IMG/VR virus record: IMGVR_UViG_3300026518_000015 | Coordinates: 1-48,256 of that record | Length of the DNA stretch: 48,256 nucleotides | Reading direction: 5' to 3' (one strand) | Origin: a virus | Part shown: positions 1-48,256 of the stretch, in pieces | Layout of the letters: every line of letters begins with the position of its first letter | Position numbering within the stretch: the stretch's first letter is position 1 | Made by a program: the position numbers and the translations under genes | Notes under the pieces: generated by a model | Databases searched by the model: none | What the model was told of the DNA's origin: nothing | Seen by the model: only the letters and a program-made list of their open reading frames with translations

Positions 1-1
1 A

Positions 2-898
2 GATACATCAGATGCATTAGGTGGTAGTAATGATAGCATTGGTTTAGTTATAAGAGATTCTAATACGGGAGCTGTGTTAGGAGCAGGTAAGTTTAATGAG
101 ACTAACTTAGCTAGTTTTGCAGATTTCTTAGTAGAACTATTAGAAGAGTTTCCTAAATCAGTATTGATACCAGAACGTAGAAGTAGTGCTACTGCTATCA
201 TGGATAATATGTTTAGGATTATGGTAGTTAAGAAGATGAATCCTTTTAAAAGAATCTATAATAAAATAGTAGAACATCCTGAAAAGAATCAAGCATTATA
301 TAAAGAAGTTATGTCAGGTGTTCCTACTCTTACTATCATTACTAAACATAAGAGAAGTTTTGGATTTACTACTAGTGGTGGTGGAGATAACTCTAGGGAT
401 ATGTTATATGGTAATATCTTTAGGTCAGCATTAAGGTATACTGCTGATAAGGTATACGACCCTGAACTTATAGAACAACTAGCTGGACTAAGACATAAAA
501 ATGGTAGGATAGACCATGAAAGCGGTAGTCATGATGACCTTGTTATAGGGTGGTTATTAAGTTTATTTATTTTATTACGAAGTAATAATTTAACTGCATA
601 TGGCTTTAGTAAAGATGATTATTTTAGTAGTAATATAGATAATGAATTAATGTCTGAAAATATGGATGTAGATATAGAAAAAATAAAAGAGCAACAAAAA
701 ATAAAAGCTAATATAGAAAAGTTAATTTCTAGAATGAGAAATATCAAAGATGAATTCTTAGGAATGAAGATTTTAAATACTATAAAACAATTACAGTCTA
801 AAATAGATACTGAAATAATAAGAACATTTAATATAGAAACCTTATTAGAGGATATAAAATTATACAGAAAACTTAAAAAAGAGTTTAAAAAGGATTAA
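2..898 (+). CDS. Terminase large subunit, C-terminal nuclease domain (5' partial)
   Basis: The reading frame is open from the first base of the window, so the N-terminal ATPase half lies upstream; the GTG at 74 is an internal codon, not the start. The visible part matches the RNase H-fold nuclease domain of T4 gp17-type terminases, which cuts concatemeric DNA during packaging. An Asp opens the frame (DTSDALGG), a Glu sits in LIPERRSS, and the signature SHDDLVIGWLLS carries the C-terminal acidic pair; these fit the three metal ligands of the family. The last 90 residues are Lys- and Glu-rich and probably form a helical tail. The assignment rests on motif order, not on a database search. The gene runs into the small gene at 906 with 7 nt between them. 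Confidence 0.85.
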   Translation, partial: DTSDALGGSNDSIGLVIRDSNTGAVLGAGKFNETNLASFADFLVELLEEFPKSVLIPERRSSATAIMDNMFRIMVVKKMNPFKRIYNKIVEHPEKNQALYKEVMSGVPTLTIITKHKRSFGFTTSGGGDNSRDMLYGNIFRSALRYTADKVYDPELIEQLAGLRHKNGRIDHESGSHDDLVIGWLLSLFILLRSNNLTAYGFSKDDYFSSNIDNELMSENMDVDIEKIKEQQKIKANIEKLISRMRNIKDEFLGMKILNTIKQLQSKIDTEIIRTFNIETLLEDIKLYRKLKKEFKKD

Positions 899-905
899 GA
901 AAAAA

Positions 906-1232
906 ATGAGCAGCGAAAATAATAACAACGGTGGAAGAAATAACTTCTATAATATTCCTAAAACAGTTTTTAATGTTGATAGTCTAGCTAGACATCTTAA
1001 ATTATCAGGAGCAGGTTTTAATATACTTAAAAGTTTATTCGGTATTAATAAATCTAGACATAGTGGAACTGATACATTAAGAGACTCTAAGAAGATTATA
1101 CATTACGGCATAGAGAACCTTTTAGCACAGCTAGAAGACCCTAAATTAACACATGCGGACATTTTATCGAATCTATATAAAGAGCTCTCTAAGCGCGATA
1201 AAAAGAAGTTTAAAAAATTAATAAAAAAATAA
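906..1232 (+). CDS. Small basic protein of unknown function
   Basis: A 108-residue protein that I do not recognise. It has an Asn/Gly-rich N-terminus, a middle that looks helical, and a strongly basic tail (KRDKKKFKKLIKK) that could bind nucleic acid or a capsid protein. It follows the terminase by 7 nt on the same strand, so the two are probably cotranscribed. The ribosome site is weak: an AAAAAGGATT lies about 14 nt upstream. A bidirectional hairpin terminator begins 6 nt after the stop codon. A packaging or head role is only a guess from position. Confidence 0.7.
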   Translation: MSSENNNNGGRNNFYNIPKTVFNVDSLARHLKLSGAGFNILKSLFGINKSRHSGTDTLRDSKKIIHYGIENLLAQLEDPKLTHADILSNLYKELSKRDKKKFKKLIKK

Positions 1233-1237
1233 ACTAT

Positions 1238-1265
1238 ACATATAGAGATATTAATCTCTATATGT
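1238..1265. terminator. Bidirectional hairpin terminator
   Basis: A perfect 12-bp stem (ACATATAGAGAT) with an ATTA loop lies between the convergent genes ending at 1232 and 1265. There is an A-rich stretch on its left, which reads as a U-tract for minus-strand transcripts. Confidence 0.8.
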
Positions 1266-1894
1266 TAGTCAAAGGTTTCATCTATATCAGTAGGGTCATA
1301 TCCATCAGCTATAGCTAATTTCATATTATCCCATGAATTATTAATAGCCCATCTATCTTCTATAGATAATGGATTATCTATATCATCACACATAGCGAAT
1401 GTCGTTATATCATCTTCTTCAGTTTCACCAAATCTAATGATACCGTCTATAGCATGTAAATAATTTGTTCTCATATCAGGAATATCTTTACGCTCTCTAT
1501 CAGTATCAGCAAACATATCATCCCATCCAGATAACCTATTGTTAATATATTTCCTATATATACTAGGTTCACTCATAGCGTATTGACGCATCGTCATGCT
1601 CGCACTATTAAAATTATCTCTACTTAATTCATAAATAGTATCATCTCGTGTAATAGCATTAGCCATAGAGAGTGATTGTTTAATACTGTTAAGCATCTCA
1701 TTATTATTATAATAGTTATATGTATTTTTAATAGTGTTAGCAAATGCGTCACCCATATTACTAATGGTACTAGCGAATGCTTCATATTTATTACTTATAT
1801 AATTTTTAACACTGCTGTTACTACTTCCGCCTAATACCATACTTAATGCTACATTGGGATTACTTACATTTATAACATTAGCTCTCATATTCAC
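1265..1894 (-). CDS. Unknown protein, probable virion component
   Basis: A 209-residue protein with no motif I recognise. The first 100 residues are rich in Asn, Ser and Ala and look helical; the last 60 are acidic (ETEEDDITTFAMCDDIDNP and a TDIDETFD end). The start at 1894 is supported by a strong AAGGAGG a few bases upstream. It closes the minus-strand head-side cluster that includes the prohead protease, so a structural or scaffold-like role is possible, but this is inference from position only. A candidate dyad promoter lies at 1906-1950. Confidence 0.7.
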   Translation of the reverse strand: MNMRANVINVSNPNVALSMVLGGSSNSSVKNYISNKYEAFASTISNMGDAFANTIKNTYNYYNNNEMLNSIKQSLSMANAITRDDTIYELSRDNFNSASMTMRQYAMSEPSIYRKYINNRLSGWDDMFADTDRERKDIPDMRTNYLHAIDGIIRFGETEEDDITTFAMCDDIDNPLSIEDRWAINNSWDNMKLAIADGYDPTDIDETFD

Positions 1895-1905
1895 CTCCTT
1901 AATTT

Positions 1906-1950
1906 TTAAGTATACCTATACTGCATATTAATAATATATAGTCAAAAACG
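1906..1950 (-). promoter_or_regulatory. Divergent member of the dyad promoter family
   Basis: Read on the minus strand it holds TATATTATTAATAT followed by the dyad AGTATAGGTATACT, then the strong ribosome site of the gene starting at 1894. The AT block and the central TAGGTA are shared with the elements at 12850, 26941 and 30378, but the dyad arms differ. It is a weak member of the family. Confidence 0.4.
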
Positions 1951-1961
1951 ATTAGATATAA

Positions 1962-1991
1962 CATAGTATAAGGGTAAACCCTTATACTATG
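1962..1991 (-). terminator. Hairpin terminator
   Basis: A 13-bp perfect stem (CATAGTATAAGGG) with a TAAA loop overlaps the stop codon of the gene ending at 1987. CGTTTTT lies downstream on the minus strand. Confidence 0.75.
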
Positions 1992-2253
1992 CTGTGTGTA
2001 TATTAAATCTTCTTAAGCGTTTTCTAGCTTGTCTACTGAATCTAACATTATCTAGTTTTAATGTTTCTAATAATAAATCTATATTAAAATAAGTACTAAA
2101 TTTATTATCGTTATAGATATCGCTTATTTTATTTATATATAACCTATGTATAAACACAGTATCTTTTTCATTAACTAGTTTAACAGTTATTACATAATCT
2201 CCGAAAACTATTTTAATATCATCATTAGGTCTTTTAACATCTAAAGTTTGCAT
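1987..2253 (-). CDS. Small unknown protein
   Basis: An 88-residue protein that I do not recognise. The N-terminal two thirds looks like beta strands (IKIVFGDYVITVKLVNEKDTVFI), and the C-terminus is basic (SRQARKRLRRF), which could suit nucleic acid or capsid contact. It starts 10 nt after the prohead protease gene ends and is surely cotranscribed with it. A strong hairpin terminator overlaps its stop. Function unknown. Confidence 0.7.
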   Translation of the reverse strand: MQTLDVKRPNDDIKIVFGDYVITVKLVNEKDTVFIHRLYINKISDIYNDNKFSTYFNIDLLLETLKLDNVRFSRQARKRLRRFNIHTA

Positions 2254-2263
2254 CTATTAACTC

Positions 2264-3001
2264 TTATATTTTAAATATAGGATTAGTATGTTTACGTTCA
2301 TGTGATTCTAAAGATTGTAAGACTTCTTCATAAATATCACTATCTTCAGTGCTAGCTATTAAATCTTTTAGTTTAGGAATACATGAACCATTTAAACACA
2401 TATCAGCATTTCCGCTACCGATACTTTCAACACCTGCAGCCTTCCATTGGTTAGCTATAGATACTCCTTGTTCGAATACTCTATCCCATGTACTAATATC
2501 AATGATGTCTCTTACTAAAGTAGCCCCTATAGTTTTTTCTACTACTAAACTTCTAATACTAAAACTAACATTTTCATCAGGGTTATCTAAAGCTTCTTTT
2601 AACTCAGGTCCAAATTTACCACTAGGTTTTATCCAAGCACTTACTATATGTATAGGATAACCGTCCCATCCGTCTTCACATCTATTAAGAGTAGTAAACT
2701 CTACGGCTTTAATATGTGCACATACTCTATCTAAATCAATCTTGACTATACGATTAATCATATCACGTTGATTAAGAGAGCTGGTATCTGGATGGTCCTG
2801 CTCAGCTCTTAATATACCCATATTTATACGTCTACCTAGAATACTTTCCTCACTGTTAAATTTATTAACATCATCTACTTTATAAAAGATACCATTACTG
2901 TTATATGTATTAACAGCACCTAGTATCATTTTGTAGTACCCATTCTCATCCTTGATGATACCTGTTTTTCCAGTTCCTTCTTTTTTACTAACAATTTTCA
3001 T
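2264..3001 (-). CDS. Prohead maturation protease, gp21-like
   Basis: A 245-residue protein that resembles the T4 gp21 family of serine proteases that cleave capsid and scaffold proteins inside the prohead. The family layout is visible: NSNGIFYK near residues 34-41 (T4 has NRNKRLYPK), the His in RAEQDHPD (H70; T4 has GELNHP), a beta-rich middle, and VSFSIRSLV at 145-153, whose Ser at 146 or 148 matches the catalytic Ser in VSSRG of gp21. The length is near that of gp21. It heads a unit with the 88-residue gene behind it. A TTGAA-type promoter motif lies 27 nt before the start. The identity is inferred from motif order. Confidence 0.72.
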   Translation of the reverse strand: MKIVSKKEGTGKTGIIKDENGYYKMILGAVNTYNSNGIFYKVDDVNKFNSEESILGRRINMGILRAEQDHPDTSSLNQRDMINRIVKIDLDRVCAHIKAVEFTTLNRCEDGWDGYPIHIVSAWIKPSGKFGPELKEALDNPDENVSFSIRSLVVEKTIGATLVRDIIDISTWDRVFEQGVSIANQWKAAGVESIGSGNADMCLNGSCIPKLKDLIASTEDSDIYEEVLQSLESHERKHTNPIFKI

Positions 3002-3013
3002 TTTTGTTAACCT

Positions 3014-3040
3014 TATATTTTAATTAATTCAATTTAAAAA
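3014..3040 (-). promoter_or_regulatory. TTGAA-type promoter motif (protease)
   Basis: On the minus strand TTTAAATTGAATTAATTA (TTGAA at 3032-3028) precedes an AAGG ribosome site; the distance from TTGAA to the start at 3001 is 27 nt. It is one of at least nine sites with this layout. Confidence 0.55.
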
Positions 3041-3046
3041 TTATAA

Positions 3047-3778
3047 CTACTTACGTAGTATGTTTTCTAAAGTAGTAGACTTATCTTCTGGTTTAACTAT
3101 AGCCGCTATGAGTCCCTTTTTAAAATAAGAGCCCGCTATCTTACTTAACGTAGAGTTATAAGAGTAGTATATATTTTTTAACCCTACCCAAGCCGGTGTA
3201 GTTTCTACCATATCTTTATTATCTTTAATATATTTACGGAACTGCATATCTAAGTTATTAGGATTTCTAGCACTGATAGCGATTAATACCTCAAAACCTA
3301 AAGTATCTATACCTACATCAGAACCAGTATATTTAGGTATGTTAGAAAATACTTTATATAAATCTATATAATTTAAGTAAAAAGGAACTTTACCTTGTAA
3401 CATTAATAGTTCAAATATCTGATAAATCAAGTCAGTATTCTTAACTATCTTATTAGACGTAAATATAGCATTACCTTCTTCTATAATTAATTTAACAAAT
3501 AACTCATCACCTATTTCTACAGTTTCTATTTCATTAGGTTCGGTACTTAACTTACCAGGTACTGTCATAACAGAGTAATTCAAATCTTCATCCATTATAA
3601 TAATTATACCTAGTATCTCACATATATTATCTAAAATAGTAAGTTCTTTATCTACGAATTTTTGAGGAAATATTATAGATAGATTTTTCTTAGCTATAAC
3701 CATATCTCCAGTAGTTTTTAAACTATTTTTTATTTTAGAAGGATTTCTTTTTAAGTTTTTTATATCTAACTTTTCCAT
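3047..3778 (-). CDS. Unknown protein, probable virion component
   Basis: A 243-residue protein without a motif I know. It starts with a basic stretch (KNLKRNPSKIKNSLK), has a hydrophobic run with repeated Ile (ILGIIIIMDEDL) that looks like a buried beta strand rather than a membrane span, and ends with a Lys-rich region. It lies between the protease and the 493-residue gene on the same strand, 45 nt upstream of the protease start. Head or tail structural function is a guess from its neighbours. Confidence 0.7.
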   Translation of the reverse strand: MEKLDIKNLKRNPSKIKNSLKTTGDMVIAKKNLSIIFPQKFVDKELTILDNICEILGIIIIMDEDLNYSVMTVPGKLSTEPNEIETVEIGDELFVKLIIEEGNAIFTSNKIVKNTDLIYQIFELLMLQGKVPFYLNYIDLYKVFSNIPKYTGSDVGIDTLGFEVLIAISARNPNNLDMQFRKYIKDNKDMVETTPAWVGLKNIYYSYNSTLSKIAGSYFKKGLIAAIVKPEDKSTTLENILRK

Positions 3779-3817
3779 ATTTCATACCTTTATTATTTTA
3801 ATCAAAAGAAAAACGCC

Positions 3818-3847
3818 TATATCAAGAAGAATTAACTTCTTGATATA
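3818..3847 (-). terminator. Hairpin terminator
   Basis: A 12-bp perfect stem (TATATCAAGAAG) with a 6-nt loop, followed on the minus strand by GGCGTTTTTCTTTT. It ends the transcript of the gene that stops at 3856. Confidence 0.8.
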
Positions 3848-3855
3848 ATACGTAT

Positions 3856-5328
3856 TTAAATAACTTCAGTTTGTGATGCAAGATAAACTAATATTAATTT
3901 ATATATAGCGTATGCTGTATAAATACCACTATCTTCATCTTCATTAAGCATGTTATATGCCTCAGTAATGAAATCAGAGAATAATTTAAAGTTAGTATTA
4001 CCATATAGAACATTAGCAAATAAATCAACTGTAGTTTCATCAATTTCTACTAACTCACCAAGTGGTCTTATATTTAAGAATTCCTCTATCTCAGTTTGTT
4101 TAGAACTTAAAACATCGATACTAACAACATTATCTAAAGCAAATAAATAGTAGTTTCTTAATCTTAAACTAGTATTATTTTTATTAGCTAAAATCATAGC
4201 AGCATTAGCACTATCTCTTAATTTACTATATGTATCTCCATTCATTACTAAATCATCATTTCTAATTAAAGCTGGTATGAATGTGTCACGTACGCTACTA
4301 TTATAAGCGTCTAAGTTAAAGATACTTCCTATAATATTTTTAATGCTACCTGTATTCTCATTAATATATTTATTAAATGTATCTTCTAAACAATAAATAG
4401 TTAACTCAGCATCAGTCGTTCTGTTAAAACCATAAACAACAGTATCAGTTTTTAAATAAACATCATATTGTCCTTTAAGAACTCTTAGTTTACTTATAAC
4501 AGCATTCAACATACCTTTAGCAGTTGCGTCATCACCATTTTCATTAAGATAATCTTTTAAAATAATAACTAACCCTACTAACGCATTAATGTCTTTAACA
4601 AATACAAATGAAAGACTATTTAAGAAACTTTCAAAAGTGGGTTTATTTAAAAGTTCATCTATTTTATCTATAACATATACACTATTAGTTAATTTACTAA
4701 ATTCATCTTTAGCTAACAGACCTATTTCTAAATCACTTTTAATAGAACCTAAGTCAGTATTTATACTAGGTAGCGGTGAGCTATCGCTAACATTATCTAC
4801 CATTTGCTCGGCGAACCAATCTTTCTCTTCTAATAAATTATAAAAAGAAATCAACTGCGTTAATGAAATTGTTACATTGTTCTCTATAGTTTTATCTTCT
4901 TTAGAGCTTTTCATAAAGTTGTTTACTTTAAATTTATAACGCTTCATTTTGTCTAATACTTCTTCTGTATAAAATTCATACTCATTTTCAACTTTAGTAT
5001 ATAACTTATTGATTACATCAATATTTACTGGAGGTAAACCGAATTTAGCATCACTAGTATAGTTAGCTATATCTATTAAACGTAACCAGCTATTAACAGT
5101 CGGTCTTATTCTACCCTGTATAGTTTTACCTGCTGATGTATTTATTAAACCAGTTACTTGTTTAGTGTAATAGTCATTAAGTATAGCTTCACCAAGAACT
5201 TTATGTTTAGTATTTAACCCTTTAATGTCTACATTATCATTATTGGCACTTACTCTATTAGTTACATAGTATGCTATGTCTAATAAAAGAGATGTGATTT
5301 TTGTATTTTCTTCACGTAGAATCGCCAT
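3856..5328 (-). CDS. Large unknown virion-type protein
   Basis: About 490 residues, Asn-, Asp- and Leu-rich, with long amphipathic helical stretches and no catalytic motif that I can see. The in-frame ATG at 5337 abuts the AAGG ribosome site with no spacing. The ATG at 5328 (protein start MAILREEN) has normal spacing and also puts the upstream TTGAA motif at 27 nt, as for other genes, so I prefer it. Size, late-type promoter and position next to the protease suggest a structural protein, for example an internal or portal-associated one, but no family is recognised. It forms its own unit: a terminator lies behind it and another in front at 5397. Confidence 0.7.
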   Translation of the reverse strand: MAILREENTKITSLLLDIAYYVTNRVSANNDNVDIKGLNTKHKVLGEAILNDYYTKQVTGLINTSAGKTIQGRIRPTVNSWLRLIDIANYTSDAKFGLPPVNIDVINKLYTKVENEYEFYTEEVLDKMKRYKFKVNNFMKSSKEDKTIENNVTISLTQLISFYNLLEEKDWFAEQMVDNVSDSSPLPSINTDLGSIKSDLEIGLLAKDEFSKLTNSVYVIDKIDELLNKPTFESFLNSLSFVFVKDINALVGLVIILKDYLNENGDDATAKGMLNAVISKLRVLKGQYDVYLKTDTVVYGFNRTTDAELTIYCLEDTFNKYINENTGSIKNIIGSIFNLDAYNSSVRDTFIPALIRNDDLVMNGDTYSKLRDSANAAMILANKNNTSLRLRNYYLFALDNVVSIDVLSSKQTEIEEFLNIRPLGELVEIDETTVDLFANVLYGNTNFKLFSDFITEAYNMLNEDEDSGIYTAYAIYKLILVYLASQTEVI

Positions 5329-5339
5329 AGTATTCATCC

Positions 5340-5366
5340 TTATTTTTAATAATATTCAAGCTAAAA
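5340..5366 (-). promoter_or_regulatory. TTGAA-type promoter motif
   Basis: On the minus strand TTTAGCTTGAATATTATT (TTGAA at 5359-5355) is followed by an AAGG ribosome site. TTGAA ends 27 nt before the preferred start at 5328. Confidence 0.55.
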
Positions 5367-5396
5367 CAAAAAAACAAAAAAGAAAAGGGCTAGATG

Positions 5397-5422
5397 GATA
5401 GGTATGCTTACGCATATCTATC
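5397..5422 (-). terminator. Hairpin terminator with U-tract
   Basis: An 11-bp stem with one G-U pair and a TTAC loop, followed on the minus strand by CCCTTTTCTTTTTTG. It overlaps the end of the coiled-coil gene at 5408. Confidence 0.8.
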
Positions 5423-5731
5423 TATACGATTTAGTAAACTCTTAGTTTCTAAGTCTAATATCTCTTCTTCTTTAGATACTTGCTTAGCTAATCTAGCCTC
5501 TACCTCTTTAAGAACAGTAGTCATTGTTATAGCATTTGTTCTTAATCTTTCATTCTCTATAGATATCTCTTCTTTTTTACTAGCGCATTCTTTTAATTCA
5601 GCTATTAGTTTTTCATTATACTCTTTTAAAAAATCAAGTTCTTTTTTAAGTTCCTGATTCTCTAACTCTAATAAATCTACTCTGTCTAAAATTTTAGACA
5701 TCTTCTCTATTGTTCTTCTACCTATTGTCAT
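5408..5731 (-). CDS. Coiled-coil protein of unknown function
   Basis: A 107-residue, highly charged helical protein. Residues 10-95 carry a near-continuous heptad pattern (LLELENQELKKELDFLKEYNEKL), so it is expected to be a dimeric or trimeric coiled coil. The start is supported by an AGGAG about 8 nt upstream. It follows the gene at 5745 with a 13-nt gap and ends in a strong terminator, so the two form a short operon, most likely driven from the dyad element at 6193. Scaffold, anti-host or regulatory roles are all possible; none can be chosen from the sequence. Confidence 0.7.
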   Translation of the reverse strand: MTIGRRTIEKMSKILDRVDLLELENQELKKELDFLKEYNEKLIAELKECASKKEEISIENERLRTNAITMTTVLKEVEARLAKQVSKEEEILDLETKSLLNRIDRYA

Positions 5732-5744
5732 TACTATCTCCTGT

Positions 5745-6137
5745 TTAATATAATTGTCTAATTTCTACTAACTCTGAATATGTAGGAGTCAAAATGAATC
5801 TCATTATTCTCTCTTTTAACTCTGGTCTCATATATGGGTCATTAACACTTCTCACATAAGGTTTCTCTACCATGAATGCAGTAGAAGCTTTAATGGCTCT
5901 CCACCAAGCTCTTGCTCTTTTAATCTCTTTAACTGTATGAGATTCTATATCAGTAGCTATAGCCTCGATATATTTAATCATAGTTACTAATTTAGCAGCT
6001 TGTATTTCATTAACTTTAACCATTCTAAATAGTTTAATTAAAGTTAACGTATAATTAGTAGCTTCAGAAAGTTTTCCTGAAATGAGCACACCTCTATGAT
6101 TGATAACGATATTTCTGTTTAGGTTATATTTCATCAT
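5745..6137 (-). CDS. Small helical unknown protein
   Basis: A 130-residue basic, mainly helical protein (for example VNEIQAAKLVTMIKYIEAIA and EIKRARAWWRAIKAST). I do not recognise it. The start is supported by AAAGGAG. Its upstream region carries the dyad promoter element at 6193-6241, shared with four other small-gene units, which suggests an early or otherwise co-regulated gene rather than a structural one. It is the first gene of an operon with the coiled-coil gene at 5408. Confidence 0.7.
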   Translation of the reverse strand: MMKYNLNRNIVINHRGVLISGKLSEATNYTLTLIKLFRMVKVNEIQAAKLVTMIKYIEAIATDIESHTVKEIKRARAWWRAIKASTAFMVEKPYVRSVNDPYMRPELKERIMRFILTPTYSELVEIRQLY

Positions 6138-6192
6138 GAACTCCTTTACAGGGAAACCTCTAGTGTTTCACAACTGTTAGTTAACGATGTTA

Positions 6193-6241
6193 GATACTAC
6201 CACATATCTATATAAGTAATATATCGATAAAAATAAATGGA
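6193..6241 (-). promoter_or_regulatory. Dyad promoter element, copy A
   Basis: The plus-strand reading is GATACTACCACATATC followed by TATATAAGTAATATATCGAT. The second dyad arm is imperfect compared with copies at 12850, 26941 and 30378, but the AT block downstream is closely matched. It lies 56 nt before the start at 6137, farther than in the other copies. Confidence 0.65.
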
Positions 6242-6271
6242 TACCCGTGGCCTAATGAAGACCATGGGTAT
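6241..6271 (-). terminator. Hairpin terminator after RNA polymerase beta
   Basis: A 10-bp stem (ATACCCGTGG with CCATGGGTAT, one G-U pair) and an 11-nt loop, followed on the minus strand by CCATTTATTTTTATCG. It closes the beta gene that stops at 6276. Confidence 0.8.
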
Positions 6272-6275
6272 TTGT

Positions 6276-9200
6276 TTAATTATCATATAACTCTAGAGCT
6301 TGTTTAGTTACCTCTTGTAATAATGTAGCAGTAGTTCCCATTAAAACAGGAGAGCTAACTATCCTAGCACTAATCCCTATATAAGAGAATAAAGCATCTA
6401 CTTCATCATTACTCTCGGTTAACATAGGCTCGTCTACAACAGTTGTTATAGTAGTCTTAAGCATATTCGCTATAATACCTTTATCACCAGTAACCATACC
6501 TTTCTCTTCATTTATAAAGAATTTGATATGTATCTTACCTTCATCAAGCGGTTTACTATTCACACTATAGCTACTATTAACTCTACCACTAAACTTTTTA
6601 TTAGTTATACTATCTACCATAAATGGCTCTGTTATATCTACTAACCTCTGTAGCGATTTACTAAGTTCATCATATTCACAATTGTAAAATGCTTGTATCT
6701 TAATAATTCTACCATTATACTTAGCTTTAGGAGTAGATTTTATAAAACTCTCCATTAACGCTAAGGTTTCTTTATTTAATTTTTCATCACCTATCATATC
6801 TGTAGATATAGTGAATAAAGCATCGTTGTTAGTAACTTCATCGTTTATATTAACTACATTCATTACGTTATCTGTTTTATCTAATGTAACTTCTCTTATT
6901 TTAACGAAATTTATTTTAGTATCAGTAGCTATTCTTTTACTTATAGCCATAGCATCTTCATTAGTTTCAGAAGACTCTATCATAGCAACGTTAATAATCT
7001 TACCTGGTCTATAAAGTACTTTAGTATTGTCAAACATATCTATATCGAAGAAACTACTATCGTAATAGATAATATCACCTTTTTTAATAGGTTTATTCTC
7101 TATAAGATTACTTTTCATAATATGCACGTATGCCGTACCTGATTCTTCTTTAGATGTCCAATCATTAAACTTATAAGCTTTTTTACCTATAGTTTTATAA
7201 GTTATAGTTGCATTATGTTTACCTACTTTAGTTACTTTACCATCTTCTTCAGCTATACCTACAAATTTAGGACCAGCTCTATATGGTATAATAGACTCAT
7301 AACCTGTTCTAACAGGGAAAACCCTAGCATCAGCTATAGGTACGATATGACTATTCATGATGTTAGTATATAAAACACGCTTAGGGTCATCCCTTGTTGA
7401 GAATGGCGATATCATAGCAGAAGTACTTAATATATTAACCCACTCTAACTCCTTAACATCTTTCTTATCGCCTCTTACAGTTTTAAGTACCGGGTTAGCT
7501 GACATATAAGCAGTTATACCTACATCACTACTATCTTTACTACTTTCACTTATGATACCTATATCATCTTTATGAAACTCTCTAGTAGCTTTAGACATAC
7601 TCTCTTTTTGTCTACCATTACCTGCTCCTAGATATGTTGTATCTTCTTTTTGTTTTAAGAATAAAATAGGATTTAAATCATCTATTAATATACTAGCACT
7701 ATCTTCATTAACGGTACTCCAAACCTCATATGGATTAACGACTACTTTACCTCTACCGAAATGCTCTTCACTCATCTTTTTCTCTATAGCTTTAGCCATA
7801 GTTCTATAAAGTGCTTCTGGTATAACTTCATATCCTTTAAATAAAAATCCTTTAGCGCTAGTAGGATGAAGATATTCATCTGTTATTAGTAACTCATTAG
7901 CTCTTATTAATAGAGGTATGAATGTAGTTGGTTCATTTATCTCTTTTAAGACATTAGCTGTTATAGGGTCTAAGAATAGAGTTTCTATAGCAGTTATCTT
8001 ATTAACAACCACTAGTTTATAATCCATAGTTTTAAATAATGTAGGAAATAATGTTTTATTATCTAATAAACTATATGGTACTGTTCTAAGTGATTTTAAA
8101 TCATATGTTAATCCATATATAACCATCTTTTGTAAACTAGTAGTTGGTTTTAATACTAACGTACTATCTGAAAATTTAATAACTAATGTATCATTATCAC
8201 TAACTCGTTTATTACCTTCTAATAGTTCATATTCTATTTTAAGTAATTTTAATAACTCTGTTATACCTAAGTAATAACTTAATAATAAAGCCATAGGTAT
8301 GTAATCTTTATAAATTTTAATTAAGCTATATTCTGTTTTAAGATTATTAGCATCGATTCCTATAAACTCATAAAAGTTTCCTAATGGTTTAAGTTTATCT
8401 TCATAAAGGAAAACATTATTATCATTATCCATTAATAAAGGAACTTTTTTATTATTAAACCCTATAAATATTTTTCCATTTTTCTCTATCTTATTTAAAT
8501 CATATTTCTTATCTAAAATTTCATGCCTATGCATATAATTAAATGTTAATGTATAACCTTTTATTTTAAAAGATTTAGTATATCTAGCTATTTCCATATA
8601 AGTTTGTGGTAATTTTAAATCAGGGGCATTTAATGTACCAGATATTAAGTTACTAACTACACCCTCTTCTACTAATTTTATTAACTCTTTCTTAAAACTA
8701 AAACCTCTATCCATTTTCTTATAAGGTGCCTTATCTATAAATAGTTTACCATAAGCCGAACTTAAAGATACTCTATTATAGTTAATCTTCTTGATAGGCG
8801 CATCATATTTCTTTTTACGCATAAGATATGCATTACCAGACATAGAGTAAACGCCATCTTCATTTACTTTAGGTATCTTCTGTTTTATAGTATATGGAGC
8901 CTTGCCTTTATCAGATATAGTTATACTATAATCTTCATACTCTCCTAATATATCAGCATGTGTAGTTACTTCTATATCTTTAATAACTATACCAGATTTT
9001 TGTATACCCATTATTACAGAAGCCATATCTTTCTTATACGTATCTTTCATATATTTTTTATTTATAGCAGTTATAGTATCATTAGCATCCTCTTCGTTAA
9101 ATACTGTTACTGGTTTATATATTTTACGTAAATCATTAGGTACATCTATGTCTTCATGTTTTATATTTATTAAATCTTTTATCTTATCCTTACCGCCGAA

Positions 9201-10451
9201 TGGTGATGGTTTATTAAGTATAGCATTAACATCACTAACCATTTTATCATACTTCTTCTTATCTATCTGTTTATTTATATATAGCTCTTCGATATTAGCT
9301 ATGGTCTCTTCTTCTAAAGTAGCTTTACCTGTTATTAAATCTTTCTTAGTACTATATTTATTAACATAAGTATCAGTGACCCTTATGTCAGTTTCAGGTA
9401 TGTCTATATCTTCTATAGTATCTTCTATAATTTCTTCTTCTTCATCGGCTACTACATTACTACTCTCTATATCTTCTTTTAATTTACGCATTACTACAGC
9501 ATCATCTATTTCATCTACTTCATTTTCAGAATCATCATTATCTGTATTAGATTTAGTTACTATATCTTTTAAGTATATATAAAATAATTTAATCAACTCT
9601 TCTTTCTCTATCTTACTAACATCACTAGTTATATCTTCATAGCTTTTAGAAAAACTTAATAATTTATTTAAGTTTAATATAGTTACTTTATTATTATATG
9701 TTAATAATAAGTCTATATCTTTTAACATCTCTGTATTATCTAAAAGTCCTTTAAGGTTAGATTTTTCTAATGTATCATTATCTAATAATCTAAATAAGTC
9801 TAATAATAGCTTATGTTTGTTATTAAAAAATAATTGCATATATTTTAAAGTAACGTCTTCGTTAATGTATTTCTTAATAATACTTAAATCAAATATTTGG
9901 TTAGGTATCTCTATAACTAACGTTTGACTTATATTAAACTTATTTCTTTTATTATGCTTTATTCTATCATATACATTTTTTATAGTATCCACTAACGTAG
10001 TAACCGCATTAACATATTTATAATAAGGAGTATATGGATTCTCTAAGTATCTATAGTGTTTATTAATCTCACTGTAGTTTATTATTAGATTAGTATCTTT
10101 AAGTACTTTAGTATCTCTATCTAAAATTATATTATATTTATAACTTAGGATAGTAGGTACTTCTGGATATCTTTTATTTAAATCAGCTACTATGCTCTTC
10201 TCATTAATAACTAACTCTTTTACATTAAATTTAGGATTAGTATATTTTAAAATATTATATATCAATGTCTTATTAGTATCTCTTATTAAACTAGAGCTCT
10301 TTATCGGATATTCTTCATCTGGATTAAATAGATGCGTTATATTATATCTCGGTAAATCTAATAAGTTATTCTCTATGACAACTGGATTAGTAAAACCACT
10401 TTTAAATCTTAATCCAAATTTCTTATAAAACTCTTTATGTTTTAAATGCAT
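6276..10451 (-). CDS. Phage multi-subunit RNA polymerase, beta subunit (without C-terminal region)
   Basis: A 1391-residue protein related to the beta subunit of cellular RNA polymerase. Recognisable segments lie in the C-terminal 500 residues: a GRGKVVVNPYEVWSTVNEDS region followed by the ES/DSSD fork-like stretch, then SKRIATDTKINFVKI, and the catalytic-lysine region reduced to TGDKGIIANM at 1321-1330 (cellular beta has GDKMAGRHGNKGVI). A match to the following proline and DALFSYIGISARI stretch is visible, but the chain ends about 40 residues later. The region that anchors the beta' clamp in bacterial beta is missing, so it may be a separate gene. The N-terminal 550 residues are divergent, with an acidic stretch (EEEEIIEDTIEDIDIPETD). 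A TTGAA motif and AAAAGGAG precede the start. It lies behind beta' and two tiny genes. Confidence 0.88.
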   Translation of the reverse strand: MHLKHKEFYKKFGLRFKSGFTNPVVIENNLLDLPRYNITHLFNPDEEYPIKSSSLIRDTNKTLIYNILKYTNPKFNVKELVINEKSIVADLNKRYPEVPTILSYKYNIILDRDTKVLKDTNLIINYSEINKHYRYLENPYTPYYKYVNAVTTLVDTIKNVYDRIKHNKRNKFNISQTLVIEIPNQIFDLSIIKKYINEDVTLKYMQLFFNNKHKLLLDLFRLLDNDTLEKSNLKGLLDNTEMLKDIDLLLTYNNKVTILNLNKLLSFSKSYEDITSDVSKIEKEELIKLFYIYLKDIVTKSNTDNDDSENEVDEIDDAVVMRKLKEDIESSNVVADEEEEIIEDTIEDIDIPETDIRVTDTYVNKYSTKKDLITGKATLEEETIANIEELYINKQIDKKKYDKMVSDVNAILNKPSPFGGKDKIKDLINIKHEDIDVPNDLRKIYKPVTVFNEEDANDTITAINKKYMKDTYKKDMASVIMGIQKSGIVIKDIEVTTHADILGEYEDYSITISDKGKAPYTIKQKIPKVNEDGVYSMSGNAYLMRKKKYDAPIKKINYNRVSLSSAYGKLFIDKAPYKKMDRGFSFKKELIKLVEEGVVSNLISGTLNAPDLKLPQTYMEIARYTKSFKIKGYTLTFNYMHRHEILDKKYDLNKIEKNGKIFIGFNNKKVPLLMDNDNNVFLYEDKLKPLGNFYEFIGIDANNLKTEYSLIKIYKDYIPMALLLSYYLGITELLKLLKIEYELLEGNKRVSDNDTLVIKFSDSTLVLKPTTSLQKMVIYGLTYDLKSLRTVPYSLLDNKTLFPTLFKTMDYKLVVVNKITAIETLFLDPITANVLKEINEPTTFIPLLIRANELLITDEYLHPTSAKGFLFKGYEVIPEALYRTMAKAIEKKMSEEHFGRGKVVVNPYEVWSTVNEDSASILIDDLNPILFLKQKEDTTYLGAGNGRQKESMSKATREFHKDDIGIISESSKDSSDVGITAYMSANPVLKTVRGDKKDVKELEWVNILSTSAMISPFSTRDDPKRVLYTNIMNSHIVPIADARVFPVRTGYESIIPYRAGPKFVGIAEEDGKVTKVGKHNATITYKTIGKKAYKFNDWTSKEESGTAYVHIMKSNLIENKPIKKGDIIYYDSSFFDIDMFDNTKVLYRPGKIINVAMIESSETNEDAMAISKRIATDTKINFVKIREVTLDKTDNVMNVVNINDEVTNNDALFTISTDMIGDEKLNKETLALMESFIKSTPKAKYNGRIIKIQAFYNCEYDELSKSLQRLVDITEPFMVDSITNKKFSGRVNSSYSVNSKPLDEGKIHIKFFINEEKGMVTGDKGIIANMLKTTITTVVDEPMLTESNDEVDALFSYIGISARIVSSPVLMGTTATLLQEVTKQALELYDN

Positions 10452-10460
10452 AAGAAGCTC

Positions 10461-10490
10461 TCCTTTTATATAGTTTTTTCAAGTGATGTC
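10461..10490 (-). promoter_or_regulatory. TTGAA-type promoter motif (RNAP beta)
   Basis: On the minus strand CACTTGAAAAAACTATATAA (TTGAA at 10482-10478) lies before AAAAGGAG. TTGAA ends 27 nt from the start at 10451. Confidence 0.55.
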
Positions 10491-10506
10491 GTTATATTAA
10501 AATATA

Positions 10507-10543
10507 GATATAGGACCAACAGCCTAAGCCATTAGTCTATATC
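10507..10543 (-). terminator. Possible hairpin terminator
   Basis: GATATAG-GAC and GTC-TATATC arms with one bulged base and an 18-nt loop overlap the end of the 37-residue gene at 10532. The following U-tract is weak. Confidence 0.5.
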
Positions 10544-10645
10544 ATTATCTTCATTTTCTTCTTGTACTATTTCATATAGTTCTATATCTAAACTATTACA
10601 TAACTCATACCTATCGTCCTCACTAAGAAGTTCTATATCTTCCAT
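10532..10645 (-). CDS. Tiny acidic protein downstream of beta'
   Basis: A 37-residue, very acidic peptide starting MEDIELLSEDDRYEL and ending NEDNDID. Its ATG overlaps the TGA of the tiny membrane gene before it (TGATG), and GAAAGAG sits just upstream, so translation is probably coupled. It is the third gene of a run beginning with RNA polymerase beta'. A small acidic protein in this position could contact the polymerase or mimic DNA, but that is speculation. Too short for confident gene calling on coding content alone; the overlap is the main support. Confidence 0.55.
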   Translation of the reverse strand: MEDIELLSEDDRYELCNSLDIELYEIVQEENEDNDID

Positions 10646-10743
10646 CAGCTCTTTCTTCTAAAACAATGTATAACTAAAGATATGCCAGTTATTGCTAATA
10701 AAATAGAAAGTAAACTAATGCCAGTTACTGTATTACAAATCAT
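10645..10743 (-). CDS. Tiny single-span membrane protein downstream of beta'
   Basis: A 32-residue peptide: MICNTV, then a 20-residue hydrophobic span (TGISLLSILLAITGISLVIH), then a basic end (CFRRKS). This predicts a single membrane helix with the C-terminus inside by the positive-inside rule. Its ATG overlaps the TGA of beta' (ATGA), and its own TGA overlaps the next start, so three genes are tightly coupled. A tiny membrane peptide made at a fixed ratio to an RNA polymerase subunit is unusual. Function unknown. Confidence 0.6.
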   Translation of the reverse strand: MICNTVTGISLLSILLAITGISLVIHCFRRKS

Positions 10744-12377
10744 TTTGCTAACCCTCCCGTAAAGATATCCATTACTATAGCATTAACATTACTATGTGCG
10801 CTATATATTAATGACCCTGATGGGTCTATAAAGAAATTCCTATTATTCATTTTATCAAATAGTTCTTTTCTAGATTTATCTTCCCATACAAAGTTATAAG
10901 AAACTTTATCGCCATCGAAATCAGCGCCCATTGGTCCTAAATATATATTAGGAACCGCTAATGAACTTAACCATGATGTTCCTATTATGGGATACTCACT
11001 ACACTCTACCTCTTTACATATACCAGGTATAGTTATTTTAACACGTTTACTTTTTAAAGTAGATTTTAAATAAGATTTACTAGGGTTGATGCTACCTAAT
11101 CCAGTTATAGGATATCTAGTAACATAACCTGGATATTTTTCTACTTCGTTAAATATAGCTAAAAAGAAAAGCTCACCATATGTTATAGGTTTTATAAACT
11201 TCTTATCATATGTTTCTGGTAACTCTTCTATATCTTTAATAACTATGATTTCTTTATCATCGTCATATACTAATAATAAATAATTACCATCTATCTCTAT
11301 AGTACTATTTTTAAGGTCATCGTTATATAGTTTATTAATGATATCTTCTAAACCTTCATCAGTAACCCATTTACTTCTTGTTTTCTCACCTATACTTTTA
11401 AAACCTCTTTTAAAACTTTTCTTATCTATTAATAATGCTTTATTAGATTCTATATCAAAAACATCATGCAATAATTTAGTCCTTACGTTAAATATAGTTA
11501 TATCTAATAAACCTTTCATAGATTCGAATAACCCTATGATAGACGTTAATGCATCTGGACGCAATTTATCTTTTACATCATGTACATCAGCTGGTATAGA
11601 CGTTAAAACATTACGAGTACCATACATGATAGTACGCTTAGCCCATTTACCTTGTATATAACCACCTTTACCATCTAGTATATTCTGTAGATATTCATAT
11701 ATCTCATTAGCAACGCGCTGAACCCTGAACTGTACTTGATTAATAATATCACTATCATTAGTATCAGCATTAAATTGTTTAGCGGTTGTAGCTGTAGATA
11801 TCAATTTTCTATATAACGCATTTATCTCATTCTCTAAAGGCTTACCAGACTCAGTTATCATATAGTCCCTTAGACCAGCTGGTAATACTAAATATTTAGT
11901 TATGATAGATTCTTCTAAAGTATATTTCTTAATGAACTCTATAGAGAACTTTCTCTGTATAGAATCAGTCTCTTTAAATTTTATATCGTTATAATGTTTA
12001 AAAAAGAATTTAAAACCTGTCTTACCATCTGATTCGTTAGATAACTCGAAGTCTTTAGTTTTCTCATTGAACACTCCATACTTAGTCCCATTAAGTATAC
12101 CTTTGTATAACGTACTAAGTGAAGTCACCTCTGCATATATTCTAGGATGTAATATCTTAACACCTGTTACTATATGTCCGAAGTTAACCATGCGCTCTTG
12201 ACTACCTACTAATCCGAATATAGTTGTAGAAAATAAACCATCTTTATTAAACTCAGTAGAGTTCTGCTCAAATACATCCCTAGACTTAACTTCAGGTATA
12301 TTATTAAACATATTAGGCTTAGGTACTAATAATGCTATATTAAGTGGATTATCAGATTCATTCATATCATTTTTCAT
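10740..12377 (-). CDS. Phage multi-subunit RNA polymerase, beta' subunit N-terminal part
   Basis: A protein of about 545 residues that matches the N-terminal half of beta'. The catalytic loop, NADFDGD in cellular enzymes, is GADFDGD (Asp at 488, 490 and 492 of the longer reading), so the three Mg-binding Asp residues are kept. Upstream, GKWAKRTIMYGTRNVLTSIP corresponds to the GKRVDYSGRSVI region. The chain stops about 55 residues after the loop, so bridge helix, trigger loop and jaw must come from another gene, as in phiKZ-type split polymerases. ATG at 12383 has only 3 nt after AAGG; ATG at 12377 has better spacing and is preferred. A TTGAA motif precedes it. Its stop overlaps the next start (ATGA). 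Confidence 0.9.
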   Translation of the reverse strand: MKNDMNESDNPLNIALLVPKPNMFNNIPEVKSRDVFEQNSTEFNKDGLFSTTIFGLVGSQERMVNFGHIVTGVKILHPRIYAEVTSLSTLYKGILNGTKYGVFNEKTKDFELSNESDGKTGFKFFFKHYNDIKFKETDSIQRKFSIEFIKKYTLEESIITKYLVLPAGLRDYMITESGKPLENEINALYRKLISTATTAKQFNADTNDSDIINQVQFRVQRVANEIYEYLQNILDGKGGYIQGKWAKRTIMYGTRNVLTSIPADVHDVKDKLRPDALTSIIGLFESMKGLLDITIFNVRTKLLHDVFDIESNKALLIDKKSFKRGFKSIGEKTRSKWVTDEGLEDIINKLYNDDLKNSTIEIDGNYLLLVYDDDKEIIVIKDIEELPETYDKKFIKPITYGELFFLAIFNEVEKYPGYVTRYPITGLGSINPSKSYLKSTLKSKRVKITIPGICKEVECSEYPIIGTSWLSSLAVPNIYLGPMGADFDGDKVSYNFVWEDKSRKELFDKMNNRNFFIDPSGSLIYSAHSNVNAIVMDIFTGGLAK

Positions 12378-12385
12378 ATACATAT

Positions 12386-12412
12386 TCCTTTTTAAGTAAT
12401 TTCAATTTAACG
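12386..12412 (-). promoter_or_regulatory. TTGAA-type promoter motif (RNAP beta')
   Basis: On the minus strand GTTAAATTGAAATTACTT (TTGAA at 12405-12401) precedes AAAAAGG. TTGAA ends 24 nt from the preferred start at 12377. Confidence 0.55.
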
Positions 12413-12438
12413 AATACGTTTAATTAAAAAAAAAAGAA

Positions 12439-12454
12439 GATGCTAAGCTGCATC
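12439..12454 (-). terminator. Hairpin terminator with long U-tract
   Basis: GATGC and GCATC arms with a 6-nt loop, followed on the minus strand by TTCTTTTTTTTTTT. It overlaps the stop of the gene ending at 12443. Confidence 0.75.
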
Positions 12455-12820
12455 CTCTATTTTAAATAACTCATCCCATATTAAACATACCGGATTGTTA
12501 TTATAAGCATATGATTGTGTTAATGGTATCACTACATCTTTTTTCCATATACTAACATCCTCATATCTACTAACTCCACCTATAGCCCACATCCCGAATA
12601 TATCACAAGTTATCTCGAAAGCAGTATTAAAAGTATCTACCACTATCTTATGTTCACTTATACACTCATTAAGTTCATTAACTAACGTCATTAATAAACC
12701 ACCTTCTAAATACTCTACTCTAACACCGCTACCTAAAGGCATTCTTAAAACAATACTTTTAGTAGTTCCATTAGAAGCATTGATATACGATTGATTTTCT
12801 AAAGATTCGATTAAAGTCAT
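12443..12820 (-). CDS. Small unknown protein under a dyad promoter
   Basis: A 125-residue protein that looks alpha/beta (VEYLEGGLLMTLVNELNECI, then FEITCDIFGMWAIGGVSRYED). I do not recognise it. Its start is supported by AAAAGGAAAT, and a well-conserved dyad promoter element ends 30 nt upstream. It is a one-gene unit with its own terminator. Its expression class is shared with the genes at 5745, 26476, 29749 and 47414, none of which looks structural. Confidence 0.72.
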   Translation of the reverse strand: MTLIESLENQSYINASNGTTKSIVLRMPLGSGVRVEYLEGGLLMTLVNELNECISEHKIVVDTFNTAFEITCDIFGMWAIGGVSRYEDVSIWKKDVVIPLTQSYAYNNNPVCLIWDELFKIEDAA

Positions 12821-12849
12821 AACTATTTCCTTTTAAGTTTATTATATAT

Positions 12850-12899
12850 GATACTACCCAAGTATCTATATTAATAATATATCGGTATAATAAAATGGA
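12850..12899 (-). promoter_or_regulatory. Dyad promoter element, copy B
   Basis: GATACTACCCAAGTATC (perfect 6-bp arms, 5-nt centre) at 12850-12866, then TATATTAATAATATATCG and an A/T tail ending in AAAATGGA. It lies 30 nt upstream of the minus-strand start at 12820 and is closely matched to copies C and D. Confidence 0.75.
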
Positions 12900-13136
12900 T
12901 ACTACATACAACAATATTAAAAACAATATATACATAGACACTTAAGCCTATGTATATTTTAATTCATCCATTATCTTACTTATTCTAAAATCAACCATAC
13001 AATATTATCAACTATCTTATTAAAAAAAACATTCAACCCCAATCTTTAATCATTTACTTATCTTATATTATCTTTTATATTTTATATCTATTATATGATA
13101 TTAATATTTAAATATAAAGTTATACTATTGTAAACT

Positions 13137-13161
13137 ATTATCTATTATCTATTATCTATTA
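13137..13161. repeat. Tandem heptamer ATTATCT x3
   Basis: Three exact tandem copies of ATTATCT plus a fourth partial copy, within the most AT-rich part of the non-coding stretch. Confidence 0.7.
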
Positions 13162-13197
13162 ATATTATTTTGTTTAGTTTATTTAACTAAAGGGTTC

Positions 13198-13326
13198 ATG
13201 TTACATTATGTAATACTATTCTCAAGCTTTCATGCAGTATCCACTATACCACGACTAATGACGTTTTCATTAGGGGTAGTATCTGAAACTGAAGAACGTA
13301 GTGATGAAAGTAACCATACTGTTTGA
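13198..13326 (+). CDS. Possible 42-residue peptide in the non-coding stretch
   Basis: An open frame from ATG to TGA encodes MLHYVILFSSFHAVS, then a polar end (SETEERSDESNHTV). An AAAGGG lies directly upstream but with short spacing of about 4 nt. It sits in the G/C-richer segment that ends upstream of the strong plus-strand terminator at 13498. The base composition differs from phage genes, so this may be a chance frame inside a structured RNA. Confidence 0.25.
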   Translation: MLHYVILFSSFHAVSTIPRLMTFSLGVVSETEERSDESNHTV

Positions 13327-13362
13327 ATGATGAGTTATAGTAATGAAATAATAAAGATTAAG

Positions 13363-13377
13363 GAGGGCGAAGCCCTC
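13363..13377. other. GC-rich hairpin in the non-coding stretch
   Basis: GAGGGC-GAA-GCCCTC: a perfect 6-bp GC stem with a tight 3-nt loop. It is the most GC-rich spot for kilobases around. No T-run follows on either strand, so it is more likely part of a folded RNA than a simple terminator. Confidence 0.5.
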
Positions 13378-13497
13378 TATAATAATAATAATAATAATAT
13401 CAATTAATAGATATAAATAAAATAATAATAAACAATAGTATAAGGTTAATAGTAAGCAACTATATAACAGTATAATAATAGACATAATGAATGAAGA

Positions 13498-13531
13498 ATA
13501 TACTACAGTAGTTAAGTCTACTGTAGTATAT
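13498..13531 (+). terminator. Strong plus-strand terminator with no annotated gene before it
   Basis: A 14-bp perfect stem (ATATACTACAGTAG) with a TTAAGT loop, followed on the plus strand by GTTTCTTTTTTTAA. There is no T-run on the minus side. The nearest upstream plus-strand gene is 12 kb away, so it implies a short transcript starting inside the non-coding stretch. Confidence 0.75.
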
Positions 13532-13588
13532 GTTTCTTTTTTTAATATATAGTAAAATATATAGTTAATGATAGTCATATACTACCTA

Positions 13589-13636
13589 TTGTTAATTTGA
13601 AACTATTACTATATATGAATAATAAACTATTAAAGG
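13589..13636 (+). promoter_or_regulatory. TTGAA-type promoter motif (tape measure)
   Basis: GTTAATTTGAAACTATTAC has TTGAA at 13597-13601, 43 nt before the start at 13644. The distance is longer than for other members; AAAGGAG is the ribosome site. Confidence 0.4.
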
Positions 13637-13643
13637 AGATATA

Positions 13644-16600
13644 ATGTCTGATGAAATAGATGACTTCGGCGATATGGATGATATAGAAAGTCTATTAGCA
13701 GAAGGTGATGAGATAGGCGGGATGTCTACAGGAGATAATGGAGATGGTCCTACTGATTCCGTAGTAGATGATGTTAAGACTGCGTTAGACGATTCTTTAA
13801 GTGCTAAAAAGATAGCTAACGCATTTAGTAAATCTATGACTAATGTCATGCCTGGGCATTTGGGAGAACGTATTGATGATGGTACTGATTTTATTTCAGA
13901 TACTATGGATACGTTAGATAAACAAATAAAAACTGTTAAGAAATCAGCAGCTAACACTGTCGGTTCAGTAGCGGATATGCTACCAGAGTCTATGCAATCG
14001 CCTTTATTAGCTGTAAAAGGTTGGTTATCTGAAGATAGTACTAATACTTCTAATAATGAACCTACTGAAGATGAGAAAATAAAAGATGAAGTAAAAAATC
14101 TATTAGGCGGACTTACTAAAGAAAACTTAACTTCTAGTAAAGATGCTGAAGTAGATGCTCTACTAAATAAAAAAGATACAGAGTTATTAGCTAATATAGC
14201 ATATAGTACTAATAGTTTATTAAATTTAAAAATAGATTTAGATAGCGCTTATTATAAAAGAGATTTAGAATTACAAATTAAGCAGACTTTTACATTAGTT
14301 AAGATTCATGATTTATTACAGCGTGATTCAGAAATAAGAACTAAACAATTAGAAGCCTTAGTACATAATACTGCATTACCTGATTTTGCTAAAACTAAAA
14401 GTAGTGAATTTATAAAACAAGCTATGATACATAACGCCATCGGTACTAGTAGTTCCATGTTTAAAAACATGGGTATATTTAAAAAAGCTAGTACTAATAT
14501 AAATAGATTACTAGATGATAAAATATCTGCATTCACTAGTAGCATGGATACCATGAATGGTGCTTTAGAAACCGTTAATGGATTAGACGGTGTTATGTCT
14601 AAATCAGCTTTAGCTATGAGCTTAGGATTAGATGCTGGTATAAGTAATTTATCTGGTAAAGCTTCTAAGAAAATTATGGGTAAAATATTAGCTAATGAAG
14701 GAGGAGTAGACGCTCTTAATGATGCTAATAAGTATACCTCTGATGTTCATATGGGATTTAGAGATTTAGCTAAGAAAGCAGAGAAAGAAGGTTCTTCTAA
14801 AAAACAGAAACTATATGAAGGTCTTTCTACTATATTCGAAAATCCTGTAACCGCTAATAGTAAAACTATATCTGAAGTAGGTAAGCTTAATGACGCTACT
14901 ATTATGGATAATAAACTTAAGAAAACTATAGAAGTAGTTATACCTGGTCTTTTAACTAAAATGTTAGCGGAGTTAACTAGTATTAGAAAAGGTAATTCTG
15001 AAATAGATGAAAAAGATATAGTAACATATAATTTTAATAAAAATAGATTTAATAGTAAAGCAGAAGTATTAAAAGATACTAAAACTAAATTAGAAGATAT
15101 AGGTAAAACAACTGCTACTAATGTAACTGATAAAGATATATTAAAAGTATTATTAGGTAATAATCCTAAACCTGAATATAAAGCAGAAGCATCTAAAGCT
15201 TTATTAAGTTATATACTATCTGGTAAATCAGTATCTCCTTATTATATGTTAGAAGATGGATTTGATAAAGAGTTACCTCCTGGTAAAATAAGAACATTAG
15301 TAAAACATAATTTAGAAAACTTTATTAAGCCTACTAACGATAAAGAGTTAGAAGAGATAACTAAGTTCCAAGATAAACTAGAATCCATACGTGATAATAT
15401 GTCTAACTACTCAGATGTTATTAAAGAAGTACAATTAGCAGGCAATGAAGATGTTCTAGCCGATTTAGGACTTTTAGATAAAGATAATCGTTCTGTTGTA
15501 TCAGCTAGTAATATGTCTAAGACTCATAGCTTATATGCAGATAAGATAATAGATGACCAAGCTGAAAAAGAAGTTGCTAAGAAAGGTAGTTTTTTTAAAG
15601 GTGGATATACTGGTGATGGTGAATCTGATGATGTAGCTGGTATAGTACATAAAGAAGAATTTGTTTTAAATAAGAAAACACTTACTGATTTAATTAGAGA
15701 TGTATCTAAAGGTGATTTTGATTCTATTAAAGATACGGTTAGTAAAATATCTGAGGAAGTAACTAATGAGTCTAAGAACTTTAATTTTAAAGAAGCTAAA
15801 GATGAAATAGAAACTACTTTAAATAATAAGTTCAATACCTTTACTACTAAAGTAACTGATATACTAACGCCTGAAGATGATACTAAAGAAGCGTTAACTA
15901 CTTTAAAAGATAAAGGTTTAGAGAAAACTAAAGAAGCATTTAAATCGGGTAAAGAGTTGGCTAATGAAACTAAGTCAACAGTTGCCTCATATGGTAAAAC
16001 GTTATATGATAAATATGATGGTGATGAGAAGTTAAATGCTCTTAAACAAAATGTTAATGAGCTAGATAATAGATACGGTATATCTGATAAGGCTAATGAG
16101 CTTAATGAGAAATATGATATAACAGGTAAACTTAATACAGGTAAAGCTATACTAGATGAATCTGCTTTATTGTTAAATAACAGTTTATTAACGTTAGCTA
16201 ATAGCGTTAACTCTACTATAAAGAATTTAGATTATGATAAAGTTAAAGATAAGTTAGATAGCTCTTTAGAGAATCTATCAGGTACATTAGAAACTAGTTT
16301 TAATACAGCTAAAGCTACTCTAACTTCTTTTACAACAGGTATGTTCTCTAATATAGGAGAAACAATCAAAGAGTTTAAAGAAAATGATAGTTCTATTTTA
16401 AACACATTAACTAATGAGATGTCTAAGTTAAGTAAAACATTAGGAATAGATACTACTAACTTAACTAAAACCACTAAAGAAGAATTAGAAACTTTATTTA
16501 ATACTATAAAAGGTACTACTAAAAAAGAACTTGATGAAACATTAGAAGATGATGATGATAATAAATCTAAATCAGTTATAGACAATATAAAATCTATAAC

Positions 16601-19600
16601 TAGTACTATGTCTTCTAAAGCCAAAAGTGTTTATAGCGAAATAAAATCAGCTGTTACTGGTATACCTAATGTAGATAGTAAACTATTAGATAATGTTAAA
16701 CATATGGAAAAGATTATGAATGATAAAGGAATTAAAGCTCTACTTAAAAATGGTCTTAAAGAACTTCCTTTACCTAGTACGTATAATAGAGCTAAAGCTA
16801 GCTATAAAGATTTATTAATATCTATAGACCCATCTGGAACTATATGGAAACAACTTAGTAAAGAAGATAACTATATAGAAGATTTACAGAAGCTTCATAT
16901 GGAAGCTATAGAGGAATCACAGAAAAGTTTAGTAGATAAAACATTAGACGGTATAACAAATGGATTAGATAAATCAAAATCATTTATAGGAAGTATGAGG
17001 GATAAAGCTATTAATGCTCTTCCTAAACCTCTACAAGGCATAGCTAAGAAAGCGTTAGATAATAGAATAACTAAATATGGTGGAAAACAATTAAGTCGTA
17101 TAGGTAAAGCTTTTAAAACAGCCGGTAAAGTTACATTAGACGAATTAAAAGTAATAGGTAAAGAAGGTAAGGATTTATTTATAGATAAAGATGGTAAGCT
17201 TCATTTACCTAATGCATTAGACTTAGCTAAATTCACAGGTAAGTCATATTTTAAATCTATGAAAGCTGTATCTAAAGGTGTTAAAGAATTATATCCAGAA
17301 TTATTTGGCGCTGCTAAAGATACAGTTGGTACGGCTACCGGTATGGCTTGGGATACGTTAGGTGTTAAGAAAACTTTAAATAAAACTAAAAATAAACTTA
17401 AAGCTAAGATAAAACCACCTATCCCTAGAAAACTATATAAAGCATGGACTAAAGGCGAAATGACTGCCAAAGAAGTCATGAGTGAACTTAGTGAAAAAGA
17501 TAAAGAAACATGGGCGGCTTGGTTACATGAGAATACTAGACCAGGTATAACATTACCAGATTTATTAGGAGCTACTGGTAAATGGTATGCTAAGGCTATG
17601 GGTCAGACTTCTAAAGGAGTTAAGTCCACTTATACTACTGCTGGTAAAGGTATATTTGGTGCTAGTAAAATATTTAGTAAAGCAGCTTATAAGTTTTCAG
17701 GATTAGATACTATATTTGGAACTAATGAAAAAGAATATAAAGAAGAATCTGAATTTAAGAAACCTAAAACTAAAAAAGAGAAATATGAAGAATCTATTTC
17801 TATGTTTGATAAAGATGGAGATGGTGATAGAGACGGTAATGCTAAAGATAGATTAGAGAAGTTATACGGTAAGAAGAAGAAAGTAGGTAATGTTAAAACT
17901 AATATAAAACAAATAGTTGAAAAAGATAACAGTAAGGGCATTATAGCAGGTTTAATGATGACAGTTATACCTTTCCTATTAGGAGGGTTTAAAAAGACGC
18001 TAAGCTCAGCTATGAGTATTATTACACATCCTTTAAAAACTATAAGTAATATATTAACATCAGGTTTCAGTATGTTAGGTGGTGGATTAAAATCTTTAGG
18101 CTCTTCTATACTGGCAAAGACTAGTTCAACGATAGCTAAAGTAGGTTCGGTTATTAAAAATAGTAAAATAGGTAAAGCTGTAGGTAATGTAGTTACTAAA
18201 TCTAAAAAAGCTATAGCTAATACAGTTAAGAAAATATTACCTAAATCTGTTAAAGCTTTCTTAGGTAGATTAAAAACTATGGTTATTAAGAAACTAGGTG
18301 TTAAAGCAGGTGCTGGATTATTAGGTAAGATAGCTTCTAGGTTTGTTCCTATATTAGGATGGTCATTATTAGCATATGATGCTGTTAAAGTCGGTTATTA
18401 TATGTTACACGATAATTTATCTTTTAAATCAGCTGTTTCTAAACAGATTTTAGGTTTTGATATCTTTAATAAGGATGAGGCTGCTGTAGATGAAAATGGT
18501 AATCCTATTAAACCTGATATCCCCGAAGATAAAACTAAAAAAGAAGTAGATAAAATAATTAAACAACCATTAACTAAAGAAGAGATTCTTAAGCCTGGTA
18601 ATAATATAACTTATAAAAATGATAGAACTAGTAAAACAGTTAATACTGCTTTTAATAAAGATACTTTAAATAAACCAGTACATATGGATTTAGTTAAACC
18701 TTTAGACATTAAAAATATTAAAGTACCATTAAAACCATTAATGAATAGACTTAAACAAGATGAGGGTAATGTTTTACATAAATATAAAGACTCATTAGGA
18801 TATGAAACTATAGGCGTAGGTCACCTTCTAGATAAACGTAAAGGCGGAAAAACATTAAGAGAAGTTTTAGGTATAAATAAAGATACTATAACACCAGCTG
18901 AATCTGATTATATTTTAGTAAAAGATATTAATGCTACTAGTAAGGAACTTTATAAGAAATTACCTTGGTTATCTGAGCATCCTAAAAATATACAAAGTGA
19001 TTTATTAAATATGGCATTTAATTTAGGTGTTAACGGATTAATGAAGTTTAGTAATACTCTTAAAAGTATTAAGAACTATGATTATAAAACAGCTGTTAGT
19101 AATTTAAAGAAATCTTTATGGCGTAAACAAGTAGGTGCCAGAGCTGACCGTATCATTAACGATATAGATAATACACCTGTTAATAATACATTAACTCCTA
19201 TAAAAAGTTCAGTATTACAATCTAAAGCTGATACAGTTAAACAGGCTGTTCTTAAAGCTGAGAAAGATAAACAGTTATTAAGCACAGTTATAGATGTTAA
19301 ACCTAGTGATAGATTAGATAACTTAAAACATGTTAGTACTAAGACTAATAAACCAGTTAATACTAAATCTAGTATAGTAATAAGTAAAGAAGATAGTAAA
19401 ACAATGCATACGCTTAAAGAGTCGCATGCTGTTCATGTGGATACTAATAATATATTAGATAAATCTCTTAAAGTACAATATGGTATGTATAATAAACTTG
19501 ATGAGTTAGTAGAACTTAATAAAGATATACTTAATACATTAAGTGGGGGTAATGCTGATGTCTCTAAACACCATAAGGCTAATAATAAACCTATAATAGA

Positions 19601-19646
19601 ACATAGTATAAAACCAGTTATACCACATACAGTTAACGGTTTCTAA
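13644..19646 (+). CDS. Tape measure protein with internal T4-type lysozyme domain
   Basis: A 2000-residue, Lys- and Ala-rich, largely helical protein with many short amphipathic repeats (KAN, TLKDK and SKA runs) typical of tail tape measures. Hydrophobic segments near 1432-1450 (GIIAGLMMTVIPFLLGGF) and 1555-1580 fit membrane insertion during DNA entry. Residues 1389-1402 read DKDGDGDRDGNAKD, an EF-hand-like calcium loop. Residues about 1697-1850 form a GH24 lysozyme domain: E1707, D1716 and T1722 have exactly the spacing of the T4 lysozyme triad E11-D20-T26, followed by TIGVGHLL and a LLNMAFNLG motif. The domain probably opens peptidoglycan during infection. The start has AAAGGAG. It is a single-gene unit closed by the terminator at 19663. 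A large internal virion protein is the alternative role. Confidence 0.85.
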   Translation: MSDEIDDFGDMDDIESLLAEGDEIGGMSTGDNGDGPTDSVVDDVKTALDDSLSAKKIANAFSKSMTNVMPGHLGERIDDGTDFISDTMDTLDKQIKTVKKSAANTVGSVADMLPESMQSPLLAVKGWLSEDSTNTSNNEPTEDEKIKDEVKNLLGGLTKENLTSSKDAEVDALLNKKDTELLANIAYSTNSLLNLKIDLDSAYYKRDLELQIKQTFTLVKIHDLLQRDSEIRTKQLEALVHNTALPDFAKTKSSEFIKQAMIHNAIGTSSSMFKNMGIFKKASTNINRLLDDKISAFTSSMDTMNGALETVNGLDGVMSKSALAMSLGLDAGISNLSGKASKKIMGKILANEGGVDALNDANKYTSDVHMGFRDLAKKAEKEGSSKKQKLYEGLSTIFENPVTANSKTISEVGKLNDATIMDNKLKKTIEVVIPGLLTKMLAELTSIRKGNSEIDEKDIVTYNFNKNRFNSKAEVLKDTKTKLEDIGKTTATNVTDKDILKVLLGNNPKPEYKAEASKALLSYILSGKSVSPYYMLEDGFDKELPPGKIRTLVKHNLENFIKPTNDKELEEITKFQDKLESIRDNMSNYSDVIKEVQLAGNEDVLADLGLLDKDNRSVVSASNMSKTHSLYADKIIDDQAEKEVAKKGSFFKGGYTGDGESDDVAGIVHKEEFVLNKKTLTDLIRDVSKGDFDSIKDTVSKISEEVTNESKNFNFKEAKDEIETTLNNKFNTFTTKVTDILTPEDDTKEALTTLKDKGLEKTKEAFKSGKELANETKSTVASYGKTLYDKYDGDEKLNALKQNVNELDNRYGISDKANELNEKYDITGKLNTGKAILDESALLLNNSLLTLANSVNSTIKNLDYDKVKDKLDSSLENLSGTLETSFNTAKATLTSFTTGMFSNIGETIKEFKENDSSILNTLTNEMSKLSKTLGIDTTNLTKTTKEELETLFNTIKGTTKKELDETLEDDDDNKSKSVIDNIKSITSTMSSKAKSVYSEIKSAVTGIPNVDSKLLDNVKHMEKIMNDKGIKALLKNGLKELPLPSTYNRAKASYKDLLISIDPSGTIWKQLSKEDNYIEDLQKLHMEAIEESQKSLVDKTLDGITNGLDKSKSFIGSMRDKAINALPKPLQGIAKKALDNRITKYGGKQLSRIGKAFKTAGKVTLDELKVIGKEGKDLFIDKDGKLHLPNALDLAKFTGKSYFKSMKAVSKGVKELYPELFGAAKDTVGTATGMAWDTLGVKKTLNKTKNKLKAKIKPPIPRKLYKAWTKGEMTAKEVMSELSEKDKETWAAWLHENTRPGITLPDLLGATGKWYAKAMGQTSKGVKSTYTTAGKGIFGASKIFSKAAYKFSGLDTIFGTNEKEYKEESEFKKPKTKKEKYEESISMFDKDGDGDRDGNAKDRLEKLYGKKKKVGNVKTNIKQIVEKDNSKGIIAGLMMTVIPFLLGGFKKTLSSAMSIITHPLKTISNILTSGFSMLGGGLKSLGSSILAKTSSTIAKVGSVIKNSKIGKAVGNVVTKSKKAIANTVKKILPKSVKAFLGRLKTMVIKKLGVKAGAGLLGKIASRFVPILGWSLLAYDAVKVGYYMLHDNLSFKSAVSKQILGFDIFNKDEAAVDENGNPIKPDIPEDKTKKEVDKIIKQPLTKEEILKPGNNITYKNDRTSKTVNTAFNKDTLNKPVHMDLVKPLDIKNIKVPLKPLMNRLKQDEGNVLHKYKDSLGYETIGVGHLLDKRKGGKTLREVLGINKDTITPAESDYILVKDINATSKELYKKLPWLSEHPKNIQSDLLNMAFNLGVNGLMKFSNTLKSIKNYDYKTAVSNLKKSLWRKQVGARADRIINDIDNTPVNNTLTPIKSSVLQSKADTVKQAVLKAEKDKQLLSTVIDVKPSDRLDNLKHVSTKTNKPVNTKSSIVISKEDSKTMHTLKESHAVHVDTNNILDKSLKVQYGMYNKLDELVELNKDILNTLSGGNADVSKHHKANNKPIIEHSIKPVIPHTVNGF

Positions 19647-19662
19647 AAAAAAAATAACATGA

Positions 19663-19690
19663 TACATATAGGACATAAGTCCTATATGTA
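19663..19690. terminator. Bidirectional hairpin terminator
   Basis: A 12-bp perfect stem (TACATATAGGAC) with an ATAA loop, an A-tract on the left and a T-tract (CGTTTTTTTTTT) on the right, between convergent genes. Confidence 0.85.
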
Positions 19691-19706
19691 CCTATACGTT
19701 TTTTTT

Positions 19707-20408
19707 TTACTTTAAGAATGCTTTCTTTAAATCTTCATCACTGATATCGCTAACGCCTTCTGCAACAGTAGTTCCTTCAATAGTACGTTTTAATACATCG
19801 AACCATACTTTTTCTTTATAAGCAGTTTTAAATGCTTTAAAATCTTCCATCGTTGTTTCATCTATAGGATTCTTACCATCCTTCAACTCGTTGATGGTAT
19901 CTTTGATAACGCGTGTTACAATGATGCTATATACTTTAAGTTTATCATTGACGATATATTCATCTAAGATTCCTTTTGTTATATGCAACTTAGCAGTAAA
20001 TAGATAACGGTTAATTCCTTCTTCAGCAGTTAATGCATCTATATCCATGATGAGTTGTTTATCGGATAGGATTCTATCAACTGTTAACAGTTTAACAAGC
20101 TCCCAATAGTTAGGAACATTTTTACTACCGCCTTTGCGTATCTCATTGAACTCACTCTTACTAAGTTCTTTACTTAACCACGGTAGTTTAAATTTAACAC
20201 TGTTAAGATATCTCATACCGTTACCTAAACTATATAGGTCTCCTAAGATACTTTTAAAACGTTTAGGTGTATCAGGATGTAGTTGTTTACTAACTGTACC
20301 AGGTTCAGCATATGCTGCTATGTCTATAACTATAGGTTTATTATAACCTGTTACTTCGCCTAACTCTTCTAACTTAAATGTGCCATTTGTTTTTGCGCCA
20401 TTAATCAT
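19707..20408 (-). CDS. Unknown protein next to the tape measure
   Basis: A 233-residue protein with no motif I recognise. The N-terminal half is beta-rich with conserved-looking Gly and Pro (EEVTGYNKPIVIDIAAYAEPG-like); the C-terminal half is helical and acidic. Its location, convergent to the tape measure and followed upstream by a coupled pair of small genes, resembles the position of tail assembly chaperones or tail-completion proteins, but nothing in the sequence proves it. A ribosome site AAGG lies 9 nt upstream. Confidence 0.65.
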   Translation of the reverse strand: MINGAKTNGTFKLEELGEVTGYNKPIVIDIAAYAEPGTVSKQLHPDTPKRFKSILGDLYSLGNGMRYLNSVKFKLPWLSKELSKSEFNEIRKGGSKNVPNYWELVKLLTVDRILSDKQLIMDIDALTAEEGINRYLFTAKLHITKGILDEYIVNDKLKVYSIIVTRVIKDTINELKDGKNPIDETTMEDFKAFKTAYKEKVWFDVLKRTIEGTTVAEGVSDISDEDLKKAFLK

Positions 20409-20480
20409 ATCTATTTCCTTATTTTATATTATTGTTTTACAGAACACTTTAATTAATTAAAGATGAACTTATTATTTAAA

Positions 20481-20494
20481 GTATCTAAAGATAC
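20481..20494 (-). terminator. Short hairpin
   Basis: GTATC-TAAA-GATAC, a 5-bp stem between the genes at 20408 and 20544. It could end the transcript of the 20544 gene or act as an operator; the evidence is slight. Confidence 0.3.
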
Positions 20495-20543
20495 CTCACC
20501 TACACTTTATATAATAAAAATAGCTTAGTTTTCTCTATTTCTA

Positions 20544-20972
20544 CTATAATTTAACTATCGCTCTTTGCAATATACTTATAATGTGTAAAATTTTTTCATA
20601 TTTATAAGTATAACGATATTGAGTTCTTTTGCTTTTACTACTATTATCGGTAATGAAAAGCGAAGAAGTTTCACCGGTTACAGATTCTAACTCACTTATG
20701 TATTTATCTAAGAAAGTAGATATATCATCGCCTAGATAAAGTTCAAGTATTGTCGTTAGTTTAATAGTATATGTTAAAACCGGATAAGTACCATCTTCCC
20801 CTGGGTCCATTATAACAGTTCTCAAGTCTTCTAAATTTTCTTTTAATAGAAAACTTATAGGTGATAATGTTAAAAAGCTGTGTTTTAAAATCTTTAACTC
20901 TTCTTTAGTACTATTATCAAATATCAATTTTGATATACGGTCACTTAAGATTAACTCTTTATCAAAACTCAT
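20544..20972 (-). CDS. Unknown protein, second of a coupled pair
   Basis: A 142-residue, helical, Leu- and Ser-rich protein (KELILSDRISKLIFDNSTKEELKILKH). Its ATG overlaps the stop of the gene before it (ATGA), which means translational coupling. Coupled overlapping genes near a tape measure are often tail assembly chaperones; here there is no slippery site that would fuse the two frames, so this stays a hypothesis. Confidence 0.65.
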   Translation of the reverse strand: MSFDKELILSDRISKLIFDNSTKEELKILKHSFLTLSPISFLLKENLEDLRTVIMDPGEDGTYPVLTYTIKLTTILELYLGDDISTFLDKYISELESVTGETSSLFITDNSSKSKRTQYRYTYKYEKILHIISILQRAIVKL

Positions 20973-21355
20973 TTTTCATCCTTCTTCTTTTTGGTCTCAC
21001 TGGAATCATGGTCGTACGTCACTTCGGTGGAATGCTCTGATACAATACCTGACTCATGTTCCAATTTGATGGTTATAACAGCTTTTTTAACATGGATGAT
21101 ATGGAACAATAGGAACACAAAACTTTTCCATGTTAACTCCCCATCAAATACTAATCTAGTAACAGTGGCAGATGATTTTCTACCACCCCTACGTTTATAA
21201 GCGGTTATTAGACTTTTCATATTGTTGACATAACCTAAGTCTATTATTACTTTCCTAAAAAGGTCGGCTAATATTCCATCTTCATCGAAGCTTAAAGCTT
21301 TAAACTTACCATTTAATGTAGTATTAGCGCTACTACTATTTTTCTTATCACTCAT
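20969..21355 (-). CDS. Unknown protein, first of a coupled pair
   Basis: A 128-residue protein with a basic, beta-strand-rich middle (RRGGRKSSATVTRLVFDGELTWKSF) and a charged tail (SSETKKKKDEK). Its stop overlaps the start of the 142-residue gene. I do not recognise it. A well-spaced GGAGGCAGC-like ribosome site precedes the ATG. Tail assembly is suggested only by the neighbours. Confidence 0.65.
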   Translation of the reverse strand: MSDKKNSSSANTTLNGKFKALSFDEDGILADLFRKVIIDLGYVNNMKSLITAYKRRGGRKSSATVTRLVFDGELTWKSFVFLLFHIIHVKKAVITIKLEHESGIVSEHSTEVTYDHDSSETKKKKDEK

Positions 21356-21413
21356 GGCATGCTGCCTCCTATTACTACGTAGTTAACAATAATGCTAACG
21401 GTTTACTAAGAGT

Positions 21414-21425
21414 GTTTCGCGAAAC
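21414..21425. other. Short perfect palindrome
   Basis: GTTTCGCGAAAC, 12 bp, between the genes at 21355 and 21432. It has no T-run, so it is not a typical terminator; an operator is possible. Confidence 0.3.
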
Positions 21426-21431
21426 AATCTA

Positions 21432-21887
21432 TTAAGTATAACTATTGTAGATACATTTATATATATCTAGCATATGAATAATATATCTATATAACTTTTT
21501 AGAAATAGCTTTATCCTCTATGCTATTCTGTATCTCTAATAAGTGTTCTATATTTAAAAGTAATTCTAGTATTAACATATTATTATCTAATAATATATAA
21601 TCATCCACCGTTATAAAATCTTTTAGATGTATGGTATTAAAATTATCACTATATAGTATCCCATCTATTATGTCAAAATCATTAAGCACTACTGCTTTGC
21701 TATGTTCTATATATTTTAAAATATTAGACTCTATGACAGTTATTTCTATATCTAATTTATTATCTTTAATAATATCTATATCTTTAAAAAAAATTTTAAA
21801 TAACTGTATAGTTTTAAATAAGCTCATATAGTCTGTTTTATCTAAGTATTTATATTGTTTTTTTCTAAATAAATTAATTAAAAACAT
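21432..21887 (-). CDS. Unknown Ile/Lys-rich protein
   Basis: A 151-residue protein dominated by Ile, Leu, Lys and Asp (DIDIIKDNKLDIEITVIESNI), with a helical look and no membrane-length hydrophobic run. AGAGGAAAT lies upstream of the ATG. It is divergent from the plus-strand gene at 21953. I do not recognise it; the composition matches other unknown genes here, such as that at 37706. Confidence 0.65.
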   Translation of the reverse strand: MFLINLFRKKQYKYLDKTDYMSLFKTIQLFKIFFKDIDIIKDNKLDIEITVIESNILKYIEHSKAVVLNDFDIIDGILYSDNFNTIHLKDFITVDDYILLDNNMLILELLLNIEHLLEIQNSIEDKAISKKLYRYIIHMLDIYKCIYNSYT

Positions 21888-21952
21888 TAGTATTTCCTCT
21901 TAGTCCTTAGGTATCATATGAAAGAATATATATTAAAAAAGGATAGACTATT

Positions 21953-22363
21953 ATGAAGAACAAAAACCCATATTCAATTTTGCTAGATGATGAAACAAGA
22001 ATCATTATGAAAACCAGAGAGATTCGTGAAAAAATGATTGATGGTTATATAGAAGATAATAACGGAGTACCTACTGATAGTAGAGGGATGAGAATTATGA
22101 ACGAGATAATGACATCTCTAGATGGGCAAGTTTTAGGATTAGCGGATGCTAGGCTTAAAAATGAAGGTAATGCAGCAAATGCTTCGTTATCAGAAAGCAT
22201 TAAAGAGATATTTACTAAAGTTAATACTAAAGCTAAACCTAATGCAGTTACTAGTACTGATGAAGCGGTTCTTGACGATAAGTTCTTACCTGAAGATGTG
22301 TTAGATGGTGAAACTAAAATAGAATACCAAGAGTTATCACTAGATGACATTATGAAAAAATAG
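21953..22363 (+). CDS. Unknown protein, first gene of the resolvase operon
   Basis: A 136-residue acidic, helical protein (DDETRIIMKTREIREKMIDGYIED and a DLDDIMKK-like end, LSLDDIMKK). The start is supported by AAAAAGG about 6 nt upstream. It begins an operon with the 272-residue gene (11-nt gap) and the RuvC-like gene. I do not recognise it; the neighbours suggest late DNA processing or tail assembly. Confidence 0.7.
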   Translation: MKNKNPYSILLDDETRIIMKTREIREKMIDGYIEDNNGVPTDSRGMRIMNEIMTSLDGQVLGLADARLKNEGNAANASLSESIKEIFTKVNTKAKPNAVTSTDEAVLDDKFLPEDVLDGETKIEYQELSLDDIMKK

Positions 22364-22374
22364 AAAGGATATCT

Positions 22375-23193
22375 ATGTTATACAATGGCTCTAAAACTAT
22401 TTATAATACCAAGTTACAAAATTGTCTTTTAACTGGGCTACCATATGAACCCATATTAGGTACAACTATTAATGAAAAATATAACATCATGACTATATAT
22501 GATAAAAGTTTAGTAGACTCTTATCCTAAATTAAATCTTATTATATTAGGAGCATCCACTATAGAAGCTAATGGTGACTTAACTAAGCTTAACTTATACG
22601 GAAGTGGTCATAGCCCTATAGAGACAGAACTTAAGAACCATATACCTTTATATTTAAGAACTGCAGAGGAAGCTATAACTAAACCTCCTAGTAAAAAGTA
22701 TAGATTAAAAACTAGTCTAGTTATAAATGGAATAGAGTATATAGCGTATTATGGTTATAATGCCGTTGATTACAATAATAAAAAAGAGATAGTTATTTTT
22801 AATAATATAGAAGATGAATATGTTTCAGTCTCTAAACTAGATACCGATATAGCAGATATTTTAAATCCCCCTACTGGTAGTACTGTTGATTTAACCCAAA
22901 CTACCGGCATAACTTATATAGGAGATTTTGTTAAACTACATCTCTTCTTTACACTTAATGAGTTATTAGAACTTAAAAATGTTCTTAACATATTGTATCC
23001 AGATGGAGAGCATTATATAAATGAAATAGCAGTTTGCCATAGTAAAGAATTAAATACTGGTACTTATGTAGAAAATGTAGAAACACAGATATCTTATTTT
23101 TTAGATATTGATAAAAAACTCGACGATGCTATAACTGAAGGTAAATTAGATTTTTATGTAGAGGTAGGCGGTATGGAAGTTTTAAGAAAATGA
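22375..23193 (+). CDS. Unknown protein, probable virion component
   Basis: A 272-residue, beta-rich, acidic protein (KYRLKTSLVINGIEYIAYYGYNAV; ISYFLDIDKKLDDAI). No catalytic motif is visible. The ribosome site GAAAGGAT is well placed. Its stop overlaps the start of the RuvC-like gene (ATGA), so it is coupled to it. The strand-rich layout suits a tail or baseplate component, which I infer only weakly. Confidence 0.7.
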   Translation: MLYNGSKTIYNTKLQNCLLTGLPYEPILGTTINEKYNIMTIYDKSLVDSYPKLNLIILGASTIEANGDLTKLNLYGSGHSPIETELKNHIPLYLRTAEEAITKPPSKKYRLKTSLVINGIEYIAYYGYNAVDYNNKKEIVIFNNIEDEYVSVSKLDTDIADILNPPTGSTVDLTQTTGITYIGDFVKLHLFFTLNELLELKNVLNILYPDGEHYINEIAVCHSKELNTGTYVENVETQISYFLDIDKKLDDAITEGKLDFYVEVGGMEVLRK

Positions 23194-23702
23194 AATTCAT
23201 AAGTATTGACCCAGGTACATCAACATGTGGCGTCGCATTATGGTTATTAGATAAAGATTTTAATATAATTTCATTAAGAGGATTCACTATACATATTGAT
23301 ACTAGCATACCGTTAGATATTAGAATAGATAATTTATATAAGGTTCTATATAATGTATATTACGATTATCAACCATTACAAGTAGCACACGAGTCTGCGT
23401 TCATTAATAGATTTAGACCACAGGCATATGGTCCTATTTATACATCTATATATATGATACGTAAGGCGTATACTGATTTGTATGGTTTTAATGGCTTATT
23501 CGCATATCCGCCTAAATTAGTAAAAGCTGCCGTTAGTAAAGGTACTGCTAAAAAGAATGATATGTATGATGCTTACCATTCCATACCTGAATTAAAAAGG
23601 TTCATAACTAATTTAGAAGATGAACATACTATAGATGCTATACTTATAGGATATACTCATTTATTAAATATAAGAGCTATGCCAGAGATATTATTATTTT
23701 AA
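23190..23702 (+). CDS. RuvC-like Holliday junction resolvase
   Basis: A 170-residue protein with the RNase H fold signatures of RuvC. The N-terminal strand SIDPGTSTCGVAL carries D7, AHESAF carries E68 (E66 in E. coli RuvC), and DEHTIDAILIGY carries H146 and D149, matching the last pair of acidic or His ligands. Such enzymes cut branched DNA made by recombination and replication, clearing it before packaging. The length is the usual one for RuvC. It is translated by overlap with the gene before it and is followed 21 nt later by the spanin pair, so it probably belongs to a late transcript. Confidence 0.85.
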   Translation: MKFISIDPGTSTCGVALWLLDKDFNIISLRGFTIHIDTSIPLDIRIDNLYKVLYNVYYDYQPLQVAHESAFINRFRPQAYGPIYTSIYMIRKAYTDLYGFNGLFAYPPKLVKAAVSKGTAKKNDMYDAYHSIPELKRFITNLEDEHTIDAILIGYTHLLNIRAMPEILLF

Positions 23703-23723
23703 AAAAAAAAGGAGATTGAATTT

Positions 23724-24350
23724 ATGTTCAGTAAGTTTATGTTTAGTGGTAAGTTACCATATATAGGATTAGGATTATTGGTTGTAATTATAGGAGTACC
23801 GCTTATGTATTTCTTGTTTACTATGGGAGGGGATTTAGCTAAACTTCTAGGTCATGAAAGTAAAGATACTAAAATAGAACGCTTATCTAATAATAATAGT
23901 AATTTAAAACAAGCTCTTGATGCTGCTAAACATAATACTATTATTAATACTACTATAGCTAATAATGAAAAAGAGGCTATCGTTAATAGTTTAAAAGATA
24001 GGTTTACTTTAAAACAAGATTTACTTAATGTAAATAATGATTTTAATAATAGAGTAACCAATATTTTAAATAGTAATAAGAAAAGACTTATGTCTAGTGA
24101 TATAAGTGTTATAGAGAAAGATACTTATGCTAATTTAAAAATAGATAAGCCTAAAGTGGTTAAGGTTAAAACTCATGTTATTAAAAAAGATATCATAGCT
24201 GTTAAAGTAACAGAGAAGCATCTAGAAGCTAAAGTTATAACAGTTGATACAAAAGTATACATGGAAGTAGGTCAAGCTTCTTTAGATGCTATTTATGCAT
24301 CTTTTAATAAAGTTAAAAATTTAGGAGTTAAACATGGGAAAAATAGTTAA
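23724..24350 (+). CDS. Inner-membrane spanin (Rz-like)
   Basis: A 208-residue protein with one N-terminal membrane helix (residues 12-33, YIGLGLLVVIIGVPLMYFLF), then a long charged, helical periplasmic part (KIERLSNNNSNLKQALDAAKH) that should form a coiled coil. Followed with a 17-nt overlap by a small lipoprotein gene, it has the classical Rz/Rz1 layout. Spanins fuse inner and outer membranes in the last step of lysis. GGAG lies upstream of the ATG. Confidence 0.75.
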   Translation: MFSKFMFSGKLPYIGLGLLVVIIGVPLMYFLFTMGGDLAKLLGHESKDTKIERLSNNNSNLKQALDAAKHNTIINTTIANNEKEAIVNSLKDRFTLKQDLLNVNNDFNNRVTNILNSNKKRLMSSDISVIEKDTYANLKIDKPKVVKVKTHVIKKDIIAVKVTEKHLEAKVITVDTKVYMEVGQASLDAIYASFNKVKNLGVKHGKNS

Positions 24351-24693
24351 TAAGTTAGTTTTTATAAGTATACTTATATCAGGTATATTTATGTTAAGCG
24401 GATGTAGTGAAAAGATAGTTAAAGTTCCCGTAGAGGTTCCGGTTTATAAAGGTATACCTAAAACACTTTTAATAGATGATATTAATTTACCAGAACCTAT
24501 GGATAAGAAAACTTATTTAAAAGCTAATCCTATAGAAAGGGAGATAATGTTAACTACTTATATTAATAAACTATTTAATACTATAGGCAGTTATAAGATA
24601 AAGTTATTACAAATACATAACTTAGATAAAAAGAATAGGATTATAGTAGAGCGAGAGGCTCTTAAAATTAAAAAAGAGAACAAATTAAAGTAG
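24334..24693 (+). CDS. Outer-membrane lipoprotein spanin (Rz1-like)
   Basis: A 119-residue protein with a lipoprotein signal peptide: basic start, hydrophobic core and lipobox LSGC with the lipidated Cys at residue 24 and Ser at +2, which fits outer-membrane sorting. The mature part starts with a Pro/Val-rich stretch (KVPVEVPVYKGIP), common in outer spanins, and ends in a charged helix. It starts inside the end of the inner spanin gene. A bidirectional terminator follows at once. It indicates a Gram-negative host. Confidence 0.78.
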   Translation: MGKIVNKLVFISILISGIFMLSGCSEKIVKVPVEVPVYKGIPKTLLIDDINLPEPMDKKTYLKANPIEREIMLTTYINKLFNTIGSYKIKLLQIHNLDKKNRIIVEREALKIKKENKLK

Positions 24694-24721
24694 TACGTAT
24701 AGGACATATGTCCTATACGTA
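24694..24721. terminator. Bidirectional hairpin terminator
   Basis: A perfect 28-bp palindrome with TACGTATAGGACAT arms, between convergent genes. ATGTTTTTTAA follows on the plus side. Confidence 0.8.
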
Positions 24722-24733
24722 TCTATATGTTTT

Positions 24734-25228
24734 TTAACTAACGCCTGCGGTAACAGTTGTATTACATGTACTATCTGATTCTTCTATTGTCCATATGATA
24801 GTTTTAACAGCATTAAATATAACATCTACGAATTCTAAATACGGAGGTTGTTTATCAGTAGCACTGCTGCCTAATGATATTAATCCAGCTGTTATAATAG
24901 GTATTATCTTAGGAGCATCATTGATAACACTATCTATTCTATTACAGCTGATTGGACTACCTGGTAATATAGCTTTACTCCAATAATCACTAACAGCCGT
25001 AGCTATATCATTAGGAGTTATTATCTCACAGCTACCTATATCATTAGCAGTGAATTTTAATGTACCGGCTACACCAGTTATAATAAAGTTAGGCTGCTGT
25101 GGAACGGCTTCTTGAAAACCTTTATCTAATATAGTAGCTATTTTATTTAAAGCATCAGAACTACTAGATGTATCTTTAGTCCAATTACTATATAACGCAT
25201 TAGCGGTATTAGAACTATTTAAACTCAT
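24734..25228 (-). CDS. Unknown protein behind the baseplate spike gene
   Basis: A 164-residue, Ser/Thr-rich protein with helical and small-residue stretches (IDSVINDAPKIIPIITAGLISLGSSA) and four Cys residues. It follows the central spike gene by 15 nt on the same strand, with AAAAAGGAT as ribosome site, so it is probably a baseplate or spike accessory protein. I do not recognise the family. The hydrophobic part is broken by Asp and Pro and is not a clear membrane span. Confidence 0.65.
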   Translation of the reverse strand: MSLNSSNTANALYSNWTKDTSSSSDALNKIATILDKGFQEAVPQQPNFIITGVAGTLKFTANDIGSCEIITPNDIATAVSDYWSKAILPGSPISCNRIDSVINDAPKIIPIITAGLISLGSSATDKQPPYLEFVDVIFNAVKTIIWTIEESDSTCNTTVTAGVS

Positions 25229-25243
25229 GAGTATCCTTTTTAA

Positions 25244-26404
25244 TTAATTATTAGGAGGAGATGTATTAAATCCAAGGTTACCTGTATGTAAATGAATTTT
25301 ATCTATACTGATTCCGTCATGTTTAATATAACCGCCCTTATAGTCAGTACTACTACTTGTTATAGTATTACTACTACTCTTTAAATCATAACTAGATGTG
25401 GCTATATTAAAGTTAGTACTATTAACATTAAAAGTTTTACAGTTAACAGTAAATGTTTCAGTATTAGCTTCTATATTTTTATTTATGTTAGTAGTTAATT
25501 TATCACTACCACTATTTAAAAATATACTATTAGATTTATCATCTGTTAATGTAAAAAAACCATCATCCCCATTAATGATAGTATCGTATTGATTTTTACT
25601 GCCTTCTACATGTAACGACACGGTATCTTTAGTACTATCCCATAATAACTTATTTTTTTTATCATCTTCTATACTTATAAACCCATCATCTCCGTGTACT
25701 GTTAGGTCATATTGATTTTTAGTACCTTCTATGTGCAATGATACTTTATCTTTAGTACTATCCCACATAAGCTCATTCTTCTTACCGTCTATAAGTTGTA
25801 TATATCCATCTTCTGTTTTTAAATTAAAATCATAAGTAGTATATTCGCCATACTTATCAGTAGTGTGTAAAGATATAGTTTTAGTTTTAGGACTAAATGT
25901 TATAGTATACCTATCCTCTATACTATCTTCCTCTTCATCTAGGTTAGGTTTATCTGAAAATGTAAATACTACATGCTCTTCTTTTCTTAATCTTAAATCT
26001 GTATTATAAGTATCCCAGTAATATTCATCTCTATTAGAAAATCTATATATGATTACAGTTTCACCTTTACATACATTAGGAGGAGTTATTCTATTAGAAT
26101 CACTTATACCTGACCATTTACAATATAAATAAGTGGTTTCTTCTAAGTTAAACATCTCTTCATTGTCTGTATAGACAGGTATCTCATCCTTATCACTATC
26201 ACTAACTAGGTTACGTTCTTTATTAATTATATTATCATTTTTAATACTATCGTTAAGGTCGCCACCTTTAGTATATAACTTCTCTACAGGAAATATTTTA
26301 ATCTCTGATTCATTATCTAGATTATCCTCTATAACATAACCATATGAATAGAAATGTAATTTAGATAAATCAAGATTAGTTAACTGTTCTGTTACATCTT
26401 TCAT
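25244..26404 (-). CDS. Baseplate central spike protein (gp5 C-terminus/gpV-like)
   Basis: A 386-residue protein. Residues 1-150 are charged and irregular. From about 170 to 300, three near-repeats of some 40 residues occur, each with a segment like SIEDDKKNKLLWDSTKDTVS followed by LHVEG and NQYD, as expected for the beta-helical shaft of contractile-tail spikes. The C-terminal end KIHLHTGNLGFNTSPPNN is typical of gpV and VgrG-like spikes, where His-rich strands and a TGPP-like end cap the needle. It pierces the outer membrane in infection. The start has AAAGGAC, and a TTGAA motif lies 26 nt upstream. No lysozyme domain is present here; that function sits in the tape measure. Confidence 0.75.
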   Translation of the reverse strand: MKDVTEQLTNLDLSKLHFYSYGYVIEDNLDNESEIKIFPVEKLYTKGGDLNDSIKNDNIINKERNLVSDSDKDEIPVYTDNEEMFNLEETTYLYCKWSGISDSNRITPPNVCKGETVIIYRFSNRDEYYWDTYNTDLRLRKEEHVVFTFSDKPNLDEEEDSIEDRYTITFSPKTKTISLHTTDKYGEYTTYDFNLKTEDGYIQLIDGKKNELMWDSTKDKVSLHIEGTKNQYDLTVHGDDGFISIEDDKKNKLLWDSTKDTVSLHVEGSKNQYDTIINGDDGFFTLTDDKSNSIFLNSGSDKLTTNINKNIEANTETFTVNCKTFNVNSTNFNIATSSYDLKSSSNTITSSSTDYKGGYIKHDGISIDKIHLHTGNLGFNTSPPNN

Positions 26405-26412
26405 ATCTGTCC

Positions 26413-26442
26413 TTTAAAAAAAAAATAAATTCAAAACAACCC
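26413..26442 (-). promoter_or_regulatory. TTGAA-type promoter motif (spike)
   Basis: On the minus strand GGTTGTTTTGAATTTATTTT (TTGAA at 26434-26430) precedes AAAGG; 26 nt to the start at 26404. Confidence 0.5.
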
Positions 26443-26443
26443 A

Positions 26444-26466
26444 TATAGGATATTTTTCATCCTATA
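26444..26466 (-). terminator. Hairpin terminator
   Basis: TATAGGAT and ATCCTATA arms (8 bp) with a 7-nt loop downstream of the gene ending at 26476; GGGTTGTTTTG follows on the minus strand. Confidence 0.6.
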
Positions 26467-26475
26467 CGGTATCGG

Positions 26476-26916
26476 TTATATAGTTTTATTTATAGCATCT
26501 AGTATACGAAGATGTCTACTATCATTAACCAATATATTAGTTATTTTATCTACAGCCTTTTCTACTTCTTTTAGAAATATTTCATTTAGTGAAACTAGAC
26601 TTTTTTCCTCATGTTGTTTTTTAATATTATTAACAAAATTAACATTAAAACTAATTATGACAGTATTGCTAATATTAGTTCTAATTAAATCAAAATTAGC
26701 TAATATAGCGAAATGTTCTTTAACGCGAATTAAAGCTTTTTCTACTATATCTAACATATAGTGCTCAGTAGTAAAAACATCAAATTCCGATATATAACTC
26801 TCACTATCATCAGTTATTGCTACTGTTATGAAATATGTATTAGCGCATACATCTAATATAATATTATCCATTAAAGTAACTTTTTCAGTTATTATGTTTA
26901 TTTCTCTATTCATCAC
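26476..26916 (-). CDS. Small unknown protein under a dyad promoter
   Basis: A 146-residue alpha/beta protein (YFITVAITDDSESYISEFDVFTTEHYMLDIVEKALIRVKEHF). The strand-helix order suggests a compact fold, but I do not recognise it. AAAGGAC precedes the start; a second ATG follows at once (MM), so the start is uncertain by one codon. The most perfect copy of the dyad promoter element ends 25 nt upstream. It is a one-gene unit. Confidence 0.7.
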   Translation of the reverse strand: MMNREINIITEKVTLMDNIILDVCANTYFITVAITDDSESYISEFDVFTTEHYMLDIVEKALIRVKEHFAILANFDLIRTNISNTVIISFNVNFVNNIKKQHEEKSLVSLNEIFLKEVEKAVDKITNILVNDSRHLRILDAINKTI

Positions 26917-26940
26917 TTGTCCTTTAGGTTTAATATTTAC

Positions 26941-26990
26941 GATACTACCTAAGTATCTATATAAGTAATATATCGATATAATAAAATGGA
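26941..26990 (-). promoter_or_regulatory. Dyad promoter element, copy C
   Basis: GATACTACCTAAGTATC (6-bp perfect arms) at 26941-26957, followed by TATATAAGTAATATATCGAT and ATAATAAAATGGA. It lies 25 nt before the start at 26916 and serves as the reference copy for the family. Confidence 0.78.
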
Positions 26991-27064
26991 ATTACCTAAA
27001 AATCAATTTTGCTATATCATATTTTAATTGCTTAAAATAGTATAATATTTAAAGGAAATTTTTA

Positions 27065-29497
27065 ATGAAATTAATACATATAGAATTATATAAATACGTT
27101 AGGCTATATGTTACCGGTATAAAACATATAGACTATAGGCCAAATAAAAAAATACAAACTATACTAGCCTCTAATGGCTCTGGTAAATCTTCATTATTAA
27201 AAGAGATAATTCCTAATGTAGAAGATTTAAATACTGAATATGACACTCATGGTTATAGGATAGCTACTTATGAACATAGAGGTGATAGCTATATATTATC
27301 TTATCACAGAGATGGTAATAAACATAGTTTTAAACACAACGGAAAAGAACTTAATACAGTAGGTCTTAAGAAAACACAAAAGATACTGATAGAAGAACAT
27401 TTTAATATAACTAAACCTATGCATGAGATGCTTTTATCCACTACTACTTTTACCAATATGTCAGTATCTGAAAGAAAGCATTGGTTTACTAAAATATTAA
27501 CAACTATAGAATATGAATATGCTTTATCTAAATATAACAAAATAAAAACTAAAGTAAAAGATTTAACATCATATATAAAGCTAACACAGTCTAAGTTATT
27601 AAAAGATGAAGAGGTACTTAATAACACTACTGAAGAAGATATAGATATATTAAAAAAAGATAAACAGATGTTTAGAAACATTATAGAGAATGCTTTATCT
27701 TTAAAACATAATATCCCTGTAGATGATGCACCTAATCTTAATATATTAGAATCGCATCATATCCAGTTAGATAATCTTTTAAATAAAATAGATAAAAAAG
27801 ATATAGATGATATAGATGATATAGATAGTAAAATTATTAGTAAAGAAACTACTATTAATATTTTAAATAAAGAGTTAACAGAGGTAGATAGTAAATTAGC
27901 TAAGATAGATAATCTACATATAGATAATGATGTAGATACTGATGTAATAACTAATAAAATTATTGAAATTAACGATTATATTAAAAATATAGATAATTTA
28001 AAGATAGACTCTTTAGAACAGTTATTAGATTTAGTAAAATACTTTAATTCTGAATATGGTACTATAAGTAATATAATAAATGAGATAACATCTTATGTTA
28101 ATATTAAAGATTATAATATAACAGATGAAGAGCTTTTAGAATATAAAACATTAAAAGAGAATTATGTTTTAAATAAAGAACGAATAGATAAAGTAAGTAA
28201 AGATTTAAATATACAAGAGTCTAATAGTAAGAATGAAGATGTTACATGTCCTAGTTGCCATACTTCTTTTAAGCCTAATTTTAATAAAGAAGAGCTAGTT
28301 AAATTAGAAAAAGAATACGATAGTTTAAATACAGTAGTTAATGAGTTAGAAAATAAATTAAATAGTTTAAACACATTATTAAATAATAAAAAGAATATAC
28401 AGTCTTTAATAAATAAATTAAAAAGTATATTAGGTAATTATCTTTTAAAACCTATATATGATTATATAGTAGTTAATACAGATGATTTTAAAAAAATAGA
28501 TAATTTAAATAATGTTTTTAATAAGGTACTTATACAGATGCCTAAGTATGATGATATTAAAAAACTTATAGATACTAGAAAAGAGTTATTAGATAAAAAG
28601 CAAGTACATGAGCAGATGAGTGAGGCTAAACGTAATTTTATTTTAACGCGTAAAGAAGAGTTAGTGGATAATAGAAAAGATATCATAAATAAACTTTTAA
28701 TATTAAGAAATGAGTTATCTATATTAAAAAATAAAAAAGATACTTTAAATAATTTAAATAGTATAATAAATACTATAGATGATAGTTTTAAGCAGATATC
28801 TAAATATAAAAAATCTTTTTATTATAAAGAGTTTAATAGGTATATAGATAATATAACATATGAGACTAATAAAATAATAAATGCTATAGATGATGAGATT
28901 AATGAATATAGTAGAATAGTTAAACATCATAAAGAACTTAAAGATGAGTTAGTTATATATGAAAAAGAGTTAAAAGCTAATAAGAAATTAGAAGAATACC
29001 TATCCCCTACTAAAGGCATCATAGGTGAGTCTATAACTAACACTATTAATATGGTTCTAGAGAGAATGAATTTTATCATTAATAAGATATGGAGTTATGA
29101 GATTAATATTTTACCATGTGATATAAATGATTCTGATTTAACATTTAGATTTCCTGTTAGTATTAACGATGCTAAAATAATACCAGATATTAATAAAGGA
29201 AGTAGTTCTATTAAAGAGATTATCGATGTAGCTTTTAAAATAACGGCTATGGAGTTTTTAGATATGTTAGACTATCCTTTAATATTAGATGAGTTTGGTA
29301 AAGCATTTGATGAAAAACATAGGATTAAGTCTTATGATTATATTATAAATCTTAGTAATAAAAGTTTTAGTCAAATATTTATGATTAGTCATTTTGAATC
29401 TATGTATGGTAGATTTAATAATACGGATATAGTTATACTTAATAAAGATAATTTAGAGTATAACGGAACTTATAACGAAGTGATAAAAATAAAATAG
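27065..29497 (+). CDS. SbcC/Rad50-like recombination ATPase (T4 gp46-like)
   Basis: An 810-residue SMC-like ATPase. A Walker A ASNGSGKS is at 35-42, with Ala in the first Gly position. Two long coiled-coil arms flank a zinc hook CPSC (C395, C398) at the middle, and Walker B LILDEFGKAFD has D742 and E743. The ABC signature region is near PDINKGSSSIKEIID. With a gp47-like nuclease this family resects DNA ends for recombination-dependent replication; no gp47 homologue is in this window. The size is close to T4 gp46 plus a longer coil. AAAGGAAAT precedes the ATG; a TTGCT variant of the promoter motif is at 27028. The next gene begins 15 nt after its stop. Confidence 0.88.
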   Translation: MKLIHIELYKYVRLYVTGIKHIDYRPNKKIQTILASNGSGKSSLLKEIIPNVEDLNTEYDTHGYRIATYEHRGDSYILSYHRDGNKHSFKHNGKELNTVGLKKTQKILIEEHFNITKPMHEMLLSTTTFTNMSVSERKHWFTKILTTIEYEYALSKYNKIKTKVKDLTSYIKLTQSKLLKDEEVLNNTTEEDIDILKKDKQMFRNIIENALSLKHNIPVDDAPNLNILESHHIQLDNLLNKIDKKDIDDIDDIDSKIISKETTINILNKELTEVDSKLAKIDNLHIDNDVDTDVITNKIIEINDYIKNIDNLKIDSLEQLLDLVKYFNSEYGTISNIINEITSYVNIKDYNITDEELLEYKTLKENYVLNKERIDKVSKDLNIQESNSKNEDVTCPSCHTSFKPNFNKEELVKLEKEYDSLNTVVNELENKLNSLNTLLNNKKNIQSLINKLKSILGNYLLKPIYDYIVVNTDDFKKIDNLNNVFNKVLIQMPKYDDIKKLIDTRKELLDKKQVHEQMSEAKRNFILTRKEELVDNRKDIINKLLILRNELSILKNKKDTLNNLNSIINTIDDSFKQISKYKKSFYYKEFNRYIDNITYETNKIINAIDDEINEYSRIVKHHKELKDELVIYEKELKANKKLEEYLSPTKGIIGESITNTINMVLERMNFIINKIWSYEINILPCDINDSDLTFRFPVSINDAKIIPDINKGSSSIKEIIDVAFKITAMEFLDMLDYPLILDEFGKAFDEKHRIKSYDYIINLSNKSFSQIFMISHFESMYGRFNNTDIVILNKDNLEYNGTYNEVIKIK

Positions 29498-29511
29498 AGG
29501 AAAAAAATAAA

Positions 29512-29736
29512 ATGAAGAGATATTTTAATAAATGGTTAAGGGTTATTAGGCATAGTTCATTGTATTTAGAAGAATATAAATATGTTACTAATTATTCTCA
29601 TTATTTAGGTTATGATATAAGCAAATTAAATATACATAGCATAGTATTAAAAATGGCCGCTTATCGCGAAATGTATGAGCCGTCTGAGTTAGAACGTGCT
29701 AGACAATTAAAAAAAGTTTTATACATGTATAGTTAG
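29512..29736 (+). CDS. Small unknown protein after gp46-like gene
   Basis: A 74-residue, basic, Tyr-rich protein (SSLYLEEYKYVTNYSHYLGYD) that looks helical. It follows the SbcC-like gene with a 14-nt gap that carries GAGGAAAA, so it is cotranscribed with it. A bidirectional terminator covers its stop codon. I do not recognise it; a role in DNA recombination is possible from position only. Confidence 0.68.
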   Translation: MKRYFNKWLRVIRHSSLYLEEYKYVTNYSHYLGYDISKLNIHSIVLKMAAYREMYEPSELERARQLKKVLYMYS

Positions 29737-29757
29737 GGCTCGATGACCCTAACTATA
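29728..29757. terminator. Bidirectional hairpin terminator
   Basis: An 11-bp perfect stem (TATAGTTAGGG) with an 8-nt loop; it overlaps the ends of both convergent genes. Confidence 0.75.
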
Positions 29758-30348
29758 TATATTCATTTTTGCCTCTTCCCTCATTTTTTTAGCGATAGTT
29801 TCATACTGCTTAACTAGGTCATGTGTAGTTAGTTTAGCATATCTATCGTAGTATAGATTAGTCAGTTCTATGACTCTATTAACGAACATAAGACTTCTAA
29901 AACCATTAGGGTCGTTAGGACCGTATGAGTCTAATAAATCATCTAGTAATGCATCAGTGTAGCCTATGCTATAAAATACATCACTATACTTAGCCTTAAG
30001 ATAATATGCTATTTTAGCAGGAGATACAGCTATCTTAGTTTTTTCACCTTTCTCCATCTTTTCAATATCGCCAGAAGTAGCCATGTGTGCTTCTAACTCT
30101 TTGATGAGTCTATGTGCTTCATTAACTAATACTACATATCGTCTAGGATTCTTTTCTCTTAAAATAGCCATAGCCTTCTGTATGTGCTTAGTGGTTTTCT
30201 TTCTAACTCGTTTACATACTAACTCTGTTTTAGGTATGCTAAATATTAGCATGAAATATACGCTACCTACTATAATACTTTTAACTTCTGTTTCCGTGAA
30301 GTTATATTCTTCTTCCACTATCTTCGCCATAGGTTTCATTTCTACCAT
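29749..30348 (-). CDS. Unknown helical protein under a dyad promoter
   Basis: A 199-residue, basic, mostly helical protein with a conserved-looking middle (NPRRYVVLVNEAHRLIKELEAH) and GYTDALLDDLLDSYGPNDP. I recognise no domain. AAGGATAT precedes the start. The dyad promoter copy D lies 30 nt upstream. It is a one-gene unit, like the genes at 12443 and 26476, and is likely expressed with them. Confidence 0.7.
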   Translation of the reverse strand: MVEMKPMAKIVEEEYNFTETEVKSIIVGSVYFMLIFSIPKTELVCKRVRKKTTKHIQKAMAILREKNPRRYVVLVNEAHRLIKELEAHMATSGDIEKMEKGEKTKIAVSPAKIAYYLKAKYSDVFYSIGYTDALLDDLLDSYGPNDPNGFRSLMFVNRVIELTNLYYDRYAKLTTHDLVKQYETIAKKMREEAKMNIYS

Positions 30349-30377
30349 AACTATATCCTTACATTAATTTAAACTAT

Positions 30378-30420
30378 GATACTACCTAAGTATCTATCTT
30401 AATAATATATCGTTAAAACG
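30378..30420 (-). promoter_or_regulatory. Dyad promoter element, copy D
   Basis: GATACTACCTAAGTATC at 30378-30394, identical to copy C in the dyad, followed by TATCTTAATAATATATCGTT. It lies 30 nt before the start at 30348. Confidence 0.76.
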
Positions 30421-30446
30421 TAATAGACATTAAACGAATATTGTAG

Positions 30447-30480
30447 GTATTTTCTTGAATTAACTAATTATATCATAGGA
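30447..30480 (+). promoter_or_regulatory. TTGAA-type promoter motif (peptidase-holin-fibre operon)
   Basis: TATTTTCTTGAATTAACTA has TTGAA at 30455-30459, 31 nt before the start at 30490; TAGGAG is the ribosome site. Confidence 0.5.
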
Positions 30481-30489
30481 GTATATATT

Positions 30490-31026
30490 ATGCATGAAAT
30501 ACAGATAGCTTTTAAAAAAACAAATTCTAATAAATCTAGTAATGTTTGTAAAACTATAGGATGGTGGACAAGAGGACCCTATTGTCATACTGAAATTATT
30601 ATTAAACAAAATAACGTACATTATATGTGGACGGCTGATGTAGTAACTAATACTATAAGAAGAAAACCACATAAACATAACCCATCGGTTTATGATTATA
30701 AAACTATTAAAGTAACAGAAGAACAAATATCTACCATACTAATGTTTTTAACTATGGTAGAAGATGCTGAGTATGATTTTACAGGTATAGCTGGTTTTAT
30801 ATTTCCTCTTAGGGATAGAACTGATAAATGGTTCTGTTCAGAGCTATGCTCTAATTGTTTAAAAATTATAGGTTATAAAGAGTTGCTGCCATTAGAACCA
30901 GCATTGATTAGTCCTAATAGATTAGCTGGCATAGTAGGTTTATTAGATAAACAATATGAGTCTAGAATATCTACATTTATACCATTCTTAAAAACATTAA
31001 GTTTAAAAGGAGTTGATGATGACTGA
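30490..31026 (+). CDS. Permuted papain-fold (NlpC/P60-like) cysteine peptidase or amidase
   Basis: A 178-residue protein with the circularly permuted NlpC/P60 layout of YiiX-type proteins: the His comes first (GPYCHTEIII, H33) and the Cys later (KWFCSELCSN, C115). WFCSEL is a typical nucleophile motif of this group. Such enzymes may cut peptidoglycan peptides or acyl/amide bonds. It is the first gene of a plus-strand operon continuing with a holin candidate and a tail fibre, so a role in lysis or as a virion hydrolase is likely. No signal peptide is seen, so export would need the holin or virion delivery. Confidence 0.7.
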   Translation: MHEIQIAFKKTNSNKSSNVCKTIGWWTRGPYCHTEIIIKQNNVHYMWTADVVTNTIRRKPHKHNPSVYDYKTIKVTEEQISTILMFLTMVEDAEYDFTGIAGFIFPLRDRTDKWFCSELCSNCLKIIGYKELLPLEPALISPNRLAGIVGLLDKQYESRISTFIPFLKTLSLKGVDDD

Positions 31027-31294
31027 AGTTGATAATAGTACTGATAAATATAGTACCCCATGGATGCTTAAAATAAAAGCTAGTATAAGACCTATCTTAA
31101 CTTATCTATTTACATTTCTTTATATATATGCATTTATCTATAGGGAACATTTAAAAGATGTTTATATAAGTGGTTTAAATACTATTATGGTTACTATAAT
31201 AATATTTTGGTTCGGTGAAAGACTTATGCGTAATTCAGGTATAACTGATTTTTTAAAATCATATGCGCCTAAGCATAATAATAAGGAGGAGTGA
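31019..31294 (+). CDS. Holin candidate, two to three membrane spans
   Basis: A 91-residue protein: polar N-terminus, a hydrophobic helix PILTYLFTFLYIYAFIY, a second one GLNTIMVTIIIFWFGERL, and a charged tail. The FWFGERLM-type motif after the second span is characteristic of small holins of the 3TM/GTA type. TTG at 31013 and ATG at 31016 and 31019 are possible starts; AAAAGGAG at 31005 gives best spacing to 31019. It overlaps the end of the peptidase gene by 8 nt, and AAGGAGG at its end serves the next gene. Confidence 0.65.
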   Translation: MTEVDNSTDKYSTPWMLKIKASIRPILTYLFTFLYIYAFIYREHLKDVYISGLNTIMVTIIIFWFGERLMRNSGITDFLKSYAPKHNNKEE

Positions 31295-31461
31295 TGAGGA
31301 TGTATATTAGAGCACGTAACATAAAACGTAGAAATAATACAGACTTAAGTACTTTTAAGCCTATTAAACTTAAAGAAAATAATGAAGATGAACTTAGAGC
31401 TATAAGCATATATGATAATATTATGAATGCTATACGTATATCTACAATGAGAAAAGGATAA
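31294..31461 (+). CDS. Small basic protein (55 residues)
   Basis: Its ATG overlaps the TGA of the holin candidate (TGATG), and AAGGAGGA lies right before it. The product starts MRMYIRARNIKRRNN and has 13 Lys/Arg in 55 residues. It ends 2 nt before the fibre gene. I do not recognise it. A lysis regulator or a fibre accessory would fit the position. The very strong ribosome site and the overlap make it a real gene despite its size. Confidence 0.7.
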   Translation: MRMYIRARNIKRRNNTDLSTFKPIKLKENNEDELRAISIYDNIMNAIRISTMRKG

Positions 31462-31463
31462 AT

Positions 31464-32273
31464 ATGACAACTACTGAAATGCTTATAAACAGTAATATGA
31501 ACTTAATGAGTGTATTTAAACAATACGCTGATTTTATAGATACTGAAATATCTAAAGAATTAGATATAGAGTATATCGATTTTGATGGAACTATTAAATC
31601 CGTTAAAGTTAAAAACATGGCTTCTTTGTTAAACTTTATTAAACAATATGGCATAACATTAAACGATGACGGTATACTAGTTGATTTAGATGGTAATTTT
31701 GTAACTACTAATAAATCATTAGATACGGATAAAATGAACGGTATGACTCTAGATGAGCTTACTGACTATATAAAAGAAAAAGTAAATGAAAAAGATAGTA
31801 ACATCATAGACTTCAAACTTATAGAAAACGGTACTCCTATAAGATATAGTACTGATGATATAGATACTGCTGCTAGCGATTTAGGATATGAACTATTCTG
31901 TCCGCATAATCGTGAAGAGTATGAAGAAGCTAGACAGTATCTAATAAGTATAGGTAAGCCTACATCTATGGGACCACTAGGTATTTATTACGACGGGGTA
32001 TTACCTAGAGGTGGATGGTCAGTTAGAGGATGGATGAGTAATATACCACTTAACTCTAATAACTTAGGTACTAAAGGTTGGAAGGTTAAAGACGGTTCTT
32101 TAACATGGTGGGCTAGCGATTTAACTACTGTAACTGAGCCTAATGGTGATTATACTAAAAACGCATATCTAGGTATCACATATGATGCTAATGGCTATGT
32201 TAAATGGTATAATGATGCTAATGATAGATATGTATATAGAACATATCTTTGTGTTAAAAGGAGAAAAGCTTAA
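31464..32273 (+). CDS. Tail fibre with C-type-lectin-like tip
   Basis: A 269-residue protein. The N-terminal half is helical and includes MNGMTLDELTDYIKEKV, a segment like the NGxTLxEL pieces common in phage fibres. From about residue 140 comes a domain ELFCPHNREEYEEARQYL, then GPLGIYYDG, DGSLTWWASDL and YRTYLCVKR. Its Cys pair, WW-rich core and length suit a C-lectin-type fold, often used in receptor binding. It is followed by XkdW-like and DUF4376-like accessory genes. The ATG has AAAAGGATAA before it. No reverse transcriptase of a diversity-generating system is present. Confidence 0.65.
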   Translation: MTTTEMLINSNMNLMSVFKQYADFIDTEISKELDIEYIDFDGTIKSVKVKNMASLLNFIKQYGITLNDDGILVDLDGNFVTTNKSLDTDKMNGMTLDELTDYIKEKVNEKDSNIIDFKLIENGTPIRYSTDDIDTAASDLGYELFCPHNREEYEEARQYLISIGKPTSMGPLGIYYDGVLPRGGWSVRGWMSNIPLNSNNLGTKGWKVKDGSLTWWASDLTTVTEPNGDYTKNAYLGITYDANGYVKWYNDANDRYVYRTYLCVKRRKA

Positions 32274-32782
32274 TGGAAATGTATGAAAGAGTTAGAGCTA
32301 TTAATAAATTATATCCGGATGCTAAATATGATATAGCTGATGATAATAGTATAACATGGTTCGATGATAGAACTATGCCTACTGATGATGATTTAGCGCA
32401 AGTTATTACGGATTTAGAAGATGAAGATAGATATATTAGTCTTAAGATAACTACTACTAATTATATATATGAGAACTATCCGCAGAATAAACAGAATAGT
32501 GATTTAACAGATAAATTCTATTTTGATTCACAATTAAGAGAAGCTGGCATTACTGATTTAGATAAACAAGTTAATGACCAGGTTACTGCTTTTTATTCAG
32601 GTACTAGTATAGATGACATTATAGCAGGATTAACTGACGATATGAAGATACCGTTAGGACAGCTAATAAAAGTAGCTATTCGTGTTCAATGGGTACAGAT
32701 GTGTAAGGCTGCCTATATGGACGCTAAATTAAATAAAACTGTATTAACATTACCTGAAGTTAATGATGTAGTGGTAGATTAG
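32273..32782 (+). CDS. Fibre accessory protein (XkdW-like N-terminus)
   Basis: A 169-residue acidic protein. Its first 50 residues (RAINKLYPDAKYDIADDNSITWFDDRTMPTDDDL) resemble XkdW-type and related phage proteins, which sit beside tail fibre genes and have a W-D/E-R-P-T-x-E/D-E-L core. The rest is helical. Its ATG overlaps the stop of the fibre gene by one base (TAATG). The last codons form the start of a 34-bp tandem repeat that carries its stop codon. Role: probably fibre assembly or attachment. Confidence 0.6.
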   Translation: MEMYERVRAINKLYPDAKYDIADDNSITWFDDRTMPTDDDLAQVITDLEDEDRYISLKITTTNYIYENYPQNKQNSDLTDKFYFDSQLREAGITDLDKQVNDQVTAFYSGTSIDDIIAGLTDDMKIPLGQLIKVAIRVQWVQMCKAAYMDAKLNKTVLTLPEVNDVVVD

Positions 32783-32831
32783 GTTCTGCCATTTAAACGT
32801 AGTAGTGGTAGATTAGGTTCTGCCATTTAAA
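32768..32831. repeat. 34-bp tandem repeat over the end of a gene
   Basis: A 30-bp identical block beginning GTAGTGGTAGATTAGG occurs at 32768-32797 and 32802-32831, with period 34. The first copy contains the last codons and the TAG stop of the gene ending at 32782; the second copy is in the gap before the gene at 32869. Confidence 0.9.
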
Positions 32832-32868
32832 TGATGTATTTTATTATACAAATATAAGGAGATTCCTA

Positions 32869-33276
32869 ATGATGAGAAATAAAAATAGTTCAAAAAAATT
32901 TGGTTATGATACTGAATTTAAAGATGGTGAGTTCGTTATAAAACGTAAATTAGTTCCTAGTAGAATATCTGGTAAGAAAGCTTTGAAAGAGTTTAAAAAG
33001 AATACTGCATTAATTAGTATTAATGATGTTTCTTTTCAAGCCGATACTGAAAGTATTGCTACTATGGGTAATGTGCTAAGTATTGCTAACTTTATGTTTA
33101 ATAAAGCAGTAGCAAGTGGTATGAGTCCAGCTGACGCATATGCTGCAGTTTATGCTGAAGTGGTTCCTTGGAAAGATGCTAATAACAATTGGGTTAATGT
33201 TAGTGCTGGGGATATCGGTAATAATCTTAAATTAGCTATGGAAGCTGTACAACAGATTCTAGAACAATATAGTTAA
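32869..33276 (+). CDS. DUF4376-like fibre assembly protein
   Basis: A 135-residue protein. The region from residue 45 on (ISINDVSFQADTESIATMGNVL, then a WKDANNNWVNVSAGDIGNNLKLAM stretch) has the layout of DUF4376-like domains found in tail fibre assembly proteins: a strand, a residue run with DxxS, a Trp-rich turn and a helix. AAGGAG lies about 7 nt upstream of the ATG-ATG start. It closes the peptidase-holin-fibre operon at a bidirectional terminator. Confidence 0.6.
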   Translation: MMRNKNSSKKFGYDTEFKDGEFVIKRKLVPSRISGKKALKEFKKNTALISINDVSFQADTESIATMGNVLSIANFMFNKAVASGMSPADAYAAVYAEVVPWKDANNNWVNVSAGDIGNNLKLAMEAVQQILEQYS

Positions 33277-33289
33277 AAAAAAATGATGT

Positions 33290-33319
33290 ACATATAGATG
33301 ACTTACGTCATCTATATGT
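33290..33319. terminator. Bidirectional hairpin terminator
   Basis: A 13-bp perfect stem (ACATATAGATGAC) with a TTAC loop and an A-tract on the left. It lies between convergent genes. Confidence 0.85.
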
Positions 33320-33608
33320 CATATACTTTATTTTTAAAATATTCATCTATATCTTTTTTAATTTTTCTAGTTTTAAGTATTGATTTAATATGTCTAGGTT
33401 TTAATCCTTTAAAAAGAATATAGCTATCATACTCTTCTAATTCATTTTTAAACTCATTCATGAATTCACCGCATGTATGACAATATGTTTTAATCTTAGG
33501 TAATTTAACACGTTCTACGTTAGAGAAATCTTTTAATTTGTATATTTTACTACAAAGATTACATCTAAATCTATCTGGTCCCACTTGCTCTATTTTAATT
33601 ATTTTCAT
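33312..33608 (-). CDS. Small zinc-ribbon protein in the nrd operon
   Basis: A 98-residue basic protein with two CxxC pairs: C16/C19 (FRCNLCSKIY) and C43/C46 (TYCHTCGEFM), the spacing of a four-Cys zinc ribbon. The rest is helical and basic (RHIKSILKTRKIKKDIDEYFK). It is the third gene after nrdA and nrdB, 9 nt behind nrdB. It could bind nucleic acid, for example as a transcription factor, or work as a redox or metal accessory; the sequence does not decide. Confidence 0.7.
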   Translation of the reverse strand: MKIIKIEQVGPDRFRCNLCSKIYKLKDFSNVERVKLPKIKTYCHTCGEFMNEFKNELEEYDSYILFKGLKPRHIKSILKTRKIKKDIDEYFKNKVYDI

Positions 33609-33617
33609 TATTAGTTC

Positions 33618-34652
33618 CTAAAAATCTATTACCAGACTTCCTTTACTATACTCTGCTACATTTCTTTCAAAAAATCCACCTCGTTTTTTATGTTCCCCGC
33701 CTGAGATATGTTTACTCATTACATCATATAGTGGGTTATTATCTTGTTTTTTATATAGTAATGGTATGCCTAAATTTTTACATACACTATTAGCTTGTCC
33801 TTCTATGAATGTATTGATGATAGTATCAGAGAATCCCATGATGTTTTTAGTCATATATTTAGTCCAGCGTTTTTCAGCATCAGTTAGTTTAATGATAAGA
33901 CTATGTGCTTTTTTTATAATACTATCGGGAACTATTCCATTATACTCTTCTATAATACCTGTTCTAAAGATATTCATAAACAATGGAACATGGCTTAATG
34001 ATTCATCTTTATTAATTTCAGATATCATCTCAGCAGTACCTGTCATAGTTTTCTCTAATGTATAAAATAAAACAAAACCACCTGGGAATACTAACTCTTC
34101 TAAGATTTGGTTAGCTACAGCTATCATGAATAAATCTTCTAATGTAGGAGCATCCCCATCATATATAGACGTATACATATTTTTAACTGCTTCATTCTTT
34201 CTTCTAAGCTCTTCATCATGTTTATGCATATTATAGATTCTATCTGTATCATTACAAATATCTTCAGCCATGATTGAGTAACTTTCTGAATGAACTACTT
34301 CTTCTAAAGATTGGCATATTACAGCACAGTTAACCATCGGACTTGTTATAAAAGGATTGATATTATCCACTAATTGGTTAGCTTGTATGCTATCATTAGG
34401 GATAAGCTGTGCTAATGCTAAATCATATCCTCTTCTTTCAGCATCATCGAGTTTACTATAGTTTACTTTATCTTTACTAATATCAACTTGTGCAGGGAAC
34501 CAAACACGCTTTCGCATGTTTTTATAGATGGTAGCTGCCCATTTATGATTGGTCTGGTTAAAGTTATTAACTCCTGTTGGACATCCTGTAAATATTCTAG
34601 CTTCGTAAAAGCCCTCTTCACTACTTTGATTAAACAACTCTTTTCTTTTCAT
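33618..34652 (-). CDS. nrdB: Ribonucleoside-diphosphate reductase beta (class I)
   Basis: A 344-residue R2 protein that houses the di-iron tyrosyl radical centre. Visible residues: D87 in NDSIQ, E118 and H121 in EVVHSESY, the radical Tyr at Y125, a Glu in ILEELVF (E185/E186), and E217 and H221 in KDESLSH. The last pair normally has the spacing ExxH; here it is ExxxH. The C-terminal SLVIDF end matches the R1-binding tail. It makes dNTPs with NrdA. It lies 25 nt behind nrdA on the same strand and is followed by a zinc-ribbon gene. The length is a little short of E. coli NrdB. Confidence 0.92.
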   Translation of the reverse strand: MKRKELFNQSSEEGFYEARIFTGCPTGVNNFNQTNHKWAATIYKNMRKRVWFPAQVDISKDKVNYSKLDDAERRGYDLALAQLIPNDSIQANQLVDNINPFITSPMVNCAVICQSLEEVVHSESYSIMAEDICNDTDRIYNMHKHDEELRRKNEAVKNMYTSIYDGDAPTLEDLFMIAVANQILEELVFPGGFVLFYTLEKTMTGTAEMISEINKDESLSHVPLFMNIFRTGIIEEYNGIVPDSIIKKAHSLIIKLTDAEKRWTKYMTKNIMGFSDTIINTFIEGQANSVCKNLGIPLLYKKQDNNPLYDVMSKHISGGEHKKRGGFFERNVAEYSKGSLVIDF

Positions 34653-34677
34653 ACTCTATTTCCTTATATTTATTTCG

Positions 34678-36789
34678 TTAGTTTTCACAACCGACACATT
34701 TTATTTTAATATTTTTAGGTTGTGTTGTTTTAGGAGGCTCTGACCTAAAATAGTATAATGATTTTACTTTAAGTTTCCATGCTAATAATAGCATATTATA
34801 GATATCTTTACCTGTGGTCATCTCTGGATTAAAATAAACACTACTACTTAAACTTTGGTCTACGTATTGTTGTTTTCTAGCTATAGTTTTTATATATTTA
34901 GTCATACCTACTTCATAAGGGTTGATGTAGAACTTAGCATTCTCAGGTGTTATATTAGGAGCAGTCATAGTGAATGAGCCTAGCATGTTTTCTTCTATCC
35001 AAGCTGCGTTATAAACTGGCTCATGACCATTAGTAGTACCCGCGAATAATCCAGATGTTGAGTTAGGAGCAGGAGAACGCGTATATAAGTTTCTATCCAC
35101 ATAACCTTCCTGCGTTCCTTTTTCAGCACCTAATACTTTATTATACGCATTTATAGTATCAGCCATAGTACCGTATACTTCATCTATGTATTCTAAATGC
35201 TCATCACTACCATAGTAGATACCTCTTTTAACTAAAGCCTCTGCTTCACCTAGTACTCCTATACCTATACTTCTTCTAAATAATTGAGTTGTTTCAGCTT
35301 TTTTACTAGGATATGAAGTTAAATCAACTGCATTATCTAAAGCTCTATGTACTAATTTAGTACACTCTATTAAATCTTCTACATCATCTATAGTAGCTAG
35401 ATTAACAGATGATAAATTACAAACAGCCGTATGTTCATCATCCGTAGCTTGTGCAACTTCTGTACATAGGTTAAGTGAACGTATAATACCTAGTTCTTTT
35501 CTTTCATGATACTCATTAACAGTATCTTTAAATACAGGGAACGGCATACCTTCATCAGAGTAGATTGTTACATACTTACGCATTAAATCTAAAGCTTTAA
35601 TAGTTTTAGTATTTTCATTAAAGTTTTCAGGATGTTTTTTAAACTCAGCTTCAGCTTTAGTATAAATATCTTTAAATTCATCACCATAGGTTTCAGTTAA
35701 CTCGCTGATATCGTATGGGTCGAATAAAGTATAATCGCCGTCAGCCATACAACGCTCCATAAATAAATCATCGAACATGATACCTAAGAATAAATCTTGT
35801 GTTCTTCTTCTGTCATCACCATGTTTTTTCTTAAGGTCTAAGAAATCAAATATGTCTATATCCCAAGAACAGATATAAACTGCAAATGCACCAGGACGTT
35901 GTTGCTGTTGGTCTACTGCTAATGATAAGTCATTCTCTATTTTAAGGAATGGTATCTTACCTCCTGCTACACCTTTTTTATCACCTATCCATGAACCTAA
36001 TGAGCGGACTCTTGACCAATCTAATCCCCATCCACTACCTAAAGAACTACCAACAGCTACTTCTTTATACATATCAAATATACCAGTAAGGTTATCCGGT
36101 ACTGCACCTACTAAACACGATATTAAAGAACCTCTTTTTAATCTACCATACGTATTTATAGGAGTAGGATTGATTAACTTAAGTGTAGATAATTTCTTAT
36201 AGTATTTTTTAACTAATTTTAACCGTTTACTTTTAGTCTCATTCTGGAATAAAAACATAGAAACAGCTAAGTGTAAATGTTGTGGTAGCTCATGCACCAA
36301 GCCATTACGTTTTATGAGATAGCGTTTAATCATAGTTTCAGCTGCCATATAACCAAATAACTCATCATTTTTAGGTAATATGATTTCATTTAACTCTTCT
36401 ATTTCATCATCTGTATATTTAGTATACCAGTCTGAAAATACATCTTTGTTTTTATCTATATAATCTTTAAAAGTAACTAACTCATAAACATTACCGGACT
36501 TAGTTTTATTATATGCGAGTTTAACCTCATGGTAGACATTATATATTAATATTCTACCAGCCACATAAGCCCAATTAGAACGCTCTATAGATATTTTACT
36601 AACAGCTGTTTTTACAAGTGCATCATTTATCTCTTTAGTATGTATGCCGTCTCTAAAAAAGATATCGGCATCTCTCTCTAATTCTTCATAACTAGTACCT
36701 TTTAAACCATGACACGCTGGTTCTGTTTGTTTACGTATTTGACTCTTATCGAGCTTAGCTAACTCACCATTTCTCTTAACTACTTTCAT
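34678..36789 (-). CDS. nrdA: Ribonucleoside-diphosphate reductase alpha (class Ia)
   Basis: A 703-residue R1 protein. N-terminal residues 1-90 form an ATP-cone (VVKRNGELAKLD...), so allosteric activity control by ATP/dATP is likely. Catalytic residues are all present: C225 (SLISCLVG), N440-C442-E444 (NLCTEV), C457 (AVCNLSS), and the radical-transfer pair Y679-Y680 (KSLYYF). The C-terminal CVGC pair (C698, C701) serves for reduction by thioredoxin or glutaredoxin. It is the first gene of the nrdA-nrdB-zinc-ribbon operon. AAGGATAAATGA precedes the start, with ATTTAGATT repeats and a TTGAA motif farther upstream. Confidence 0.94.
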   Translation of the reverse strand: MKVVKRNGELAKLDKSQIRKQTEPACHGLKGTSYEELERDADIFFRDGIHTKEINDALVKTAVSKISIERSNWAYVAGRILIYNVYHEVKLAYNKTKSGNVYELVTFKDYIDKNKDVFSDWYTKYTDDEIEELNEIILPKNDELFGYMAAETMIKRYLIKRNGLVHELPQHLHLAVSMFLFQNETKSKRLKLVKKYYKKLSTLKLINPTPINTYGRLKRGSLISCLVGAVPDNLTGIFDMYKEVAVGSSLGSGWGLDWSRVRSLGSWIGDKKGVAGGKIPFLKIENDLSLAVDQQQQRPGAFAVYICSWDIDIFDFLDLKKKHGDDRRRTQDLFLGIMFDDLFMERCMADGDYTLFDPYDISELTETYGDEFKDIYTKAEAEFKKHPENFNENTKTIKALDLMRKYVTIYSDEGMPFPVFKDTVNEYHERKELGIIRSLNLCTEVAQATDDEHTAVCNLSSVNLATIDDVEDLIECTKLVHRALDNAVDLTSYPSKKAETTQLFRRSIGIGVLGEAEALVKRGIYYGSDEHLEYIDEVYGTMADTINAYNKVLGAEKGTQEGYVDRNLYTRSPAPNSTSGLFAGTTNGHEPVYNAAWIEENMLGSFTMTAPNITPENAKFYINPYEVGMTKYIKTIARKQQYVDQSLSSSVYFNPEMTTGKDIYNMLLLAWKLKVKSLYYFRSEPPKTTQPKNIKIKCVGCEN

Positions 36790-36794
36790 TCATT

Positions 36795-36840
36795 TATCCT
36801 TATTTTTAATCTAAATTTGTTATAGGTTTCAATCTAGATA
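36795..36840 (-). promoter_or_regulatory. TTGAA-type promoter motif (nrd operon), unusual spacing
   Basis: On the minus strand CTAGATTGAAACCTATAAC has TTGAA at 36832-36828, 39 nt from the start. An ATTTAGATT close to the gene partly repeats the motif. It is a weaker member. Confidence 0.4.
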
Positions 36841-36864
36841 ATGGATAAAAAAATATGAAATATC

Positions 36865-36900
36865 TGTTAATATTGAACTAAAAAATAATATATGAAAAGG
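36865..36900 (+). promoter_or_regulatory. TTGAA-type promoter motif
   Basis: TGTTAATATTGAACTAAAAA has TTGAA at 36873-36877, 31 nt before the start at 36908; AAAAGG is the ribosome site. Confidence 0.5.
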
Positions 36901-36907
36901 ATGAGAA

Positions 36908-37255
36908 TTGAATGAAAATAGTATAATAAATCTATTAAGTAATGAAAAGTCAGTTATTAATAGATATAACATGGATGACGTTAAAGAGTTATTAGATAAA
37001 TTATTTAGAAAACCATATTATAAAGAATATAATATAAGTGTTGAGAACGAAGTTTTGGTTCTAGAAGTAACAGATGATAACTTTAATACTATTAGTAAGA
37101 TAGATGTATTTCCTAATGTTAAAAATAACCGTTCTTTAGGATACTTCGATACTAAAGTTAACTTATGTGTATTACCTATAAGTAATGATAGATTTATAAT
37201 TAAAAAAGGTTGTAATAAAAATATACCTATAAGACCATTATTCGCTAAATTTTAA
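36908..37255 (+). CDS. Small unknown protein with TTG start
   Basis: A 115-residue alpha/beta protein (YKEYNISVENEVLVLEVTDDNFNTISKIDVF) that ends with KNIPIRPLFAKF. The start is TTG at 36908, about 7 nt after AAAAGG; the ATGs at 36901 and 36912 lead to immediate stops, so TTG is the only good start. I do not recognise the protein. It is divergent from the nrd operon and followed by a small membrane protein gene. Confidence 0.65.
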   Translation: MNENSIINLLSNEKSVINRYNMDDVKELLDKLFRKPYYKEYNISVENEVLVLEVTDDNFNTISKIDVFPNVKNNRSLGYFDTKVNLCVLPISNDRFIIKKGCNKNIPIRPLFAKF

Positions 37256-37268
37256 ATTAACTTAAACT

Positions 37269-37299
37269 CATTTAGATTGAAAAATTGATTATTTAAAAG
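37269..37299 (+). promoter_or_regulatory. TTGAA-type promoter motif
   Basis: CATTTAGATTGAAAAATTGA has TTGAA at 37277-37281, 26 nt before the start at 37307; AAAAGGAT is the ribosome site. Confidence 0.55.
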
Positions 37300-37306
37300 G
37301 ATATAT

Positions 37307-37654
37307 ATGGAACCACATATTAAAAGAAGATTATCATTAATCTCCGTAGTAGCACTATTTGTGTTATATTATCTAGGTACTGACCCTGATACTAAGATAT
37401 TTCAAAACTTACCATTTGGGTCATCATTAATACTAACTATAAATATATTTGTTATAGCTATAGCTGGTATTATAGTTATTGAATTCATACCTGATTACTT
37501 TATAGATGTTATATATGGTAAAGAGAAAGATTTAAGGATAGAGGCTAGTAAAACATCGCAAGGTGCCGGGTATGCCCTTATAGCTAAATCTATACGACTT
37601 TTAGGATATGGTATTATATTAGCCGCTAGTATAATATCTTATAACGTGAGCTAA
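37307..37654 (+). CDS. Three-span small membrane protein (second holin candidate)
   Basis: A 115-residue protein with three hydrophobic segments: residues 10-25 (LSLISVVALFVLYYLG), 41-61 (LILTINIFVIAIAGIIVIEFI) and 93-112 (SIRLLGYGIILAASIISYN). The loop between the second and third is charged (YGKEKDLRIEASKTSQG). Size and span number suit a class I holin, but no family motif is seen, so another membrane function is possible. It forms its own unit, with a TTGAA motif in front and a strong terminator behind. The exported muramidase gene lies 1.1 kb away. Confidence 0.65.
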   Translation: MEPHIKRRLSLISVVALFVLYYLGTDPDTKIFQNLPFGSSLILTINIFVIAIAGIIVIEFIPDYFIDVIYGKEKDLRIEASKTSQGAGYALIAKSIRLLGYGIILAASIISYNVS

Positions 37655-37680
37655 GTATAGTAGTCTTAAGACTACTATAC
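37655..37680 (+). terminator. Hairpin terminator with U-tract
   Basis: A perfect 26-bp palindrome with GTATAGTAGTCTT arms, followed by TATATACTTTTTTT on the plus strand. Confidence 0.85.
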
Positions 37681-37705
37681 TATATACTTTTTTTAAAGGA
37701 AAAAT

Positions 37706-38740
37706 ATGATTAATGATATAAGCGATAATATAAGTATATTAGATATAGGTGATTTACTATATGTTTATAATTTAAGAAGCTTTGGTAAAGTAAATGCTTT
37801 TATAGATAAAATAAATGCATTAATAAAATCTAACAACATAGATATAAATATATTAGATAAAAATAAAGTACCTACATATATAAAAGATATTAGATTATCA
37901 GACGACTCTATAACGTTTGATAGAGGATATTTAAGTACTTATAAATACTCTAAAGAGATTTTAACTCTTATGTATGTTAAAGTATTTATTAATAAGATAG
38001 GCGACTTAGTATATCTATACCATAATGATAAATGGTATTCTATAGATATTAATGATTATGTTAATGTATTAAATAATAATTTAAATTATGAAGAAAAAAT
38101 AGATGTTAATATAGTTAATGAATATTTTAAAGATAAAGCTTATATAGGTCTTAATGATTTAACATTTAAACTACATATAAGTTTATACGATTTATTAAAT
38201 ATAACTAATTACAATATAGATGATTTAGATAGCTTAGAGTTAGATAGTAGTATAAATTATTTAATATTAGATATACCCTATAAAATAACTAATTTCATAA
38301 CTAGTTTAATAAGTAATAAAATATTTTTCACTAGTATAGAACGAACTAAACAAACATTTATTAGTTCTAGATTTAAAAATGATTTATTAGAAAAACCTAT
38401 AGATGATTTTATACATGCTGATATACGAAGATTAGTATTTGAATTAAGAAAAATAGTAGATAAATTAGTTAATAATTTTGCTAACAATGATATAGCTATT
38501 AATAATGTTATAGTAGATAGATTTAATGCTGAATGGTCAGGCATAGATATTAAATATATAATAGATGATTTTCCTTATTTAGAATCTTTAAATAATCTTT
38601 TTGAAGTAGAATTTAATAAAGTAATCTTAGCTTATAGAAAAGAAACTATTAATATAAATACGACGGTATCGGAAAACACTATATATGGACTAGATAAAGA
38701 AAAGTTAATTAATAAAATAAATGAAAGAATACATAACTAG
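37706..38740 (+). CDS. Unknown Ile/Asn/Asp-rich protein
   Basis: A 344-residue protein, very rich in Ile, Asn, Asp and Lys, with repeated patterns such as NNIDINILDKNK and NYNIDDLDSLELDSS. It looks mostly helical with strand-rich segments. No motif is recognised. AAAGGAAAA precedes the start. It sits between two terminators and so forms a one-gene unit. The composition follows the AT bias more strongly than the structural genes, which is common for fast-evolving early or host-interaction genes; that remains an inference. Confidence 0.65.
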   Translation: MINDISDNISILDIGDLLYVYNLRSFGKVNAFIDKINALIKSNNIDINILDKNKVPTYIKDIRLSDDSITFDRGYLSTYKYSKEILTLMYVKVFINKIGDLVYLYHNDKWYSIDINDYVNVLNNNLNYEEKIDVNIVNEYFKDKAYIGLNDLTFKLHISLYDLLNITNYNIDDLDSLELDSSINYLILDIPYKITNFITSLISNKIFFTSIERTKQTFISSRFKNDLLEKPIDDFIHADIRRLVFELRKIVDKLVNNFANNDIAINNVIVDRFNAEWSGIDIKYIIDDFPYLESLNNLFEVEFNKVILAYRKETININTTVSENTIYGLDKEKLINKINERIHN

Positions 38741-38760
38741 ACTTAATTGTCTAGTTATGT
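38731..38760. terminator. Bidirectional hairpin terminator
   Basis: A 12-bp perfect stem (ACATAACTAGAC) with a TTAATT loop; it overlaps the ends of both convergent genes. Confidence 0.8.
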
Positions 38761-39557
38761 GTGCTATTGTTTTCACTTACATTATTATCTATTATAATCG
38801 GACATGATTTAATATTAAAGAAATCTTTTTTATATTTAGGCATCCTAGTTTTAAATACATCTTTAACATGGTGTCTATTAATATCATAAGCGGTCCTATT
38901 ACCATAGAGTTTTCTATTACCCCTAGCGTTCATAAGTTCTACATTATTGAACCATATATCAGGATTACAATCTTTTCTTAATTTACACTCTTTACGCTCT
39001 CTTATTAAATATCTATTACCTCCATTATAAACAGAATCTGAGAACTGCATCCTTACTTCTTTATCTATAGTCTTAGGATACATATCATAATTAGACTTCC
39101 AGAGCAGTATGAGAGCTTTCATTTGTAAATCTGGCCTATCGTATATATTATCCCAGTTAAGCTCGTGTAGCTCTTTAGGATGCTTCTTACGCATGGTTTC
39201 TAACATATCCCACCTTGGTCTTCCATCTCTCTTAAATGTTCTAGTTAACTGACCTAATCCAGCACCTTCTTCCCTAGGTATAGTTTTATCTTTATCCCAA
39301 TATGTTTTTAATCTAGATTTAGGACTCCAGCATCTTCTCGCCCAATAATTATTACCACATAACCTAACACAACTCTCATGTTCTATTAATGATGGGTAAT
39401 ACCATAATTCATTAATAGTAGGAGTTATCCCATTAGCTTCTTTATATAAAGATAATAGATACTCTTTTGCTCTATCTGGTATATAAGTTTTAACAGGGCA
39501 ACTACTCTTACTATAGCCTATTGTTATTAATAGACTTATTAATAATATTTTTAACAT
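38751..39557 (-). CDS. Exported lytic transglycosylase-like endolysin
   Basis: A 268-residue protein with a Sec-type signal (MLKILLISLLITIGYS) and a lysozyme-like core. LIEHESC at 57-63 holds the probable catalytic Glu (E61 in an ES motif, as in SLT enzymes), and GAGLGQLT at 98-105 matches the second SLT motif (GLGQ/GLMQ). Several Cys residues (20, 63, 67, 76) suit a protein that folds in the periplasm. Phage enzymes of this type are secreted by the host and activated when the membrane is breached. A SAR-type signal anchor is an alternative to a cleaved signal. AAAAGGAG precedes the ATG; TTGAT stands in the place of TTGAA upstream. Confidence 0.75.
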   Translation of the reverse strand: MLKILLISLLITIGYSKSSCPVKTYIPDRAKEYLLSLYKEANGITPTINELWYYPSLIEHESCVRLCGNNYWARRCWSPKSRLKTYWDKDKTIPREEGAGLGQLTRTFKRDGRPRWDMLETMRKKHPKELHELNWDNIYDRPDLQMKALILLWKSNYDMYPKTIDKEVRMQFSDSVYNGGNRYLIRERKECKLRKDCNPDIWFNNVELMNARGNRKLYGNRTAYDINRHHVKDVFKTRMPKYKKDFFNIKSCPIIIDNNVSENNSTHN

Positions 39558-39596
39558 TCATAACTCCTTTTAAAAATCAAATTAAAATATGTAACA

Positions 39597-39625
39597 CTAT
39601 ACGTGTTCGTAATGAACACGTATAG
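39597..39625 (-). terminator. Hairpin terminator
   Basis: A 12-bp perfect stem (CTATACGTGTTC) with a GTAAT loop after the gene that stops at 39643. Confidence 0.78.
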
Positions 39626-39642
39626 TATAGAATGTTTATTAT

Positions 39643-40461
39643 TTATTTTTGTAACTCAGTTACTATTTTAGCTATTTCGCTTTCTCTATTCATTAATTTA
39701 TCTATTAATACTTCACCTTCTTCAGCGAGTTGTAAATCGGCTCTAGTATTGATGTTTTTAAACGACTCTAAAGCATATTCGATAATAGCTTTTTCATCAG
39801 CTGGGATATTATCTATTTGTTCAGAAGGAAGAATTTCATAAATTTTACTTACTACACTAAATAATAGACTGTTCATTTTAGCTAAGTCTGCTAAAGTATC
39901 TTCTACATTTCTAACCGTCATATCGCGTTCATATGCTATTAATTTTTTTATATTATCATTACTAATTGTGACACTTGAAATAACATCAGGTCTCTCAATG
40001 TCAGTTTCTATACCTAGGTATTTTTGTAACCACGGATTTTCTTCTTCTAAACTTTTTCTTTTATTCTCTACATATTCTAATTCACCACTTACTCTAGTAG
40101 TTAACTCTTTACCTAAATCATTAAAATATTTTTTATCGAATCCTAGTATTTCTTTTTTTCTTTTTTCTAGAGTTTCTAACGCTGATTTAGAATTTTCATT
40201 TTCTAACTTTTCATTTATTACAGTTACTTCATTTTTAAGTTTTTCTTCATCTTTATAAGTACTAAACCATTCATTTTCGATTTGAAGTAACGGCGCCTCA
40301 TGTTCACCTTGTGTAGCTAAAAGTATCTGCGATTTAAGATAATCGATAGGTATTTTTTTAGCTATACCATCTTCTAATACACTCATTTCAGGGTATGTTA
40401 TTAGAGGAACCCGTTTTAAAGTATTAGATGCTTTGTCTAATACATATTCATATTTAATCAT
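39643..40461 (-). CDS. Coiled-coil protein behind the large fibre gene
   Basis: A 272-residue protein. The N-terminus is strand-rich (YVLDKASNTLKRVPLITYPEMSVLEDG). From about residue 60 to 140 there is a long charged coiled coil (EKLKNEVTVINEKLENENSKSALETLEKRKKEI), then a mixed C-terminal domain. It follows the fibre gene after a terminator, with AAAAGG as ribosome site. Fibre chaperone, adaptor or a further fibre segment are possible roles; I recognise no family. Confidence 0.65.
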   Translation of the reverse strand: MIKYEYVLDKASNTLKRVPLITYPEMSVLEDGIAKKIPIDYLKSQILLATQGEHEAPLLQIENEWFSTYKDEEKLKNEVTVINEKLENENSKSALETLEKRKKEILGFDKKYFNDLGKELTTRVSGELEYVENKRKSLEEENPWLQKYLGIETDIERPDVISSVTISNDNIKKLIAYERDMTVRNVEDTLADLAKMNSLLFSVVSKIYEILPSEQIDNIPADEKAIIEYALESFKNINTRADLQLAEEGEVLIDKLMNRESEIAKIVTELQK

Positions 40462-40493
40462 AGTTAAATCCTTTTATTTATTTTATTAATATA

Positions 40494-40520
40494 AAATAAG
40501 AGCCTAATAAGCTCTTATTT
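40494..40520 (-). terminator. Hairpin terminator
   Basis: AAATAAGAGC and GCTCTTATTT arms (10 bp) with a 7-nt loop, just behind the fibre gene; TTATTTTAT follows on the minus strand. Confidence 0.75.
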
Positions 40521-43500
40521 TTATTTACCTTTACGGTAGTACGGTAACTCCATATATTTTACGCCTATGACAACTTTAGCACCAAAACTATTTAAAACAG
40601 TATTTTGATAATCAGATATTTGAAAGTTACTATCGTCTCCCCAAGTAGTTCCGTTATTTTTTAATTCTTTATATAAGAAACCTAATACATATCGTTGATT
40701 AATAATAGATAAGAACGGTATAGTTTTAACACCATATTTAGAATTATCCATTCTAAATGCATCCATATGTACATCGGCATGGTGTAGATAATATAACTCT
40801 GGACTAGAAAGCCATGAGGTAGATAATATACCATTAGTAGGCGTATTAAAATTCCAATATTGAACATTTCTAATATAACGTCTAGAAGTATCTCCATACG
40901 TACCAGTTAATCGTCTATTAATTAAATAAAATGCTAAATAGCTATCTCTATATGCTGTTAAATAAAGGCCTCCAGCTAAAACACTTTTACCTAGCCATCT
41001 AGTAGTTAAAAAGTTAGGTGCTGTATCGTACGAAACGTATGCTGTTAAAAATTCTATGTCATCTTCATTAAAGACTACTGTTTTATTACCGTCGGAGTCA
41101 GTATATGAAGTTACTATCGATACTGTATCTGTAACGCCTCTACCAAATTCAGTATTATTAGTAATAGCCGTCGTGCCAACATTGACATTAACCGCGTCCC
41201 AAGCTGGCGCGCTTTGACCACCATGACCAGTATAAATTTCTGGTTGATATTTTTTTCCAGTTTTACTATTAATAACTACTATTTCTCTACCTATTAATGT
41301 TGGTCTTAATAGTGGTATTCTAATATAATTAACACTTAAACCGTTACTATTATAATTTAATATTTTATGTTTAGTAGGAAATAACTCTACCGTTTCTTCC
41401 TCATAACTAATGTTTAAATTAGCGTTAACACCAACATTTAATGCGTCTTTAGGCAGGCCTCCAATAGTACCATCGGTACCTAAGTTTTTCCATTGCGAAC
41501 CATTATCAGCGATATCTTTTTCTATATCACTTAAATCTCCTCTTCCAGAAAGAGATATATAATATGTACCATTGCTATGTAAAACATAATTATCTATGTT
41601 TACTGTACCGCTATTATTACTAGCAGTGTTATATTTTATTCTATATTTTAATGGCCTAGGGTCACCTACAAAGTCAGTATATGTTATAGTACCATTCATA
41701 TTCGTGTCTGTGATATTTGCAGTTATAAACATTTTCTTTTTAGGATAATAATAATACTTGCCAGCAGTAGATAAAGTGAATTCATCAATGGTCATAGTAG
41801 AATCAAGTATAGTTGTTACTATACCACCATCATGTACTTCTTTATATTCTACTTTAAAGCTAATAAATTTACCATCTTCATCCATAATGTAATATTTATT
41901 ACCTATAGTAAAATCATCTGGATTTATCATTCCGCCTACCGATGCATGTGTTTTAGTATATAATCTAAATGTACTACCTTTTGCTAAACTAGAAATCTTA
42001 AATAAACGACTATCTGAATTTTGTCTAGTTATTTCTACAAAACCTGTCGGCGACTCATTACCTCTAAAAACATTATCCACTAATTTATAAAAATTTTCAT
42101 CTAAAATTCGTTTCTCTTCAGGGTTTTTAGCATTGATGATAATATTTTCTATTAGACGTTTATTTATTTCATTAGCAAATATTTCATCTGGTCTAGCAGG
42201 CATTTGAGTCATAAAATTACTAGTACTAATATATGTATCATCAGTAACATCAGATAATTTAACTACATCAGTATTATCTGTTTTGTTAATAGCTGCTATT
42301 AAATCAGGATTAAAACAATCTGCTAAACTTGTAATAGTACCATTTGCTAAAACATGCCATTTTACAGCATTATCGTTATAAAAGAATCTAGAAGTACCAT
42401 CAGGGTTATATGAAGGATGATATGCACCGTCATTCAAACGTTGTACTATTGCGATAGGTATACAGTATGTCTCACTATTTTCAGAATACAAACTTTCATC
42501 ATCGCTTTTCACTACACAGCATCCATTACTTAGACTATTATTAGCTTCAGTATTTTCTAATACTCTGTAGAACCAACCATTTTCTTGGCCAGGTATACTA
42601 TAATCTTTAAGAGCGTAATCACCTGCTAAGTCAGAAACTATGCTAACTAATTTACCCTTAGGTTTAACACTAGCTGTATTATTAACGTAACTAATTTCAT
42701 TACCAATATCATTTTTAAAATAGTTATATGGTAGATTTCCTCCACCTCTTACTACACGTAAACGATATCTTGTTTGTAACCACTTATCGCCGTCTTTATA
42801 TATATTATTAAATCCATTAGTAGCTAAAGCTATTCGTTCGTCAGTATTTAAATTAGACCATACGTATCCTTTACCTACCGTATTTCCTGGATTTTCCCAA
42901 GTTCCGTGAAGGCTATATGTATCAGCTCCTACAAAGGTACCTTCTATAATACCTGTTACACCATCAATATCGCCACCTACATATTGTGTATTACCGTATG
43001 GGTATACTATATCTTTTTCAGCAATATCTTCTTCCCATTGTTCTAGAAAAACTAAATCTTTTCTAGCCACAGTTTTAGCCGCACAAAAAGCATAAGGTTT
43101 TTCAAATACTTTACCTCCGGCAAATGGAACAATTGTAGAGATAAGTTTAGGTTTTTTTACTTTAATAGCTAGTTGTTTAATATTAATTTTCTCATTATTA
43201 TTACCATTAGCAGAAGTAGTTATAAAGTAGTTAAAGTTACCATTTTCTACAAAAGTATAAGTATTAACTCCATCCGGTAAGTCGGTAATTATAGCATCAT
43301 CTCCTCCCTTATAAAAAAATAACTCTACAGTAGCATCAGCACAATTAACGCGTTCTATTTCTAAAGTTATTTCATACTCAAGACCCTTAATTAACTTTAG
43401 ATTCTTACAAATATAAAATGCATGTAAAGCAGAAGCATCCATAACGGTATACGATAATTCGTTATTATCACTGTCATACTCTACTTTAGCGCCTGGCTCT

Positions 43501-44315
43501 ATATAAAAACTACCTTGGATAAAAGGGTCTATAGATAAGTCCTGTGGAAACGGCAATACAGTATTAGTGGTATCTGTAATATATAAAAAGTCACCTTGCT
43601 CTATAGCAGGTGCATTATTCACATCGTCTATTACTGTACTACTTAACGTAGGAGCATCTGGAAATTTAACATAGGTTGCTCCACTATCAGCTAACTCAGA
43701 AGCCGTATTATAAGAACCATTATTTAATGTTAATATATGACCATTTACATTAAACGTAACTACTCTATTATTATTACTAGTTATAGCGGCATTATACTCA
43801 TAAGTATCATTACCTATATACATAACACTAGGTTTTAATGTAGTGTAATCAATACTTGTCCAAATCGGTAAACCAGCATTAGAGCCATTTACATAATGTG
43901 CATTACCATCACTAATAAGTCCAGAGCTATCAAAATTATTATTATTACTTAAAACATTCTTAAAGTAGCTTTCTTTACTAGTAACTGTTTCTTTAGAAAC
44001 ATCAGTTATTTTAGCATCTACTTCATCTTTATTATAATAGCTGTCGAAATTACCCATAATAGCATCACGGATAGCATCTACTTCTACTTTATCATAATAC
44101 GATTTAAGAGCATCTGCTAGCTCAGCATCAGTAACAGCTTCTGCATCTAACTGACTTTTAATTTTAGCTACATTCGGAACAGTAGCTGTATTAACTTCAC
44201 CATTTTCATTCATATATTCAAAAGTTACATCTTGCGCAGGCGCATAGAAGAAATCTTGAAATCTTGTTGCCATACCTATTAAAGTATATGCGGCAGTTTC
44301 ATATGGTAAACCCAT
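40521..44315 (-). CDS. Large tail fibre / receptor-binding protein
   Basis: A 1264-residue protein with a helical N-terminal part containing two copies of the fibre motif YY(D/N)K-x-EVDA (residues about 69-100: SYYDKVEVDAIRDAI and SYYNKDEVDAKITDV). The rest is beta-rich with many Asn, Gly, Thr and Tyr, as expected for a long trimeric fibre shaft with globular insertions. A C-terminal part with RWLGKSVLAGGLYLTAYRDSYLAFY and INQRYVLGFLYKEL may form the tip. No autocatalytic chaperone motif is seen. TAAGGAG precedes the ATG. It lies in a minus-strand fibre module with beta-sandwich and coiled-coil partners. Confidence 0.78.
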   Translation of the reverse strand: MGLPYETAAYTLIGMATRFQDFFYAPAQDVTFEYMNENGEVNTATVPNVAKIKSQLDAEAVTDAELADALKSYYDKVEVDAIRDAIMGNFDSYYNKDEVDAKITDVSKETVTSKESYFKNVLSNNNNFDSSGLISDGNAHYVNGSNAGLPIWTSIDYTTLKPSVMYIGNDTYEYNAAITSNNNRVVTFNVNGHILTLNNGSYNTASELADSGATYVKFPDAPTLSSTVIDDVNNAPAIEQGDFLYITDTTNTVLPFPQDLSIDPFIQGSFYIEPGAKVEYDSDNNELSYTVMDASALHAFYICKNLKLIKGLEYEITLEIERVNCADATVELFFYKGGDDAIITDLPDGVNTYTFVENGNFNYFITTSANGNNNEKINIKQLAIKVKKPKLISTIVPFAGGKVFEKPYAFCAAKTVARKDLVFLEQWEEDIAEKDIVYPYGNTQYVGGDIDGVTGIIEGTFVGADTYSLHGTWENPGNTVGKGYVWSNLNTDERIALATNGFNNIYKDGDKWLQTRYRLRVVRGGGNLPYNYFKNDIGNEISYVNNTASVKPKGKLVSIVSDLAGDYALKDYSIPGQENGWFYRVLENTEANNSLSNGCCVVKSDDESLYSENSETYCIPIAIVQRLNDGAYHPSYNPDGTSRFFYNDNAVKWHVLANGTITSLADCFNPDLIAAINKTDNTDVVKLSDVTDDTYISTSNFMTQMPARPDEIFANEINKRLIENIIINAKNPEEKRILDENFYKLVDNVFRGNESPTGFVEITRQNSDSRLFKISSLAKGSTFRLYTKTHASVGGMINPDDFTIGNKYYIMDEDGKFISFKVEYKEVHDGGIVTTILDSTMTIDEFTLSTAGKYYYYPKKKMFITANITDTNMNGTITYTDFVGDPRPLKYRIKYNTASNNSGTVNIDNYVLHSNGTYYISLSGRGDLSDIEKDIADNGSQWKNLGTDGTIGGLPKDALNVGVNANLNISYEEETVELFPTKHKILNYNSNGLSVNYIRIPLLRPTLIGREIVVINSKTGKKYQPEIYTGHGGQSAPAWDAVNVNVGTTAITNNTEFGRGVTDTVSIVTSYTDSDGNKTVVFNEDDIEFLTAYVSYDTAPNFLTTRWLGKSVLAGGLYLTAYRDSYLAFYLINRRLTGTYGDTSRRYIRNVQYWNFNTPTNGILSTSWLSSPELYYLHHADVHMDAFRMDNSKYGVKTIPFLSIINQRYVLGFLYKELKNNGTTWGDDSNFQISDYQNTVLNSFGAKVVIGVKYMELPYYRKGK

Positions 44316-44353
44316 AGTTAACTCCTTAATTATTTTTTAGTTTTGTATTATAT

Positions 44354-44488
44354 CTAATACATACATGTATGTACTAACATGTCATAAGACTTCCTATAAT
44401 ATCTACTAGAGATATCATAAGCAAAATACATAAATCGCTCTATGTAATACTCGTAGTTAGACAAGCATTGATATATACGGTTTAACAT
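44354..44488 (-). CDS. Possible 44-residue Tyr-rich protein
   Basis: An open frame between the fibre gene and its upstream neighbour. It begins MLNRIYQCLSNYEYYIERF and has 10 Tyr in 44 residues, with mixed charge, so it reads like a helical protein rather than a chance frame. There is no clear ribosome site before the ATG, and codon use is a bit richer in G/C than nearby genes. It ends 38 nt before the fibre start, in the fibre's own upstream region. Confidence 0.35.
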   Translation of the reverse strand: MLNRIYQCLSNYEYYIERFMYFAYDISSRYYRKSYDMLVHTCMY

Positions 44489-44559
44489 CTGATTTTATTA
44501 ATCATCAAACAATTATCATCATCAAATTCTAATATGTAAATGAAGACAGTTCTATATCT

Positions 44560-44580
44560 GATATAGGATATACCTATACC
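44560..44580 (-). terminator. Possible hairpin terminator
   Basis: GATATAGG and CCTATACC arms (8 bp with one G-U pair) and a 5-nt loop behind the gene ending at 44593. No clear U-tract. Confidence 0.4.
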
Positions 44581-44592
44581 AAATATAATATA

Positions 44593-45318
44593 TTATCTTA
44601 ATGCTAAATTATTAACTACATATTCTAATAACTCTTCATATGCTGTTTCTAATTCTCTAAATCTTTGACTTGTCTCATCTTTACCACCGAATGCTACTTC
44701 ATTATCTTCCACTATATGTCCAGTAGTTTTAAAAAATAACTTACCAGCATTAGAACGCTGATTACTATCGCTAACATATACCATCTCTGCAGTATATAAT
44801 TTATTAACTTTAAGTACATCATTAGGAACACGTATAGATGTTAAATTATTATCATTAACTTTACGCTCCCAAACAGTTGCACCAGTTGTATCTTTGATAG
44901 TATAGTATGTATATTTATGAGACCCTACGCCACTAAATAAAATAAACTCACTACCCTCTATTTTAAAACCACCCAACTCTGCATTATTTTTATCTGTAGT
45001 TATGCTAACTTTAGGCGTAACTATAACTATGTTGTTATGGCTAAAACCATCACCGTCTTTAGTTAGAACTATAGGTTTAGTCCAACCGTAAAAAGTACCA
45101 TCATCAAAGTTTAACTTAACTCTAGCAAAGTATAAATCATGAGCATCGAAATCTAACTCAAAATCCATACTATATAGATTAACTTCATCTTTATCAATAT
45201 CTTTAACAATAACTTCATCTGTAAAACTAGGCTCATAAGCAACTTGATAGCTTGTTGACTTTAAAGTTTTATTACTAGGAAGTTTTATAGAGCGTATACT
45301 AACATTACTAATAGCCAT
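44593..45318 (-). CDS. Beta-sandwich fibre-associated protein
   Basis: A 241-residue protein predicted to consist of two Ig/fibronectin-like beta-sandwich domains. Alternating strands are clear in KLPSNKTLKSTSYQVAYEPSF, DLYFARVKLNFDDGTFYGW and KLYTAEMVYVSDSNQR, with the YFARVKL-x-YGWT pattern common to FN3 repeats. A C-terminal helix (ELETAYEELLEYVVNNL) may bind the fibre. It is the first gene of the fibre module on the minus strand, with a TTGAA motif 28 nt before the start. Role: tail-fibre connector or baseplate decoration. Confidence 0.65.
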   Translation of the reverse strand: MAISNVSIRSIKLPSNKTLKSTSYQVAYEPSFTDEVIVKDIDKDEVNLYSMDFELDFDAHDLYFARVKLNFDDGTFYGWTKPIVLTKDGDGFSHNNIVIVTPKVSITTDKNNAELGGFKIEGSEFILFSGVGSHKYTYYTIKDTTGATVWERKVNDNNLTSIRVPNDVLKVNKLYTAEMVYVSDSNQRSNAGKLFFKTTGHIVEDNEVAFGGKDETSQRFRELETAYEELLEYVVNNLALR

Positions 45319-45327
45319 CTCATAATC

Positions 45328-45358
45328 CTTTTAATATTATATTATTTCAAACTAAACA
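45328..45358 (-). promoter_or_regulatory. TTGAA-type promoter motif (fibre module)
   Basis: On the minus strand TTTAGTTTGAAATAATATAA (TTGAA at 45350-45346) precedes AAAAGGAT; 28 nt to the start at 45318. Confidence 0.55.
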
Positions 45359-45436
45359 AATCACACCATTATTTTAACCCTTTAATAGTTTTTGTAAAAC
45401 CATATTTAGATTGCTGAATACTACTAAGGAAAATTT

Positions 45437-47062
45437 ATGAAAATAGAAGCTAAAAATATAATATACTTACCAGAGAGAATAGTCGGAGAAGATATACATA
45501 TAGTTAAAGAAGTACAATATGAAAATGGACTTTATAAAGATAATATAAAAATAATAAAAGATTTTAAAAGACCATTCTGGATAACTAAACCTATATATAG
45601 AAATTATACAGAAAAAAAAGAGAGTGAAGAGTTATCTAAAGTAGATAAATTCATGTCTACGGAATCTAACTTATATAAAAATATAGCTAGAAGATTAGGA
45701 GAACGATACATAGGTATGACTAATCCTAGGATATTAAAACAGTCCCCTTATTTATACGGTACTGATGTTGATTCTAGAACTATACTTAAATATATGTATA
45801 TGAGAAAATATAATAACTTCATAGCCCCTAATAGATATGGTGTATTTGATATAGAAGTAAATACATTAACTAATGAAATAATACTTATATCTATAGTAAC
45901 TGCTAAGAAATTAAAAGTAGCTATATTAAAAATTTTTGTTAAAGGTATACCTGATTTAGAAAATAAAATAAATCAACAATATGCTAAATATATACCAGAG
46001 TGTGAGTTTAAGAATACTGTAGATAGAGAATATAGAATATTCGATACACAACTAGAAGCTATACGTTGGATATTTCAATCTGCTAACTATATGGATATAG
46101 ATATATTAGCTGCTTGGAATATAAAATACGATATAGGCGAGATAGTAGATTATTTAGAGAGTCAGAATGTTAATCCTGCTGAGATATTCCATTATGATAA
46201 AATACCTAAAAAGTATATGTACTTTAATCTTAAAGAAGCTAAAAGTAAAAAGATAACTGAAGCAGGTAGAGAGATACCAGTATCTCCAGAAGAACAATGG
46301 CATGTTATAACCACTACTTCTAATTATAAACTTTTAGATGCTATGGCTACACATAGATATATTAGAGTAGGAGGAGCTACAGTTCCAGGAGGTTATGGTT
46401 TAGACAACATACTAGGACATGAAGGGGTTGCTAAAAAACTTAAATATGACAGTAATCAAGGTTTTAAAGGTATCGAGTGGCATATGAATATGGTAGCTAA
46501 TAAGCCAGTAGAATATATCATATATAATATATGGGATGTTATGTCTATGTTAGTTTTAGATAAGAAGACTAAAGATATAGAAGTATCATTAGGTTTACTT
46601 GCTGAAGTTAGTCATTTAGATATTTTTAATTCAGGACCTAGGCGTATAGTAGATGCGTTATTATTCTTTTATTTATCTAGAGGTAGAGTATTAGGTGTTA
46701 AGGACCCTACTGAAGAGAATAATAAAATATTAGGTCTAGGAGGATGGGTTCTAACATTAAGAGCACATCTTATGGAAGATAATGGTTTACGTAGAACAGA
46801 TGCGGGAGATTGGATACATACTAATATAAGAACATATGTAGCTGATGCAGATGCTGTTTCATCTTATCCATCTAATACTAGAGCGGCTAATGTATCTAAA
46901 GATACCACACATAGAGAAGTAGTTAAAATATCAGGATTGAATCGTAACGACTTTATACTACAGAATATAAATCTTATGTATGGTAGAACTAATAGTATAC
47001 AATATTGTAGGACAATGTTTAAGATGCCTGATTTTTATACATTATATAAGGAAGTTAGTTAA
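45437..47062 (+). CDS. Family B DNA polymerase, N-terminal part (exonuclease and palm motif A)
   Basis: A 541-residue protein similar to the first half of T4 gp43-type polymerases. The 3'-5' exonuclease is complete: Exo I FDIEV (D138, E140), Exo II NIKYD (N228, D232), Exo III YNIWD (Y363, D367). Palm motif A is DAVSSYPS (D472; T4 has DLTSLYPS). The chain then stops within 70 residues, before the fingers motif B and the DTDS motif C, and no continuation is found on any strand nearby. The C-terminal half must be a separate gene elsewhere. The split allows proofreading and half the active site only; both pieces must join. TTGCT replaces TTGAA upstream. A structured non-coding region follows. Confidence 0.88.
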   Translation: MKIEAKNIIYLPERIVGEDIHIVKEVQYENGLYKDNIKIIKDFKRPFWITKPIYRNYTEKKESEELSKVDKFMSTESNLYKNIARRLGERYIGMTNPRILKQSPYLYGTDVDSRTILKYMYMRKYNNFIAPNRYGVFDIEVNTLTNEIILISIVTAKKLKVAILKIFVKGIPDLENKINQQYAKYIPECEFKNTVDREYRIFDTQLEAIRWIFQSANYMDIDILAAWNIKYDIGEIVDYLESQNVNPAEIFHYDKIPKKYMYFNLKEAKSKKITEAGREIPVSPEEQWHVITTTSNYKLLDAMATHRYIRVGGATVPGGYGLDNILGHEGVAKKLKYDSNQGFKGIEWHMNMVANKPVEYIIYNIWDVMSMLVLDKKTKDIEVSLGLLAEVSHLDIFNSGPRRIVDALLFFYLSRGRVLGVKDPTEENNKILGLGGWVLTLRAHLMEDNGLRRTDAGDWIHTNIRTYVADADAVSSYPSNTRAANVSKDTTHREVVKISGLNRNDFILQNINLMYGRTNSIQYCRTMFKMPDFYTLYKEVS

Positions 47063-47200
47063 AAAAAAAACTTCCATATATTGAAGCGGTACGGACGAAT
47101 AAAAAACTTTCATAGACGATTTTCCTAAAAAACTCTTAATCCGTATCGCTCACCCAAAAACCATTAAGTGGTAAGCTGCATCCACTTATAGTTATTTTTT
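47050..47200 (+). ncRNA. Structured 3' region after the DNA polymerase N-terminal gene
   Basis: Three helices follow one another. GGAAGTT at 47050 pairs with AACTTCC at 47069 across the polymerase stop codon. AGCGGTACGGA at 47085 pairs over 44 nt with TCCGTATCGCT at 47140 (11 bp, one G-U). TAAGTGG at 47165 pairs with CCACTTA at 47182 and is followed by TTATTTTTT. The last is a terminator; the others suggest a folded RNA tail or separate RNA element. The G/C content of the long stem is unusual here. Confidence 0.45.
47165..47200 (+). terminator. Plus-strand terminator after DNA polymerase part
   Basis: A 7-bp stem (TAAGTGG) with a 10-nt loop, followed by GTTATTTTTT. It ends the transcript of the polymerase N-terminal gene. 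Confidence 0.6.
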
Positions 47201-47304
47201 CCATGTTAGTGTTCTTTGTCTGTTCTGCTAACAAAAAACATATTCGTTGTTTAATGTGTTTGCCATGTGTTCTTGTACTCTTTGTTGTACGAAATTTTCG
47301 CGCT
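47201..47304. other. T/G-rich non-coding segment
   Basis: About 100 bases between the plus-strand terminator and the next hairpin, with many T and G and few A on the plus strand (TTCTTTGTCTGTTCTGC, TGTTCTTGTACTCTTTG). It differs from all flanking sequence. No gene with a ribosome site is seen; a 55-codon plus-strand frame exists but looks fortuitous. Confidence 0.5.
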
Positions 47305-47340
47305 TATATGCATACACGTTTAAGTACGTGTATGCATATA
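47305..47340. terminator. Long bidirectional hairpin
   Basis: A 15-bp perfect stem (TATATGCATACACGT) with a TTAAGT loop. A T-rich stretch follows on the plus side; on the minus side it overlaps the end of the 30-residue gene. Confidence 0.75.
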
Positions 47341-47412
47341 CTTCTTCTTTATTTTTTTAATAACATATGAAAGCCAATATATAGCTAACCCGTATCCTAT
47401 TAAAGTACCCAT
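47320..47412 (-). CDS. Tiny membrane protein behind the HD gene
   Basis: A 30-residue peptide: MGT, then a hydrophobic span (LIGYGLAIYWLSYVI), then a basic tail (KKIKKKYMHTRT). Its ATG comes 1 nt after the stop of the HD gene, with AAGGTG inside the end of that gene as ribosome site. The layout, membrane span plus basic tail, is like the tiny gene behind RNA polymerase beta'. The hairpin at 47305 ends the unit. Function unknown. Confidence 0.55.
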   Translation of the reverse strand: MGTLIGYGLAIYWLSYVIKKIKKKYMHTRT

Positions 47413-47413
47413 T

Positions 47414-48061
47414 TTATATCACCTTACTAATATATTCATTTAACTCTATCTGAAATTGTTTAAATTCATTTTCATATATTTTTTTGTACGCTAAATCATT
47501 CTCCCAAAAATATCCCTCACTTCCAAACTTCTCTATCAGATGTGCTTTAACATTCTCTTTCATATCATCATCACCTTTATGGTATAGCGTAGCTCTATTT
47601 AAAACTTCTTTAAATATAGGTTTACCTTTATCAGCCGCCCTTAATAAATTAATATATACTAAACGCTCCTCACTATCCACTAATGTTTCATTTACAATCA
47701 TACTAGCCCTGTGGTGGTATATCATAGTTGAAATAGTATATAGGTCATATTCGTCTAATTCATCCATGAAATTTAATATAGGATAATTTAGAAAATACTT
47801 TTCCCTAACTAATAAAGCTGCTAATATATTATGCCTTTTTCTGTTTTCACCAGATTTAATATCGTGTAAATATACAGCTAAGAAAATAATATCTCTGTTA
47901 ATATTAAACTTAAACTCATTATTATTAATTAACTCGCATATATTACTCCATACTTCATCAATATGTCCTATCTTATGGGCATCATCATTTTCATCGTAGA
48001 ACTCCTCTTTTAAGAAAAGCCTTACTTGCCGCTCATGGTTAGTTAATTCATTATCGAACAT
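47414..48061 (-). CDS. HD-domain phosphohydrolase
   Basis: A 215-residue protein with the HD metal-binding pattern: an H in HKIGHIDEVW (H29 or H33), the H66-D67 doublet in AVYLHDIKSG, and further His in KRHNILAALL (H77) and IYHHRAS. Enzymes of this fold cleave phosphate esters of nucleotides, including dNTPs, cyclic dinucleotides and (p)ppGpp; the substrate cannot be told here. It is preceded by a 19-codon frame that overlaps its start and by dyad promoter copy E. It is followed by a tiny membrane gene. A nucleotide-pool or host-signal function fits. Confidence 0.78.
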   Translation of the reverse strand: MFDNELTNHERQVRLFLKEEFYDENDDAHKIGHIDEVWSNICELINNNEFKFNINRDIIFLAVYLHDIKSGENRKRHNILAALLVREKYFLNYPILNFMDELDEYDLYTISTMIYHHRASMIVNETLVDSEERLVYINLLRAADKGKPIFKEVLNRATLYHKGDDDMKENVKAHLIEKFGSEGYFWENDLAYKKIYENEFKQFQIELNEYISKVI

Positions 48062-48110
48062 CTGACATGTCCCTTAACAATATTTTTCCATCTATATTTA
48101 ATTTAAACAT
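48051..48110 (-). CDS. 19-codon leader frame overlapping the HD gene
   Basis: ATG at 48110 has a strong GGAGAG ribosome site and lies 27 nt after the dyad of copy E, the same distance as the first genes of units B, C and D. The frame encodes MFKLNIDGKILLRDMSDVR and its stop lies 11 nt inside the HD gene in another frame. It is probably a leader peptide that couples translation of the HD gene. Confidence 0.5.
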   Translation of the reverse strand: MFKLNIDGKILLRDMSDVR

Positions 48111-48136
48111 TATACTCTCCTTTATGTTTAATTAAT

Positions 48137-48181
48137 GATACTACAAGTATCTGTATTAATGATATATGTATTAGAAAAAAT
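48137..48181 (-). promoter_or_regulatory. Dyad promoter element, copy E
   Basis: GATACTACAAGTATC (6-bp arms, 3-nt centre, 2 nt shorter than the others) at 48137-48151, followed by TGTATTAATGATATATGTAT and an A-rich tail. It lies 27 nt before the leader frame at 48110. Confidence 0.68.
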
Positions 48182-48188
48182 AGAACTA

Positions 48189-48213
48189 GGATAGTAGCTA
48201 TTGGCTACTATCC
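48189..48213 (-). terminator. Hairpin terminator
   Basis: A 10-bp perfect stem (GGATAGTAGC) with a TATTG loop; it overlaps the stop of the partial gene and is followed on the minus strand by TTCTATTTTTTC. Confidence 0.78.
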
Positions 48214-48256
48214 TCTTCTTTCTAATTTATGTTTCATATACCATTCTCTTTTTTCT
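48208..48256 (-). CDS. 3' end of a minus-strand gene (partial)
   Basis: The window ends inside a minus-strand frame whose last residues read EKREWYMKHKLERRG before a TAG at 48210-48208. The terminator right behind it supports that this is the true end of a gene. Nothing can be said about function. Confidence 0.45.
   Translation of the reverse strand, partial: EKREWYMKHKLERRG

What the first reader, a model, noticed from the sequence alone, without database searches (positions are those of the whole stretch)
45437..47200. DNA polymerase split after palm motif A, followed by a folded RNA region
The exonuclease and motif A are complete, but motifs B and C are absent and no continuation exists in the next 1.2 kb. 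The end of the gene lies inside a 7-bp hairpin, followed by an 11-bp long-range stem and a terminator. A split at this point separates two halves of one active site. The structured tail could be a relic of a mobile intron, a stabilising 3' element, or a separate RNA.
Basis: partly seen in the sequence, partly recalled or inferred. Interest (0 to 1): 0.68.

Follow-up and report, generated by a model that had tools for sequence, protein, structure and literature searches.

The report
One half of phiKZ-type split polymerase
The gene is complete: it is the exonuclease-plus-first-active-site half of the two-gene DNA polymerase that phiKZ-like giant phages share, and its partner half is missing only because this 48 kb piece of the genome ends 1.2 kb further on.

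Summary
The 541-aa ORF (45437-47062) matches PHROG 3011 (phiKZ gp82 type) end to end (3e-140). It carries exonuclease motifs I-III and palm motif A (invariant D470, D472, YP) and stops where the family stops, about 65 aa after motif A. The partner, PHROG 2927 (phiKZ gp50 type), carries motif B (KIFNNSLSG) and motif C (SDTDST). It is absent from this 48,256-base fragment. In 35 related virus records it is a separate gene at least 22 kb away, on the opposite strand in 34. No fused enzyme turned up. The literature calls this a "split subunit DNA polymerase" (SPN3US gp18/gp44, first seen in OBP). The hairpins behind the stop are real: the 11-bp stem occurs once in the window and in 1 of 200 shuffles. 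They have no homologue, do not match group I introns although relatives' introns are detected, and resemble other gene junctions here. Most likely they are 3'-UTR or terminator hairpins. In passing: group I introns interrupt this gene at motif A in seven relatives.

The parts
45437..47062 (+). N-terminal subunit of the phiKZ-type split family B DNA polymerase (541 aa), complete gene
   Evidence: phrog_3011 E 3e-140 over residues 2-538; 272 phage records, 268 over at least 80% of the query; Foldseek best PDB hit RB69 gp43, E 2e-13
45848..45856 (+). Exonuclease motif I (D138, E140)
   Evidence: invariant in 31 sequences
46118..46132 (+). Exonuclease motif II (N228 to D232)
   Evidence: invariant in 31 sequences
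46523..46537 (+). Exonuclease motif III (Y363 to D367)
   Evidence: invariant in 31 sequences
46844..46870 (+). Palm motif A (D470, D472, Y477, P478)
   Evidence: invariant in 31 sequences; profile aligns it to RB69 residues 407-430, weakly; low pLDDT alone (427-496 below 50)
46982..47029 (+). Conserved C-terminal block (G516-T518-N519 ... P531) that marks the natural end of the family
   Evidence: alignments A1 and A4; ORF ends
47050..47075 (+). 7-bp hairpin over the stop codon; hairpins occupy the same position in close relatives L016, L003, L017 and L018, with unrelated sequence
47085..47150 (+). 11-bp long-range stem (47085-47095 with 47140-47150), function unknown, found only in this phage
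   Evidence: 1 in window, 1 of 200 shuffles; not present in relatives
47165..47201 (+). 7-bp hairpin with 10-nt loop followed by a T-rich run: probable transcription terminator of the polymerase gene
   Evidence: not counted by the strict scan because of the loop
47305..47340 (.). 15-bp hairpin followed by T-rich DNA: probable terminator at the convergent junction
   Evidence: strict terminator scan

Best explanation
This is an intact gene for the N-terminal subunit of the split family B replicative DNA polymerase of phiKZ-like jumbo phages. It supplies the N-terminal domain, the 3'-5' proofreading exonuclease and the first palm strand with the motif A aspartate. A second gene, not on this fragment, supplies motif B, motif C and the rest of the polymerase domain. 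By inference, the two chains assemble into one enzyme with a composite active site. The hairpins behind the stop are the 3' UTR and terminators of this gene and of the convergent neighbour.
For: Shown: full-length match to phrog_3011. 272 phage records carry the N-half and 276 the C-half, with nearly the same host distribution. In every full-length relative examined the N-half ORF ends within roughly 0-90 aa of the same point, and no C-half lies on the same locus. The C-half is a separate ORF in G001 and in 34 of 40 further virus records, at least 22 kb away, median 41 kb, opposite strand in 34 of 35. The C-half of the relative carries motif B (KIFNNSLSG) and motif C (SDTDST). AlphaFold folds residues 1-426 well, but the strongly conserved palm stretch, 427-496, has pLDDT below 50 alone, as expected of a fragment that folds only with a partner. 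The fold matches RB69/T4 gp43 (E 2e-13) and the AR9, Joad and other jumbo-phage N-halves. Literature: split subunit polymerase SPN3US gp18 + gp44, first identified in OBP (PMC5694885, PMC5105663); phiKZ 050 and 082 are both listed as DNA polymerase among top hits of a knock-down screen (PMC12571901). The window is a virus record of only 48,256 bases.
Against: The C-half of this very phage was not seen, because the record is a fragment. Assembly of the two chains was not tested here. A 2021 survey describes the C-half as the polymerase and the exonuclease as a separate protein, without saying in the passages read that motif A lies in the latter (PMC7824862).
Confidence: 0.96

Rival explanations
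1. The gene is truncated or misassembled, and the second half lies directly downstream in the true genome.
For: The contig ends 1.2 kb further on.
Against: The ORF ends exactly at the family's natural C-terminus; all relatives stop there and have the C-half at least 22 kb away. Hairpins and a convergent gene (47414-48061, phrog_3921) follow.
Confidence: 0.02
2. The structured tail is a remnant of a mobile group I intron or of a homing insertion that split the gene.
For: Group I introns do sit in this gene in relatives: L018, L019, L045, L047, L049, L050 and Goslar, often within motif A.
Against: In the relatives the introns lie at or before motif A, upstream of the split point, and the exon behind them ends at the same stop. 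The window gene is continuous across both intron sites. A lax Rfam search of the tail gives no RF00028, while Goslar's intron scores 1e-9 in the same kind of search. No homology of the tail to any relative.
Confidence: 0.02
3. The 350-nt noncoding region 47063-47413 is a separate structured RNA gene, on either strand, with a role of its own.
For: Fold z -5.7 on + and -5.5 on -. The 11-bp stem is beyond chance. The relative L003 has a strongly folded noncoding stretch at the same junction (3905-4325, minus strand z -5.8).
Against: No sequence or Rfam match, so no covariation could be tested. Many gaps in G001-G004 fold as strongly. The close relatives L016, L017 and L018 have only a short hairpin here. 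The segment 47007-47156 ranks 64th of 481 windows by z.
Confidence: 0.1
4. It is a T4-type gp43A/gp43B split made by a homing endonuclease.
For: Fold of the RB69/T4 gp43 kind.
Against: No Pfam DNA_pol_B match. No homing endonuclease gene was recognised next to it; in relatives the halves lie tens of kb apart on opposite strands. Its sequence relatives are the phiKZ-like phages.
Confidence: 0.01

Closest known systems
phiKZ gp82 (PHIKZ082) / 201phi2-1 gp144 / SPN3US gp44 family (PHROG 3011), N-subunit of the split PolB
   Same: Full-length alignment, same exonuclease and motif A residues, same C-terminal end, separate C-half gene elsewhere in the genome of relatives
   Different: 24-34% identity to isolated phages; 61% and 55% to the nearest IMG/VR contigs
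T4/RB69 gp43
   Same: Fold of N-terminal and exonuclease domains (Foldseek E 2e-13) and motif A
   Different: gp43 is one chain; here the chain ends before motifs B and C
Split gp43A/gp43B of some T4-like phages (from memory, not tested)
   Same: A family B polymerase encoded as two polypeptides
   Different: Recent, local and linked to homing endonucleases as I recall it; here the split is ancient, family-wide and dispersed
Group I introns in phage DNA polymerase genes (RF00028)
   Same: Found in the same gene of relatives, at motif A
   Different: Absent from the window

Membership tests
phiKZ-type split PolB, N-subunit (PHROG 3011) | Profile match over the whole length | tested here: met
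   E 3e-140, residues 2-538 of 541 against profile 11-562 of 576
phiKZ-type split PolB, N-subunit (PHROG 3011) | Exonuclease motifs I-III and motif A DxD..YP | tested here: met
   invariant columns D138, E140, N228, D232, Y363, D367, D470, D472, Y477, P478
phiKZ-type split PolB, N-subunit (PHROG 3011) | Chain ends after the TNA block, without motifs B and C | tested here: met
phiKZ-type split PolB, N-subunit (PHROG 3011) | Separate C-subunit gene (PHROG 2927) in the same genome | tested here: inconclusive
   absent from the 48 kb fragment; present in G001 and in 34 of 40 further relatives
phiKZ-type split PolB, N-subunit (PHROG 3011) | The two chains form one active polymerase | not testable with these tools
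   needs biochemistry or a complex model
T4-like gp43A/gp43B | Recognisable T4-type PolB (Pfam DNA_pol_B_exo or DNA_pol_B) | tested here: not met
   no Pfam family at E of 0.001 or less; no PF00136 match in the window
Group I intron | Conserved catalytic core (RF00028) | tested here: not met
   no hit at E of 10 or less in 47000-47420; positive controls in Goslar and six IMG/VR relatives
Intrinsic terminator | GC-containing hairpin followed at once by a T-run | tested here: met
   47305-47340 by the strict scan; 47165-47201 only with a longer loop allowed; termination itself untested

The most novel reading that the evidence does not exclude
The noncoding 350 nt behind the gene are an independent structured RNA of this phage lineage, with a positional counterpart in the relative L003, rather than terminator hairpins.
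Probability: 0.1. Interest if true: 0.4.

Novelty: new member of a known kind. Interest (0 to 1): 0.15.

Why it matters
It adds a divergent member, with its nearest relatives, to the phiKZ-type split polymerase. It also puts the cut between motif A and motif B in all relatives, so that neither chain alone holds a full active site. That bears on annotation: the N-half is often called a DNA polymerase or a hypothetical protein, and a survey treats it as a stand-alone exonuclease. The recurrent group I introns at motif A in relatives are a further annotation trap, as in Goslar.

Tried and rejected
Truncated or broken gene: rejected, since all relatives end at the same point. C-half elsewhere in the window: searched with PF00136, PHIKZ050 and the G001 C-half, none found. 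Intron relic: rejected with positive controls. Split intein: no residues beyond the family's C-terminus, so no room. Homologues of the tail: blastn against phages, against relatives G001-G004 and exact patterns in IMG/VR gave only chance-level matches. Rfam on the window and on L003: nothing. Exceptional folding of the tail: 47207-47356 ranks 5th and 47007-47156 64th of 481 windows, and many gaps in relatives fold as strongly. One alignment-based scan failed for lack of conserved blocks, and the first folding scan timed out. The OBP paper itself is not held, so it is cited through later papers.

Full report
Observation. The ORF at 45437-47062 reads 541 codons and stops at TAA 47060-47062. It holds exonuclease motifs I-III and a motif A of the form DADAVSSYPS, and it lacks motifs B and C. 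The rest of the window has no continuation: PF00136, phiKZ gp50 and the closest relative's C-half all fail to match.

What it is. The protein matches PHROG 3011 (DNA polymerase) from end to end with E 3e-140. A tblastn search finds it in 272 phage records, 268 of them over at least 80% of its length, among Pseudomonas, Erwinia, Salmonella, Vibrio, Serratia, Aeromonas and other jumbo phages, at up to 33% identity. In IMG/VR the nearest are 61% (L016), 55% (L003) and 44-46% (L017, L018) identical. In the nine-member and 31-member alignments the chain ends at the same place, shortly after a conserved block G.TNAIE.C...P. In every full-length relative examined the ORF stops soon after this block, with a variable tail of up to about 90 aa, and none contains C-half sequence nearby. 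The gene is therefore whole.

The other half. phiKZ gp50 belongs to PHROG 2927. In G001, the virus record of L003, its homologue is a 726-aa ORF (L014) that matches PHROG 2927 with E 1.4e-167 and carries KIFNNSLSG (motif B) and SDTDST (motif C), both kept in phiKZ gp50 as KINNNSYSG and SDTDST. The same protein is found in 276 phage records and in 34 of 40 further IMG/VR records with an N-half; the six without it are contigs of 35-132 kb. In the 35 records with both, the genes are at least 22 kb apart (median 41 kb by linear coordinates; the largest values are probably genomes opened between the two), and on opposite strands in 34. In the two nearest relatives that hold both halves the C-half lies 54 and 57 kb downstream. 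The window ends 1.2 kb after the N-half, so its absence here is expected.

How it probably works. AlphaFold models residues 1-426 well, but the strongly conserved palm stretch 427-496, with motif A, has pLDDT below 50 on its own. A conserved stretch that does not fold alone is what one expects if the palm is completed by the C-subunit. The folded part matches RB69/T4 gp43 (E 2e-13) and other jumbo-phage N-halves, including AR9. The profile places motif A on RB69 residues 407-430, though weakly. The inference is a heterodimer with a composite active site: motif A from one chain, motifs B and C from the other. That step is inferred, not shown.

What is known. The state is published as a split subunit DNA polymerase: SPN3US gp18 and gp44, initially identified in phage OBP (PMC5694885, PMC5105663). 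A phiKZ knock-down screen lists 050 and 082, both as DNA polymerase, among its top hits (PMC12571901). A 2021 survey describes the group 1 polymerase as lacking a fused exonuclease, with that protein encoded elsewhere (PMC7824862); the alignments here add that motif A goes with the exonuclease half.

The tail. The 7-bp hairpin over the stop codon is of a common sort: 33 in the window, 4-14 in shuffles. Hairpins stand in the same place with different sequence in L016, L003, L017 and L018. The 11-bp stem is real by count (1 in the window, 1 of 200 shuffles). The region as a whole folds better than shuffles on both strands. But it has no homologue and no Rfam family, and similarly strong folding is common in the long gaps of relatives and elsewhere in the window. 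The intron idea was tested with positive controls: Goslar's intron is found at 1e-9 and introns in six IMG/VR relatives at 3e-7 to 3e-22, whereas the tail yields none at E of 10 or less. The simplest reading is a 3' UTR with terminators at a convergent junction; a separate RNA is not excluded (about 10%).

In passing. In Goslar, L018, L019, L045, L047, L049 and L050 the same gene is interrupted by group I introns at two recurring places: the conserved GW near residue 437, and motif A itself. I found no report of this in the papers searched, which is not proof that there is none.

Verdict. Interest is low.

Noticed in passing
L010 3887-5663; L018 6345-7274; L019 3399-4325; L045 6419-6734; L047 6334-7172; L049 6367-6680; L050 6776-7081: Group I introns interrupt the polymerase N-half gene of seven relatives at two recurring sites, the conserved GW (window W437) and motif A (window D470/D472); three relatives carry both. 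Goslar's also encodes a NUMOD1 endonuclease.
   Followed up: partly
L010 5664-5919 (NC_048170.1, Escherichia phage Goslar): The second exon of Goslar's polymerase N-half (LDISSSYPNG ... KTNAVDFC ...) is not annotated; the record's DNA polymerase gp068 stops at the intron border.
   Followed up: partly
L003 3905-4325: Noncoding stretch downstream of the polymerase N-half in the 55% relative folds very strongly on the minus strand (-119.8 kcal/mol, z -5.8), with A-rich and U-rich ends that pair.
   Followed up: partly
L003 3892-3947: A stretch of about 50 nt is repeated at several other places in the same virus record (G001), perhaps a promoter or other regulatory element.
   Followed up: no
window 47305-47340: 15-bp hairpin TATATGCATACACGT/ACGTGTATGCATATA with T-rich flank at the convergent junction.
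   Followed up: partly
window 6276-10451 and 10740-12383: Multisubunit phage RNA polymerase beta subunits (phrog_3148, phrog_2986), which support the phiKZ-like identity of the window.
   Followed up: partly
L013 5777-8226 (Pseudomonas phage vB_PQ1): Five consecutive short ORFs all called DNA polymerase, suggesting sequencing frameshifts or a decayed gene.
   Followed up: no
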